From Thiohalospira halophila DSM 15071 (GTDB lineage: Bacteria; Pseudomonadota; Gammaproteobacteria; Thiohalospirales; Thiohalospiraceae): a DNA stretch of 47,062 nt. The translations under genes and the position numbers were made by a program. The notes beneath the pieces were generated by a model, which searched no databases, was not told the DNA's origin, and saw only the letters and a program-made list of their open reading frames with translations. Below are positions 1 to 47,062 of this stretch, in pieces. Numbering within the stretch: position 1 is the stretch's first letter; every line of letters begins with the position of its first letter. The DNA lies in NCBI RefSeq assembly GCF_900112605.1, contig NZ_FOMJ01000011.1:1-47062 (forward strand). The letters run 5' to 3'.

Positions 1-241
1 GCTCGTTCATGGCCGCCGTCTCCACGACCGCCGCGAACTTGTCTCGGCTGCTCCAGCCTTCGGGACCACCGGCATCGGCATCCGGGACGCAGGTCCCTTG
101 GGCTCGAGCCTCGTTACGCCACTTGTACAGCGTGCCCAGGGCAATGCCTTCCTGCTCGGCCACCGTCTGCGGACTCAGGTTGTGGGGCGGCAACATCTTG
201 GCCACTACAGCCTCACGCCGCTCCCGGGAATATCGTGCCAC
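1..241 (-). CDS. IS transposase subunit A, N-terminal part (cut by window edge)
   Basis: The reverse strand encodes an open frame from a GTG at 241 that runs off the left edge, about 80 codons visible. The product starts VARYSRERREAVVAKMLPP and contains a helix-turn-helix of the kind found in IS3-type OrfA proteins (TVAEQEGIALGTLYKW), followed by the segment SSRDKFAAVVETAAMNE that recurs in this transposase group. An in-frame TGA lies one codon upstream of the GTG, and an AGGAG sits 6 bases before it, which fixes the start. The protein would bind the element's terminal repeats, with a DDE integrase domain encoded farther left outside the window. It flanks the AT-rich island and may mark how that island arrived. 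Whether the element is intact cannot be judged. Confidence 0.8.
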   Translation of the reverse strand, partial: MARYSRERREAVVAKMLPPHNLSPQTVAEQEGIALGTLYKWRNEARAQGTCVPDADAGGPEGWSSRDKFAAVVETAAMNE

Positions 242-314
242 TCGTCACTCCTATCGCCCCGGCTTTTCTAAGAACATCCTACCTCACGAGGCGACAACTA
301 GTCTGAGGGCCAGG

Positions 315-336
315 GGCCCCAAAAGATCTAGGGGCC
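315..336 (-). other. Small hairpin at the 3' end of the AT-rich operon
   Basis: GGCCCC at 315-320 and GGGGCC at 331-336 form a 6-bp inverted repeat around a 10-base loop. The element overlaps the stop codon (TAG at 330-328) of the last gene of the island. In the minus-strand transcript the loop holds the T-run, and no T-run follows the stem, so it is not a canonical intrinsic terminator. It may act as a 3' end hairpin or lie near the junction with the insertion sequence. Confidence 0.3.
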
Positions 337-1035
337 ATTACTCAATACCCTATCAGAAACCACAGACCGGGCCCCTTCTCCGCATGCCCAACCATCTTGA
401 TATTGTTTTAGCTTACTGAGCATGCGCTCAAGACGGCTAGCCAAATTGGATTGGACAGCCAACGGCGTAGATTCTTGGCCATTTTCAGCACGGCCTGCAT
501 TACGACTGTTCGCCCAACAAAAGTTGGAAACTTCATCCTCGATAACGTCAAGCTCTTGGGCAATTTCGGAATACACATTGTAGTCTATTAATCGCACCAA
601 AAAGAGCCTATTGGAAATCTTGCCCTTCTCATATTGAAAATCTTGCAAAAATAGATCATAATTGCTTGCGGAACCACTTGTGGGCGCGTACTTTTCTAGT
701 TCCGGTATGGAATCAATCTCCTCCATAGCCCCAAAAATAAACTCCACAAGCGGCTCAAAACACATTGGAAATATCACCGTTCTAACCCAAAACTGGTCTC
801 TCACCGATATTCCTCGATCGACATTGCGACGCTGTCTTTCAACACGCATGCGCCACAGATTCACGGCTAGCACCGCAACCGAAACAACTGCTCCAATAAC
901 AGAAACGACTCCTGAAGTTCCTAGCGAAGAGAGGACTTCCGCTCCTGCTTCAGCCGAACCTGAATCTTGTTCAGCCGCTGACGCACACCAGCTTATGCCC
1001 CAAAGAAAGGTCACATAATAAACCTTACCAATCAA
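328..1035 (-). CDS. Membrane-anchored protein of unknown function, third gene of AT-rich operon
   Basis: A 235-residue protein that I cannot assign to a named family. Residues 1-20 look like a signal peptide or first membrane segment (ending CASAAEQ). A second hydrophobic segment spans about residues 42-61 and is followed at once by a basic stretch (RMRVERQRR), which places the remaining C-terminal ~170 residues in the cytoplasm. That part is probably helical and rich in charged residues. Translation starts at a TTG whose bases overlap the TGA of the upstream gene (TTGA), with AGGGGG 5 bases before it, so it is translationally coupled. Base composition is much AT-richer than the rest of the window. 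From position it could be the membrane output component of the ATPase/STAS-like pair; that role is inference. Confidence 0.75.
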   Translation of the reverse strand: MIGKVYYVTFLWGISWCASAAEQDSGSAEAGAEVLSSLGTSGVVSVIGAVVSVAVLAVNLWRMRVERQRRNVDRGISVRDQFWVRTVIFPMCFEPLVEFIFGAMEEIDSIPELEKYAPTSGSASNYDLFLQDFQYEKGKISNRLFLVRLIDYNVYSEIAQELDVIEDEVSNFCWANSRNAGRAENGQESTPLAVQSNLASRLERMLSKLKQYQDGWACGEGARSVVSDRVLSNGP

Positions 1036-1364
1036 AGCAACCCCCTGCGCTCAAACAAAGCCCTCGAAATATAAGATTCTATCTTAGGGCGAAAGTGGCC
1101 TGGGGCATAAAATTCAAACTTTCTCAAAAAGCTGTCTTTGCTTCCAGCATGCCGGATGCTATCGCCGAAAAGACCGAGAAAAAAGGAGCTATTTATGGAG
1201 TAAGTATCGTCCGGAATGACGACTTTAACCTTTTTACTCTCATCCCTATCAATATCTTCCAGTTTTACTGCCTCCCGAACCTTCTTCCCCCTCTCCCGTC
1301 CCGCGAAAACCGGGCCGCCATGATTCTTCAAATCGATCTCGACTGTTAATTCATTAGCACTCAT
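1032..1364 (-). CDS. STAS-like domain protein (DUF4325-like)
   Basis: A 110-residue single-domain protein. Residues about 20-90 fit the STAS-like DUF4325 pattern: a helix GRERGKKVREAV, a strand KVKVVIPDD, then the phrase INSSFFLGLFG, equivalent to the usual 'S-F-x-x-x-L-F-G' after the strand, and a final FLRKFEF strand. DUF4325 proteins are often encoded beside GHKL-type ATPases, an arrangement reminiscent of anti-sigma factor / antagonist pairs such as SpoIIAB-SpoIIAA. Its ATG overlaps the TGA of the upstream ATPase gene (ATGA at 1364-1361), and its own stop overlaps the start of the membrane-protein gene. The likely job is as protein partner or substrate of the ATPase. The family call rests on pattern recognition only. 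Confidence 0.65.
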   Translation of the reverse strand: MSANELTVEIDLKNHGGPVFAGRERGKKVREAVKLEDIDRDESKKVKVVIPDDTYSINSSFFLGLFGDSIRHAGSKDSFLRKFEFYAPGHFRPKIESYISRALFERRGLL

Positions 1365-2671
1365 ATTGATTCTCTCTCTGAGCCAGAGTAAACCATCGGA
1401 AACTTGATGCTTATTATGCTCCCAGGAAAATTAATATTCTTCATTGTTGATATATAATTCTTATCAGGTTCTTGCGTGAGATCATTCCTTTCATTGAACG
1501 CAATCACGCTTCGACCATGTGCATCTTCTTTCATCCTATACTTTCCATCAAAATAGATATGAGTACTTCCTGACACCAAGGCCATTTTTGCGGAACTGGA
1601 GCTAGAACCCTCTTTCATGCATTCTTCATGCAGATTCTGGAAGACTTCGATCAGCTCTACCGTACCTTGCCCTCTATCCGAACGCTTATCTTCGTGTTTA
1701 CTACTAACGTGGCCTTGCAGGGAAACTAAGGTCAAAAGATCGGAGACCTTCCAATCACGCCCTAAAAACCCTTTCTTCTCATGTTCCTCGATATACGGTT
1801 TAACCTCTTGCCAAGATACGCTAGCCTCATCAAGCTCTAAAAAACTCCTAGAAAAAGTTTTCCCAAGATTAAAAATAGTGATTTCGCAAATATGGTCAGG
1901 ATGATTTTTATCTAAGTACCCATAAATCGCCCAGTCATGTTCGCCTCCATGTTCAACAGCGTTCTTAATAATCTCGCCGGTGTACTCGGAAAGGCGCTGC
2001 TTCGCCCCCGGGGCCAACATTGTTCCATGGTCTTTTAGGCAGTCATTTATATGATCAACAAATTCAGTCCCAACTCTTTCAATATAGTCGGAGTCTTTCG
2101 GATTCAAATCATTATCGAACTTGCGGCCTGTCCTGCTGAACACCCTAAGGTCGCTTTCTTCTTTTTGCGGCAGGCGCTCGTGCTGCAAGTCCAAAGTTTT
2201 TACTATTCCCACACCCTTAATAAACCTCTTTAAATTTTTATCATCCGGGTAATGACCATAAAACTTGGTTTTTTTCCGTTTAAACGAACTTCCAGTTTTT
2301 ATCTCTTTTGCCACTCTATCGAGAACTGCCTCGGCCGCAAGATCAACTTCTTGCATTCTACTATGATCGATGGTTATTTCTCGCACACTATTACTGATAT
2401 ATTCATTCGCTAGCTCATAAACTACCTCAAGAGACTTCTCGGGGTTATCAATTATAGAAAACACTGGCGGCACTTTTATATTTATATCGCTTTTCGAACC
2501 GCGCTTTCTTTGTCGGTCAGGATCATAAAACCTATCTAGTATTCTTGGCTTTCTGGAAAGGTTCCGTCTCCGTTTTTGCCGCTTTTTCTTGTTTTCTTTT
2601 CTCCATTCTTTTTTAAGGGCCTTGTACCTTTTTATAGATAAGAGCCTATCTGGCCATCCCTCTTTTTTCAT
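1361..2671 (-). CDS. GHKL/histidine-kinase-like ATPase with N-terminal STAS-like region
   Basis: A 436-residue soluble protein and first gene of the AT-rich operon. Residues 1-60 are extremely basic (many KKRQKRRR-type runs). Residues about 75-165 resemble a STAS-like fold (REITIDHSRMQEVDLAAEAV). Residues about 220-345 hold a GHKL ATP-binding domain: N-box EYTGEIIKNAVEHG with Glu233, Asn237 and His241; a G1-like IFNLGKTF around residue 268 in which the usual Asp of DxG is Asn; and a G2-like DRGQGT near 332-337. The last 80 residues lack a familiar motif. No phospho-acceptor His box or receiver domain is present, so it is not an ordinary sensor kinase. It more likely acts as an anti-sigma-like kinase or ATP-gated switch on its STAS-like neighbour. 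Start ATG 2671 follows a GGAAGAGG. Confidence 0.7.
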   Translation of the reverse strand: MKKEGWPDRLLSIKRYKALKKEWRKENKKKRQKRRRNLSRKPRILDRFYDPDRQRKRGSKSDINIKVPPVFSIIDNPEKSLEVVYELANEYISNSVREITIDHSRMQEVDLAAEAVLDRVAKEIKTGSSFKRKKTKFYGHYPDDKNLKRFIKGVGIVKTLDLQHERLPQKEESDLRVFSRTGRKFDNDLNPKDSDYIERVGTEFVDHINDCLKDHGTMLAPGAKQRLSEYTGEIIKNAVEHGGEHDWAIYGYLDKNHPDHICEITIFNLGKTFSRSFLELDEASVSWQEVKPYIEEHEKKGFLGRDWKVSDLLTLVSLQGHVSSKHEDKRSDRGQGTVELIEVFQNLHEECMKEGSSSSSAKMALVSGSTHIYFDGKYRMKEDAHGRSVIAFNERNDLTQEPDKNYISTMKNINFPGSIISIKFPMVYSGSERESI

Positions 2672-2699
2672 CTTTGCCTCTTCCAGGAGAAAAACTCAG

Positions 2700-2747
2700 C
2701 ATTTAATAATATATCCATTCAGACCCTAAGGAAGACATTATTAAATG
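2700..2747. promoter_or_regulatory. 11-bp perfect inverted repeat upstream of AT-rich operon (promoter/operator candidate)
   Basis: CATTTAATAAT at 2700-2710 is the exact reverse complement of ATTATTAAATG at 2737-2747, with 26 bases between. The pair lies 29-76 bases upstream of the ATPase start (2671, minus strand) in a very AT-rich stretch that also contains TATATT-like -10 candidates on the minus strand. The spacing suits two sites for a dimeric regulator covering the operon promoter. No regulator gene is visible in the island, so the binding protein is unknown. The repeat itself is directly seen; its function is inferred. Confidence 0.4.
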
Positions 2748-2823
2748 TGCGATTTTTTCGCCAACGATTCGCGCTCTTGCTTTCCCATATACTATATCGC
2801 CTTATGACCAATCCGCTAGCGAT

Positions 2824-3234
2824 CTACTCTGGGCGCCGCCGCATGGCCTTCTTCTGCTTGTGCTGCTGCTTGGCCTCCTTGCGGCGCTTCTGGGAGGCGC
2901 GGCTGGGGCGGCTCGGCCGGCGGGGCTTGTCGGTATGCAGGGCGGCGCGCAGGAGTTCGCCCAGGCGCTCCCGGGCGTCGGCGCGGTTCTGCTCCTGGCT
3001 GCGGTAGTTCTGCGCCTTGATGACGATGGTGCCGTCCCGGGTGATCCGGTGGTCGCGGTAGTGGAGCAGGCGCTGGCGGGCCTCCTCCGGGAGGGAGGAG
3101 GCGTGGATGTCGAAGCGCAGCTGGATGGCGGTGGCCACCTTGTTGACGTTCTGCCCGCCCGGGCCGCTGGCGCGGATGGGGTGGTACTCGATCTCCTCCT
3201 CGGGGATGTGGAGGCGGCGGTTGATCTCGAGCAC
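2824..3234 (-). CDS. arfB: Alternative ribosome-rescue factor / peptidyl-tRNA hydrolase ArfB
   Basis: A 136-residue protein matching ArfB (YaeJ), a codon-independent release factor homologue that frees ribosomes stalled on truncated mRNA. The catalytic GGQ lies at residues 26-28 within SGPGGQNVNKV. The rest of the RF-1 type hydrolase domain follows (TAIQLRFDI, ITRDGTIVIKAQNYRSQEQNR). The C-terminal tail is strongly basic (RRPSRPSRASQKRRKEAK), as expected for the segment that enters the empty mRNA channel. The GTG start at 3234 has GAGGGG just upstream and lies 9 bases after the dehydrogenase stop, so it is probably the last gene of the speA-led run. Base composition drops abruptly after its stop, at the border of the island. 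Confidence 0.93.
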   Translation of the reverse strand: MLEINRRLHIPEEEIEYHPIRASGPGGQNVNKVATAIQLRFDIHASSLPEEARQRLLHYRDHRITRDGTIVIKAQNYRSQEQNRADARERLGELLRAALHTDKPRRPSRPSRASQKRRKEAKQQHKQKKAMRRRPE

Positions 3235-3243
3235 GTCGCCCCC

Positions 3244-4107
3244 TCAGCCGGGGCGGTAGGCGGTGATCAGGGCGGAGTAGTCGTCCTCGGCGTGGCCGGC
3301 CTCGGCGGTGGCGGCCAGGGCCTGCTCCACCGGGGCCAGCAGCGCCGGGTCGATGCCCTGCTCGGTGGCGGCGGCCCGCATGAGGCGGACATCCTTGAGC
3401 AGGTGGGCGACGGGGAAGTTGGGGTCGCCGAAGCGGCCCTCCTGCATGCGGCCGACCTTCTTGTCGAAGGTGGGGGCATAGAGGGCGGAGTCGCGCAGCA
3501 CGCCCATGAACATCGCCGGGTCCACCCCCTCGGCCTCGGTATAGCTCAGGGCGAAGGCGAAGGCGCTGGTGAGGCTGGCGATGAGCTGGTTCATGGCGAG
3601 CTTGAGTGCCGCCGCCGAGCCCACCGGGCCGACGTGGCGCAGGTCCTCGCCGAAGGCGGCGAGCAGCGGCCCGGCCGCCTCGGCCTGGGCGCTGGTCCCG
3701 CCGAACATGAGGATGAGGGTCCCGGCCTTCGCCTCGGGGATGGAGCCGAGCACCGGGCACTCCATGAACTCGCCGCCGGCCGCCTCGACCTCGGCGCCGA
3801 TGGCCCGGGCCTGGTCGGGGCCGATGGTGGCCATGTTCACCACCCGGCGACCGGCCAGCGCGGCACGGGCCTCCGGGTCGTCCAGGAGGGTGGCGCGCAG
3901 GGCGTCGGCATTGGCGACCATGGTGACCACCCAGTCGGCCGCCGCTACGGCCTCGGTGGCGCTGGTAGCCACCGTGGCGCCGTCCTCGGCCAGGGCGGCG
4001 GCGCGCTCGGGGGTGCGATTGTAGACGTGGACCTCGTGGCCGCACGCCAGCAGGCGGCGGGCGAGCGGGGCGCCCATGAGACCGGTGCCGATGACGGCGG
4101 TGCGCAT
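3244..4107 (-). CDS. NAD(P)-dependent beta-hydroxyacid dehydrogenase (HIBADH/glyoxylate reductase family)
   Basis: A 287-residue cytoplasmic oxidoreductase. The N-terminal Rossmann fold begins at once with the dinucleotide motif VIGTGLMGAPLA (residues 5-16). The substrate-binding signature, usually D-x-P-V-S-G, appears as ECPVLGSIPEAKAGTL near residue 115. The catalytic Lys is in AALKLAMNQL near residue 168, and the C-terminal helical domain has the family's F-D-K-K-V-G-R-M and F-P-V-A-H-L-L-K-D-V segments. The divergent PVLGS motif argues against a true 3-hydroxyisobutyrate dehydrogenase and nearer to glyoxylate/succinic-semialdehyde reductase-like members. The exact substrate is not predictable. 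An AGGAGG precedes the ATG. It lies between a tail-anchored protein and arfB in the same direction. Confidence 0.88.
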   Translation of the reverse strand: MRTAVIGTGLMGAPLARRLLACGHEVHVYNRTPERAAALAEDGATVATSATEAVAAADWVVTMVANADALRATLLDDPEARAALAGRRVVNMATIGPDQARAIGAEVEAAGGEFMECPVLGSIPEAKAGTLILMFGGTSAQAEAAGPLLAAFGEDLRHVGPVGSAAALKLAMNQLIASLTSAFAFALSYTEAEGVDPAMFMGVLRDSALYAPTFDKKVGRMQEGRFGDPNFPVAHLLKDVRLMRAAATEQGIDPALLAPVEQALAATAEAGHAEDDYSALITAYRPG

Positions 4108-4139
4108 GCTGCCTCCTCGGGGATGGTGCGGTTCGGGCG

Positions 4140-4649
4140 CTAGCCCAGCATGGCCAGCACCAGGCTGATGATGAAGAAGGCGGCGGCGACGGCCATGAGG
4201 ATGTACTGCATGCCGTGGCAGTTGGAGAGCTGGTGCTTGCAGGCGGCGACCTCGCTCTTCAGCCGGGCGATGCCGCCGTCGGCCTCCTGCTTCTCGCGCT
4301 TGAGGCGGTTGGTCTCCTCGCGCTGGGTACGCAGCTGCTCGGTGAGCTCCTCGATACGCTGCTGGCCGAAGTCGCCGGCGGAGCGACGCGCCTCGTCATA
4401 GTCGTTATCCGAGCCGAGGAAGACGAAGAAGTCGGGCTCCTCGCGATCGCTGACCCAGCGCAGGGCGTGCTCGTAGCCGCGGTACTCGGCATAGACCGCG
4501 GAGTCCTGCAGCTCCTCACCGTTGACCCGCCCCCCCAACCACGCCATCTGCTGGGCGATCTTCTCCGGGGTCCAGTCGATGGCCCTGCGGTAGGCGTCCA
4601 CGTAGGTGATCGCATCCTGCGACATGAAGGGGAGGTAGGGATTCTCCAC
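4140..4649 (-). CDS. Tail-anchored coiled-coil protein, unknown function
   Basis: A 169-residue protein not recognised as a named family. Residues 1-90 are soluble and rich in aromatic and acidic residues (SDREEPDFFVFLGSDNDYDE). Residues about 95-140 form a predicted coiled coil (RIEELTEQLRTQREETNRL), with Cys at two positions just after it. The last 22 residues are a single membrane segment (MQYILMAVAAAFFIISLVLA), giving a C-terminal anchor with the bulk in the cytoplasm. The GTG start at 4649 is supported by CGGAGG about 7 bases upstream. It lies in a tight same-strand run between a cupin gene (22-base gap) and a dehydrogenase gene (32-base gap). No specific role can be named. Confidence 0.75.
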   Translation of the reverse strand: MENPYLPFMSQDAITYVDAYRRAIDWTPEKIAQQMAWLGGRVNGEELQDSAVYAEYRGYEHALRWVSDREEPDFFVFLGSDNDYDEARRSAGDFGQQRIEELTEQLRTQREETNRLKREKQEADGGIARLKSEVAACKHQLSNCHGMQYILMAVAAAFFIISLVLAMLG

Positions 4650-4671
4650 GGCCGGCCTCCGGGGCGCTTGC

Positions 4672-4950
4672 CTAGTCGATGCGGTAGTGCTTGCGCACGT
4701 CGCGATGGATGTTCCAGTGACAACTCATGCCGTCCGGAAAGGTGACCAGATCGCCGGCCCGGATCACCACCGGCTCACCGCCGTCGGGGGTCACGGTCAC
4801 CTCGCCCTCAAGGATATAGGCCGTCTCCCGTCCGTCATAGGTCCACGGGAACTCGGAGGCCTCCTTCTCCCAGACCGGCCAGTCGTAGACGCCCAGCGCC
4901 TCCAGCCTTTCCGTATCGGGGTCGCGTTCCACCTGAATGGCGTCGGCCAT
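4672..4950 (-). CDS. Small cupin-domain protein
   Basis: A 92-residue single cupin barrel of the short (DUF861-like) type. The second cupin motif region reads TAYILEGEVTVTP, then GEPVVIRAGDLVTFPDGM and CHWNIHRDVRKHYRID, which matches G-E-x-x-V and A-G-D-x-V-x-F-P of the family. Several of these proteins are metal-independent or of unknown substrate, and the usual metal-binding His cluster is not complete here, so catalysis is uncertain. The gene has GGGAGG in front of its ATG and sits 18 bases downstream of speA, suggesting co-transcription with arginine decarboxylase. A link to polyamine metabolism is only positional. Confidence 0.82.
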   Translation of the reverse strand: MADAIQVERDPDTERLEALGVYDWPVWEKEASEFPWTYDGRETAYILEGEVTVTPDGGEPVVIRAGDLVTFPDGMSCHWNIHRDVRKHYRID

Positions 4951-4968
4951 GGCTGCCTCCCGGATGAT

Positions 4969-6864
<1,896 letters not shown>

Positions 6865-6989
6865 GGGGCCATTATGCCGGCTGGATCGGGCCGGTGCAGC
6901 CGATTCCGTTGCCGCAGGGCGCGTCCTTCGGGTAGGGTTGCCGGACTCCCGGCACCCGCCGGCCCCACCACGGCAAGACGAGGGATCCC

Positions 6990-7850
6990 ATGGCCCTGGA
7001 TGATGCGAACTGGTTCACCGAGGTCTGCGACGAGGGTGGTACCGCCTTCTCCCTGCGGATCCGCGAGAAGCTCCACGAGGAGCAGTCGGACTACCAGCAC
7101 ATCGCCATCTACGAGACCGAGACCTTCGGCCGCCTGATGGTCATCGACGGCTTCATCATGCTCACCGACCGGGACAACTTCCTCTACCACGAGATGATGA
7201 GCCACCCGGCGCTCTACACCCACCCGGCGCCGCGCCGGGTGCTCATCATCGGCGGCGGCGACTGCGGCACCCTGCGCGAGGTCCTCAAGCACCCGGAGGT
7301 GGAGCGCGCCGACCAGGTGGAGATCGACGAGCGCGTCACCCAACTGGCGGAGGAGTACTTCCCCACCCTTACCGACGCCAACGACGACGAACGCGCCGGC
7401 CTCCACTTCGGCGACGGCATCGAGTGGGTGCGCCGGTCGGAGGACAACAGCATCGATGTCATCATCGTCGACTCCACCGACCCCATCGGGCCGGCGGAGG
7501 GGCTGTTCGACGTGGCCTTCTACCAGGAGTGCGCCCGGGCCCTGAGCAGCGGCGGTATCTTCGTCCAGCAGAGCGAATCGCCCCTGTACCACACCCGGCT
7601 GCTCGGCGAGATCCACAACGGCCTGCGCGAGGCCGGCTTCCTGGACGTCCTGAGCCTGCACTTCCCCCAGCCGGTCTACCCCTCCGGCTGGTGGAGCGCA
7701 ACCATGGCGCGGACCGACGACCTCATCGGCGAGCCGCGGGAGGACGACATCCGCGACCGCCCCTTCACCACCCAGTACTACAACTACGGCACCCACATGG
7801 GCGCCCTGGCCGCGCCGGAGTTCTTCTACCGCAGCCTGAACGGCGGCTGA
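6990..7850 (+). CDS. speE: Polyamine aminopropyltransferase (spermidine synthase)
   Basis: A 286-residue cytoplasmic enzyme transferring the aminopropyl group of decarboxylated SAM to putrescine. Diagnostic segments in order are FGRLMVIDGFIMLTDRD (N-terminal beta domain end), YHEMMSHPALYTHPAP, the nucleoside-binding VLIIGGGDCGTLREVLKH, EIDERV with the ribose-binding acid, FGDGIEWV, and the catalytic DSTDPIGPAEGLF. The third Gly of the usual GGGDGG loop is Cys here, a tolerable change. GAGGGA lies 4 bases before the ATG. It diverges from speA, pairing the two polyamine genes around a shared regulatory region, and its stop is 5 bases before the K+ channel start. Confidence 0.95.
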   Translation: MALDDANWFTEVCDEGGTAFSLRIREKLHEEQSDYQHIAIYETETFGRLMVIDGFIMLTDRDNFLYHEMMSHPALYTHPAPRRVLIIGGGDCGTLREVLKHPEVERADQVEIDERVTQLAEEYFPTLTDANDDERAGLHFGDGIEWVRRSEDNSIDVIIVDSTDPIGPAEGLFDVAFYQECARALSSGGIFVQQSESPLYHTRLLGEIHNGLREAGFLDVLSLHFPQPVYPSGWWSATMARTDDLIGEPREDDIRDRPFTTQYYNYGTHMGALAAPEFFYRSLNGG

Positions 7851-7857
7851 GGCCATC

Positions 7858-8610
7858 GTGGCCGGGCTGGAACGACTCCACGCCGCCCTGAGCAACGGTC
7901 ACGGGGACACCCGGCTCTCCTGGACCAACCGGATAGTCATCGGCCTGATCATCGCCGCCTCCCTGACGGCGGTCCTGGAGACCGAGCCCGTCATCCGGGA
8001 GGCCGTTCCGACGGGGCTGTTCATCGGGCTGGAGGCCTTCTTCGTCATCGCCTTCAGCGTGGAGTACCTCCTGCGCCTGGCGGCCGTCGGGGTCGAACCG
8101 CGCTACGCCGGGATCACCGGTCGCCTGCGCTACATGGTCAGCTTCTGGGCCATCGTCGACCTGCTGGCCATCCTCCCCTCCCTGCTCCTCCTGGGCGGGC
8201 AGGAGAGCTTCCTCCTGCGGCTGGCCCGGCTTTTGCGGTTATTGCGCATCGCGCGGCTGGGCCGCTTCACCGCCGCCCTGAACGACCTCGTCGAGGCCCT
8301 GCGGGGTCGCCGCTATGAACTCCTCATCAGCGTGGCCGCCGCCGGCTTCCTGCTGCTGGTCTCCGCCTCGGTCCTCTACGTGCTCGAGGCCGAGGCCCAG
8401 CCGGAGTCCTTCGGCAGCATCCCCCGCGCCCTGTGGTGGAGCGTCGCCACCCTGACCACGGTGGGCTACGGCGACGTCTACCCGATCACCCCATTGGGCC
8501 GGATCTTTGCCGGGATCACCGCCATCGCCGGCATCGGCCTCATCGCCATGCCGGCGGGGATCATTGCCGCCGCCCTGAGCGACCTGGTGCAGCGCCGCCG
8601 GGACGGCTGA
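7858..8610 (+). CDS. Voltage-gated-type potassium channel (6TM ion transporter)
   Basis: A 250-residue integral inner-membrane protein with six transmembrane segments. S1 is near residues 22-42, S4 is the arginine-rich stretch LARLLRLLRIARLGRF near 120-135, and the pore loop carries the K+ selectivity filter TTVGYGD near residue 202, followed by the long S6 (IFAGITAIAGIGLIAMPAGI). This is the architecture of bacterial Kv-like channels (Kch/KvAP type) without a C-terminal RCK domain. The start is a GTG 7 bases after the speE stop, with TGAGG overlapping that stop as ribosome site, so it is likely co-expressed with speE. It would carry K+ across the inner membrane; gating cannot be read from sequence. 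Confidence 0.9.
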   Translation: MAGLERLHAALSNGHGDTRLSWTNRIVIGLIIAASLTAVLETEPVIREAVPTGLFIGLEAFFVIAFSVEYLLRLAAVGVEPRYAGITGRLRYMVSFWAIVDLLAILPSLLLLGGQESFLLRLARLLRLLRIARLGRFTAALNDLVEALRGRRYELLISVAAAGFLLLVSASVLYVLEAEAQPESFGSIPRALWWSVATLTTVGYGDVYPITPLGRIFAGITAIAGIGLIAMPAGIIAAALSDLVQRRRDG

Positions 8611-8617
8611 GCCCGCG

Positions 8618-9346
8618 CTAGGCCGGGTGGCGAAGCAGGTCGACCCGGATGGGCATCTCGAAGCGGGCACCCTCGGGGCCCATGTACTGCTCGAAGGTCT
8701 CGCGCACGGTCTGGTGGAGTTCCGGGCTGAGGTTGTGCTCGGTGTGGGTGACGCCGAGGACCTTGTTCTCGAAGTCGGCGAAGTCCTCGAAGTCATTGCG
8801 GGTGTTGAAGAAGCGCTGCTCCGCCAGCTCCAGGGTTTCCTCGGCCACGGCGCGGCGCACCGCCTCGAAGGCGGCCCGGCGGACCTCGCCCTCGTCGTGG
8901 AACAGGCGCAGGACCTCGTTGAAGTCCCCGGCGTAGACCGGCTCGGAGATGTAGGCCACGCCGCCCGGGCGCAGCACCCGGCGGATCTCGGCCATGGCGG
9001 CATCCATGGACTCCATGGGGACGTGGTGCAGCGACTTGAACATCATCACGATGTCGGCGCTGTCGTCCTCCGCGGGGATCGCCTCGGCCCCGGCCCGGGC
9101 GAACGCCACCCCGGCCGGCATATCCGTGGCCACGCAGTTCTTCTCGTGCTGGATGTCATCCACCTCGCAGGCCAGTACCGAGGCGGGCCGGCCCGTCCCC
9201 GCGATGGCGCAGGTATGGGCGGCGGCGCCGCAACCCAGCTCGATGACCCGCGCCCCGTCCAGGGGCAGCAAGGAGGACCAGATCTCCGCCTCGTCGACGA
9301 TATCGGTCACGTGGGGGTCATGGATCTGCATGTTCTCGGCACTCAT
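8618..9346 (-). CDS. Class I SAM-dependent methyltransferase
   Basis: A 242-residue cytoplasmic methyltransferase of the UbiE/Methyltransf_11 type. Motif I is ARVIELGCGAAAHTCAIA (about residues 33-50), the ribose-binding acid follows in VLACEVDD, motif II-like text is DIVMMFKSLHHVPME, and the post-motif is VLRPGGVAYISEPVY. The remaining helical part has many Glu/Phe-rich helices (ELAEQRFFNTRNDFEDFADF), which suggest a specific but unidentified substrate. GGAGAG precedes the ATG. It is convergent with the K+ channel gene (7-base gap). A perfect 6-2-6 palindrome lies about 37-50 bases upstream of its start and may control it. Confidence 0.88.
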   Translation of the reverse strand: MSAENMQIHDPHVTDIVDEAEIWSSLLPLDGARVIELGCGAAAHTCAIAGTGRPASVLACEVDDIQHEKNCVATDMPAGVAFARAGAEAIPAEDDSADIVMMFKSLHHVPMESMDAAMAEIRRVLRPGGVAYISEPVYAGDFNEVLRLFHDEGEVRRAAFEAVRRAVAEETLELAEQRFFNTRNDFEDFADFENKVLGVTHTEHNLSPELHQTVRETFEQYMGPEGARFEMPIRVDLLRHPA

Positions 9347-9371
9347 GGGTCTCTCCGCTCTCGACTCTCAA

Positions 9372-10262
9372 TCAGTTTATTCTAATACACGTATTACTCG
9401 GGACTCCCATCCGTCCCGCGAGTTCCGCCAGCGCGGCCCGGCCGGCGTCCAGGTCCCGGCTCCGGAGGATGGCGACACGGCCGTGGGTGGGCCGGCCGGC
9501 GGCGTCGGTATCCGCCTGGATGGCGACGCCGGGGTGGCTGGGGAGTTCCCCCTCCGGGACCGCGAAGGGGCCCGCCTCCTCCGTGAACAGGGAGAGGATG
9601 TAGCCGCCCGGGACGGGGTCCAGCCCGTTCCAGTGCCCGCGGTCCACCAGCTCGACCCAGGCGGGAAGAAAGTCATCGCCGTAGTGCTCGTAGAAGCCGT
9701 TGGAACCGCGCAGGTGGGCCTCGATGATGGTGTCGCCGATGACCTCGAAATTGGTGATCCCGGTGTAGCCGGGGAGGTTGGCGGCCACCCACTCCGCGAT
9801 CAGCGCCTCGTTGGCCGGGCGCTCCACGCCGACGCGCCAGTAGAGCGGGCGGCCATCCACCCACTCGTCCCCGGCGACGGTGTGGGCGAACCAGAGCGCC
9901 TCACCGTCGCGCACCAGGCAGTCGGTGGAGGACTGCTCCCCGACCAGCCGCTCGCTCCAGAAGCTCCCCGGCGGCGGCGCGACCGAACCGGCCCGGTCCG
10001 GGTAGGCGCCTAGGCTCATGCCGGCCAGGTTGGTGATGGGGCGGACGAAGACCGGTTCATCGGCCGCCAGCCCCATCTCCCGGGGCTCCACCCCGGCCGG
10101 CGCCGCGATCAGCCCCTGGGAGAGCGCCAGCTCCAGCTTGTTGTAGACCCAGCGATGAGCCGGATTCAGCCGCCAGGCGGCAGCGTCGGAGACGGCGACA
10201 TCGGCGGCCGGCTCGGGCCGGAAGAGCCAGGCGCGGCGGGGCGGGACTCCGTGGAAGGGCAT
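9372..10262 (-). CDS. Uncharacterised protein, possibly ATP-grasp-like
   Basis: A 296-residue soluble protein that I cannot place in a named family. Features in order are NKLELALSQGL (near 42), PVFVRPITNLAG (near 70), a central EALWFAHTVAGDEW, and GITNFEVIGDTIIEAHLRGSNGF split around residues 170-192. The phrases 'R-P-hydrophobic-G', then 'x-F-E-V-I-x-D-x-I-I-E-A-H-L-R', recall the lysine/arginine and terminal E-x-N/H of ATP-grasp ligases, so a ligase-like fold is possible but unproven. The ATG has CAGGAGG 4 bases upstream. The last codons contain AT-rich promoter-like sequence for the downstream methyltransferase. It is divergent from the ClsC-type gene over a 160-base spacer with no obvious motif. 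Confidence 0.7.
   Translation of the reverse strand: MPFHGVPPRRAWLFRPEPAADVAVSDAAAWRLNPAHRWVYNKLELALSQGLIAAPAGVEPREMGLAADEPVFVRPITNLAGMSLGAYPDRAGSVAPPPGSFWSERLVGEQSSTDCLVRDGEALWFAHTVAGDEWVDGRPLYWRVGVERPANEALIAEWVAANLPGYTGITNFEVIGDTIIEAHLRGSNGFYEHYGDDFLPAWVELVDRGHWNGLDPVPGGYILSLFTEEAGPFAVPEGELPSHPGVAIQADTDAAGRPTHGRVAILRSRDLDAGRAALAELAGRMGVPSNTCIRIN
9383..9396. promoter_or_regulatory. Perfect 6-2-6 palindrome upstream of methyltransferase gene (operator candidate)
   Basis: TAATAC-AC-GTATTA is a perfect inverted repeat located 37-50 bases upstream of the methyltransferase ATG (minus strand), in an AT-rich patch that contrasts with the GC-rich surroundings. It falls inside the last codons of the upstream gene. 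Size and position suit a dimeric repressor of the ArsR or TetR kind, but no such gene is adjacent. Confidence 0.35.
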
Positions 10263-10422
10263 GGGGCCTCCTGCTGGACCTCCCCCATGCTAGGACAAAC
10301 CCGGCCCCTGCCCCACCCTGGGTGAGTAAGGGAAAGGCCGGGCGCCCACCAGCGGGAGAGGACGGCTGACCCCGGCGGCCACGGCTGACAGACTGGAGGA
10401 CAGGACCATCCGCGAGTCTCCC

Positions 10423-11952
10423 ATGCCCCGATCCGCCCGAACCGCCGCCGGCTGGCTCGCCGCCCTGCTCCTGCTGGGCCTGCTGACGGGCTGTGATCGC
10501 CTGCCCTCCCTGGGAGAACGGACGGAATCCAGCGCGCTGCCGCCCGAGGAGGCCCGCCGGACCCCGCTGGGCCGGGCCGTCGCCCCGCTGGCGGAAGACC
10601 ATCCCGGCCGCTCGGGCTTCGCCACCCTCACCGACTCTCCGGGGGCCCTGGCGGTCCGACTGAGATTGATCCGGGCCGCGGAGAAGGCGCTGGATGTGCG
10701 CTACTACGTCTGGCGCGACGACCGCGCCGGCCGTCTGATGCTCGATGCCCTCCACGACGCCGCCAAGCGGGGTGTGCGGGTGCGGCTGCTGGTGGATGAC
10801 AACGGGCTGGACGGCCTCGATGCCACCCTGGCCGCCCTGGATGCCCATCCGCGCTTCCAGGTCCGGCTGTTCAACCCCTTCACCTTCCGGACCTTCAAAC
10901 GCCTGGAATTCCTGGTGGATCTCCCCCGCCTCAACCACCGAATGCACAACAAGTCGCTCACCGCCGACGATCAGGCCACCATCAGCGGTGGCCGCAACAT
11001 CGGGGACGAATACTTCGGCGCGGCCGAGGGCCCGTTGTTCGCCGATCTGGATATCCTCGCCGTGGGGCCGGTGGTCGGGGCCATGGCCGACGACTTTGAC
11101 CGCTACTGGGCCAGTGATTCCGCCTACCCCGCGGCGACCGTCCTGCCTCCCCCGCCGGAGGGCGAAGCGGTGACCACGCCGGAGGCCGGCCCCTACGCCG
11201 AGGCACTGGACCGCCCGGGACCGGTGACGCGGCTGCTGGCCGGCACGGCCGAGCTGGAATGGGCACCCATGGAGCTGGTCAGCGACGACCCGGCCAAGGG
11301 CCTGGGCAGGGCGGAGCCGGACGGACTTATCACCCGGCAGCTCCTGGCGCGCATGGGCGAACCGGAGGATCGGCTGGACCTCATCTCGCCCTACTTCGTA
11401 CCGACCCGGACCGGGCTCTCGACCCTCGGCAAACTGGTGGATCAGGGCGTGGAGGTTCGGGTTCTCACCAACTCCCTGGCGGCCACGGATGTATTCCTGG
11501 TTCACGCCGGCTACGCCAAGTACCGCGAAGCGGCCCTGGACGCCGGCATCGATCTGTTCGAGATGCGCGCCCTGGCGGATCAGCCGGAGGAAGAGGTCCG
11601 CGCGGGCCTGCTGGGAAGCTCGGGCTCCAGCCTCCACGCCAAGACCTTCGCCATCGATGGCGAACACGTCTTCGTCGGGACCTTCAACTTCGACCCCCGC
11701 TCCGCCAACCTGAACACGGAGATGGGCTTCATCATCGAGAGCCCCGGGCTGGCCGAGCGGATCCACTCCTCCTTTGCGGACACCATCCCCGACAGCGCCT
11801 GGCGGGTGGGCCACGACGCCCGGGGCCTCTACTGGCTGGAACGCGGCCCGGACGGGGAGGCCATCCGCCACGAGACCGAACCCCACAGCAACCTCTGGCA
11901 GCGGATGGGCATGGCGATCATCGCCTGGCTGCCCATCGACTGGCTGCTGTAG
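10423..11952 (+). CDS. clsC: Cardiolipin synthase C-type phospholipase D lipoprotein
   Basis: A 509-residue phospholipase D superfamily protein with two HKD motifs. The first is RMHNKSLTADDQATISGGRN near residues 172-191, the second LHAKTFAIDGEHVFVGTFN near 404-422. This two-motif layout with NFDPRSANLNTEMG after the second is typical of ClsC (YmdC), which makes cardiolipin from phosphatidylglycerol and phosphatidylethanolamine. Unlike the E. coli enzyme, it begins with a signal peptide and lipobox (LLTGC near residue 25) followed by Asp at position +2, a signal for retention in the inner membrane. No partner OpgB-type or YmdB gene is next to it. It is convergent with the aldo/keto reductase gene. 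Confidence 0.88.
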   Translation: MPRSARTAAGWLAALLLLGLLTGCDRLPSLGERTESSALPPEEARRTPLGRAVAPLAEDHPGRSGFATLTDSPGALAVRLRLIRAAEKALDVRYYVWRDDRAGRLMLDALHDAAKRGVRVRLLVDDNGLDGLDATLAALDAHPRFQVRLFNPFTFRTFKRLEFLVDLPRLNHRMHNKSLTADDQATISGGRNIGDEYFGAAEGPLFADLDILAVGPVVGAMADDFDRYWASDSAYPAATVLPPPPEGEAVTTPEAGPYAEALDRPGPVTRLLAGTAELEWAPMELVSDDPAKGLGRAEPDGLITRQLLARMGEPEDRLDLISPYFVPTRTGLSTLGKLVDQGVEVRVLTNSLAATDVFLVHAGYAKYREAALDAGIDLFEMRALADQPEEEVRAGLLGSSGSSLHAKTFAIDGEHVFVGTFNFDPRSANLNTEMGFIIESPGLAERIHSSFADTIPDSAWRVGHDARGLYWLERGPDGEAIRHETEPHSNLWQRMGMAIIAWLPIDWLL

Positions 11953-11969
11953 CCACGACGAGCAGGCGC

Positions 11970-13025
11970 TTACAGCGCCGGATTGGTCCAGCGGCGGTGG
12001 ATGGCGTCGATGCGAGTGAGCAGGTCGTCACTCAGGGTGATGTCGACGCTGTCGATGTCGGCCTTGAGCTGCTCCATGGAGGTGGCGCCCACCAGGGTAC
12101 TGGCGGTGAAGAACTGCTGGCGGACGAAGGCCAGGGCCATCTGCGCCGGGTCCAGGCCGGCCTCCCGGGCCAGCTCGACGTATTCCCGGCACGCCTCGGG
12201 GACGCCGGGCTTGGCGTAGCGGTTGCCGAACTCGGGGTAGACCGTCAGCCGGGCACCGGCCGGCGCGCCGCCATCAAGGTATTTCCCGGTGAGGTGGCCG
12301 AAGGCCAGGGGCGAGTAGGCCAGCAGCGGCACGCCCTGGCGCCAGGCGACCTCGTCCAGGCCGTGCTCGAAGCTGCGGTTGATGAGGTTGTAGGCGTTCT
12401 GGATGGAGACTACCCGGGGCAGGCCGTGCTCGTCGGCCAGGCGGGTGAACTCGGCCACGCCCCAGGGCGTCTCGTTGGACAGCCCGATGTAGCGGACCTT
12501 GCCGGCGTCCACCAGCCCCTTGAGGACCTCCAGCTGCTCCCGGATGGGGGTCGCCTCCCACTCCCGGTGGGGGTCGAAGCGCGGCTCGCCGAACTTGGGC
12601 ACGTTCCGCTCCGGCCAGTGGATCTGGTAGAGGTCCACATGGTCGGTCCGCAGCCGCCGCAGGCTGCCCTCGATGGCGCGCTCGATATTGCTGCGATCCA
12701 CCCGTGGCAGCTCACCCTGGTCGCCGCGCATCCAGGGGAGGACCCGGGACCGGCCGGTGACCTTGGTGGCCAGGATGATCCGGTCCCGGCGGGCGGGCTC
12801 GGCGGCCAGCCAGTTGCCGATGTACTGCTCGGTGCGGGTATGGGTCTCCGCCTTCGGCGGGACGGGATAGAGCTCCGCCGTGTCCACGAGGTTGATCCCC
12901 CGCTCCAGGGCGTAGTCGAGCTGCTCATGGGCCTCGGCCTCGCTGTTCTGATCGCCGAAGGTCATGGTGCCCAGGCCGATCTCGGAGACCTCGAGATCGC
13001 TGGTGCCGAGCCGGTTGTAGCGCAT
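11970..13025 (-). CDS. Aldo/keto reductase, Tas-like (first paralogue)
   Basis: A 351-residue NADPH-dependent oxidoreductase of the Tas-like subgroup. The catalytic tetrad is visible: Asp and Tyr in NLVDTAELYPVPPK, Lys in ILATKVTG, and His in YQIHWPER. The cofactor-binding C-terminal part reads TASTLVGATSMEQLKADI. The frame stays open another 140 codons upstream, but those translate the shadow of the next gene. The ATG at 13025 gives the family's standard MRYNRLGTSDLEVSEIGLG start and has AGGAGGAG directly upstream. A close relative lies at 35348-36388 in this window. E. coli Tas complements a tyrosine auxotrophy, but the physiological substrate of these enzymes is unclear. Confidence 0.92.
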   Translation of the reverse strand: MRYNRLGTSDLEVSEIGLGTMTFGDQNSEAEAHEQLDYALERGINLVDTAELYPVPPKAETHTRTEQYIGNWLAAEPARRDRIILATKVTGRSRVLPWMRGDQGELPRVDRSNIERAIEGSLRRLRTDHVDLYQIHWPERNVPKFGEPRFDPHREWEATPIREQLEVLKGLVDAGKVRYIGLSNETPWGVAEFTRLADEHGLPRVVSIQNAYNLINRSFEHGLDEVAWRQGVPLLAYSPLAFGHLTGKYLDGGAPAGARLTVYPEFGNRYAKPGVPEACREYVELAREAGLDPAQMALAFVRQQFFTASTLVGATSMEQLKADIDSVDITLSDDLLTRIDAIHRRWTNPAL

Positions 13026-13113
13026 CCACTCCTCCTCGCTGCCGTGGCGGGCCATGATACCGCGGCGCGAGGAAGGGCTCAGCCCCCGTCGTTCCGCCGC
13101 ATGCGACCACGTC

Positions 13114-13476
13114 TCACGGAGGACCTCCCTCCTCGGGTTCGGGGTAGAAACGGGCGTAGGCCGCCGAGTCCATCTCCACCACCTCGGCGGTGAGGACGGT
13201 GCCGGCCAGCCGGGCGCGCAGGATGGCGAGGACGGCCTCGGCGAGCCGCTTGCGCTCCTCCGGGGAACGGCCGGCCTGGATACGCAGCTCGGCGTGGACG
13301 AAGGGGCGGCGCTCGCCGCCGGTGAGGTAGTCAGCCACCGGCCGCGCCCGGACCTTGATGCGGGACTCGGCGAACAGCCCGGTAGCCCGGGCGACCTCGT
13401 GGACCTCGGCCAGCAGCGCCGGGAGCTCGTCGCGGGCAACGGCATCCTCGGCGTATTCCAGGATCAGGTGGGGCAT
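13114..13476 (-). CDS. 5-carboxymethyl-2-hydroxymuconate delta-isomerase-like protein (CHMI/MIF-like tautomerase)
   Basis: A 120-residue protein of the CHMI family, trimeric tautomerases that use the N-terminal Pro as base. After Met removal it starts PHLILEYAEDA, as the family does, and continues with IKVRARPVADYLTGG, PFVHAELRIQAGRSPEERK and the C-terminal MDSAAYARFYPE. In homoprotocatechuate degraders (HpaF) it isomerises 5-carboxymethyl-2-hydroxymuconate; no other hpa gene is here, so the substrate is open. The frame runs 17 codons farther upstream, but the ATG at 13476 restores Pro2 and is preceded by a GGGGGG run. It begins one base after the Uma2 gene stop (TGACATG), so the two are translationally coupled. 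Confidence 0.85.
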   Translation of the reverse strand: MPHLILEYAEDAVARDELPALLAEVHEVARATGLFAESRIKVRARPVADYLTGGERRPFVHAELRIQAGRSPEERKRLAEAVLAILRARLAGTVLTAEVVEMDSAAYARFYPEPEEGGPP

Positions 13477-13477
13477 G

Positions 13478-14074
13478 TCACCCCCCGGAGCCGGGACGGG
13501 GCGGCAGGTCCCCGGGGCACAGGGCACACTCGGGCAGATGGACGGGGTTCACCGCCTCGCCCAGGGCAGGGCGGCGGATCTCCCCCCAGCGGCCGTCCGC
13601 CGGCCGCCGGTGGACCACCAGTTCCCCGGTAGCCCCATCCACCACCCAGTACTCCGGGATCCCGGTGGCGGCGTAGAGCGCCGCCTTCGGTCCCAGGTCG
13701 AAGCTACTGCTCGCCTCGGCCACCTCCACCAGCAGCCGGACCGCCTCGGGGCCGGGATGGGCGCTGGCGTAGCCATCGGCGCGCGGGGCCAGGAGGGCGA
13801 GATCCGGCTGGGGCTCGGAGTCCGGCGGCAGGGCCACCGGATTCTGGACCCGGACATGGGCGGCACCACCGGCACAATTCCAGAACCGACGATTGAGCCA
13901 GTCCACCACCGCCGCATGCCAACTCCCTATGGGCGCCCTCTCCAGTACCTCTCCCTGTACCAGTTCCAGCCGCTGGTCCTCGCCGAAGACCCCGGCCTCG
14001 ACCATCCGCTGGTAGTCCTCCACCGAGAAGCGGTGGCGCCGCGCCTCGGGGACCTCGACCGCTTCCGCCGTCAT
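13478..14074 (-). CDS. Uma2-family (DUF820) putative restriction-endonuclease-fold protein
   Basis: A 198-residue protein of the Uma2/DUF820 family, which adopts a PD-(D/E)XK nuclease-like fold and is abundant in cyanobacteria. Characteristic text is FSVEDYQRMVEAGVF, RLELVQGEVLERAPIGSWHA, NPVALPPDSEPQPDLALLAP (the active-site Asp of Q-P-D), VRLLVEVAEASSSFD (the E-V-A-x-S-S), and the final KAALYAATGIPEYWVVD. The candidate nuclease residues (Glu, Asp, Glu) are all present. The frame can extend to a GTG at 14089, but that start would lie on the Shine-Dalgarno AGGAGG which serves the ATG at 14074 with 5-base spacing. Cellular role is unknown. It is coupled to the CHMI-like gene downstream. Confidence 0.87.
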   Translation of the reverse strand: MTAEAVEVPEARRHRFSVEDYQRMVEAGVFGEDQRLELVQGEVLERAPIGSWHAAVVDWLNRRFWNCAGGAAHVRVQNPVALPPDSEPQPDLALLAPRADGYASAHPGPEAVRLLVEVAEASSSFDLGPKAALYAATGIPEYWVVDGATGELVVHRRPADGRWGEIRRPALGEAVNPVHLPECALCPGDLPPRPGSGG

Positions 14075-14149
14075 CGCTGCCTCCTGCACTCGGACTCGAT
14101 GTTTCCCCCAACTATGGCGCCGGATACGGTACCTGGCAACGGGCCCGGC

Positions 14150-16222
14150 TCAGGCCGGCTCCACCCGGCACAGCCCCGACTTGAAGGGCGGGAAGCCGCT
14201 GATGGGGTCGGGGTGGGCATCGTCGGTGAGGCGGTTGATCTCCGCCTCCGCCCAGCCGTGGACGCAGTGGACCACGCCGGGGGCCACGGTGTCGGCCACC
14301 TCGGCATGGAAGACCACCGCCCCGCGCGGGGAGGCCACGCGCACCCGGTCGCCGTGGGCGAGGCCGTACTCGGCGGCGGTCTCGGGATGCATGGTGGCCC
14401 GGGGCACCGGGTCGGCGGCCCGGGTGGAGGGGAAACGCTGCTGCTGGGAGTGGGTGTAGTACTTGCTGCGGCCGCCGCTGGTAAGCACCAGGGGGAACTC
14501 CGCCGCCCGTTCCGGCGTGCTCACCGGGCTCTCCGCCGGCTCCCGCCAGATCGGCAGGCCGTCGTGGCCGGCATCGCGCAGCTCCCGGCTGTCGAACTCG
14601 ATGCGGCCGGTGGCGGTGGGGAAGCCGCGCACCTCGTAGAGCCGCTGCCCCTCGAAGCCCTCCTCGTCCAGGGCATCGGCGAAGACGGTGGCGCCGTCGG
14701 GATCCTCGTAGGCCTGGCGCCGGATCTCCGGCTCCAGCCCCTCGGCGGCCTCAGCCCAGGCAGCGGCGAGGTCGCCGTGCCAGAAGTCCTCGTCCATACC
14801 CAGGGCCACGGCGATGTCCAGGCTGATCTGGGCATCCGCCCGCGCCTCGCCGCGCGGGGCCAGGACGGCGTCGCGGTAACGGACCTCGCCCCGGAACTGG
14901 CAGCCGGGATAGGCTACCAGCGCCTCCCGCTCCAGGCTGGTGGCTGCCGGGAGTACGATATCGGCCCGCTTGGCCGTCTCGGTCAGGAAGAAGTCCACGC
15001 AGGCGAAGAAGTCCAGCGCCTCCAGGGCCTGGTACATGCGCGCGGTGTTGGGCCACATGGCGGCGTTGATGCCGATGGCGAAGAGCGCCCGGATGGGCTG
15101 CGGCTCGCCCTCGAGGATGGCATCGGGCAGCGGCATGGACTGCCCCGCCGGCCAGTAGCGGGTCCAGACGGGGAAGTCCTCGTCCCCCAGCCGCGGCGGC
15201 AGGTCGCCGATGCGCTCGCGGAAGCCGTCGATGGACTTCGGTCGCACCTTGTCCAGGAAGAAGCGGTTGCCCCCCTCGATGTCGAGGTTCCCGGTCACCG
15301 CCGGCAGCAGGACGATGGCGCGGTGGTTCTGGAAGCCGTTGGAGTGCTGCACCGTCGCCGTGGGCGACAGCGCAATCTGGGCCGGGCCGCTGGTGGCATA
15401 GAGCCGGGCCGCCCGGCGGATATCGTCGGCCGGCACGCCGCAGACATCGGCCGCCCACTCCGGCGTGAAATCAGCGACGTAGGCGCGGAATTCCTCCACG
15501 CCACTGCCCCACTCCGCCAGGAAGGCCTCGTCCGCCCAGCCGTTGGCGAAGATCTCGTGGTGGAAGGCCAGGGCCAGGGCGCCGTCGGTCCCCGGGCGGG
15601 GCTGGAGGTGGAGGTCGGCGCGCTCGGCGGTCTCCGTCCGGCGCGGGTCCACCACGATGGTGGTCCGTTCCTGCTCGGGGTGGAGCAGCGGGTGCTCCTC
15701 GAAGGGCATCACCGAGCCGGGCGGGTTGGTGGACCAGAAGAGCAGGCAGCGGGTGGCCGTGGAGGCGTTAAGGCTCGCCGACTTGAGCTTGTAGCCCAGG
15801 GTGAGCTTCTCCGCGACCATGGTGGCCGAGAAGCAGCAGCCGGCCTCGGTAAGGTAGTTGGGCGAGCCGAAGTAGTGGGCCAGGCGCTGGAGCTGCGGTC
15901 GCCCCTCCTTGGTGTAGCCGGCGAAGAACCCGGCCTGCTCGGCGCCGTGCTCCGCCTTCACCGCCGAGAGTCGATGGGCGATGGTGGCCAGCGCCTCGTC
16001 CCAGGAGATCCGCTGGAACTCGTCGCTCCCCGGCGGCCCCACCCGCTTCATGGGGTAGAGCAGCCGGTCGGGGTGGTACTCGCGCTCCAGCTGCGCCGCC
16101 CCGCGCGGGCAGTCGGGCCCGGAGACCGCCGTCGCCTTCCCCTCGGCGTTGATGGTCACATCGAAGGGGCAGTTGGCATCGCACTCGTAACAGGTGCTTC
16201 GCCGGGTCACCGTCTCGCTCAC
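14150..16222 (-). CDS. Molybdopterin oxidoreductase (formate dehydrogenase/DMSO reductase superfamily), orphan
   Basis: A 690-residue bis-MGD enzyme. The N-terminal [4Fe-4S] motif uses Cys11, Cys14, Cys18 and Cys38 (TCYECDANCPF and GPDCPRG). The molybdenum-ligand region reads YLTEAGCCFSATMVAEKLTLG, with Cys as likely Mo ligand. The C-terminal molydopterin-binding domain begins FPLVLTSGGRSKYYTHSQQQ and ends with HGDRVRVASPRGAV. No Tat signal is present, so it should be cytoplasmic. No iron-sulfur or membrane subunit gene flanks it. Length and N-terminal cluster fit FdhF- or nitrate reductase-like single subunits. The substrate is not predictable. The start is GTG at 16222 with GGAG 8 bases upstream; it diverges from the helicase gene. 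Confidence 0.88.
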   Translation of the reverse strand: MSETVTRRSTCYECDANCPFDVTINAEGKATAVSGPDCPRGAAQLEREYHPDRLLYPMKRVGPPGSDEFQRISWDEALATIAHRLSAVKAEHGAEQAGFFAGYTKEGRPQLQRLAHYFGSPNYLTEAGCCFSATMVAEKLTLGYKLKSASLNASTATRCLLFWSTNPPGSVMPFEEHPLLHPEQERTTIVVDPRRTETAERADLHLQPRPGTDGALALAFHHEIFANGWADEAFLAEWGSGVEEFRAYVADFTPEWAADVCGVPADDIRRAARLYATSGPAQIALSPTATVQHSNGFQNHRAIVLLPAVTGNLDIEGGNRFFLDKVRPKSIDGFRERIGDLPPRLGDEDFPVWTRYWPAGQSMPLPDAILEGEPQPIRALFAIGINAAMWPNTARMYQALEALDFFACVDFFLTETAKRADIVLPAATSLEREALVAYPGCQFRGEVRYRDAVLAPRGEARADAQISLDIAVALGMDEDFWHGDLAAAWAEAAEGLEPEIRRQAYEDPDGATVFADALDEEGFEGQRLYEVRGFPTATGRIEFDSRELRDAGHDGLPIWREPAESPVSTPERAAEFPLVLTSGGRSKYYTHSQQQRFPSTRAADPVPRATMHPETAAEYGLAHGDRVRVASPRGAVVFHAEVADTVAPGVVHCVHGWAEAEINRLTDDAHPDPISGFPPFKSGLCRVEPA

Positions 16223-16369
16223 GTCCGCATCTCCGTGAAGATTTGTTCAAAGGAGATTCTGGCCTCCAGGGCCCCTCCTGACCACCTGCCAGGGGTAATG
16301 CTTTTCCAGTGGGCCGAGAGGTCACTGCCAGGCCCCGTGCGCATCGGCTGCCCTTGTTACCATGGCGCC

Positions 16370-18697
16370 ATGGATGAACAGCCCATCGACACCCTGCGCC
16401 CGGAGTTCGAGGCGGTTACCGGCCACGTGGGGGGGGAGGCGCCCACCGGCAGCGGCAAGTCCACCCGGCTGCCGCTGTGGTGCGCCGACGCCGGCCGCAC
16501 TCTGGTAGTGGAACCGCGGCGGATCGCGGCCCGCTCCCTGGCCCGCCACGTCGCCGGCCTGGCCGGTACCGAGCCGGGCCACGGCATCGGCTGGGCGGTG
16601 CGCTTCGACAGCCGCTACCGCGATGACTCGGCGGCGATCTTCACCACGCCCGGCGTGGCCCTGCGCTGGCTCGCCGCCGACGGCCTGGCCGGCTTCGCCA
16701 CCGTGATCCTCGACGAATTCCATGAGCGCCGCTGGGACACCGATCTCCTGCTGGCGCTACTACGCCACCACGGGCGACACCGGCTGGTGGTCACCTCCGC
16801 CACCCTGGCCGGGGCGGCCCTGGCCGACTACCTGGACGCCGCCCGCCTGCGGGCCGAGGGCCGCCAGCACCCGGTGGAGACGACCTACAGCGGGGAGCCG
16901 GAGCTGCCCACCACCCGCGGGCTGGCCGACCGGGTGGCCGCTGCGGTGCGCCGGGACCTGGAGCGGACCGACGACCGCGGCGACCGCCTGGTCTTCCTCC
17001 CCGGCCGGGGCGAGATCCGCGCCGCCGCCGAGGCCCTGGGCGACCTGGCGGCGGAGGTCATCGAACTCCACGCCGGGATCGACAACGCCACTCAGGATCG
17101 GGCGCTCACGGCAGCCGATCGGCCCCGGGTAATCCTCGCCACCAACGTCGCCGAGACCTCCCTGACCCTGCCCGGGGTGACGTCGGTCATCGACGCCGGG
17201 CTGGAGCGCCGGACCCACCACCGGGGCGGGCGCTCGGTCCTGGGGCTCCACGCCATCAGCCAGGCCGCCGCCGACCAGCGCGCCGGTCGCGCCGGCCGCC
17301 TGCGCCCGGGCCGCTGCCTGCGGTTGTGGTCGCGCAGCGCCCGGCTGGAGGCGCATACCCCGCCGGAGGTCGCCCGGGAGGAGCTGGACGATCTGTTGCT
17401 GGCGGCGGCCGCCGCCGGGGTCCCGGCCCGGGATCTCGCCTTCCCCGACCCCCTGCCGACCCACGCCGTGGAGCGGGCGGAGACCCGGCTCACCGCCATG
17501 GCGGCGCTGGATGAGGCCGGCCACCTCACCGATCACGGCCGCCGCCTCTTCCCGCTGCCCCTGGATCCGCTCTTCGCCCACCTCATCACCGCCATGCCGG
17601 ATCCGGCGACCACGGCGGCCATGGCCGATCTGGCGGCGGCGCTGACGGCCGGGCCCAACCTGCTGGGCCCTCTCAAGGGCGAGGAACAGCGCCAGACCCT
17701 GCTGGACTGGGCGCCGGAGCCCGACGACGCCGCCACCCTCATCCGCCTGGTGCGCGCCGACCCGCCCCGGCCGGTACCGCTGCGCAAGTCGACGGTAAAC
17801 GAGGCGCGCCGGCTGGCCGACGACATCCGCGCCGCCCTGGACCTGCCACGGCGAACCGAGGACCCGCCGCCGCTGGCCGCCCTGCTCCAGGCGGCGGTGT
17901 CGGCGGTCCCGGAGCTCGGCTTCGTCCGCCGTCTCAAGCGCCGCCAGGCCCTGGGCAACGGCACCGAGGAGGTGGTGGTCGCCGAGGAGTCGCGCCTGCC
18001 CGACGAGGCCGAGGCGGCGGTGGTCTTCGACCAGCACGCCGTCCCCGGCAAGGGGACCAACGAGACGGTCAACCGCGCCACCTGCGCCAGTCCCGTGGAG
18101 CCGGCCACCCTGGCCGCCGCCGGGGTCGGGGGCACCGAGGTCGCCGACCCCGACTGGGACGGCGAACGGATCACCGTCACCGAGAGGCGGACCCTCGCCG
18201 GCCGGACCCTCGCTAGCGAGGCGGTGGAGCCCACGGGGCCCGCCCTGCGTGAGGCCGCCGCCAAACTCGTCCTGGCCGGCCGGCTCTTCGCCGGCACGGG
18301 GGAGGCGGTGAGCGAGGCCATCGAGGCCTGGAACCTCTACCTCCACCTGGAGTGGGGCGAGGGCGAGCCGGCCCCGGAGCCGGCGGCCTGGCTGGCCAAC
18401 CGGCTGGCGGAGCTGGGGGTGGAGAGCGGCGAGGACCTGGCCCTCATCGAGGCCGGGGACCTCGCCTTCCAGGGCGTTCCGAGCTGGCAGCGGGAGCGCT
18501 TCGACGAGCACTATCCCCGCCGCCTGGGGCTGGAGGGCGCCGAGGCGCGGGTCCACTACGACCTCCGCCGCCGCCGGATCCGGGTGGAGAAGACCGCCGG
18601 CCGCCGGCGCACCATCCCGGCCCGGGGCGAGCTACCGGCGTGGCCCGGCTGGCGCATCGAGTACCAGGATGGCTCCCGCGTGGTGGACATCGCTTGA
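16370..18697 (+). CDS. hrpB: HrpB-type DEAH-box ATP-dependent helicase
   Basis: A 775-residue superfamily 2 helicase. The motifs in order are Walker A APTGSGKSTRLPL (residues 24-36), motif Ia VVEPRRIAARSLA, DEFHERRWDTDLLLAL (motif II as DEFH, near 115), SATL (motif III), LVFLPGRGEIR, ILATNVAETSLTLPGV (motif V) and QRAGRAGRLRPGRC (motif VI). The C-terminal region with PSWQRERFDEHYPRRL matches the HrpB-specific domain. The frame is open for about 1000 codons upstream, entirely antisense to the molybdoenzyme and Uma2 genes; the ATG at 16370 gives the expected N-terminus. A GTG at 16337 is a second possibility. Role in E. coli is poorly defined, probably RNA or nucleic-acid remodelling. Confidence 0.9.
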   Translation: MDEQPIDTLRPEFEAVTGHVGGEAPTGSGKSTRLPLWCADAGRTLVVEPRRIAARSLARHVAGLAGTEPGHGIGWAVRFDSRYRDDSAAIFTTPGVALRWLAADGLAGFATVILDEFHERRWDTDLLLALLRHHGRHRLVVTSATLAGAALADYLDAARLRAEGRQHPVETTYSGEPELPTTRGLADRVAAAVRRDLERTDDRGDRLVFLPGRGEIRAAAEALGDLAAEVIELHAGIDNATQDRALTAADRPRVILATNVAETSLTLPGVTSVIDAGLERRTHHRGGRSVLGLHAISQAAADQRAGRAGRLRPGRCLRLWSRSARLEAHTPPEVAREELDDLLLAAAAAGVPARDLAFPDPLPTHAVERAETRLTAMAALDEAGHLTDHGRRLFPLPLDPLFAHLITAMPDPATTAAMADLAAALTAGPNLLGPLKGEEQRQTLLDWAPEPDDAATLIRLVRADPPRPVPLRKSTVNEARRLADDIRAALDLPRRTEDPPPLAALLQAAVSAVPELGFVRRLKRRQALGNGTEEVVVAEESRLPDEAEAAVVFDQHAVPGKGTNETVNRATCASPVEPATLAAAGVGGTEVADPDWDGERITVTERRTLAGRTLASEAVEPTGPALREAAAKLVLAGRLFAGTGEAVSEAIEAWNLYLHLEWGEGEPAPEPAAWLANRLAELGVESGEDLALIEAGDLAFQGVPSWQRERFDEHYPRRLGLEGAEARVHYDLRRRRIRVEKTAGRRRTIPARGELPAWPGWRIEYQDGSRVVDIA

Positions 18698-18799
18698 CCG
18701 GATCGACCAGCGGGGTTAACGGCGTGCCGGTTCAGGGTGTTAGGATCGCCGCAGGCGGGTTCCGACCCGGCCGATCAACACGACACATCCGGAGTCTTC

Positions 18800-19285
18800 A
18801 TGAGCAACATCCAGAGCCAGAAGGTAGTCACCATTGACTACACCCTCACCGATGACAACAGCGAGGTCATCGACGAGTCCACCGGGGGGCAGTTCGCCTA
18901 CCTCCACGGCAGCAGCAACATCATCCCCGGCCTCGAGGATGCCCTGGTGGGCAAGGAGCCCGGTGAGCAGGTGCAGGTGACCCTGGCCCCCGACGACGCC
19001 TACGGCGCGCGCGACGACCAGCTGCTGCAGACGGTGCCGCGGGACATGTTCCCCGAGGGCGCCGAGGTGGCGGTGGGCAATCGCTTCCAGGCCCAGGGCC
19101 CGGACGGCGACACCATCGTCCTGACCGTCACCAACGTCGGTGACGAAGAGGTGGAGGTCGACGCCAACCACCCGCTGGCCGGCGAGACCCTCCACTTCGA
19201 CGTGAAGGTGGTCGACATCCGCGACGCCTCCTCCGAAGAGCTGGAGCACGGCCACGTGCACGGCCCCGAGGGCCACGAGCACTAA
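18800..19285 (+). CDS. slyD: FKBP-type peptidyl-prolyl isomerase, SlyD-like
   Basis: A 161-residue cytoplasmic prolyl isomerase and chaperone. The FKBP fold is split by an insert-in-flap domain as in SlyD: VVTIDYTLTDDNSEVIDEST, IIPGLEDALVGKEPGE and APDDAYGARDDQLLQTVPRD, then the insert (PEGAEVAVGNRFQAQGPDG) and the return DANHPLAGETLHFDVKVV. The C-terminal tail is short but His-rich (HGHVHGPEGHEH) and could bind nickel or other metals. The ATG at 18800 has GGAG 5 bases upstream; an upstream in-frame start would add unrelated residues. A strong hairpin follows the stop. The product assists folding and possibly nickel delivery. Confidence 0.93.
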   Translation: MSNIQSQKVVTIDYTLTDDNSEVIDESTGGQFAYLHGSSNIIPGLEDALVGKEPGEQVQVTLAPDDAYGARDDQLLQTVPRDMFPEGAEVAVGNRFQAQGPDGDTIVLTVTNVGDEEVEVDANHPLAGETLHFDVKVVDIRDASSEELEHGHVHGPEGHEH

Positions 19286-19300
19286 ACGGCTCCCCTCGCG

Positions 19301-19340
19301 CGGGAAGGGCGCGGGGCACCTCCTGCCCCGGCCCTTTCCG
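19301..19340 (+). terminator. Strong GC-rich hairpin after slyD
   Basis: An imperfect stem of about 16 bp runs 19301-19318 against 19324-19340 around a 5-base loop (arms GGGAAGGGCGCGGGGCA and TGCCCCGGCCCTTTCC, one bulge). It starts 16 bases after the slyD stop and lies between convergent slyD and the znuB end. No T-run follows on the plus strand, so it may act as a weak bidirectional terminator or mRNA 3' end stabiliser. Confidence 0.5.
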
Positions 19341-19418
19341 GTCTGTTCCCGAACCGCCCTCCCCATCGAGTAGCCCCGCAACGCGCCCGGAAGGCCGCGT
19401 TCCCGCCCGAGGTATATC

Positions 19419-20213
19419 TCAGGCCGCGACCCGCCGGATCGCCACCACCCCGCCGAAGACCGCCGCCTGGACCACCACGATGAGCGCCCCCACCGGCACC
19501 TCCAGGTACCAGGAGAGGGCCAGCCCGGCGACCGCCGTGGCCGCTCCGATGAGGGCTGCCAGGCCCGTTACCAGCGCGAAGCTGCCGCCGACCAGCCGGG
19601 CGGTGGCCGCGGGCACAACAAAGAAGCTGCTCACCAGGACGATCCCCACCAGCTTCACGGCGGCGATGATGGCGAGGCTGGCGGCGGCGAAGAAGGCGTA
19701 GTCCAGCGCGGCCACCGGCAGCCCGGAGGCCTGGGCCAGCTCGCGGTCGAAGGTCACCAGGGTCAGCCGACCCCAGGCCAGGAGCAGGAAACCGCCGACG
19801 ACCGCGGTCACCACCGCCAGCAGAGCCAGATCCGAGGGGCCGATGGCCAGGATGGAGCCGAACAGGAAGGCGGAGAGGCTGGCATTGGCACCGGAGATCT
19901 CCAGCAGGATGACCCCCAGGGCCATGCCCACGGCGAAGAGCACCCCCACCAGGGTATCCTCCGCCAGCCCCCGGCGGCGCAGCCAGGCGATGGCCAGCCC
20001 CAGCCCCACCGCCGCCGGGAGGGCGACCTGGAAGGGCGCCACCCCCAGCACCAGCCCCAGGCCGATGGCGGCAAAGGCGCCGTGGCTCACGCCGGCAGCG
20101 AGGAAGGCGAGCCGCCGCTGGACCAGGAAGACCCCCACCAGTCCGCCCAGCAGGCCGGCCAGGATCCCGGCCGCCAGGGCGCGCTGCATGAAACCGTAGG
20201 TGAAGAGCTCCAT
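19419..20213 (-). CDS. znuB: Zinc/manganese-type ABC transporter permease
   Basis: A 264-residue inner-membrane permease of the ABC-3 (ZnuB/MntB) family with about eight hydrophobic segments. It starts MELFTYGFMQRALAAGILAG, as ZnuB does, and includes VGVFLVQRRLAFLAAGVSHGAFAAIG split around residues 25-50, LAEDTLVGVLFAVGMALG, and the C-terminal SWYLEVPVGALIVV. The frame extends upstream through the znuC region, but the ATG at 20213 overlaps the znuC TGA by one base (TGATG), which shows translational coupling. It works with the ATPase and binding protein encoded just upstream to import Zn2+ (less likely Mn2+). Confidence 0.92.
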   Translation of the reverse strand: MELFTYGFMQRALAAGILAGLLGGLVGVFLVQRRLAFLAAGVSHGAFAAIGLGLVLGVAPFQVALPAAVGLGLAIAWLRRRGLAEDTLVGVLFAVGMALGVILLEISGANASLSAFLFGSILAIGPSDLALLAVVTAVVGGFLLLAWGRLTLVTFDRELAQASGLPVAALDYAFFAAASLAIIAAVKLVGIVLVSSFFVVPAATARLVGGSFALVTGLAALIGAATAVAGLALSWYLEVPVGALIVVVQAAVFGGVVAIRRVAA

Positions 20214-20947
20214 CACGAGGTCACCCCCAGGTCGTGGTGGTGGCCCACGTGGCCGAAGGCGCGGCGCAGGGTATCCTCCGTGAGGACCTCCGCCGAGGGG
20301 CCGAAGGCGAGGACCGAGTGGTCCAGCAGCAACGAGGTATCGGCGTGGTGGCGGGCCACCTCCCAGTCGTGGGTGATCATGGCCACCGCCAGTTCGGGAT
20401 TGCGCGCCTGGTAACCCTCCAGGCACTCGTAGAGATCCGCCTCGCCGGCGCGGTCCACGCCGGCAGCCGGCTCGTCGAGCATGAGCAGGTCGGGGCCGTG
20501 GACCAGCGCCCGGGCGAGATAGACCCGCTGGAGCTGCCCCCCGGAGAGGGCGTGCAGCGGCCGGTCGGCGAAGGCATCGGCGCCCACCTCCGCCAGCGCG
20601 GCACAGGCCCGCTCCCGGTGGCGGCGCAGGGCCAGCGGCCCGGGCCAGGCGCCGACGATCCCGGAGATCACCACCTCCACCGAGCGCCCCGGGAAGGAGC
20701 GGTCGAAGTTCTTGATCTGGGGTACGTACCCGATGCGCCGGGCGCGGCTCTCCACCCGCCCCTCGTACTCGGCCAGCCCCAGCAGGCAGCGAAAGAGGGT
20801 CGTCTTGCCGGAGCCGTTAGGGCCCAGCACCGCCAGGAACATCCCCGGGGTGATGGCCAGATCCACGTGGTCCAGGGCGGTGACGGCGCCGTAGCGCACC
20901 GTCAGGCCCGAGACGCGGATCAGCGGCGAGCCGGCCGCCTCAGCCAC
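20213..20947 (-). CDS. znuC: Zinc/manganese-type ABC transporter ATPase
   Basis: A 244-residue ABC ATPase. Walker A is LGPNGSGKTTLF, the Q-loop is YVPQIKNFDRSFPG (typical of metal-ion ABC-3 systems), the signature is LSGGQLQRVYLARAL, Walker B is LLMLDEPAAGVD, and the switch His is in ITHDWEVARHHAD. Start choice: the frame is open far upstream, an ATG at 20974 is possible, but the GTG at 20947 has GGAGG 6-7 bases before it and starts in the znuA tail, overlapping it by 8 bases. The C-terminus is His-rich (HVGHHHD). It energises the ZnuB permease. Confidence 0.9.
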   Translation of the reverse strand: MAEAAGSPLIRVSGLTVRYGAVTALDHVDLAITPGMFLAVLGPNGSGKTTLFRCLLGLAEYEGRVESRARRIGYVPQIKNFDRSFPGRSVEVVISGIVGAWPGPLALRRHRERACAALAEVGADAFADRPLHALSGGQLQRVYLARALVHGPDLLMLDEPAAGVDRAGEADLYECLEGYQARNPELAVAMITHDWEVARHHADTSLLLDHSVLAFGPSAEVLTEDTLRRAFGHVGHHHDLGVTS

Positions 20948-21794
20948 CGTAGGCCTCCGCGATCCGGCGGGCATTGAGCCGCAGGAGATCGGGATAGGTT
21001 GCCACCGCCTCGGCGAAGCCCAGGGGGTCCAGCTCCGCCACCCCGACCCCGGCCTCGTCGGCCAGGGCGCGGATGGGGTCCGGCGGCAACTGCGGCTCGC
21101 CGAAGAGGACCGGGATGGACGACTCGCGCAGGGTCCGGATGAGTCCCGCCACCTGACGCGGACCGGGTTCGTTGCCGCGCAGGTCGAGATAGGTTCCGGC
21201 CACCCCCAGGTCGTAGTGGCGGAAGAAGTAGTCGAAGCCGGGGTGGTAGGTGACCACCTGCCGGATGGGGAGTTCGGCGAGCCGACCCGTCGCGGCCTCG
21301 TCGGCCTCGGCCACCGCCGCGCGGAAGGCCGCGGCGCGCTGGTGGAAGGCCTCGGCCTCCTCCGGGCGCAGCTCCGCCAGCCGCTCGGCCAGGGCCCCGG
21401 CGGCGGCCGACATGATCCCGGGATCCAGCCAGATATGGCCATTGATGGCGCCGGATTCGTCGCGAACGGGCTCGAATTCCACCGCATCCGCCACGGCAAA
21501 ACGCGGTGCGCCAGCCCGCCGTACCACCTGCTCCACGTGCTGGGCACCGATCCCGTTGTGGACCACCAGGTCGGCGGACTCCAGGCGGGCGCGGTCGCGA
21601 CTGCCCGGCTCGTAGTGGTGGGGATCGTGGCCACGGCGGACCAGGAGATGGACCTCGGCCCCCTCACCGGCGACCGCCTCGGCGAGCATGGCGTAGGGGG
21701 GGATGGTCGCGACCAGACTCAATGGCCGCGCCCCGGCCGCCCCGGCAAAGAATATCGCCGCCAGTACCAGCCCTGTCCGCATCCAGCCCGCCAT
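20940..21794 (-). CDS. znuA: Periplasmic zinc-binding protein of ABC transporter
   Basis: A 284-residue cluster A-I metal-binding protein. A signal peptide of about 22 residues (MAGWMRTGLVLAAIFFAGA) precedes mature text PLSLVATIPPYAMLAEAVAG. Likely metal ligands are the His of GHDPHHYEPGS, the His of NGIGAQHVEQ, the His of VTYHPGFDYFF, and the acidic residue in LFGEPQLPPDPI. The acidic/His-rich loop that marks many ZnuA proteins is absent, so manganese or iron cannot be fully excluded. It is the first gene of a znuA-znuC-znuB operon on the minus strand, 65 bases downstream of mltF, with its own promoter-like sequence in that gap. Confidence 0.9.
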   Translation of the reverse strand: MAGWMRTGLVLAAIFFAGAAGARPLSLVATIPPYAMLAEAVAGEGAEVHLLVRRGHDPHHYEPGSRDRARLESADLVVHNGIGAQHVEQVVRRAGAPRFAVADAVEFEPVRDESGAINGHIWLDPGIMSAAAGALAERLAELRPEEAEAFHQRAAAFRAAVAEADEAATGRLAELPIRQVVTYHPGFDYFFRHYDLGVAGTYLDLRGNEPGPRQVAGLIRTLRESSIPVLFGEPQLPPDPIRALADEAGVGVAELDPLGFAEAVATYPDLLRLNARRIAEAYGG

Positions 21795-21822
21795 GTCCCC
21801 TCCTCATCGATGTTCTGCCTTC

Positions 21823-21851
21823 AGCATACCGAAGGGGGCAAGCCGGGGACA
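21823..21851 (-). promoter_or_regulatory. Promoter-like element upstream of znuA
   Basis: On the minus strand TGTCCCC (21851-21845) is followed by TATGCTGA, whose -10-like TATGCT lies at 21828-21823, giving about 17 bases between TGTCCC and TATGCT. TATGCT ends 28 bases upstream of the znuA ATG. The same two blocks, similarly spaced, recur upstream of mltF. The -35 match is poor, so it is a candidate only; no clear Zur box was seen. Confidence 0.35.
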
Positions 21852-21859
21852 TGAGGCGG

Positions 21860-23230
21860 CTACCCCTCGAGCTGCCTTTCCAGGATATCGACGTAGTTCC
21901 GGATCCGGCGGACGTAGTGGACCGGCTCGTTACCCCGGGCGTAGCCGTAGCGCAGGTCGCGGTAGTAGCGCGGCTGGGTGAGCAGCGGCAGGACCTCCCG
22001 CATGGACGTCCAGCGGTCCGGGTCCCGATCCAGGCGCTCGGCCAGCCGGCGGGCATCGTAGAGGTGACCCATCCCGACGTTGTAGGCGGCCAGCGCCAGC
22101 CAGGTCCGGTCCCGACCGGTTACCGAGTCCGGGAGGCGTTGGCGCAGATCGGCGAGATAGCGCGCCCCGCCCCGGATGCTCTGCCGGGGATCCAGCCGGT
22201 TCTCGACCCCCACCTCCCGCGCCGTGGGCTGGGTGAGCATCATCAGACCCCGGACCCCGGTGGGGCTGCGGGCGGCGGGATCCCAGTGGGATTCCTGGTA
22301 GGACTGCGCGGCCAGCAGGTGCCAGTCCAGCCCCTCGGCCTCGGCGGCCTGGTGGAAGAAGCGGCGGAACCGCGGCAGCCGGCGGTCGATACGGCGGACG
22401 TAGCGGGCGGTATCCACGTAGTCGAAGATCTCCACGTGGCCGTAGTACCGCGACTGCATCCGCGCCAGGCCGCCGGCGGCCTCGTACTGCGCCATCCACT
22501 CATCCACGGCCGACTCCAGCCCGGCGGCGTCCGACGGCATCAGCCAGGCCAGCGGCTCCTGCTCGGTGATGGGGAAGGCGCGCAGCAGCTCCGGGTAGTA
22601 GCGGCGGTTGATGGCGAAGATGTTGGAGTCGGCCACCGTGCAGTCGACCCGGCGCTCCCAGACCTGCTCCAGGACCAGTTCGGTGCTGAGATCCCGGCCC
22701 ACCTCCCAGTCGAGCCCGGGCACACGGTCGGCCTTCAGTTCTTGCAGGCGCTCCACGTAGCTGCTGTCGCCGATGACCTTGAGGGCCACGTCCGGCAGCT
22801 CGGCGATATCCGAGGGAATATCCCCGCCCCGCCGACAGATCACCTGCTGCTGGACCTGCTGGTAGGAGGGCCCGGTGCGAAAGCGCGCCTGACGCCCCTC
22901 GGTGGCGGTAAGGCCGGCGGCGGCGAGATCGGCCCGGCCAGCCGACAGGTCCTCCAGGATCGTCCCGATCTCGTGGCGGACCTCCAGGCGCAGCTCCACG
23001 CCCAGGTGCTCGGCGAAGGCGGCGACCAGGTCGTACTCGGGACCGGCGGGTCGCCCGTCGCGGTCGATGTAGTAGGTCGTCGGCGCATTGCGGGTGAGGA
23101 CCACCAGCTCGCCGGCCTCGCGGATCTCCGCCAGTTCCGCGGTTCGGGCCTCGGAGGCGCCGTCATCACCACAGCCGACCAAGAGAAGCAGGGCGGTCGG
23201 CACCAGCCCCTTCAGTATCCGGTTGCCCAT
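21860..23230 (-). CDS. mltF: Membrane-bound lytic murein transglycosylase F
   Basis: A 456-residue outer-membrane lipoprotein. The signal peptide ends in a lipobox LLLVGC (Cys near residue 20, Gly at +2). Residues about 40-255 form a periplasmic solute-binding (SBP_bac_3) regulatory domain (GELVVLTRNAPTTYYIDRDG, VAAFAEHLGVELRLEV). Residues about 295-440 form the Slt domain, with the catalytic Glu in SYQESHWDP, then SPTGVRGLMMLTQPTA and the tail NYVDILERQ. It cleaves the glycosidic bond of peptidoglycan to give 1,6-anhydro ends during wall turnover. A promoter-like element resembling that of znuA lies upstream. Confidence 0.94.
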   Translation of the reverse strand: MGNRILKGLVPTALLLLVGCGDDGASEARTAELAEIREAGELVVLTRNAPTTYYIDRDGRPAGPEYDLVAAFAEHLGVELRLEVRHEIGTILEDLSAGRADLAAAGLTATEGRQARFRTGPSYQQVQQQVICRRGGDIPSDIAELPDVALKVIGDSSYVERLQELKADRVPGLDWEVGRDLSTELVLEQVWERRVDCTVADSNIFAINRRYYPELLRAFPITEQEPLAWLMPSDAAGLESAVDEWMAQYEAAGGLARMQSRYYGHVEIFDYVDTARYVRRIDRRLPRFRRFFHQAAEAEGLDWHLLAAQSYQESHWDPAARSPTGVRGLMMLTQPTAREVGVENRLDPRQSIRGGARYLADLRQRLPDSVTGRDRTWLALAAYNVGMGHLYDARRLAERLDRDPDRWTSMREVLPLLTQPRYYRDLRYGYARGNEPVHYVRRIRNYVDILERQLEG

Positions 23231-23258
23231 GCCCTCTCCTCATCAGACATCCGTGCTC

Positions 23259-23286
23259 AGCATAGCGCAGGCATGGCGCGGGGACA
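23259..23286 (-). promoter_or_regulatory. Promoter-like element upstream of mltF
   Basis: Minus-strand TGTCCCC (23286-23280) and TATGCTGA (TATGCT at 23264-23259) are separated as in the znuA upstream region, with a 16-base gap between TGTCCC and TATGCT. A shared GATGAGGA follows shortly before both starts. The -10 hexamer is plausible; the upstream block is not a consensus -35. Confidence 0.35.
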
Positions 23287-23326
23287 CGCCAGGGCGGGTC
23301 AAGCGGACACGGCCTCCTCCCCTGCC

Positions 23327-23680
23327 CTAGCCGGCAAGCGCGTCGATGCGGGCCGCGAGGATGAAGTCGTTCTCGGAGAGGCCCCCGATGGCGTGGGTGG
23401 TCAGCCGGACCACCACCTTGCCGTAGCCCACCTCCAGATCGGGATGGTGGTTCTCGGCCTCCGCCAGGTCCTTGATACGGTTGACGAAGTCCACCGCCTG
23501 GACGAAGTCCTTGAGCTTGTACCCCTTCTTGAGGGCCCGGTTGCCGGAGACCACGGCCCAGGGGTTGGTGGCCGCGGCCTCGCCGGCGTTCAGCTCCTCC
23601 AGCAGCGGCGCCATGGCCGCCTCGTCCAGCGGCTCCTGGCCGCCCTCGCAGGGTGTGCAGTGCTGTTCGGTGAGTGTCAT
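23327..23680 (-). CDS. phhB: Pterin-4a-carbinolamine dehydratase
   Basis: A 117-residue enzyme that dehydrates 4a-hydroxytetrahydropterin for cofactor recycling. The family signature is AEAENHHPDLEVGYGKVVV (near residues 73-91), with the catalytic His-His-Pro-Asp, and the preceding KLKDFVQAVDFVNRIKDLA matches the helix of the fold. An extra N-terminal TEQHCTPCEGG with two Cys is common in gammaproteobacterial members. No phenylalanine hydroxylase gene (phhA) lies in the window; many such bacteria keep phhB apart or use it for other pterins, including molybdopterin-related chemistry. The ATG is preceded by GGAGG-type sequence. Confidence 0.93.
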   Translation of the reverse strand: MTLTEQHCTPCEGGQEPLDEAAMAPLLEELNAGEAAATNPWAVVSGNRALKKGYKLKDFVQAVDFVNRIKDLAEAENHHPDLEVGYGKVVVRLTTHAIGGLSENDFILAARIDALAG

Positions 23681-23785
23681 CTCTGCCTCCTCCGGATCGG
23701 GGTGCCCCCATCCTTGACCCGGGGGCCCGGGGAATCAATCCGGCTCGCAACGGGGGAGTTCCACCGGAAGGGGGGGTTGATCCGG

Positions 23786-24208
23786 CTACTCGCCGTCTTC
23801 GGCCACCGACCAGGCCCGCCAGCCGCCGGCCACGGAGAGGCTTCGACCGAAGCCGAGCTCCCGCAGGAGGGCGGCGGCGTGGAGGCTGCGCCGGCCGCTG
23901 TTACAGAGACAGAGCAGGATCCGGTCGGCGCCGAAGTGCTGCCCGTTGATGGTCTGCATGAAGTGGCGCATCTCCCGGTCGTCGGGGACGTCGGCGTCGA
24001 GGATCTCCTGCTCCTCCGGATCCAGCCGGTGGCCCAGGAGGTGCTTGAACTGGAACAGCGGCACCGCAATGCCCTCCTCGGGGGCGCCCTCCACCTCCCG
24101 CTCGAAGGGCTGGCGCACATCCAGCAGGGTGGCAAGGTCGAGATTGATGAGCTCCCGGGCGGTGGCCGCGGTCACCTCCAGTGAGACGTCGGCTTCGCTA
24201 TCGGCCAT
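23786..24208 (-). CDS. Rhodanese-like domain protein
   Basis: A 140-residue single-domain sulfurtransferase-like protein. It opens with an extra N-terminal segment, then INLDLATLLDVRQPFEREVEG split near residues 22-40, typical of CDC25/rhodanese folds. The active-site loop is LLCLCNSGRRSLHAAALL near residue 100, with Cys followed by N-S-G-R-R, and the C-terminal GGWRAWSVAEDGE fits the usual GG-x-x-A-W ending. The Cys-containing loop of six residues suits thiosulfate- or persulfide-transfer activity. Length of the middle section is slightly longer than a minimal rhodanese. It diverges from the sodium channel gene over 170 bases. Confidence 0.88.
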   Translation of the reverse strand: MADSEADVSLEVTAATARELINLDLATLLDVRQPFEREVEGAPEEGIAVPLFQFKHLLGHRLDPEEQEILDADVPDDREMRHFMQTINGQHFGADRILLCLCNSGRRSLHAAALLRELGFGRSLSVAGGWRAWSVAEDGE

Positions 24209-24349
24209 GGGTGTTGGGCTCCCGTATCGCTATGCACTCAAAAATATAGCGCGGGTGCCGAGCCTCGTCGATGATCCGGGAACAGTCCGGTCGGGCCGCC
24301 ACCAGGAACAGGGTTCTCTGACCGGGGGATAAGGGGCCGGGGGATCCGT

Positions 24350-24355
24350 TATACT
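24350..24355 (+). promoter_or_regulatory. -10-like TATACT upstream of Nav-type channel gene
   Basis: A TATACT hexamer, one mismatch from the sigma-70 -10 consensus, ends 24 bases before the TTG start of the channel gene. A good -35 was not seen 17 bases farther up. The same hexamer occurs upstream of two other genes in the window. Confidence 0.35.
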
Positions 24356-24379
24356 GCCGGCCTTCGAGGAGGGACCGAT

Positions 24380-25237
24380 TTGGCTTCACTGGCGCGCGCC
24401 CGGGCGGTCTTCCACCGCATCCACCACAACAAGTTCTTCGAGACCTTCGTCATCGCCGTGATCCTGCTCTCGGCGGTGCTGGTCGGCGTACGCACCTACG
24501 AGGTGGAGCCGGACTTCCTGCCCTTCATCAACGCCCTGGACTACGGGGTCACGCTCTTCTTCCTGGTGGAGCTCCTCATCCGCATGGCCAGCGCCGGCAG
24601 GCTGCGCCACTTCTTCCGCCACGGCTGGAACGTCTTCGATTTCGTGGTGGTGGTGGTGAGCCTGGTGCCGGCGGAGTGGGCGGGGACGGCGCTGGTGGCG
24701 CGGCTTCTGCGGGTCTTCCGGATCCTGCGGCTGGTCTCCTTCATCCCCGAGCTGCGGATGCTGGTCAACGCGCTGATCCAGTCGCTGCCGCGGCTGTTCT
24801 ACGTGATGCTGATGATGTTCGTCATCTTCTACATCTACGCCGCCATCGGCAGCCTGGTCTTCGCCGGCATCAACGAGGCCATGTGGGGCAACATCTTCCG
24901 GGCGATGCTCACGCTCTTCCGCATCGCCACCTTCGAGGACTGGACCGACCTGATGTACGAGACCCAGGCGGTCTACCCCCTCTCCTGGATCTACTACGTC
25001 ACCTTCATCTTCCTGGCGGCCTTCGTCTTCCTGAACATGGTCATCGGCATCATCCTGGACGTGATGCAGCGCGAGCACGAGAAGATGGACCGGGAAGCGG
25101 CCATGGCCGACGGCCAGGAGCCGGTGCAGCAGGAGGCGCCGCCGGCGGCCTCCGGCGAGGACCTCTCGGCCCTCCACGCCCGGCTGGAGCGGATCGAGCG
25201 GCTGCTGGAGGCGCGCCGGGACAGCGAGCGCCAATGA
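24380..25237 (+). CDS. Bacterial voltage-gated sodium channel-type ion transporter
   Basis: A 285-residue six-transmembrane channel subunit. S1 is VIAVILLSAVLVGVRT, S4 is the Arg-rich ARLLRVFRILRLVSFIPELR, and the pore loop reads LFRIATFEDWTDLMYE. The filter TFEDW corresponds to TLESW in NaChBac/NavAb, which marks a homotetrameric Na+ (or Na+/Ca2+) channel of the BacNav class. S6 is FVFLNMVIGIILDVMQREHEK, followed by a C-terminal helix (LSALHARLERIERLLEARRD) resembling the four-helix coiled coil of NavMs. The start is TTG at 24380 with GAGGAGGG 6 bases upstream. In alkaliphiles and halophiles such channels serve Na+ re-entry, pH homeostasis or motility. Confidence 0.92.
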   Translation: MASLARARAVFHRIHHNKFFETFVIAVILLSAVLVGVRTYEVEPDFLPFINALDYGVTLFFLVELLIRMASAGRLRHFFRHGWNVFDFVVVVVSLVPAEWAGTALVARLLRVFRILRLVSFIPELRMLVNALIQSLPRLFYVMLMMFVIFYIYAAIGSLVFAGINEAMWGNIFRAMLTLFRIATFEDWTDLMYETQAVYPLSWIYYVTFIFLAAFVFLNMVIGIILDVMQREHEKMDREAAMADGQEPVQQEAPPAASGEDLSALHARLERIERLLEARRDSERQ

Positions 25238-25294
25238 CCGGCTTCCCGGATCGGCGCCTCACCCGCGCCCTGGCGGCCGGGAGGCCGGGCTCCA

Positions 25295-25594
25295 TCAGCC
25301 CCGGTTAGCGTCCCGGATCTCGCCCAGTCGGTCGAAGATCCCGAACAGGACGATCCAGAGCTCGCAGGTCACCCGCCAGACCAGCACCGCGAAGACGCCG
25401 CCCACCAGGGCGGCGAGGATCTGGCCGAAGCCACTGCCGCCGAAGCCGTGGCCCATCATGCCCACGCCGCCGAAGACCTGCGCCAGCACCCCGACGGCGA
25501 TGATGACGATACCCACCCAGTAGAGGATGCGGATAAGGGAGGGGGCGATCATCTTCTCGAAGCTGCCCAGATCGGAGAACCGGAAACCCTGCAT
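25295..25594 (-). CDS. DUF4282 membrane protein
   Basis: A 99-residue inner-membrane protein matching the DUF4282 pattern: a cytoplasmic N-terminus (FRFSDLGSFEKMIAPSLIRI), two transmembrane segments (YWVGIVIIAVGVLAQVFGGV and LVGGVFAVLVWRVTCELWIV), and a short polar tail (FGIFDRLGEIRD). A Gly/Met/His-rich loop lies between the segments. The frame continues upstream through noncoding sequence and the next gene, but the ATG at 25594 has AGGAGG at good distance and gives the family length. Function of DUF4282 is unknown. It is convergent with the Nav-type channel gene. Confidence 0.87.
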   Translation of the reverse strand: MQGFRFSDLGSFEKMIAPSLIRILYWVGIVIIAVGVLAQVFGGVGMMGHGFGGSGFGQILAALVGGVFAVLVWRVTCELWIVLFGIFDRLGEIRDANRG

Positions 25595-25689
25595 ACTGCC
25601 TCCTGCTCGTGATGGTTGATTGCAGGACCACCGTGCGCTCCACCTGCACCCCTGGCAAGCGAAGCGACTGACCAGGGATTCGGCAGGGG

Positions 25690-26661
25690 TCATTCCGGCG
25701 GGACGGACGGGGCATCGGCGTCGGTGATCATGGTATTGCGGCCAGCGGCCTTGGCGGCATACATGAGGCCATCGGCGCGGAGCATGAGTTCGTCCACGCC
25801 CTCTCCCGGACGCAGGGTCGCCGCGCCCACGGAGATGGTCACCGACCGATCGTCGGGCCGCTCCGGCGGCTCGATGCCGGCCACCGCCTCCACCAGCCGC
25901 CGGGCCAGCGTCCGGGCCCCCTCGGCAGCCGTCTCCGGCAGCACCGCGATGAACTCCTCGCCCCCGGCCCGGCCCAGGTGGTCGGTCTCCCGCAGGGCCT
26001 GTCGGCAGTTCCGGGCCACCGCCTCCAGCACCGCGTCGCCCATGGCGTGGCCATGGCGGTCGTTGACCCGCTTGAAGTGGTCGACGTCGATCATCAGCAG
26101 GCTGAGGGGATGGTGGTAGCGACGCGCCCGGCCCAGCTCCTCCCGGGCGAGATCGAGGAGGTGCTGGCGGTTGGCCAGGTGGGTGAGGGGGTCGATGGTG
26201 GCCGCCCGGCGCAACTCGTCCTCCAGCGCCTTGCGGTGGGTGATGTTCACCGCCACCCAGAGCACCACCGGCCGCGGGTGGTCGAAGCCGGGCAGCGGCA
26301 GGATCCGGGCCTCGAACCACTGCTGATCGGTGGCCCGCGCCTGCTCCCGGACGGAGGCGGGCAGGCCCTCCACCTCGGCGACCCGCAGGGGATATTCCAG
26401 GGTACGCAGCTCCCCGCTCTCCAGGACCTCCCGGATGCAGGTCAGGAAGTGGTCGGCCACCGCGGGGGGCAGGACCTGGTGGAGGGTGCTGCCCTCCAGG
26501 GCCTGGCCGTCGGCATACATCGCCTCGTTGCTGCCGCCGATGACCTGGACGTAGCGCCCCTCATCATCGAGGACGAAGGAGATGTCGGGCAGTGCCCGCA
26601 GCACGGCCTGCAGCTGTTGCCGCTCGGCCTCGAGCCGGATGGATTCGGGACTGGCGTGCAC
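25690..26661 (-). CDS. PAS-GGDEF diguanylate cyclase
   Basis: A 323-residue soluble protein. Residues about 15-140 form a PAS domain (LPDISFVLDDEGRYVQVIGG and a PAC-like WFEARILPLPGFDHPRPVVL). Residues about 155-315 form a GGDEF domain: DPLTHLANRQHLL, MIDVDHFKRVNDRHGHAMGD, then the active site RAGGEEFIAVLPE near 232. An inhibitory I-site RETD sits five residues before GGEEF, so feedback inhibition by c-di-GMP is likely. It makes c-di-GMP from GTP in response to an unknown PAS signal. The start is GTG at 26661 behind a GGGGG run. It diverges from the DUF4105 gene. Confidence 0.92.
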   Translation of the reverse strand: MHASPESIRLEAERQQLQAVLRALPDISFVLDDEGRYVQVIGGSNEAMYADGQALEGSTLHQVLPPAVADHFLTCIREVLESGELRTLEYPLRVAEVEGLPASVREQARATDQQWFEARILPLPGFDHPRPVVLWVAVNITHRKALEDELRRAATIDPLTHLANRQHLLDLAREELGRARRYHHPLSLLMIDVDHFKRVNDRHGHAMGDAVLEAVARNCRQALRETDHLGRAGGEEFIAVLPETAAEGARTLARRLVEAVAGIEPPERPDDRSVTISVGAATLRPGEGVDELMLRADGLMYAAKAAGRNTMITDADAPSVPPE

Positions 26662-26773
26662 GTATTCGAACCCCCTTTAAGTACCGGACCGTACCCGGCC
26701 CCGGTGATCACGACAAGCGGGTGACCAATCTCTGGTAGCCTGGCGTCTTTCATCCGGAAAAGTCCTGAGGACC

Positions 26774-28696
26774 ATGCTCCGTCTACCCGCCCGTTGCCTT
26801 CTGTTGCTCGTGGCCACCTTTCTCGTTGCCGGTACGCACACTGCCCGGGCCGGTGCCCCGGAACCCATCATCGATCGGGCCCGGGCCGAAGACCTCGCGG
26901 GACAGCGCGCCTGGCGCTTCCTGCTGCATGCTCGCGAGGGCCACGCCAACCGCCGCAGTCAGGTGGACGATCCCGGATTCTTCCTGGCTCCGGAGGGCGA
27001 CGGTGATCCCGCCGCGGAACTGGAGGCAACGCTGCACGGCTTCTTCCGCCCCGCCGGCCAGGGAGACCGTCACCCACGCTGCCGCTACCCGGCCCGCTTC
27101 CACTGGCTGAATGAGCAACTCGACCTTGCGGAAGCGGACCTCCCCGAGCCGACCTGTACGGCGTTCGAGGACTGGAAGGAGTCCCTGGGTGGCCCCCGGG
27201 GAGCGACCCTGATCTTCCCGGCCGCCTATCTGAACAACCCCTCCTCCATGTACGGACACACCCTGCTCCGGCTGGATCGGGAGGGCCAGGACCGACAGAC
27301 CAAGATGCTCTCACCCACCGTCAACTACGCCGCCGACCCGGGCAATGACGGCGGCATCGCCTTCGCCTTCAAGGGCATTGCCGGCTTCTACCCCGGTACC
27401 TTCTCCATCGCCCCGTACCACGAGAAGATCAAACTCTATAACGACATGGAGAGCCGGGATATCTGGGAATATCGCCTGGATCTCGAACCCGCCGAGGTGG
27501 ACCAGCTGGTTCGCCACGTCTGGGAGATGCGAGGCGTCCGCTTCGACTATTACTTCTTCAGCGAAAACTGCTCCAGCCAGCTCCTGGCCCTGCTGGAGGT
27601 GGCACGCCCGTCGCTGGACCTCTCCGAGGAGTTCGATCTCTGGGCCATCCCGGCCGACACGGTCAAGGCGGTCCGCAGGGCCGGCCTGGTGGATGGGACG
27701 GACTACCGGCCCGCCCTGGCCACCCGCGTCCGAGAACGCGCCCGGGCCCTGGAGGCGGCGCAGGCCGGCCTGGCCCGGCAATGCTCCCGGGGCACCTCGA
27801 TCCCGGAGGACGCGCTCTCCCGACAGGATCCGGAGGCGGCCGCGAGGATCCTCGACCTGGCCTACCTCGATCTTCGCCATCGATACCGGGAGGGCGAGGC
27901 CTCACGCGACGATCTGGCAGGGCGGGGCCATGAACTCCTGGTCCAGCGCGCGGCCACAGGCGTCCCGGACAACCGCACACCGCTCACGGAACCGCAGGTG
28001 CGACCCGATGAGGGCCACGGCTCGGCCCGGGCGGCGCTCGGCTTCGGCAGCCGCGAAGGCGGGGCCTTCCAGTCCCTCCGACTCCGGGCCACCTATCACG
28101 ACATCCTGGACCCCGAAGGGGGCTTCATCCCCGGTGCGCGGATCAATTTCGCGGATCTCCATCTCCGGCACTACATGGACGCCGACCAACGCGAACGGCG
28201 CCTGGAGGTGGAACGGTTCGACATCATCGACATCGTCTCCCTCGCCCCCCGCGGCCCGTTCATCCGGGGGCTCTCCTGGCGGGTCACCAGCGGTTACCAC
28301 CGGTATCCGGTGAACGCCAACGGTGAGGCCGGGAATGGGCCCGGCGTCTGGCGCACCCGGGGCGGGACCGGAATGGCCTGGCTGGCCGGCCCGGCCCGAC
28401 CCTACGTGTTCGCAGAATCGGCCGTGGATGTGGGTGGTGGCCTGGATCCCAGTGCGGGTGCCGGGCTTGGCGGACGCCTCGGCCTCTATCTCGACACGGG
28501 CGAGGGATGGCGCTGGAACCTGGAGGCGGGGGGCCTTCGCTTCGCCGCCGGCGCCACTCACAGTGAGGCCCACCTGCGCCTGCGCGGACGCTGGACACTC
28601 GGCCGCAACCACGCGCTGCGCCTCCAGCTGGAACGCCGTCGGACCTTCGACCACTTGACCGATGAGGCCGGACTGTCGTGGCACGTCTATTTCTGA
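26774..28696 (+). CDS. DUF4105-containing envelope protein
   Basis: A 640-residue exported protein. A signal peptide of about 26 residues (LPARCLLLLVATFLVAGTHT) precedes an N-terminal helical region (AWRFLLHAREGHANRRSQVD). The DUF4105 core runs about residues 150-310 with its hallmark LNNPSSMYGHTLLRLD, DGGIAFAFKGIAGFYPGTF, and YYFFSENCSSQLLALLE, carrying conserved His and Cys that resemble a papain-like/NlpC-type active-site arrangement. The C-terminal 220 residues alternate beta strands with aromatic residues and end WHVYF, an outer-membrane beta-barrel-like finish. Function is unknown, probably in the envelope. CTGAGG precedes the ATG. Its end overlaps the next gene by 19 bases. Confidence 0.87.
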   Translation: MLRLPARCLLLLVATFLVAGTHTARAGAPEPIIDRARAEDLAGQRAWRFLLHAREGHANRRSQVDDPGFFLAPEGDGDPAAELEATLHGFFRPAGQGDRHPRCRYPARFHWLNEQLDLAEADLPEPTCTAFEDWKESLGGPRGATLIFPAAYLNNPSSMYGHTLLRLDREGQDRQTKMLSPTVNYAADPGNDGGIAFAFKGIAGFYPGTFSIAPYHEKIKLYNDMESRDIWEYRLDLEPAEVDQLVRHVWEMRGVRFDYYFFSENCSSQLLALLEVARPSLDLSEEFDLWAIPADTVKAVRRAGLVDGTDYRPALATRVRERARALEAAQAGLARQCSRGTSIPEDALSRQDPEAAARILDLAYLDLRHRYREGEASRDDLAGRGHELLVQRAATGVPDNRTPLTEPQVRPDEGHGSARAALGFGSREGGAFQSLRLRATYHDILDPEGGFIPGARINFADLHLRHYMDADQRERRLEVERFDIIDIVSLAPRGPFIRGLSWRVTSGYHRYPVNANGEAGNGPGVWRTRGGTGMAWLAGPARPYVFAESAVDVGGGLDPSAGAGLGGRLGLYLDTGEGWRWNLEAGGLRFAAGATHSEAHLRLRGRWTLGRNHALRLQLERRRTFDHLTDEAGLSWHVYF

Positions 28697-29511
28697 CCCT
28701 GCTCGCCCTGCTGGTACTGAATGGCTGCACCGGCCTCTTCTTCCATCCCGCCGAGCCCTGGGTACGGACGCCCTCGGACGTCGGCGTGGACTACCGGGAC
28801 GTCTATTTTCGGTCGGAGGGCGGCCCGCAACTCCACGGCTGGTTCCTCCCTGCCGCCAGCGCGAAGGGGACGGTCGTCTTCTTCCACGGCAATGCGGAGA
28901 ACGTCTCCACCCATCTGGCCAGCGTCTTCTGGCTGCCCCGACGGGGTTTCAACGTCTTCCTTATGGACTATCGCGGTTACGGCTCCTCCGAAGGCAGCCC
29001 CACGCCTGCCGGACTGGTCGCCGACATGCGGGCCGGCCTCGCCGAGGCACTTACTCAGGAGGGTGTGGAACCCGGGCGCGTCATCGCCTGGGGGCAGAGC
29101 CTGGGAGCCGCTCTCCTACCGGCCGCCCTTTCGCATTCCGAACATCGCCCGGCAATCGCCGGCGCCATCCTCGACAGCCCCTTCTCCAGCTTCCGCGCCA
29201 TCACCCGGGAGAAGCTGGCCGGCTTCTGGCTTACCTGGCCGTTCCAGTACCTCGGGGCATGGACCGTGGACGATACCTTCAGCCCGGATCGTTACATGGC
29301 GGCTTTCGACCCCCTCCCCCTGCTGCTGCTCCACAATCGCGGAGACTCGATCATCCCGCCCCATCACAGCGCTCGACTGCACGAGTTGGCCGGCCCCGGC
29401 AGCGATTTCTGGCTCCTCCCGGAAGCGGGGCACATCCAGACCACGAACAGACCGGAGAACCGGGACCGGATCCTGACCTGGATGCGCACCGTCGTTTCGA
29501 AAATGGATTGA
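28678..29511 (+). CDS. Alpha/beta hydrolase lipoprotein
   Basis: A 277-residue serine hydrolase with a lipoprotein signal (LLALLVLNGC, Cys near residue 17). The alpha/beta-hydrolase fold of the BEM46/YfhR type is clear: VVFFHGNAENVS with the oxyanion HGN, LMDYRGYGSSEGSP, the nucleophile in AWGQSLGAALLP, the Asp in LHNRGDSIIPPHHS, and the catalytic His in PEAGHIQTTN. Substrate is unknown; an ester or lipid in the envelope is plausible. The GTG start lies inside the last codons of the DUF4105 gene, a 19-base overlap, so the two are surely co-expressed and may act together. It is 67 bases upstream of the DUF3015 gene. Confidence 0.88.
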   Translation: MARLFLTLLALLVLNGCTGLFFHPAEPWVRTPSDVGVDYRDVYFRSEGGPQLHGWFLPAASAKGTVVFFHGNAENVSTHLASVFWLPRRGFNVFLMDYRGYGSSEGSPTPAGLVADMRAGLAEALTQEGVEPGRVIAWGQSLGAALLPAALSHSEHRPAIAGAILDSPFSSFRAITREKLAGFWLTWPFQYLGAWTVDDTFSPDRYMAAFDPLPLLLLHNRGDSIIPPHHSARLHELAGPGSDFWLLPEAGHIQTTNRPENRDRILTWMRTVVSKMD

Positions 29512-29578
29512 CACCACCACGACGTTAGGGGAATGTTGAGGACGCAGCGATATCAACTGCAGAGACAAGGAGATACCC

Positions 29579-30064
29579 ATGTTCAAGAAGACGATTCTCG
29601 CGGCTGCCTTCATCAGCCTCCCCGCCGGTGCAGCCATGGCCAAGGACTCCACCGGCTGCGGTGCCGGGACCATGATCTTCGAGGGGCAGTCCGGCCTCGT
29701 TCCCCAGGTCCTGGCCGTGACCACCAACGGCATTTCCGGTAACCAGACCTTCGGCATCTCCACCGGAACCCTGGGTTGCGATACCAATGGCACCGTGCAG
29801 GCCTCCGCTCGTGCCACTCAGTTCGCCTCCGCGAACATGGAGAAGCTGGCTCACGACATGGCAGCCGGCGGTGGCGAGACCCTCGCCTCGCTGGCCGATG
29901 TCATCGGCGTTGCCGAGGCCGATCGGGACGCCTTCTACCAGGCGGCTCGTGACAACTTCAGCAGCATCTACGCCGGCGCCGACACCACCGCGGGCGAGCT
30001 GGTAGACAACCTGGGCAAGGTGATGGCCGAGGATCGGAAGCTGTCCGCTTACACCACTGCCTGA
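29579..30064 (+). CDS. DUF3015 secreted protein
   Basis: A 161-residue exported protein. A clean signal peptide ends at AGAAMA-KDS (about residue 22). Mature text follows the DUF3015 pattern: STGCGAGTMIFEGQSGL, QVLAVTTNGISGNQTFGIST, GTLGCDTNG, ANMEKLAHDMAAGGGETLASL, and a helical C-terminal half. Two Cys probably pair in the periplasm. Function of the family is unknown. AAGGAG sits 6 bases before the ATG. The gene is followed by a good intrinsic terminator, so it ends the DUF4105-hydrolase-DUF3015 cluster, although the 67-base gap before it may hold its own promoter. Confidence 0.9.
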   Translation: MFKKTILAAAFISLPAGAAMAKDSTGCGAGTMIFEGQSGLVPQVLAVTTNGISGNQTFGISTGTLGCDTNGTVQASARATQFASANMEKLAHDMAAGGGETLASLADVIGVAEADRDAFYQAARDNFSSIYAGADTTAGELVDNLGKVMAEDRKLSAYTTA

Positions 30065-30089
30065 TCGGCAGCCCCGTCCGCTCCATCGA

Positions 30090-30124
30090 CCCCCGTCGGA
30101 GCCTTTGCTCCGCGGGGGTTTTCT
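30090..30124 (+). terminator. Rho-independent terminator after DUF3015 gene
   Basis: Arms CCCCCGTCGGAGC (30090-30102) and GCTCCGCGGGGG (30107-30118) form a long stem with a CTTT loop and a small internal mismatch, followed directly by TTTTCTCGTT. It lies 26 bases after the stop, between convergent genes. Confidence 0.85.
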
Positions 30125-30143
30125 CGTTCAGGGAGACGGTGTC

Positions 30144-30935
30144 CTAGCGCAGCCGCTCCAGCCGCAACCGCTGGCGCTCGTCGAAGAGGCGGCGGGCGCC
30201 CAGGGCGACCGCCACCAGGGTGCCCAGGCCGGTTCCCACGGCGATGAGCGCCATGATGAGGATCTGGTACTTCACCGCCTCCGCCGGCGGGGTGCCGGAG
30301 AGGATCTGGCCGGTCATCATGCCGGGGAGGCTGACCACCCCGGCGGCGGCCATGGCGTTGATCACCGGGACCATGCCCACCCGCATGGCGTCGCGCCGGA
30401 TGTCGGCCAGGGCCTGGGCGCGGTCCTCGCCCAGCATCAGCCGCTGCTCGATGACCGCCCGCTGCTCCACCGCCGCCGAGGTGAGCCGTTCCAGCCCCAG
30501 GGCGACGCCGTTCATGGTATTGCCCAGGAGCATCCCCAGCAGGGGGATGGCGTACTGCGGCGCGTGCCACGGCGCCGGCTGGATGATGGCCAGCAGGGCG
30601 AGCAGGGTCACCGAGAAGGCGGCGACGAACATGGAGAGCGTCCCCAGCCCGTAGCCCCAGCCGCCGCGGAAGCGGTGGGGCTGGCGGGCGGCCACCTCGC
30701 GCCCGGCCACCGCCAGCATCACCCCCGCCACCGGCAGTAGCCACCAGGGAGTGGCGGCGGCGAAGAGCGCCTCCAGCACCAGCCCCACCAGGGCGAGCTG
30801 GACAGCCATGCGCAGGGTGGCGACGACGAAGCGCCGGCCGATGCCCAGCCCCAGAAGGGTGGAGAGCCCCGCCAGCAGCAGGACCAGCCCGGCGGCCAGG
30901 CCCAGGTCCCAGGGGGTCAGCCGGATCAGCTCCAT
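30144..30935 (-). CDS. fetB: FetB-type iron export ABC permease (UPF0014)
   Basis: A 263-residue inner-membrane protein of the UPF0014/FetB family with about seven hydrophobic segments. Characteristic text includes MAVQLALVGLVLEALF, LLGMLLGNTMNGVALGLERL, RDAMRVGMVPVINAMAAAGV, and SLPGMMTGQILSGTPPAEAV, which is strongly conserved in the family. With FetA it forms an exporter linked to iron homeostasis and oxidative stress resistance in E. coli. The ATG at 30935 lies inside the last codons of the ATPase gene (10-base overlap), so the pair is translationally coupled. The C-terminus is basic (RLFDERQRLRLERLR). Confidence 0.93.
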   Translation of the reverse strand: MELIRLTPWDLGLAAGLVLLLAGLSTLLGLGIGRRFVVATLRMAVQLALVGLVLEALFAAATPWWLLPVAGVMLAVAGREVAARQPHRFRGGWGYGLGTLSMFVAAFSVTLLALLAIIQPAPWHAPQYAIPLLGMLLGNTMNGVALGLERLTSAAVEQRAVIEQRLMLGEDRAQALADIRRDAMRVGMVPVINAMAAAGVVSLPGMMTGQILSGTPPAEAVKYQILIMALIAVGTGLGTLVAVALGARRLFDERQRLRLERLR

Positions 30936-31543
30936 GCCGCCTCCCCTGTCTCGACTCGGCCATCCACCAGGGTCAGGCGGCGGTCGGCGACCCGGCCCAG
31001 CTCCGCCTCGTCGTGGGCCACCCAGAGCACGGCCACTCCGGTGTCACGCCGCTCCCGGATGCACTCCACCACGCGCCCGGCACTGGCGGCATCGAGATTG
31101 GCCGTCGGCTCGTCCAGCAGCAGGACCTGCGGGTCGCGCGCCAGCAGCCGCGCCAGGGCCAGGCGCTGGCGTTCGCCGGTGGAGCAGGTCGACGGCGCCC
31201 GCTGCAGGATGGCGCGGTTGAGCCCCAGCGCCGCCAGGGGCGGGTCGGTATCGAGCGGAAAGTGAGCGCCCACTGTCTCTGCCCACCAGACCGGCTCCGC
31301 CGGCAGCAACCCCACTCGCCGCCGCCACTCCGTGGGCTCCACGTCATCAGCGGGGACCCCGTCCAGAGCGAGTGCCCCCTGCCGAGCATCGAGATCGGCC
31401 AGCGCACGCAGCAGCTGGGTCTTGCCGCTGCCCGAGGGCCCGGCGAGCCCGATGCACTCCCCGATTGCCAGCGCCAGTTCGAGGGGGCCGATGCGGGCGG
31501 TGGTCAGCCCCCGGGCATTCAGTCGCGCCATCCGCTTGCCCAT
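30926..31543 (-). CDS. fetA: FetA-type iron export ABC ATPase
   Basis: A 205-residue ABC ATPase. Walker A is LAGPSGSGKTQLLRAL, the Q-loop region LLPAEPVWWAETVG, the signature STCSTGERQRLALARLL (CSTGE in place of LSGGQ), Walker B VLLLDEPTANLD, and the switch His WVAHDEAELGR. Short length and FetB as partner fit FetA (YbbL). The frame extends to 31624, but the ATG at 31543 (MGKRMARL) follows AGGGAG and avoids the divergent gene's leader; a second ATG at 31531 is possible. It powers iron export through FetB. Confidence 0.9.
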   Translation of the reverse strand: MGKRMARLNARGLTTARIGPLELALAIGECIGLAGPSGSGKTQLLRALADLDARQGALALDGVPADDVEPTEWRRRVGLLPAEPVWWAETVGAHFPLDTDPPLAALGLNRAILQRAPSTCSTGERQRLALARLLARDPQVLLLDEPTANLDAASAGRVVECIRERRDTGVAVLWVAHDEAELGRVADRRLTLVDGRVETGEAAWS

Positions 31544-31601
31544 GCTCCCTGTCGGTGTGTCGGTTAGACTACCGCGCCCGCAGTACTGGAGCGAGAGAAC
31601 C

Positions 31602-31838
31602 ATGTCACTGGAAGAGCGAATCACCGCCCTGGAGGCGGATCTGGATCAAGTGGGCCTCGGCGGCCTGGGTCGCCACCTGGACGCGCTGGAGGAGAAGCGC
31701 GCCCTCTTCCACCCCGAGGCACTGGCCTACCTGGAACGCGCCCGGGGGGAGTGGGGCATGGGCCAGGTCGAGCAGGTCCGCAACAGCCTGCGCGAGGTGG
31801 TGGACGCCTACCGCCGCCTCCACTTCGGCTGCCCCTGA
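31602..31838 (+). CDS. Small helical protein, unknown function
   Basis: A 78-residue acidic, entirely helical protein: MSLEERITALEADLDQVGLG, then a Leu/Glu-rich helix (GRHLDALEEKRALFHPEAL) and WGMGQVEQVRNSLREVVDAY. No family is recognised. It diverges from fetA with 58 bases between starts and is convergent with the next gene (24-base gap). A GAGAG lies before the ATG. Codon use matches the neighbours, so it is likely real. Confidence 0.6.
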   Translation: MSLEERITALEADLDQVGLGGLGRHLDALEEKRALFHPEALAYLERARGEWGMGQVEQVRNSLREVVDAYRRLHFGCP

Positions 31839-31862
31839 GGGCCCCTCTCGGCTGCCTGCGGC

Positions 31863-32204
31863 TTACTCGGTGAGCTGAATGGTCGCCTCTCCGCTGGCGC
31901 GGTCGATGGTGACGGCCACGGTGCAGTACTCCGGTTCCGGCTCCACCGGGGTGGGGTCGTCGGCACAGCTACAGCCGATATCCATACCGGTATAGAAGAG
32001 GCCGGCGCGCAGGTGGAGCCGCTCGGGGTCCGCTTCGCGGTGCAGGAGGGTGGCGCTCACCGGGTCATCCAGCGCTTGCTGGGTCCGGCTCAGGCCGGCC
32101 TGCAGGGGCAGGGTGTCGCGGTCGACGGCCGCGAGTTCCCGGGTAAAGACCGCCTCGAAGTCGGCCCGGTCCCAGGCCGCCAGGGTCTCGGGCAGGGCAA
32201 CCAT
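31863..32204 (-). CDS. Small uncharacterised protein with CxC motif
   Basis: A 113-residue soluble protein. The N-terminal half is helical and acidic (LPETLAAWDRADFEAVFTRE). The C-terminal half has beta character with three Cys (DIGCSCADDPTPVEPEPEYC), which could bind a metal or form disulfides, and ends VTIDRASGEATIQLTE. I recognise no family with confidence. The frame opens at a TTG 6 codons earlier, but the ATG at 32204 has GGAGGT 4 bases upstream. It diverges from the rhomboid gene over about 100 bases. Confidence 0.7.
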   Translation of the reverse strand: MVALPETLAAWDRADFEAVFTRELAAVDRDTLPLQAGLSRTQQALDDPVSATLLHREADPERLHLRAGLFYTGMDIGCSCADDPTPVEPEPEYCTVAVTIDRASGEATIQLTE

Positions 32205-32306
32205 GCCTACCTCCGCTGCCAACCGTTCCTGCCGCGGAGTATGGTCGGCACGGCGGAGGGGCTCAACGGTCTGCTACCATGCTGCGCAGTCCCCGCGGAG
32301 AGTCCC

Positions 32307-32948
32307 ATGCGTCCCGCCCGCCGCTTCGATCCCTTCCCGCCGGTCATCATCGGCCTGCTGCTGGTCAACGGCGGCCTGTTCCTGGCGCAGGGGATCCTGC
32401 CGGAGCTCTTCCGCCTCTTTGCGCTCTGGCCGCTGGAGGCGCCGGCGATGGTGATGACGCCGGACGGACCCATGCGGGTGCCGGGATTCCACTGGTACCA
32501 GCTACTGACCTACGGCTTCCTCCACGGCGGACCCTTCCACCTCTTCGTGAACCTCTTCGCCCTGTGGATGTTCGGGGTCCCGCTGGAAAACGCCTGGGGG
32601 TCGCGACGCTTCGCCTTCTACTTCCTGATCTGCGTCGCCGGCGCGGGGCTGGTGCAGCTCCTGGTGGTCTCCGCCGGCGGCGATATCCATCCCACCATCG
32701 GCGCCTCCGGCGGGGTCTTCGGCGTACTGCTGGCCTTCGGGGTCACCTGGCCCAATCAGCGGCTGATCCTGCTCTTCCCCCCGATCCCGCTGAAGGCGAA
32801 GTGGTTCGTGCTGATCTTCGGCGCCATCGAGCTGTGGTTGGGCGTGAGCGGGACCCAGGCCGGGGTGGCCCACTTCGCCCATCTCGGCGGGATGCTCTTC
32901 GGCGGAGTCCTGCTGCTCGCCTGGCGCGGTCGCGTCCGGCGCTACTAG
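32307..32948 (+). CDS. Rhomboid family intramembrane serine protease
   Basis: A 213-residue six-transmembrane protease. The catalytic Ser134 is in TIGASGGVFGVLLAFG and the catalytic His in HFAHLGGMLFGG (His192). The loop and first segments match the family (HWYQLLTYGFLHGGPFHLF with the conserved H-x-x-x-N around Asn82, and WGSRRFAFYFLICV). It would cleave transmembrane substrates in the inner membrane. The frame is open 98 codons upstream, but the ATG at 32307 has GGAG 6 bases before it and gives the usual short cytoplasmic N-terminus. Its TAG stop overlaps the stop of the convergent diguanylate cyclase gene in a shared CTAG. Confidence 0.92.
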   Translation: MRPARRFDPFPPVIIGLLLVNGGLFLAQGILPELFRLFALWPLEAPAMVMTPDGPMRVPGFHWYQLLTYGFLHGGPFHLFVNLFALWMFGVPLENAWGSRRFAFYFLICVAGAGLVQLLVVSAGGDIHPTIGASGGVFGVLLAFGVTWPNQRLILLFPPIPLKAKWFVLIFGAIELWLGVSGTQAGVAHFAHLGGMLFGGVLLLAWRGRVRRY

Positions 32949-34696
32949 CCCCTGGCCGGCGGCCCCTCCCCATGGGCAGGGACCGCCGCCTCGACACGAT
33001 CCCGCCCCCCGTCCTTGGCCGCGTAGAGGGCGTCGTCCAGGCGGCGGAGCAGGGCGTGCTGGCTCTCGGAGCCGTCGGTGGTGGCCGCCCCGATGCTGAT
33101 GGTGACCTCGCCCGCCACGGGGAAGGCGTAGTCGGCCACCTGTCGACGCAGCTTCTCCGCCAGGGCGAGGGCCCCCTCGCGGTCGGTCCGGGGCAGGATG
33201 GCGACGAACTCCTCGCCCCCGTAGCGCGCCAGGACGTCGGCCACCCGCAGATTGCCCGCCAGGCGGGCCACCAGCTCCCGCAGGATATCGTCACCCACGC
33301 CGTGGCCCAGGGAGTCGTTGATCGCCTTGAAGTGGTCGATGTCGAACATGAGCAGGCTCAGCGGCGTACCCAGCCGTTGTGCCTCGCTGAGTTCCGCCTC
33401 CAGGGTGTGGTCGAGGTGGAGCCGGCCGTAGGAGCCGGTGAGGGCATCGAAGGTCGCGGCGTGCTCCAGGGCCCGATAGGCCTCGTTCCGGCCGAGTTCG
33501 TACCCCGCCCACTGGGCCAGGAGCCCCAGGAATTCGCGCTCGTATTCCCCGCCCTCGGAGCGCGCATCGGTGCTGACGAAGTGGAGTGCCCCGCGGCTGC
33601 GCCCGTCCACCTCCACGGCGACGCTCAGGCTCGCGGGAAACTCCCGTTCGCCGTCGCTGCGCGAGAGGCACAGGCCACCCCGGTTACCGGGGGTCACCCG
33701 CTGGCCGGGCTGCAGGACACCGTCGGGGCTGTAGACGTAACGCAGCCGGCAGTTGCCACTCCCCCGCAGGGAGAGGCCGCCGTAATCCATGCCCAGGGTC
33801 TCGCAGCCCAGGGCCAGGAGCTGACGGAGCTTCTCGGCCAGCCCCAGATCGGCATCGGCGGCGATGGCGTGGAGCTGCTCCAGGGCGTGCCGATGGGTGC
33901 GCTCCCGGGCCTCCAGGCGGCGCCGCTCGGTGATGTCCTCGGCGGAGGAGAGGACCCCGGCGATTTCGCCCTCGTCGTCGTGAAGGACCGCGTTGCGGAA
34001 GGCCATGAGGCGCCGCTCGTTCCCGGCGACCAGGATGTCGTGCTCGAAATCGCCCTCGGGATCCACCCGCCCCTCCAGGATGCCGCGGAAGGTCTCCCGC
34101 ATGGTCTCGCGCTTCTCCGGCGGCACGAAGGTCGCGATCCAGTCCAGCGCCTCCACGTGCTCCCGCGGCATGCCCAGCAGCTCGGCGCCGTAGGGATTGA
34201 CCTCGGCCACCCGGCCCCGGGGGTCGAGGACCAGCAGCATGACCCGGGCCACGTCCAGGTACTGCTGCTTGCGCGCCCGGTCCCCGGCGTGCCAGCGCTC
34301 GGAATCACGCCGGTCGGTGATATCCATGTGGGTCTCGGTGACCCAGCGCACCCGACCCTCATCGTCACGCAGGGGGGCGGCGTGGAGGCGGGTATAACGG
34401 CGGCGGCCGTCCCCGTCGGTGTGGGTCTGTTCCACGGCGACCGGCTCGCCGAGGACGCGCATGGTCTCCAGCGGGCAGGAGTGGCCCGCCTTGTTACAGG
34501 GGACCGAGCTCTGGCGAGTCAGGGCGTAGCAGGTGGATTGCGGCCCGTCGGGTCGACCGTAGATGGCCTCGGCCGCCTCGTTCCAGTAGACCACCTCGTA
34601 GGTGTCGACATCCACCACCAGGGTCGGGTCCGGCAGGGCCGCCAGGATCCGATCCGCCCCGGGAGCCTCGCCCTGCCGTTGTTCGTCTTCCACCAT
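32945..34696 (-). CDS. Multi-sensor diguanylate cyclase (PAS-PAS-GAF-GGDEF)
   Basis: A 583-residue soluble c-di-GMP synthase. Residues about 15-125 are a PAS domain with Cys-containing loops (QSSVPCNKAGHSCPLETMRV); 145-270 a second PAS/PAC (GRVAEVNPYGAELLGM, GVLSSAEDITERRRLE). Residues about 285-410 look like a GAF domain (LGCETLGMDYGGLSL, GRSRGALHFVS). Residues about 420-580 are GGDEF: DALTGSYGRLHLD, FDIDHFKAINDSLGHGVGD, active site RYGGEEFVAILPR near 490, with I-site RVAD five residues before. The Cys-rich first PAS suggests redox or metal sensing. ATG 34696 has GGGAGAGGG upstream. Its stop is shared with the rhomboid gene. Confidence 0.92.
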   Translation of the reverse strand: MVEDEQRQGEAPGADRILAALPDPTLVVDVDTYEVVYWNEAAEAIYGRPDGPQSTCYALTRQSSVPCNKAGHSCPLETMRVLGEPVAVEQTHTDGDGRRRYTRLHAAPLRDDEGRVRWVTETHMDITDRRDSERWHAGDRARKQQYLDVARVMLLVLDPRGRVAEVNPYGAELLGMPREHVEALDWIATFVPPEKRETMRETFRGILEGRVDPEGDFEHDILVAGNERRLMAFRNAVLHDDEGEIAGVLSSAEDITERRRLEARERTHRHALEQLHAIAADADLGLAEKLRQLLALGCETLGMDYGGLSLRGSGNCRLRYVYSPDGVLQPGQRVTPGNRGGLCLSRSDGEREFPASLSVAVEVDGRSRGALHFVSTDARSEGGEYEREFLGLLAQWAGYELGRNEAYRALEHAATFDALTGSYGRLHLDHTLEAELSEAQRLGTPLSLLMFDIDHFKAINDSLGHGVGDDILRELVARLAGNLRVADVLARYGGEEFVAILPRTDREGALALAEKLRRQVADYAFPVAGEVTISIGAATTDGSESQHALLRRLDDALYAAKDGGRDRVEAAVPAHGEGPPARG

Positions 34697-34798
34697 TCTG
34701 CCCTCTCCCTGGTCAGCAGTATTCCCCCGGATAGCCGGTTATATTGAACGCTCCGGCGGGGGTTATGCCACTGCGTTTTTCTTATTCTTGGATGCGCG

Positions 34799-35263
34799 TC
34801 AGCCCAGCGAGAAACCGTAGTCGGTCTCGATGGTGTTGTCCTCCACCGGGATCCCCCATTCCACCTCGAAGCCGCCCTCAGCCGCCGGGTGCAGCCGGGC
34901 GTGGAAGCGCTCGTCCAGTTCGTCGCGCAGCCAGGCCAGCTCCGAGGGGTGGAAGGCCTCGCCCCCGCGAGTGAGGTGGCGCAGGGTGACCCGACCCTGG
35001 CGGTCCACCGCCGCCAGCAGGGGTAGCGGCAATTCCAGCGGGGCGACCTGCTGGTGGGCGACCCACTCCACCGGCGTGGGCCGCCTGCCCGGCTGCTGCG
35101 ACAGGTCGATGCGGAAGTGGCCCATGCCGCCGGGCTCCTTGAGCAGCTCCTCCACCCAGAAGGGGTCCAGGCCCCGGTGGAGGATCAGGTGCCGCCCGGC
35201 GTAGCGCGCCAGGAAGGCCTCGCGGAGCTTGCGGGGGTTGGATCGTCGACGCAGGAACACCAT
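34799..35263 (-). CDS. Uncharacterised 154-residue protein
   Basis: A soluble protein with no family that I recognise. The N-terminus is basic (MVFLRRRSNPRKLREAFLAR), followed by WVEELLKEPGGMGHFRIDL, a beta-rich middle (APLELPLPLLAAVDRQGRVT), a helix (HPSELAWLRDELDERFHARL), and a C-terminal EVEWGIPVEDNTIETDYGF. Predicted alternating strands and helices suggest a compact globular fold. GAGGAGGGA precedes the ATG. It stands upstream of the multi-sensor cyclase in the same direction, with a 102-base spacer that is AT-richer than average and may hold the cyclase promoter; no link in function can be shown. Confidence 0.7.
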   Translation of the reverse strand: MVFLRRRSNPRKLREAFLARYAGRHLILHRGLDPFWVEELLKEPGGMGHFRIDLSQQPGRRPTPVEWVAHQQVAPLELPLPLLAAVDRQGRVTLRHLTRGGEAFHPSELAWLRDELDERFHARLHPAAEGGFEVEWGIPVEDNTIETDYGFSLG

Positions 35264-35347
35264 CTTCCCTCCTCGTTACCGACCCCGGCGCGTGATCTAT
35301 GCTGGGGGCTTCGGTTCATCATCGCCACATCCAGCGGGAGGATCAAC

Positions 35348-36388
35348 TTGGACTACCGAGAGCTCGGCAATACCGGCATTCAGGTGAGCAAGCTCTGCCT
35401 GGGCACCATGACCTGGGGCAGACAGAACACCGAGGCGGAGGCCTTCGAACAGCTGGACCACGCCACCGGCGAGGCGGGCATCAACTTCATCGACACCGCC
35501 GAGCTCTACCCGGTGCCGCCGGAGGCGGAGACCTTCACCGCCACCGAGACCATCATCGGCAACTGGCTGGCCCGGCGCGGGCGGCGGGACGACCTGGTGC
35601 TGGCCTCCAAGATCGCCGGCCCGGGCCCCGACCATATCCGCGGTGGCCACACCCGCTACACCCGCCAGACCCTCACCGACGCCATCGACGGCTCCCTTAA
35701 ACGACTGCAGACCGACTACCTCGACCTCTACCAGCTCCACTGGCCGGAGCGGAACACCAACTTCTTCGGCGAGCTGGGCTATCCGGAGGGCGAGGACCCC
35801 GCCGACTGCACCGCCTTCGAGGAGACCCTGCGCGCCCTGGGCGACGCCGTGGCGGCCGGCAAGATCCGCTACGTGGGGCTGTCCAACGAGACGCCCTGGG
35901 GGGTCATGCGCTACCTGGAGCTGGCCGAGCGCGAGGGGCTGCCCCGGGTGGTCTCGGTCCAGAACCCCTACAACCTGCTCAACCGCACCTACGAGGTGGG
36001 GCTGGCCGAGGTCTCCCTCCGCGAGAAGGCCGGCCTGCTGGCCTACTCGCCGCTGGCCTTCGGGGTGCTGTCGGGCAAGTACATCGACGGCGCCCGTCCG
36101 GAGGGGGCGCGGATCAGCCTGTTCCCGCGCTTCGACCGCTACATGGGCGAGCAGGCGCGCATGGCCACGGAGGAGTACGTCGCCCTGGCCCACGCCCACG
36201 ACCTGGACCCGGCGCAGATGGCCCTGGCCTACGTGAACAGCCGCCCCTTCCTCACCAGCAACATCATCGGGGCGACCAGCATGGAGCAGCTGCGCAACAA
36301 CATCGCCAGCCACGAGCTGACGCTCTCCGACGAGGTCATGGAGGGGATCGAGGCCATCCATACCCGCTACCCCAACCCGTCGCCGTAG
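35348..36388 (+). CDS. tas: Aldo/keto reductase, Tas-like (second paralogue)
   Basis: A 346-residue NADPH-dependent reductase. The tetrad is Asp/Tyr in NFIDTAELYPVPPE, Lys in LVLASKIAG, and His in YQLHWPERNTNFFGELGYP. The phrase YQLHWPERNTNFFG and the C-terminal SNIIGATSMEQLRNNI match E. coli Tas closely. The frame is open 98 codons upstream, but no ATG fits: the start is the TTG at 35348, giving LDYRELGNTGIQVSKLCLGT, with GGGAGG exactly 6 bases before it. It shares the overall layout of the paralogue at 11970-13025, including ELYPVPP and SNETPWGV, but each has its own inserts. Substrate is unknown. Confidence 0.92.
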   Translation: MDYRELGNTGIQVSKLCLGTMTWGRQNTEAEAFEQLDHATGEAGINFIDTAELYPVPPEAETFTATETIIGNWLARRGRRDDLVLASKIAGPGPDHIRGGHTRYTRQTLTDAIDGSLKRLQTDYLDLYQLHWPERNTNFFGELGYPEGEDPADCTAFEETLRALGDAVAAGKIRYVGLSNETPWGVMRYLELAEREGLPRVVSVQNPYNLLNRTYEVGLAEVSLREKAGLLAYSPLAFGVLSGKYIDGARPEGARISLFPRFDRYMGEQARMATEEYVALAHAHDLDPAQMALAYVNSRPFLTSNIIGATSMEQLRNNIASHELTLSDEVMEGIEAIHTRYPNPSP

Positions 36389-36397
36389 CGCGTCCGG

Positions 36398-36403
36398 TAT
36401 ACT
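36398..36403 (+). promoter_or_regulatory. -10-like TATACT upstream of HIT gene
   Basis: TATACT ends 33 bases before the HIT start, in the gap after the aldo/keto reductase gene. No convincing -35 was found. It suggests that the HIT gene is transcribed independently. Confidence 0.35.
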
Positions 36404-36436
36404 CCCCGGCCACTCTCACCGTCAGGAGCAATGGCC

Positions 36437-36781
36437 ATGACCGACTGCCTCTTCTGCCGCATCGCCGCCGGGGAGCTGCCGGCGGACATCGTCTACCAGG
36501 ATGACGACGTGGTCGCCTTCCGGGACCTCCACCCGCAGGCGCCCCACCACATCCTGGTGATCCCGCGCCGCCACGTGGCCACGGTGAACGACTTCGCCGC
36601 CGAGGATGCCGAACTCATCGGCAAGCTGGTCCTCACCGCCCGGGACATCGCCGGGCAGCTGGGGCTGGCCGAGGACGGCTACCGGATGAACCTCAACACC
36701 AACGAGAAGGCCGGGCAGACGGTCTTCCACGTCCACCTCCACCTGCTGGCGGGGCGCGAATTCGGCTGGCCCCCGGGCTGA
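36437..36781 (+). CDS. hinT: HIT-family nucleotide hydrolase (HinT-like)
   Basis: A 114-residue histidine-triad protein. It starts MTDCLFCRIAAGELPADIVY, has DDVVAFRDLHPQAPHHILVI, and ends with the active-site triad QTVFHVHLHLLAGREFGWPPG. The middle His of HVHLH is the nucleophile. HinT-type proteins hydrolyse purine nucleoside phosphoramidates and adenylated lysine from lysyl-tRNA synthetase; the CxxC near the N-terminus is common in bacterial members and may bind zinc. The frame also has an ATG at 36431, but AGGAG stands 8 bases from the ATG at 36437 and only 2 from the first. It is convergent with the acetyltransferase gene. Confidence 0.94.
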   Translation: MTDCLFCRIAAGELPADIVYQDDDVVAFRDLHPQAPHHILVIPRRHVATVNDFAAEDAELIGKLVLTARDIAGQLGLAEDGYRMNLNTNEKAGQTVFHVHLHLLAGREFGWPPG

Positions 36782-36791
36782 GGGACCCGAT

Positions 36792-37256
36792 TCAGGTAAG
36801 GCCGCGGCGCAGAACGCCCAGACTGGTCTCCCGCCAGCCGCGGGCGGTGTAGAAGCGGCGGGCGATGGTATTGTCCTCCTGGGCCACCAGCTGCAGGCGG
36901 ATCAGGCCGCGATGGCGGGCCTCGGACTCCACCCCCTCCAGCAGGGCCGACCCCACTCCCGCACGACGCCACGGCGTGGAGACCACGATATCCTCGACCC
37001 AGCCCACCGGCCCGCCCTCGGCGGTGGAGAGCACGGTCTGCAGGGTGGCCATACCCACCGGGCTGGCGCCGGCATCGGCCACCAGGATCACGGATCGTCG
37101 GGTATCGGCCAGCAGCGCCTCCAGGCCGGCGCGCTGGCGCTCCGGGCGGGGCTCGAAGTTCTCCTCCAGGGTGAAGAGTTCAGTAAGCAGGTCGGCCAGG
37201 GAGGGGACGTCGGCGCTGCTCGCCCGACGGATGGTGAGGGGTGGATGGGGTTGCAC
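36792..37256 (-). CDS. GNAT family N-acetyltransferase
   Basis: A 154-residue acetyltransferase. It starts after a short leader with LTIRRASSADVPSLADLLTE, has SVILVADAGASPVGMATLQT, the acetyl-CoA pyrophosphate loop STPWRRAGVGSALLEGVESE (the R-x-x-G-x-G/A pattern), and the closing NTIARRFYTARGWRETSL with the conserved Tyr. The substrate is unknown. The frame runs on upstream through the TPR gene in another reading, but the GTG at 37256 has GGAG 7 bases before it and gives the usual start. The 148 bases upstream contain a perfect hairpin belonging to the TPR gene. Confidence 0.87.
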   Translation of the reverse strand: MQPHPPLTIRRASSADVPSLADLLTELFTLEENFEPRPERQRAGLEALLADTRRSVILVADAGASPVGMATLQTVLSTAEGGPVGWVEDIVVSTPWRRAGVGSALLEGVESEARHRGLIRLQLVAQEDNTIARRFYTARGWRETSLGVLRRGLT

Positions 37257-37374
37257 GGCTCTTCTCCGGCTGGACTCTGCCGGAGTCGCTGCAAGGGGCG
37301 TGCCCGGGCTCCCGGACCGTGAGGCCGCGCCGGACCGTCCACGGGGGCACCGCTTCGGCCCAGTCGCCCCCGAT

Positions 37375-37395
37375 CCTGCCCCGTTGCGGGGCAGG
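37375..37395 (-). terminator. Perfect 9-bp hairpin after TPR gene
   Basis: CCTGCCCCG (37375-37383), loop TTG, CGGGGCAGG (37387-37395) form a perfect stem beginning about 10 bases beyond the stop of the TPR gene on the minus strand. No T-run follows, so it may be a terminator-like or mRNA-stabilising hairpin. Confidence 0.5.
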
Positions 37396-37404
37396 CCGAG
37401 CTGG

Positions 37405-37731
37405 CTATTCCACCCCGGCGGCGCGGGCGGCCCGCTTGCGGAAGACCTGCATCTCCTTGGCCGCCTGGCGATCCCCGCGCTCGTCGGCGGCGGCAATGCC
37501 GCGATCGAAGACGGCCACCGCCTCCTCCGGGCGCGCGGCATCCACCAGCGCCTGCCCCCACGCCTTCCAGGCCGCCGAGTAGTTCGGATCGTGTTCGGTA
37601 GCCTTCGCCAGGTGGGGAATGGCCTCCTCGGCCCGCCCCTCGCCCAGGTAGGCATTGCCCAGGCCGTAGCGGAGCATGGCATTGTCCTGCCCCTGCTCCA
37701 GCATCGCCTCGAAGTTCTCGATAACGCCCAT
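37405..37731 (-). CDS. Tetratricopeptide repeat protein
   Basis: A 108-residue soluble protein with two to three TPR units: NFEAMLEQGQDNAMLRYGLG and NAYLGEGRAEEAIPHLAKAT, then YSAAWKAWGQALVDAARPEE with AVAVFDRGIAAADERGD. Spacing of W/L/G/A/P positions at 4, 8, 20 and 32 is typical. The C-terminus is basic (KEMQVFRKRAARAAG). It probably mediates protein binding. The ATG is 5 bases after the bacterioferritin stop, so the two are co-transcribed, which makes a helper role for iron storage possible but unproven. Confidence 0.88.
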   Translation of the reverse strand: MGVIENFEAMLEQGQDNAMLRYGLGNAYLGEGRAEEAIPHLAKATEHDPNYSAAWKAWGQALVDAARPEEAVAVFDRGIAAADERGDRQAAKEMQVFRKRAARAAGVE

Positions 37732-37736
37732 GGCTC

Positions 37737-38234
37737 TCAGCCCTCGGCGTCTCCGCCGCCGTGGTCGTGGGTCCTCAGCTGAAGATAGTTGGCCAGCCCC
37801 ATGGAGTCGATGAGGTGGAGCTGCTTCTCCAGCCAGTGGGTGTGGTCGCGCTCGGTATCATCCAGCAGCTTCTCCAGCAGCTCCCGGGTGACCGCATCCC
37901 CGGCGCTCTCGCACAGGGCGATGACCCGGCGCAGGTGCTCCACCACAGCGTATTCCAGGTCCAGGTCGTTGCGCAGCATCGAGGGGACGTCGTGGCCCAC
38001 GTTCAGCGGCTGGCGCGTGGCCAGGTCCGGCGTCCCGCCCAGAAAGAGGATGCGCCGGATGAGCCAGTCGGCGTGGTCGATCTCCTCCTGGCGCTCGTGC
38101 TCGGCCTTCTCGTAGAGGGCCTGGTAGCCCCAGTCCTCGTACATGCGCGCATGGACAAAGTACTGGTCGGCGGCGGTGAGCTCCCCCGCCAGCAGTTCGT
38201 TGAGCGCGCTGATGACCCCGGAATCGCCCTGCAT
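37737..38234 (-). CDS. bfr: Bacterioferritin, haem-ligand Met replaced
   Basis: A 165-residue four-helix ferritin of the Bfr family, starting MQGDSGVISALNELLAGELT. Di-iron ferroxidase residues are present: Glu18, Glu51, His54, Glu94, and the Glu128/His131 pair (shifted one residue from E. coli numbering). The usual haem-coordinating Met52 is Ile (EEIDHADW), as in the ferritin-like or haem-poor Bfr subunits of some proteobacteria that pair with a second subunit. The C-terminus MGLANYLQLRTHDHGGGD matches the fifth short helix. It would store iron as ferric mineral in a 24-mer. No bfd gene is adjacent; a TPR gene is coupled downstream. Confidence 0.92.
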   Translation of the reverse strand: MQGDSGVISALNELLAGELTAADQYFVHARMYEDWGYQALYEKAEHERQEEIDHADWLIRRILFLGGTPDLATRQPLNVGHDVPSMLRNDLDLEYAVVEHLRRVIALCESAGDAVTRELLEKLLDDTERDHTHWLEKQLHLIDSMGLANYLQLRTHDHGGGDAEG

Positions 38235-38355
38235 GGATGGCCTCCTGACTGTCGCGGAATGGCACTTACCTTCGAACAGGGACCCCCGGCCGTCAACCGG
38301 GGCCCGGCGGGGTCTCTCGGGGCGCCGGGGGGCGGCATGTCGCGACCACCGTGAC

Positions 38356-38361
38356 TATACT
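38356..38361 (+). promoter_or_regulatory. -10-like TATACT upstream of EAL protein gene
   Basis: TATACT ends 28 bases before the ATG at 38390 and overlaps the in-frame GTG at 38351, an argument against that earlier start. The preceding 80 bases contain GC-rich inverted repeats (CCCCGG/CCGGGG and CCCGGCG/CGCCGGG) but no clear -35. Confidence 0.35.
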
Positions 38362-38389
38362 GGCCCTCGATTCACCCGTCGGACCCCTG

Positions 38390-40603
38390 ATGCCGCACTC
38401 GAACCGCGCCCCGCACGACTCCTTCCTGTTGTGCCGCCCTCGCAGCGCCGGCCCCCTGATGTGGGTGCTGGCCGCCGTCGCCATGGTACTCGCCGCGGAA
38501 CTCTCCCGGAGCTTCGCCATCGGCGACCGGGAGGCCTCGCTCATCTGGCCGCCGGCCGGGCTGGCGCTGGGGCTGGCCATCGCCTTCGGCCCGCGCCTGC
38601 TGCCGCTGCTGGCGGTGGTGCTCTACGGCTGGGCGGTGGGCTTTCGCGGCGGTGACCCCCTGCCCTGGCTGCTGCCGGCGGTGGGGACCGCCCTGGGCCC
38701 CTGGCTGGCGGTGACCGTCTTGCGCCAGCTTGAGGCGCGGCTGGATCGGCCCGGGCCGGTGGGCGAACTCCTCTGGACCTACGCCGTCGGGATCGGCCTG
38801 GGGGTGCTGGTGAGCAGCCTCCTGGGCACCCTGGGGCTGCGCCTGGATCCCGAGTACGCGCAGTACGACTTCGGCCACGCCTGGGGGGTCTATGCCATCT
38901 CGGAGGCCTTCGGGGTGCTGGTCTTCACCGGCCTTGCCGCCCGGCTGGGGCGTGCGCTCGCTGACCGGGATCTGGAGGCGGCGCTACAGCCGGAGTCCTG
39001 GCAGCTGCCCTGGTTCCTCGGCCTCGTCGCCGTCGTCGGCCTGGAGGCCTTCCTCGCGGGGACCGGCTCGGAGTCCCTGGCGCGGGCGGCTACCTTCCTC
39101 TACTTCCCGCTGCTGGCCATCTCCGCCGGCCGCGCCCGGCCGCTCTTCCAGGATCTGGTCACCGCCGCCATCGCGGTGGGCCTGGTGACCACGGCCATCG
39201 CCCGCAGCGGCGCGGCCACCGATGGCGCCCAGCTGCGCGACCTGCTGGAGGTGGTCATCCTGGTCCTGGCCTTCACGGTCATGGCCCAGGTGGTCGCCGC
39301 CATGGCCGAGCTCCTGCGCCGCTACCTCGCCTCGGAGCGGGCCAGCGCCCGCCGGGACGACCTCACCGGCCTGGCCAACGAGCGGGAACTGGATGACCAC
39401 CTCACCCGCCAGGCGGAGTCCGACCACCCCGCCCTGCTCGCCTCCATCGACGTGCCGGCGGTGCGCAAGGCGGTGGACGTCCTGGGCCTGGAGCCGACCA
39501 ACGAGATCGAGGAGTGGATCGCCGACCGGCTGGTGGAGAATACGCCGGCGGGCGCGGTGGCGGCCCGGATCGGCCGGGGGACCTATGCCCTGCTGGACAC
39601 GCAGGACCTCGCCACCTCCGCCGCCAGCCTGGAGTGGCTCTACGACGCCATCGACGGCTACCGCTATCGTGGCGGCCCCCTGCCGCTAACCCTCCACCCC
39701 ACTATCGGCATGCTGCAGCTGGAGGCGAACCAGGCCCTGCCCGCCAGCGAGGCCCAGGCGCTGGCCAGCCTGGTGACCCAGCAGGCGCGGGAACGGGCGG
39801 ATCGCCGCATCCTCCTGCGCCCGGCGGACCCGGCGGAACTGGCCCACGAGCGCGCCACCCTGAGCCGGGTGGAGACCATCCGCTCGGCCCTGGAGCGCGC
39901 CGACGGCTTCGCCCTCTTCGGCCAGCGGGTGGAGCCGCTGGGGGACGGCAACGAGCCCTTCTACGAGATCCTGGTCCGGCTGCGGCAGACCGACGGCTCC
40001 CTGCTCTCCCCCGGGGAGTTCCTGGACGTGGCCGCCCGCTTCAACCTGGTGCCGGCGCTGGACCGCTGGGTGGCCGCCCGCGCCCTGGCGGCCTGCGCCG
40101 CCCTGCCGGGGTGCCGGCTCTCCATCAACCTCTCCGGGGCGTCGCTCTCCGACCTTTCCCTGCTGGACTACATCGACCAGCAACCGGGACTGGCCGGGCT
40201 GGAGCCGGGGCGGGTGACCTTCGAGGTGACCGAGACCGAGGCGATCCAGCATCCGGAACAGGCCACCCGGCTGCTGGCCGGGCTGCGCAAGCGCGGCTAC
40301 AAGGTGGCCCTGGACGACTTCGGCACCGGCCTGGCGAGCTTCGAGTACTTGAAGACCTTTCCCTTCGACTACATCAAGATCGACGGCAGCTTCGTCCGCG
40401 ACGCCCTGAACTCCCCGGCGGACCGGGCCGTGGTGGAGTCGGTGCGGCAGGTGGCCGCGGTCTTCGGGGCACGCACGGTGGCGGAGTTCGTGGAGGATGC
40501 CGAGACCCGGTCCTGGCTCGCCGAGGTGGGCGTCGACTTCGCCCAGGGCTTCGGCATCCACCGCCCCGCCCCGCTGGAGGAGCTCCTGCCGCAGCCGACC
40601 TGA
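38390..40603 (+). CDS. MASE1-type membrane sensor with degenerate GGDEF and intact EAL domain
   Basis: A 737-residue inner-membrane protein. Residues about 15-310 carry eight or more hydrophobic segments with the MASE1 phrase LIWPPAGLALGLAIAFG. Residues about 325-480 form a GGDEF-like domain (RDDLTGLANERELDDHLT) whose active site is GRGTY in place of GGDEF, so cyclase activity is lost. Residues about 505-735 form an EAL domain with all key residues: FYEILVRLR, SINLSGASLSD, FEVTETEAI, LDDFGTGLASFEYLK, YIKIDGSFV and VAEFVEDAET. It should hydrolyse c-di-GMP, perhaps gated by GTP in the degenerate domain. An alternative GTG start at 38351 falls in the promoter. It is convergent with the dGTPase-like gene. 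Confidence 0.9.
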   Translation: MPHSNRAPHDSFLLCRPRSAGPLMWVLAAVAMVLAAELSRSFAIGDREASLIWPPAGLALGLAIAFGPRLLPLLAVVLYGWAVGFRGGDPLPWLLPAVGTALGPWLAVTVLRQLEARLDRPGPVGELLWTYAVGIGLGVLVSSLLGTLGLRLDPEYAQYDFGHAWGVYAISEAFGVLVFTGLAARLGRALADRDLEAALQPESWQLPWFLGLVAVVGLEAFLAGTGSESLARAATFLYFPLLAISAGRARPLFQDLVTAAIAVGLVTTAIARSGAATDGAQLRDLLEVVILVLAFTVMAQVVAAMAELLRRYLASERASARRDDLTGLANERELDDHLTRQAESDHPALLASIDVPAVRKAVDVLGLEPTNEIEEWIADRLVENTPAGAVAARIGRGTYALLDTQDLATSAASLEWLYDAIDGYRYRGGPLPLTLHPTIGMLQLEANQALPASEAQALASLVTQQARERADRRILLRPADPAELAHERATLSRVETIRSALERADGFALFGQRVEPLGDGNEPFYEILVRLRQTDGSLLSPGEFLDVAARFNLVPALDRWVAARALAACAALPGCRLSINLSGASLSDLSLLDYIDQQPGLAGLEPGRVTFEVTETEAIQHPEQATRLLAGLRKRGYKVALDDFGTGLASFEYLKTFPFDYIKIDGSFVRDALNSPADRAVVESVRQVAAVFGARTVAEFVEDAETRSWLAEVGVDFAQGFGIHRPAPLEELLPQPT

Positions 40604-40612
40604 CGCGACGGA

Positions 40613-42010
40613 CTACCCCCGGTGGGGCAGCGCCATGCCGGTGACCTTCTTGTAGAGGGAGACGGCGTAGCCGTCGGTCATCCCGGCGATGAAGTCGGTG
40701 AGGTTGAGCAGCAGGCGGTAGGGGTCGGTGATCCGGGCCCGCTCGCCGGTGGCCGGGTCGGGGCCGAAGAGGAACTGGTCGGGGATGAGGTGGGCGACGG
40801 TGCGCGCCCGCGCCGCGGCACGCTTGTCCGTGGCCGCCGCCTCGGCGGTCTCGCGGGCCGCCTGGTGGAAGAGGTCCAGCAGCCCGCCAATGACGCTGTA
40901 ACCGGCCGCGCAGACCTCCTGGACCTCCACGTGGTCGTAGATCCGCTCCCGGGACAGCGTCGCAATGGCCTCCAGCGCCTCCGTCTGCGGCAGGACCTCC
41001 GGCAGCTCCCGCTCGAAACGGCCGGCCAGGATCTCCCCCTCGTGCTCCAGGAAGGCCTCCGCCGCGCGCTCCACCAGCTCGTTGATGGCCCGGGCCCGCA
41101 GGTACTCCACCCGCTCCTTGTCATCGCGCAGGCGGGGCAGGCGGTCCTCCACCTCGGCGAGCACGGGCGCGCGCAGCAGCGCCAGGAAGTGGTCGCGCAC
41201 GGTGGTGTAGTCGAGGATCCCGATGCGGTAGGCATCCTCGAAGTCGACGATCTGGTAGGCGATATCGTCCGCCGCCTCCATGAGGAAGGCCAGGGGGTGG
41301 CGACAGGTGACGCCGCCGCCCCGGTCCAGCAGGCCGGTCTCCGCCGCCACCGTCCGGAAGTGGTCGGCCTCGGCGGCGAAGTAGCCGTACTTCTTGCGGC
41401 TGACGCCGGCCGCGCGATCGATGGCCGGCGCCGGGCAGGGATACTTCAGGGCCGCCCCCAGGGTGGCGTGGGTCAGCTGCAGGCCGCCGCTGTTGTCGGG
41501 GTTCTGCAGCCGGGTGACCACGCGAAAGCCCTGGGCGTTGCCCTCGAAGAGCTCGAACTCGGTGCGCTGTTCGGGGGTACACCCCTCCAGGGCGCGGGCC
41601 GCCACCGGGCTGGTGGTAACCCAGTGGCGGATGGCGTCCTCCCCGGAGTGGCCGAAGGGCGGGTTGCCGATATCGTGGGCCAGGCAGGCGGCGGCGACGA
41701 TGGCGCCGATATCCCCCGGCCCCACCTCGGTAAAGCCCTCGCGCCGGACCACCTCCTCGCCCACGCGGGTCCCCAGGGAGCGGCCCACCGAGGCAACCTC
41801 CAGGGAGTGGGTCAGGCGGGTGCGGACGTAGTCGCTCTCCGCCAGAGGGAAGACCTGGGTCTTGTCCTGGAGCCGGCGGAAGGCCGACGAGAAGATGATC
41901 CGGTCGAAGTCGCGCTGGAAGTCGGTGCGGAACTCGGCGCCCCCGTGGCGCTCGTCGTCCCCCAGCCGGTGGTTGGTGAGCAGTCGCTCCCACGCCATCC
42001 GCTCGCTCAT
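40613..42010 (-). CDS. dgt: Deoxyguanosinetriphosphate triphosphohydrolase-like protein
   Basis: A 465-residue HD-domain hydrolase. The HD metal site is visible: His68 in LTHSLEVASVGRSLG, His112/Asp113 in CLAHDIGNPPFGHSGEDA, and the distal Asp in FLMEAADDIAYQIVDFEDAY. The N-terminus reads FRTDFQRDFDRIIFSSAFRR, typical of dGTPase-like proteins (SAMHD1-related), and the C-terminal part contains LLLNLTDFIAGMTDGYAVSL. It would split dNTPs, especially dGTP, to deoxynucleoside and triphosphate, which influences nucleotide pools and has been linked to phage restriction in some homologues. The ATG has GGGAGAGGG upstream. It diverges from the Mre11-like gene across the inverted-repeat element. Confidence 0.93.
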   Translation of the reverse strand: MSERMAWERLLTNHRLGDDERHGGAEFRTDFQRDFDRIIFSSAFRRLQDKTQVFPLAESDYVRTRLTHSLEVASVGRSLGTRVGEEVVRREGFTEVGPGDIGAIVAAACLAHDIGNPPFGHSGEDAIRHWVTTSPVAARALEGCTPEQRTEFELFEGNAQGFRVVTRLQNPDNSGGLQLTHATLGAALKYPCPAPAIDRAAGVSRKKYGYFAAEADHFRTVAAETGLLDRGGGVTCRHPLAFLMEAADDIAYQIVDFEDAYRIGILDYTTVRDHFLALLRAPVLAEVEDRLPRLRDDKERVEYLRARAINELVERAAEAFLEHEGEILAGRFERELPEVLPQTEALEAIATLSRERIYDHVEVQEVCAAGYSVIGGLLDLFHQAARETAEAAATDKRAAARARTVAHLIPDQFLFGPDPATGERARITDPYRLLLNLTDFIAGMTDGYAVSLYKKVTGMALPHRG

Positions 42011-42080
42011 GGTCCCTCTCCCCTGGAGTCAACGGGCTCATGGTAGCAGGCCGGACTCCCGCGTGACGCCATGCCTGGAA

Positions 42081-42186
42081 GGCGGGGCCGGTAGCCTCTG
42101 GCCAGGTCGTCGGCAGCAGGGATGCTGCCGTCGAGCCGACAGGGAGGTCTTCACGGCGTACCTGGCCAGAGGCTACCGGGCCCGCC
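42081..42186. repeat. 106-base inverted-repeat element (structured RNA or MITE-like) in divergent intergenic region
   Basis: Arms at 42081-42106 and 42161-42186 are reverse complements over 26 positions with a single mismatch; the core GGTAGCCTCTGGCCAGG/CCTGGCCAGAGGCTACC is perfect. The 54-base centre contains its own perfect 8-bp hairpin (CGGCAGCA, GGGA loop, TGCTGCCG, 42111-42130) and an alternative pairing of GTCGGC (42109) with GCCGAC (42135). No open frame of note is within it. It is about 70 bases upstream of dgt and about 80 bases upstream of the Mre11-like gene. It has no T-run and is too long for a simple terminator. Confidence 0.75.
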
Positions 42187-42263
42187 GCCCCCGGGATCGT
42201 CCCCGGATCGCCCCGGGACCGCCCCACCTTTTGCCGACGCCCCGAGCGTGGGATGATTCCCCC

Positions 42264-43550
42264 ATGCCACGGATCCTGGCCATCGGCGACATCCACCTGG
42301 GGCGGCGCCCGGCGCGCCTGCCCGACGGACTCGACCCCCGCGAGCTGACCCCGGCCGCCGCCTGGTACGGCGCGGTGGAGGCGGCCATCGCCCGGGGCGT
42401 GGACGCCGTGGCCCTGGCCGGCGACGTGGTGGAGCACCCCGAGGACCTCTACGAGGCCTGGAGCGACCTGGAGCGCGGGATCCAGCGCCTGGCCGGAGCC
42501 GGGATCCCGGCGGTGGCGGTGAGCGGCAACCACGACACCACCGTCCTCCCGCGCCTGGCCGACGCCCTCCCCGAACTCCGGCTCCTGGGCCGCGATGGCC
42601 AGTGGGAAGAAATGGACCTGGGCGGCGCCCGCCTGCTGGGCTGGTCCTTCCCCGCCCCGGCCCACCCGCGCAGCCCCCTGGCCGACGGCCTGCCGCCCCG
42701 GAACGGACCCGACCCGCGGCTGGGCCTCCTCCACTGCGACCGCGACCAGACCGACAGCCGCTACGCCCCGGTGCGCAGCAGCGAACTGGCGGGCGCGGAG
42801 GTGGACGCCTGGCTGCTGGGCCACATCCACGCCCCCGACGACCTCGCCGGCCCCCAGCCCATGGGCTACCTCGGCTCCCTCATGGGGCTGGACCCCGGCG
42901 AGCCCGGCGCCCACGGCCCCTGGCTGGTCACCGCCGATGGCGAGGGGGTCCGCGCCGAGCAGCTCCCGCTGGCCCCCGTGCGCTGGGAATCGGTCGCCGT
43001 GGACCTCACGCCGCTCACCGCCCTGGACGAGCTGGACACCGCCATCGCGGCCGCCATCGACGCCCGCCACCGGCAGCTAGCCGAGGCCGGCCACCTGCCC
43101 CGCGCCGTGGGCTGCCGACTTCACCTCACCGGCCGCAGTGACCTGCGCCGGGCGGTGGCCGACCACCTGGCGAGCGCCGACCTGCGCCGGCTGCAGCTCG
43201 AGCGCGACGGCTGCACCTGGTTCGTCGAGGCCTGGCGGCTGGAGGCGCGCCCGGCCCTGGACCTGGCGGAACTGGCCGCCAGCAGCGACCCAGCCGGCCT
43301 CCTGGCCCGCCGACTGCTGGTCCTGGGCCGGGGGGTGGACGACCCCGAGCGCCGCGCCCTGCTGGAGCGGGCGCGCCAGGAACTCCTCCCCCAGATGGCC
43401 CGCGCCCCTTTCGACGACCCAGAGGCGCCGGCGATGGACGAGGCCGCCCTGGCCGACACCCTGGAGCGCGCCGCCCTGGAGGCGCTGGACCGGCTGCTGG
43501 CCCAGGTCGAGGACCAGCCGGCGGGGATCGGGGGAGGGGCACGGGCATGA
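42264..43550 (+). CDS. Mre11/SbcD-like metallophosphoesterase (YhaO-like)
   Basis: A 428-residue calcineurin-like phosphoesterase. Metal-site motifs in order are AIGDIHLGRRP (motif I, D-x-H), ALAGDVVEHPEDLYE (motif II), VSGNHDTTVLPR (motif III), LLHCDRDQ, and LLGHIHAPDD (motif V). A C-terminal region of about 200 residues (TPLTALDELDTAIAA, LLPQMARAPF) is helical and would dock the ATPase partner. The frame is open 134 codons upstream, but the ATG at 42264 gives the family start MPRILAIGDIHLG. Its stop overlaps the start of the ATPase gene by 4 bases (ATGA). Together they resemble SbcD/SbcC or YhaO/YhaN, nucleases that process DNA ends or hairpins. Confidence 0.88.
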   Translation: MPRILAIGDIHLGRRPARLPDGLDPRELTPAAAWYGAVEAAIARGVDAVALAGDVVEHPEDLYEAWSDLERGIQRLAGAGIPAVAVSGNHDTTVLPRLADALPELRLLGRDGQWEEMDLGGARLLGWSFPAPAHPRSPLADGLPPRNGPDPRLGLLHCDRDQTDSRYAPVRSSELAGAEVDAWLLGHIHAPDDLAGPQPMGYLGSLMGLDPGEPGAHGPWLVTADGEGVRAEQLPLAPVRWESVAVDLTPLTALDELDTAIAAAIDARHRQLAEAGHLPRAVGCRLHLTGRSDLRRAVADHLASADLRRLQLERDGCTWFVEAWRLEARPALDLAELAASSDPAGLLARRLLVLGRGVDDPERRALLERARQELLPQMARAPFDDPEAPAMDEAALADTLERAALEALDRLLAQVEDQPAGIGGGARA

Positions 43551-46500
43551 GGCTGCGCCGCCTGGCCATCCAGCGCCTGCCGGGGATCACCGAGCCCTTC
43601 GAGCTGCGCGGCCTCGAGGACGGGATCCTCGTGGTCCACGGCCCCAACGCCACCGGCAAGTCCAGCGTGGTGCGCGCCTTCCGCCACCTGGTCGCCCCGG
43701 ACACCACCCCCGGGGTCCACGTGGAGGCGGACTTCGACACCGCCGCCGGCCCCCTCACCGCCCGTCGGCTGGGCACCCACGTGGAGTGGGAGCGGGCCGG
43801 CCAGCCCGCGGAGCCGCCCCGGCTGCCGGAGGCCCATCGCCTCCCCGGCTACCTCCTGGGGGTGGAGGAGCTCACCGCCGCCGACAGCCATACCGAGGCG
43901 ACCATCCAGGCGGAGGTCGGCCGCCAGCTCGCCGGCGGCTACGACCCGACGGCCCTGATTCGCCAGGGCGGCCCCTTCTACATCAAGCAGAACGAGGGGC
44001 GAGAGGAGAAAAAGCAGCTCCAGGAGGCCGAGCAGAAACTGCGGGAGGCGCAGCAGACCCAGGCCGGCCTCGCCCACAAGGAGCGGGAGCTGGAGCAGGC
44101 GCGGGCCGACCACGCCGAGGCCGACCGCGCCCGCCGACGGCTGGCCCCGGTCCAGCGGGCGGTGGAGCTGGCCGAGGCCGTGGCCGAGCGGGAGGCGGCC
44201 CGGGCCGAGCTGGCCGGCTTCCCCGAGGGGATGGACCGGCTCCATGGCCACGAGACCGAGCAGCTCCGGCAGCTGCGCGACGAACGGGACGCCGCCGCCC
44301 GGCGACTCCAGGAGGCGCGTCGGAACGCCGAGGAGGCCGAGGCGCGGCAGTCGGCCACCGGGCTCGCCGCGGCCGCCGATGAGACGACCCTCGCCGACCT
44401 GGGCCGCCGCCTGCACGACCTCGGGGAAGACCTCCGCCGCGCCCGGGAGGCCCGGGAGCGCGAGGCAGAGGCGCGCGGGCGCGCCACCGGACACGCCCGG
44501 GTCCTGGGGCTGGAGGCGCCGACCGAAACCCTGCCGGAGCTGGACCCGACCACGGTGGCCGAGGCCGAGGCGGACCTGGCCCGGCTGGCGGCGCTGGAAG
44601 CCGACATTGCCGCCGGTCGGCGGCTGCGCGACCGCCTCCCCGCCGCCGATAACGAGCAACCGGACCGCGACACCCTGGCCGCCGCCATCGCCGATCTCGA
44701 CGCCTGGCTGGCCGCCCACCCACCGCGTCTTCGCCGCTGGCAGGCCGCCACCGCCGCCGCCCTGCTGGTCGCCGGCACCGCCACGCTCACCCTCCTGGCC
44801 GGCCTCCACCCCGTCGCCCTGGCCGGCGCGGTGGCCATCATCGCGGCCGGGGGCTACGCCCTCTGGCCCGCCCTCGATCCCCGCCAGCCCGAGGCCGCGG
44901 CCCGGGAGCGCGCCCGGGAGGCCTTCCAGCGCCGCGGCCTCAACGGGCCGACGACGTGGGACCGCCCGGGGGTCCAGGATCGCCGGCAGGCGCTGGAGGA
45001 GGCGCGCCGCCGGGCCGAGGAGGCCACCGCCGCCGCCGGCGAGCGCCGCGCCCGGGCCGAGGAGGTCGCCCAGTGGGAAGAAGAGGCGCGGGGGCTCACC
45101 GAGGCGCTGGCCCCCCGGCTCGCCCCGGCCGGCCTGGACCCGCAGCACGCCCCGCGCGCCGCCGGCCGCTGGCTCCAGGAGGCCGCCAACCTCACCCGGG
45201 CCCGCGCCGAGGCCGAGGGTGCCGCGGCCGAGGCCCGGACGGCGGAGGATGAGGCGAGCGAGAAGGCCGCGACCATCGCCCGCCTCCTCACCGACCTCGG
45301 CCAGCCGGTGGCCGACGATCGCGACCTCGACACCCTCCGCACGGCGGTGGAACAGCTCCGCTCGCGCGCCGAGGCCTTCCGCGCCGCCGAGCGGGACGCC
45401 GCCGAGGCGCGCCGCGATGCCGAGCGCGAGGCGGAGCAGCAGCAGCACCAGGAACTTGCCATCCAGGCGCTCTTCGAGCAGGCGGGGCTGGCCGCCGACG
45501 ACGACGCCGCCCTGGAGCAGCGCCTGGAACGGCTCCCCGGCTGGCAGGCGGCCCGGGAGCGCGCGGCGCGGGCAGAGACCCTCATCCACCAGGGGCGCGC
45601 CCACCTGAGCCGAGAGGAAGAACTCCTGCGCCGCGCCGAGGAGGGCGAACGGGACGCCCTCACCGAGGAGTACCGGGCCCTGGAGGCACGGGCCGAGGCG
45701 GCCGACGACCACCTCACCCACGTCCACAATCTGGAGAACGAACTGGCGCGGGCCCGGGAGGAGCGGCCACTGGAGGCGGCCGAGGCCGAGGTCCAGGCCG
45801 CCCGGGACCGCCGGGACGAGGTCCGCGACGACGTCCTGGAGCGGCGCGCCGCCGCCTGGCTGCTGGAGGATGTGGCCCGGGAGCACCGCGCCGAGCACCG
45901 CCCCGCCCTGCTGGAGCGCGCGGATGGCTGGCTGGCCGACTTCAGCCGCGGCGCCTTCCGCCTGGAGCTGGCCGAGGACGGCACCCTGGAGGCGGTGGAT
46001 ACCGCCGCCGGCGAGCGCCGCGCCCTGGCCGAACTCTCCACCGGCACCCGCATGCAGCTGCTCATCGCCGTGCGCGCCGCCTGGGCCCTGGCCGGGGAGG
46101 AGGGCCGGGAGCCGCTGCCGGTCTTCCTGGACGAGGCGCTGACCACCACCGATCCGGAGCGCTTCCAGGCCGTGGCCGACAGCCTGCGCACCCTGGCGGC
46201 GGAGACCGACCGGCAGGTCTTCTACCTCACCGCCCAGCCGGCAGACATCGGCCGCTGGGGGCTGGAACCCCAGGACCCCCACGTCATCGATCTGGCCGCC
46301 ATTCGCGGTCGCGCCATCGCCGCGCCGCCGGAGGCGCTTGCCGCCCCGGTGGACCGGCGCCCCCCGGCCCCGGAAGCCGGCGAGGAGGCCGCCGACTACG
46401 CCCACCGCCTGGGCGTGCCGCCCATCGACCCGTGGGCCGACGCCGGCGCCCTCCACCCCTTCTACCTGCTGCGGGACGATCTCGAGACCCTCCACCGCGC

Positions 46501-46987
46501 CATCACCCTTGGCGGCGACCGCCTCGGCCGGCTGGAAGCCCTACTGGAACGACCCGGCACCGCAAGGCTGCTCGGCGATCCCGAGACCCTGCGCACCCGT
46601 ATCCGCTTCGCCCGGGCCTGGCTGGCCGAGTGGCGGGTGGGGCGCGGCCGACCGGTCAGCCGCGAAGTGCTGGAGGATCCAACCAGCCCCGTCGCGCGTT
46701 CCAAGAAGCTGCCCGAGATCATCGCCGCCGCCGAGACCGCCGGCGGCGACGCCGACCGCCTCCTGGAGGCGCTGCGCAACGGCGCCGTAAAGGGGCTGCG
46801 CCGGAACCTCATGGACGAGCTGGCCGACTACCTGGACGAACACGGGTACCGCGACGAACGCCCCGCCAGCACCCGGGAGGGTCGCCTCGCCGCCGCCCTG
46901 GCCGTCCTTCCCGAGGAGACCGAGGACGCCGACGCCTTCGCCACCCTCGCCGGGTGGCTGGAGGCGGGGCCCTCACTGTCAGGCTAG
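43547..46987 (+). CDS. Long coiled-coil ABC/SMC-type ATPase (YhaN/SbcC-like) with membrane segments and extra C-terminal domain
   Basis: A 1146-residue ATPase. Walker A is VHGPNATGKSSVVRAF (residues 30-46). Residues about 145-390 are coiled coil (KKQLQEAEQKLREAQQTQAG). Residues about 398-440 are strongly hydrophobic and could cross the membrane twice (AAALLVAGTATLTLLAGL and ALAGAVAIIAAGGYALW), in the middle of the coiled coil as in YhaN proteins. A second coiled coil runs to about 780. The signature is ALAELSTGTRMQLLIAVRA (near 830) and Walker B VFLDEALTTTDPERF (near 860). Unusually, about 220 residues follow the ATPase head (from about 925). It is translationally coupled to the phosphoesterase, and the pair probably forms a DNA-end-processing complex held at the membrane. 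Confidence 0.88.
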   Translation: MRLRRLAIQRLPGITEPFELRGLEDGILVVHGPNATGKSSVVRAFRHLVAPDTTPGVHVEADFDTAAGPLTARRLGTHVEWERAGQPAEPPRLPEAHRLPGYLLGVEELTAADSHTEATIQAEVGRQLAGGYDPTALIRQGGPFYIKQNEGREEKKQLQEAEQKLREAQQTQAGLAHKERELEQARADHAEADRARRRLAPVQRAVELAEAVAEREAARAELAGFPEGMDRLHGHETEQLRQLRDERDAAARRLQEARRNAEEAEARQSATGLAAAADETTLADLGRRLHDLGEDLRRAREAREREAEARGRATGHARVLGLEAPTETLPELDPTTVAEAEADLARLAALEADIAAGRRLRDRLPAADNEQPDRDTLAAAIADLDAWLAAHPPRLRRWQAATAAALLVAGTATLTLLAGLHPVALAGAVAIIAAGGYALWPALDPRQPEAAARERAREAFQRRGLNGPTTWDRPGVQDRRQALEEARRRAEEATAAAGERRARAEEVAQWEEEARGLTEALAPRLAPAGLDPQHAPRAAGRWLQEAANLTRARAEAEGAAAEARTAEDEASEKAATIARLLTDLGQPVADDRDLDTLRTAVEQLRSRAEAFRAAERDAAEARRDAEREAEQQQHQELAIQALFEQAGLAADDDAALEQRLERLPGWQAARERAARAETLIHQGRAHLSREEELLRRAEEGERDALTEEYRALEARAEAADDHLTHVHNLENELARAREERPLEAAEAEVQAARDRRDEVRDDVLERRAAAWLLEDVAREHRAEHRPALLERADGWLADFSRGAFRLELAEDGTLEAVDTAAGERRALAELSTGTRMQLLIAVRAAWALAGEEGREPLPVFLDEALTTTDPERFQAVADSLRTLAAETDRQVFYLTAQPADIGRWGLEPQDPHVIDLAAIRGRAIAAPPEALAAPVDRRPPAPEAGEEAADYAHRLGVPPIDPWADAGALHPFYLLRDDLETLHRAITLGGDRLGRLEALLERPGTARLLGDPETLRTRIRFARAWLAEWRVGRGRPVSREVLEDPTSPVARSKKLPEIIAAAETAGGDADRLLEALRNGAVKGLRRNLMDELADYLDEHGYRDERPASTREGRLAAALAVLPEETEDADAFATLAGWLEAGPSLSG

Positions 46988-47020
46988 TTGGAACCTCATC
47001 CGATGCTAGGGTGTTATAAC
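46988..47020 (+). promoter_or_regulatory. Promoter-like sequence before right-edge gene
   Basis: TTGGAA (46988-46993) lies 18 bases upstream of TGTTAT (47012-47017), which overlaps TTATAA. This is the only AT-rich patch after the ATPase gene and lies 27-59 bases before the next start codon. Weak match to sigma-70 consensus. Confidence 0.35.
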
Positions 47021-47046
47021 CAACCGGGGGCGAAGAGAGGGTTCCT

Positions 47047-47062
47047 GTGAAGTACTCCGACG
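47047..47062 (+). CDS. Start of a gene cut by the right edge
   Basis: A GTG at 47047 with GAGAGG 6 bases upstream opens a frame (MKYSD) that leaves the window after 16 bases. Only the start signals are visible, so the product cannot be named. Confidence 0.45.

Follow-up and report, generated by a model that had tools for sequence, protein, structure and literature searches.

Kinase-STAS switches were linked to phage immunity only in 2026 in the literature searched; their outputs there are a DNA-binding repressor and a PIN nuclease. The two described systems are VapKSC and CapKS (Chambers et al., EMBO J 2026; PMC13373217). CapK (HTH-STAS-GHKL), once bound to ssDNA, phosphorylates CapS (STAS-wHTH), which represses an immune operon; the CapKS genes precede such operons. 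In VapKSC a related kinase/STAS pair frees the VapC nuclease, which the STAS protein otherwise holds in check, and E. coli was protected from phage Bas42. A conserved aromatic residue (F54 of VapK, W68 of CapK) was tied to activation by ssDNA (PMC13373217).

A three-gene module of Thiohalospira halophila appears to be an undescribed relative of these systems with a candidate membrane effector. It lacks the PIN toxin and so is not VapKSC, and it lacks the winged HTH and so is not CapKS, but its design resembles theirs. The module lies near the start of the window, the 47,062-nucleotide stretch of DNA that was analyzed (Table 1). Genes 1 and 2 overlap by 4 nt (positions 1361-1364), as do genes 2 and 3 (positions 1032-1035), and the GC content of the module was 43.6% compared with 71.3% for positions 2824-47062 of the window. 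The contig begins inside an IS element that adjoins gene 3 and leaves a gap of about 13 bp after its stop codon. The edge of the element was placed near position 315, since further copies in the same genome were identical exactly up to that base; the element is neighboring mobile DNA and lies outside the system. The compact minus-strand operon, its sharp drop in GC content against surroundings of about 70% and its transposase neighbor, all reported in the earlier note, were thus borne out by the ORF coordinates, the base composition and the transposase fragment.

Table 1. Position of the module, its protein domains, adjoining features and the loci of a second DUF4325 group. Nucleotide positions are those of the window; aa, residues of the gene 1 product.
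Feature	Position or loci	Strand	Description and basis
Gene 1, STAS-GHKL kinase/ATPase	1361..2671	minus	436 aa, ATG start; ORF
Gene 2, STAS-like (DUF4325) protein	1032..1364	minus	110 aa, ATG start; ORF
Gene 3, membrane protein, candidate effector	328..1035	minus	235 aa, TTG start; ORF
IS element end	2..315	minus	transposase fragment 2-241, Pfam HTH_Tnp_1 E 3.5e-6
Imperfect inverted repeat	2700..2747		20-nt arms, 80% complementary; upstream of gene 1
Gene 1 basic N-terminal helix	aa 6-38		AF2 model
Gene 1 STAS-like domain	aa ~60-165		AF2 model, VIA match (aa 60-162)
Gene 1 GHKL domain	aa ~174-428		AF2 model, VIA match to SpoIIAB (aa 176-424)
Second-group loci	L047, L061, L063, L070, L073, L075, L076		plasmids and genomes

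The opposite flank of the module carries high-GC chromosomal genes (release-factor-like, 3-hydroxyisobutyrate-dehydrogenase-like, cupin and arginine decarboxylase). The release-factor-like gene had only about 52% identity to its counterparts in genomes of the same family and was too diverged for an empty-site comparison. The AT-rich inverted repeat overlaps a weak promoter-like site 5' of the kinase gene. It did not recur in the homologous loci and is probably not a defining part of the module, as judged from these comparisons. Regulation by a conserved operator or attenuator 5' of the kinase gene was rejected, given the unconserved repeat and an unremarkable RNA fold (z -0.87). Positions 1-4000 of the window had no match in Rfam.

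The AF2 model of gene 1 (pLDDT 84.8) contains a GHKL domain whose top VIA match was SpoIIAB (Z 11.1, rmsd 2.7 Å, 130 residues), with the next families scoring far lower. The N-terminal part matched a STAS domain with a VIA Z of 7.4 over 88 residues, a score that common arrangements also reach. The N-box (E233-N237-H241; E-x3-N-x3-H) was invariant in the alignment of long-type kinases (23/23) and also in all nine short-type kinases. R333, G334 and G336 of the R333-G334-x-G336 motif were invariant in 23 sequences. At N268-x-G270 the usual aspartate of the G1 box is replaced by asparagine (N268, 22/23), a change that could weaken nucleotide binding. The N-terminus was basic in each of the 27 family kinases counted, with 10 to 25 lysines and arginines within 55 residues. 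F71, close to where the STAS domain begins, was conserved in 22 of 23 sequences and is at most a candidate counterpart of F54 of VapK or W68 of CapK. Sub-threshold Pfam matches to Relaxase_M, DUF6210 and DUF6401 were dismissed as chance, and a search of PDB sequences with the kinase profile returned only weak matches to ribosomal protein S3. In gene 1 the GHKL domain is preceded by a STAS-like domain, a feature overlooked in the earlier note, and on this modeled architecture the gene product is classed as a CapK/VapK-type kinase.

Gene 2 encodes a single STAS-like domain, and its homologs range from about 103 to 141 aa. By itself the protein scored below the cutoff for Pfam DUF4325 (PF14213; E 0.049, 13.8 bits, cutoff 23). 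DUF4325 was matched by 10 of the 25 family members (best E 4e-5), and the family profile aligned with canonical DUF4325 proteins in hhalign with 95.2% probability (E 2.7e-8). By this profile-profile match gene 2 is classed as a divergent DUF4325 (STAS-like) protein. The same profile found nothing meaningful among PDB sequences. S60, within SINSSFFLGLFG, was invariant (25/25) and was almost always preceded by another serine. S60 aligns where anti-anti-sigma factors carry their phosphorylated serine, and we infer phosphorylation of S60 itself. The segment INSSFFLG of gene 2 lines up with DSSGLG of SpoIIAA, in which we take the second serine to be the phosphorylated residue.

Gene 3 begins with a signal-peptide-like N-terminus, followed by a transmembrane (TM) helix centered near aa 51 in a hydrophobicity scan. 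Most homologs have one strong hydrophobic segment with positive charge after it, and the C-terminal part is therefore predicted to be cytoplasmic. In the AF2 model gene 3 contains a four-helix bundle; pLDDT is 79 for the whole model and exceeds 90 across much of the bundle. The family shares the motif SIxDxFWxRxVxxP, which includes W83. No informative match was obtained in Pfam, PADLOC, PHROGs or fold searches. Assignment to FAT, vinculin or another generic helical-bundle domain was rejected, as Foldseek E values were above 0.04 and VIA Z scores (11.6 or less) were in the range of unrelated bundles. Gene 3 of the window had no significant match to PIN (VapC-like) proteins, and only one of 24 family members reached an E value of 0.039. 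With no recognizable toxic or enzymatic domain, gene 3 is a candidate effector by its position and by analogy. At two of the 32 loci (L021:11668-12248 and L034:11494-12079) gene 3 is broken into two reading frames, with genes 1 and 2 open in both. The break could reflect a costly gene 3, an indirect hint of a toxin-antitoxin module, or sequencing error. Thus each part of the trio conformed to its description in the earlier note: an ATPase with an anti-sigma-like N-box (the E-N-H residues are invariant and SpoIIAB is the best structural match), a small STAS-like DUF4325 partner, and a last gene for a membrane-anchored protein, with one TM helix and a predicted cytoplasmic bundle.

A search of 144 genomes of relatives found the kinase only in the T. 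halophila genome, which also gave the sole strong match in a sample of 369 genomes of the class. Of two weak matches in that sample, one (G170) is the kinase of another DUF4325 operon and the other (G145) falls within a reading frame in which DUF4325 was matched as well. Homologs in the plasmid and viral collections were mostly about 30% identical, and 19 further loci, with 24-47% identity, came from scanning 84,980 species genomes. Annotated phage records in INPHARED gave no kinase match, although viral contigs carry the kinase. Wherever the DNA downstream of the kinase gene could be read (31 loci besides the window, 32 in all), the three genes kept this order and strand, with at most short gaps or overlaps between them. 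Within the Pseudomonadota the trio was found in Burkholderiales, Vibrionales, Enterobacterales, Methylococcales MAGs and others, and beyond that phylum in Bacteroidota (Spirosoma and Hymenobacter) and a Gemmatimonadales MAG. One further locus (L003) is probably a Bacillota prophage, from its gene content. Gene 3 of the window found no plasmid homolog as query, whereas its Pantoea homolog did. When plasmids were searched by tblastn with Pantoea gene 2 or gene 3, each query found six records, all among the seven that bear the kinase. Distances among the three proteins correlated (Mantel r 0.88, 0.81 and 0.74; 0/2000 permutations), which indicates that the three genes diverge together and are transferred together. 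The recurrence of the same order in 31 other loci means that the operon is no chance arrangement; the earlier note had made its proposal depend on such co-occurrence, on a STAS-like small protein and on a third gene found in more than one strain, and gene 2 is STAS-like and gene 3 is present in the homologous loci.

Prophages carry copies of the module close to lysis or integrase genes; other copies reside on plasmids, some of them small, or in islands flanked by integrases. In Aquabacterium commune (L032) the BREX genes BrxL, PglZ and PglX lie directly beside the module (L032:12463-21276); an AAA-like gene and one other gene are situated between PglZ and PglX. In L026 an operon of type I restriction-modification (R-M) and AbiE genes begins 92 bp downstream on the same strand. 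L018 has a type IIG R-M enzyme and PDC-S06 next to the module, L030 a PLD-helicase, and L008 a ZorE-type nuclease. The neighboring proteins were picked by eye with no control set, so this result is descriptive, and the majority of loci had no defense gene among the candidates scanned. PADLOC-DB 2.0.0 holds no model for the trio, and none of the three proteins matched it even at an E value of 1. The earlier suggestion that the module arrived by transfer agrees with its low GC content, its IS neighbor and the copies on prophages, plasmids and integrase-flanked islands, and the suggested antiphage setting was seen around some copies.

The module shares with VapKSC a three-gene operon comprising a STAS-GHKL kinase, a small STAS protein with a conserved Ser/Thr and an effector (in the module a candidate) in last place, as well as mobility and frequent proximity to defense genes. 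It differs in its third gene (a TM helix and a helical bundle instead of a PIN nuclease), in its longer kinase (about 436 aa with a basic N-terminal helix, compared with about 290 aa) and in kinase and STAS sequences that form a separate, divergent branch. With CapK and CapS it shares the kinase order of N-terminal extension, STAS and GHKL, an adjacent STAS protein (in the module a putative substrate) with a conserved serine and an association with R-M and other immune operons. In contrast to CapK, with its described HTH, the module kinase begins with a basic helix; gene 2 has no winged HTH, is therefore not expected to be a repressor, and is followed by the module's own membrane gene. The GHKL fold, the E-N-H N-box and a STAS partner with serine at the phospho-position are also common to SpoIIAB-SpoIIAA and RsbW-RsbV, but the module kinase has its own STAS domain and the third gene encodes a membrane protein.

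A DUF4325 survey of the class detected one kinase-DUF4325-PIN operon (L056), and an annotated kinase on a Deinococcus plasmid was then found from the L056 kinase. Both operons are taken to be VapKSC by their architecture, and in the VapKSC-like operons found the STAS partner was a DUF4325 protein. Direct profile comparison of the window kinase family with a single VapK-like sequence was weak (64%, E 6.5e-5), and gene 2 gave an insignificant alignment with the VapS-like partner (2%). The literature search, which left out bioRxiv preprints and most subscription journals, found no paper tied to the trio. The earlier statement that no described system has this gene set holds for the gene set itself, but VapKSC and CapKS (PMC13373217) are described relatives. 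The partner-switch idea of the same note is supported by the SpoIIAB-like GHKL domain, the E-N-H N-box and a STAS partner with an invariant S60.

The class survey and the plasmid search also revealed a second set of operons, composed of a kinase of about 310-380 aa, a DUF4325 protein and a small third protein that in most cases spans the membrane. The same gene order occurs in a published table for Francisella phage KIRK (Fhv_0046-0048; PMC7924643), and no name for these operons was found in the literature searched. Their kinases were homologous to the window kinases over 298 columns (98.4%, E 6.5e-15) and to the VapK-like kinase of the kinase-DUF4325-PIN operon (97.5%, E 6e-12). The second group has the same three-gene anatomy with a membrane third gene, and its kinases and STAS proteins are homologous to those of the module by profile. 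It differs in its shorter kinases and in a canonical GSSFLEE STAS motif, and its third proteins gave no alignment with gene 3. In L094 the second-group operon comes after TcmP-like and Gp37/Gp68-like genes. At L019:13294-14635, 0.9 kb from a homologous module, a 300-aa HATPase-DUF4325 fusion is followed by a 155-aa TM protein. The fusion is a one-protein version of kinase and substrate and supports contact between the two.

We consider the module a mobile, stress- or phage-responsive partner switch of the VapKSC type with a membrane-protein effector, by analogy with the described systems and with a probability of roughly 0.6. This reading is favored because of the architecture, the conserved residues, the strict linkage, the homology of the kinase and STAS proteins, and the mobile and defense context. 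In the resting cell, unphosphorylated gene 2 protein would hold the cytoplasmic helical domain of gene 3 inactive. An infection signal (ssDNA by analogy, or damage), possibly aided by the basic N-terminal helix, would turn on the STAS-GHKL serine kinase, which would phosphorylate gene 2 on S60. Phosphorylated gene 2 would release gene 3, and the freed protein would act at the inner membrane so that growth or phage production stops. The phosphorylation of S60, the contact of gene 2 with gene 3 and its release, the trigger, the membrane toxicity and the phage defense are all inferred steps.

Gene 3 might instead be the input, a membrane sensor whose periplasmic or membrane portion registers envelope disturbance and which relays the signal by way of its cytoplasmic bundle to the kinase/STAS pair; the pair would then act on a host target encoded elsewhere, for example a sigma factor. 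The variable N-terminal segment of gene 3, predicted to be periplasmic and placed before the TM helix, would suit a sensor; the bundle is shaped like chemoreceptor sensor domains, as are many helical bundles, and gene 1 is closest in structure to anti-sigma kinases. We regard this as unlikely. The neighborhoods, read by eye, revealed neither a sigma factor nor a conserved fourth gene beside the operon, the effector occupies the third position in VapKSC-like operons, and it is less plausible that a mobile cassette would depend on such an unlinked target in hosts from several phyla.

It is still less probable that gene 2 controls an adjacent immune operon, as in CapKS, with gene 3 as an accessory anchor. 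The R-M/AbiE operon downstream in L026 and the adjoining BREX genes in L032 fit such a regulator, given the position of CapKS ahead of immune operons (PMC13373217), yet gene 2 has only about 110 aa and no winged HTH of the CapS type, the majority of loci have no such operon downstream, and the palindrome upstream in the window is unconserved. The least probable reading, slightly behind the regulator, is a housekeeping module of phages or plasmids, with a role in lysogeny, superinfection exclusion or plasmid maintenance and not in general defense. Several copies do lie in prophages by lysis or integrase genes or on small plasmids, but others are chromosomal beside BREX, R-M and other defense genes, and the copies occupy unrelated types of element.

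A VapKSC-like switch with a membrane-protein output would make the kinase-STAS pair a general adaptor for different effectors. The branch would provide a test set for how STAS proteins choose their effectors, a new effector fold, and a testable function for a family listed in databases only as hypothetical proteins or DUF4325. More tentatively, and at somewhat less than even odds, the module may represent a new, widely mobile antiphage class whose GHKL kinase, activated by phage or damage, phosphorylates a STAS antitoxin and thereby frees a membrane-anchored helical-bundle effector. If so, then together with the short-type DUF4325 operons, membrane effectors, and not VapC, would be a main output of kinase-STAS immune switches.
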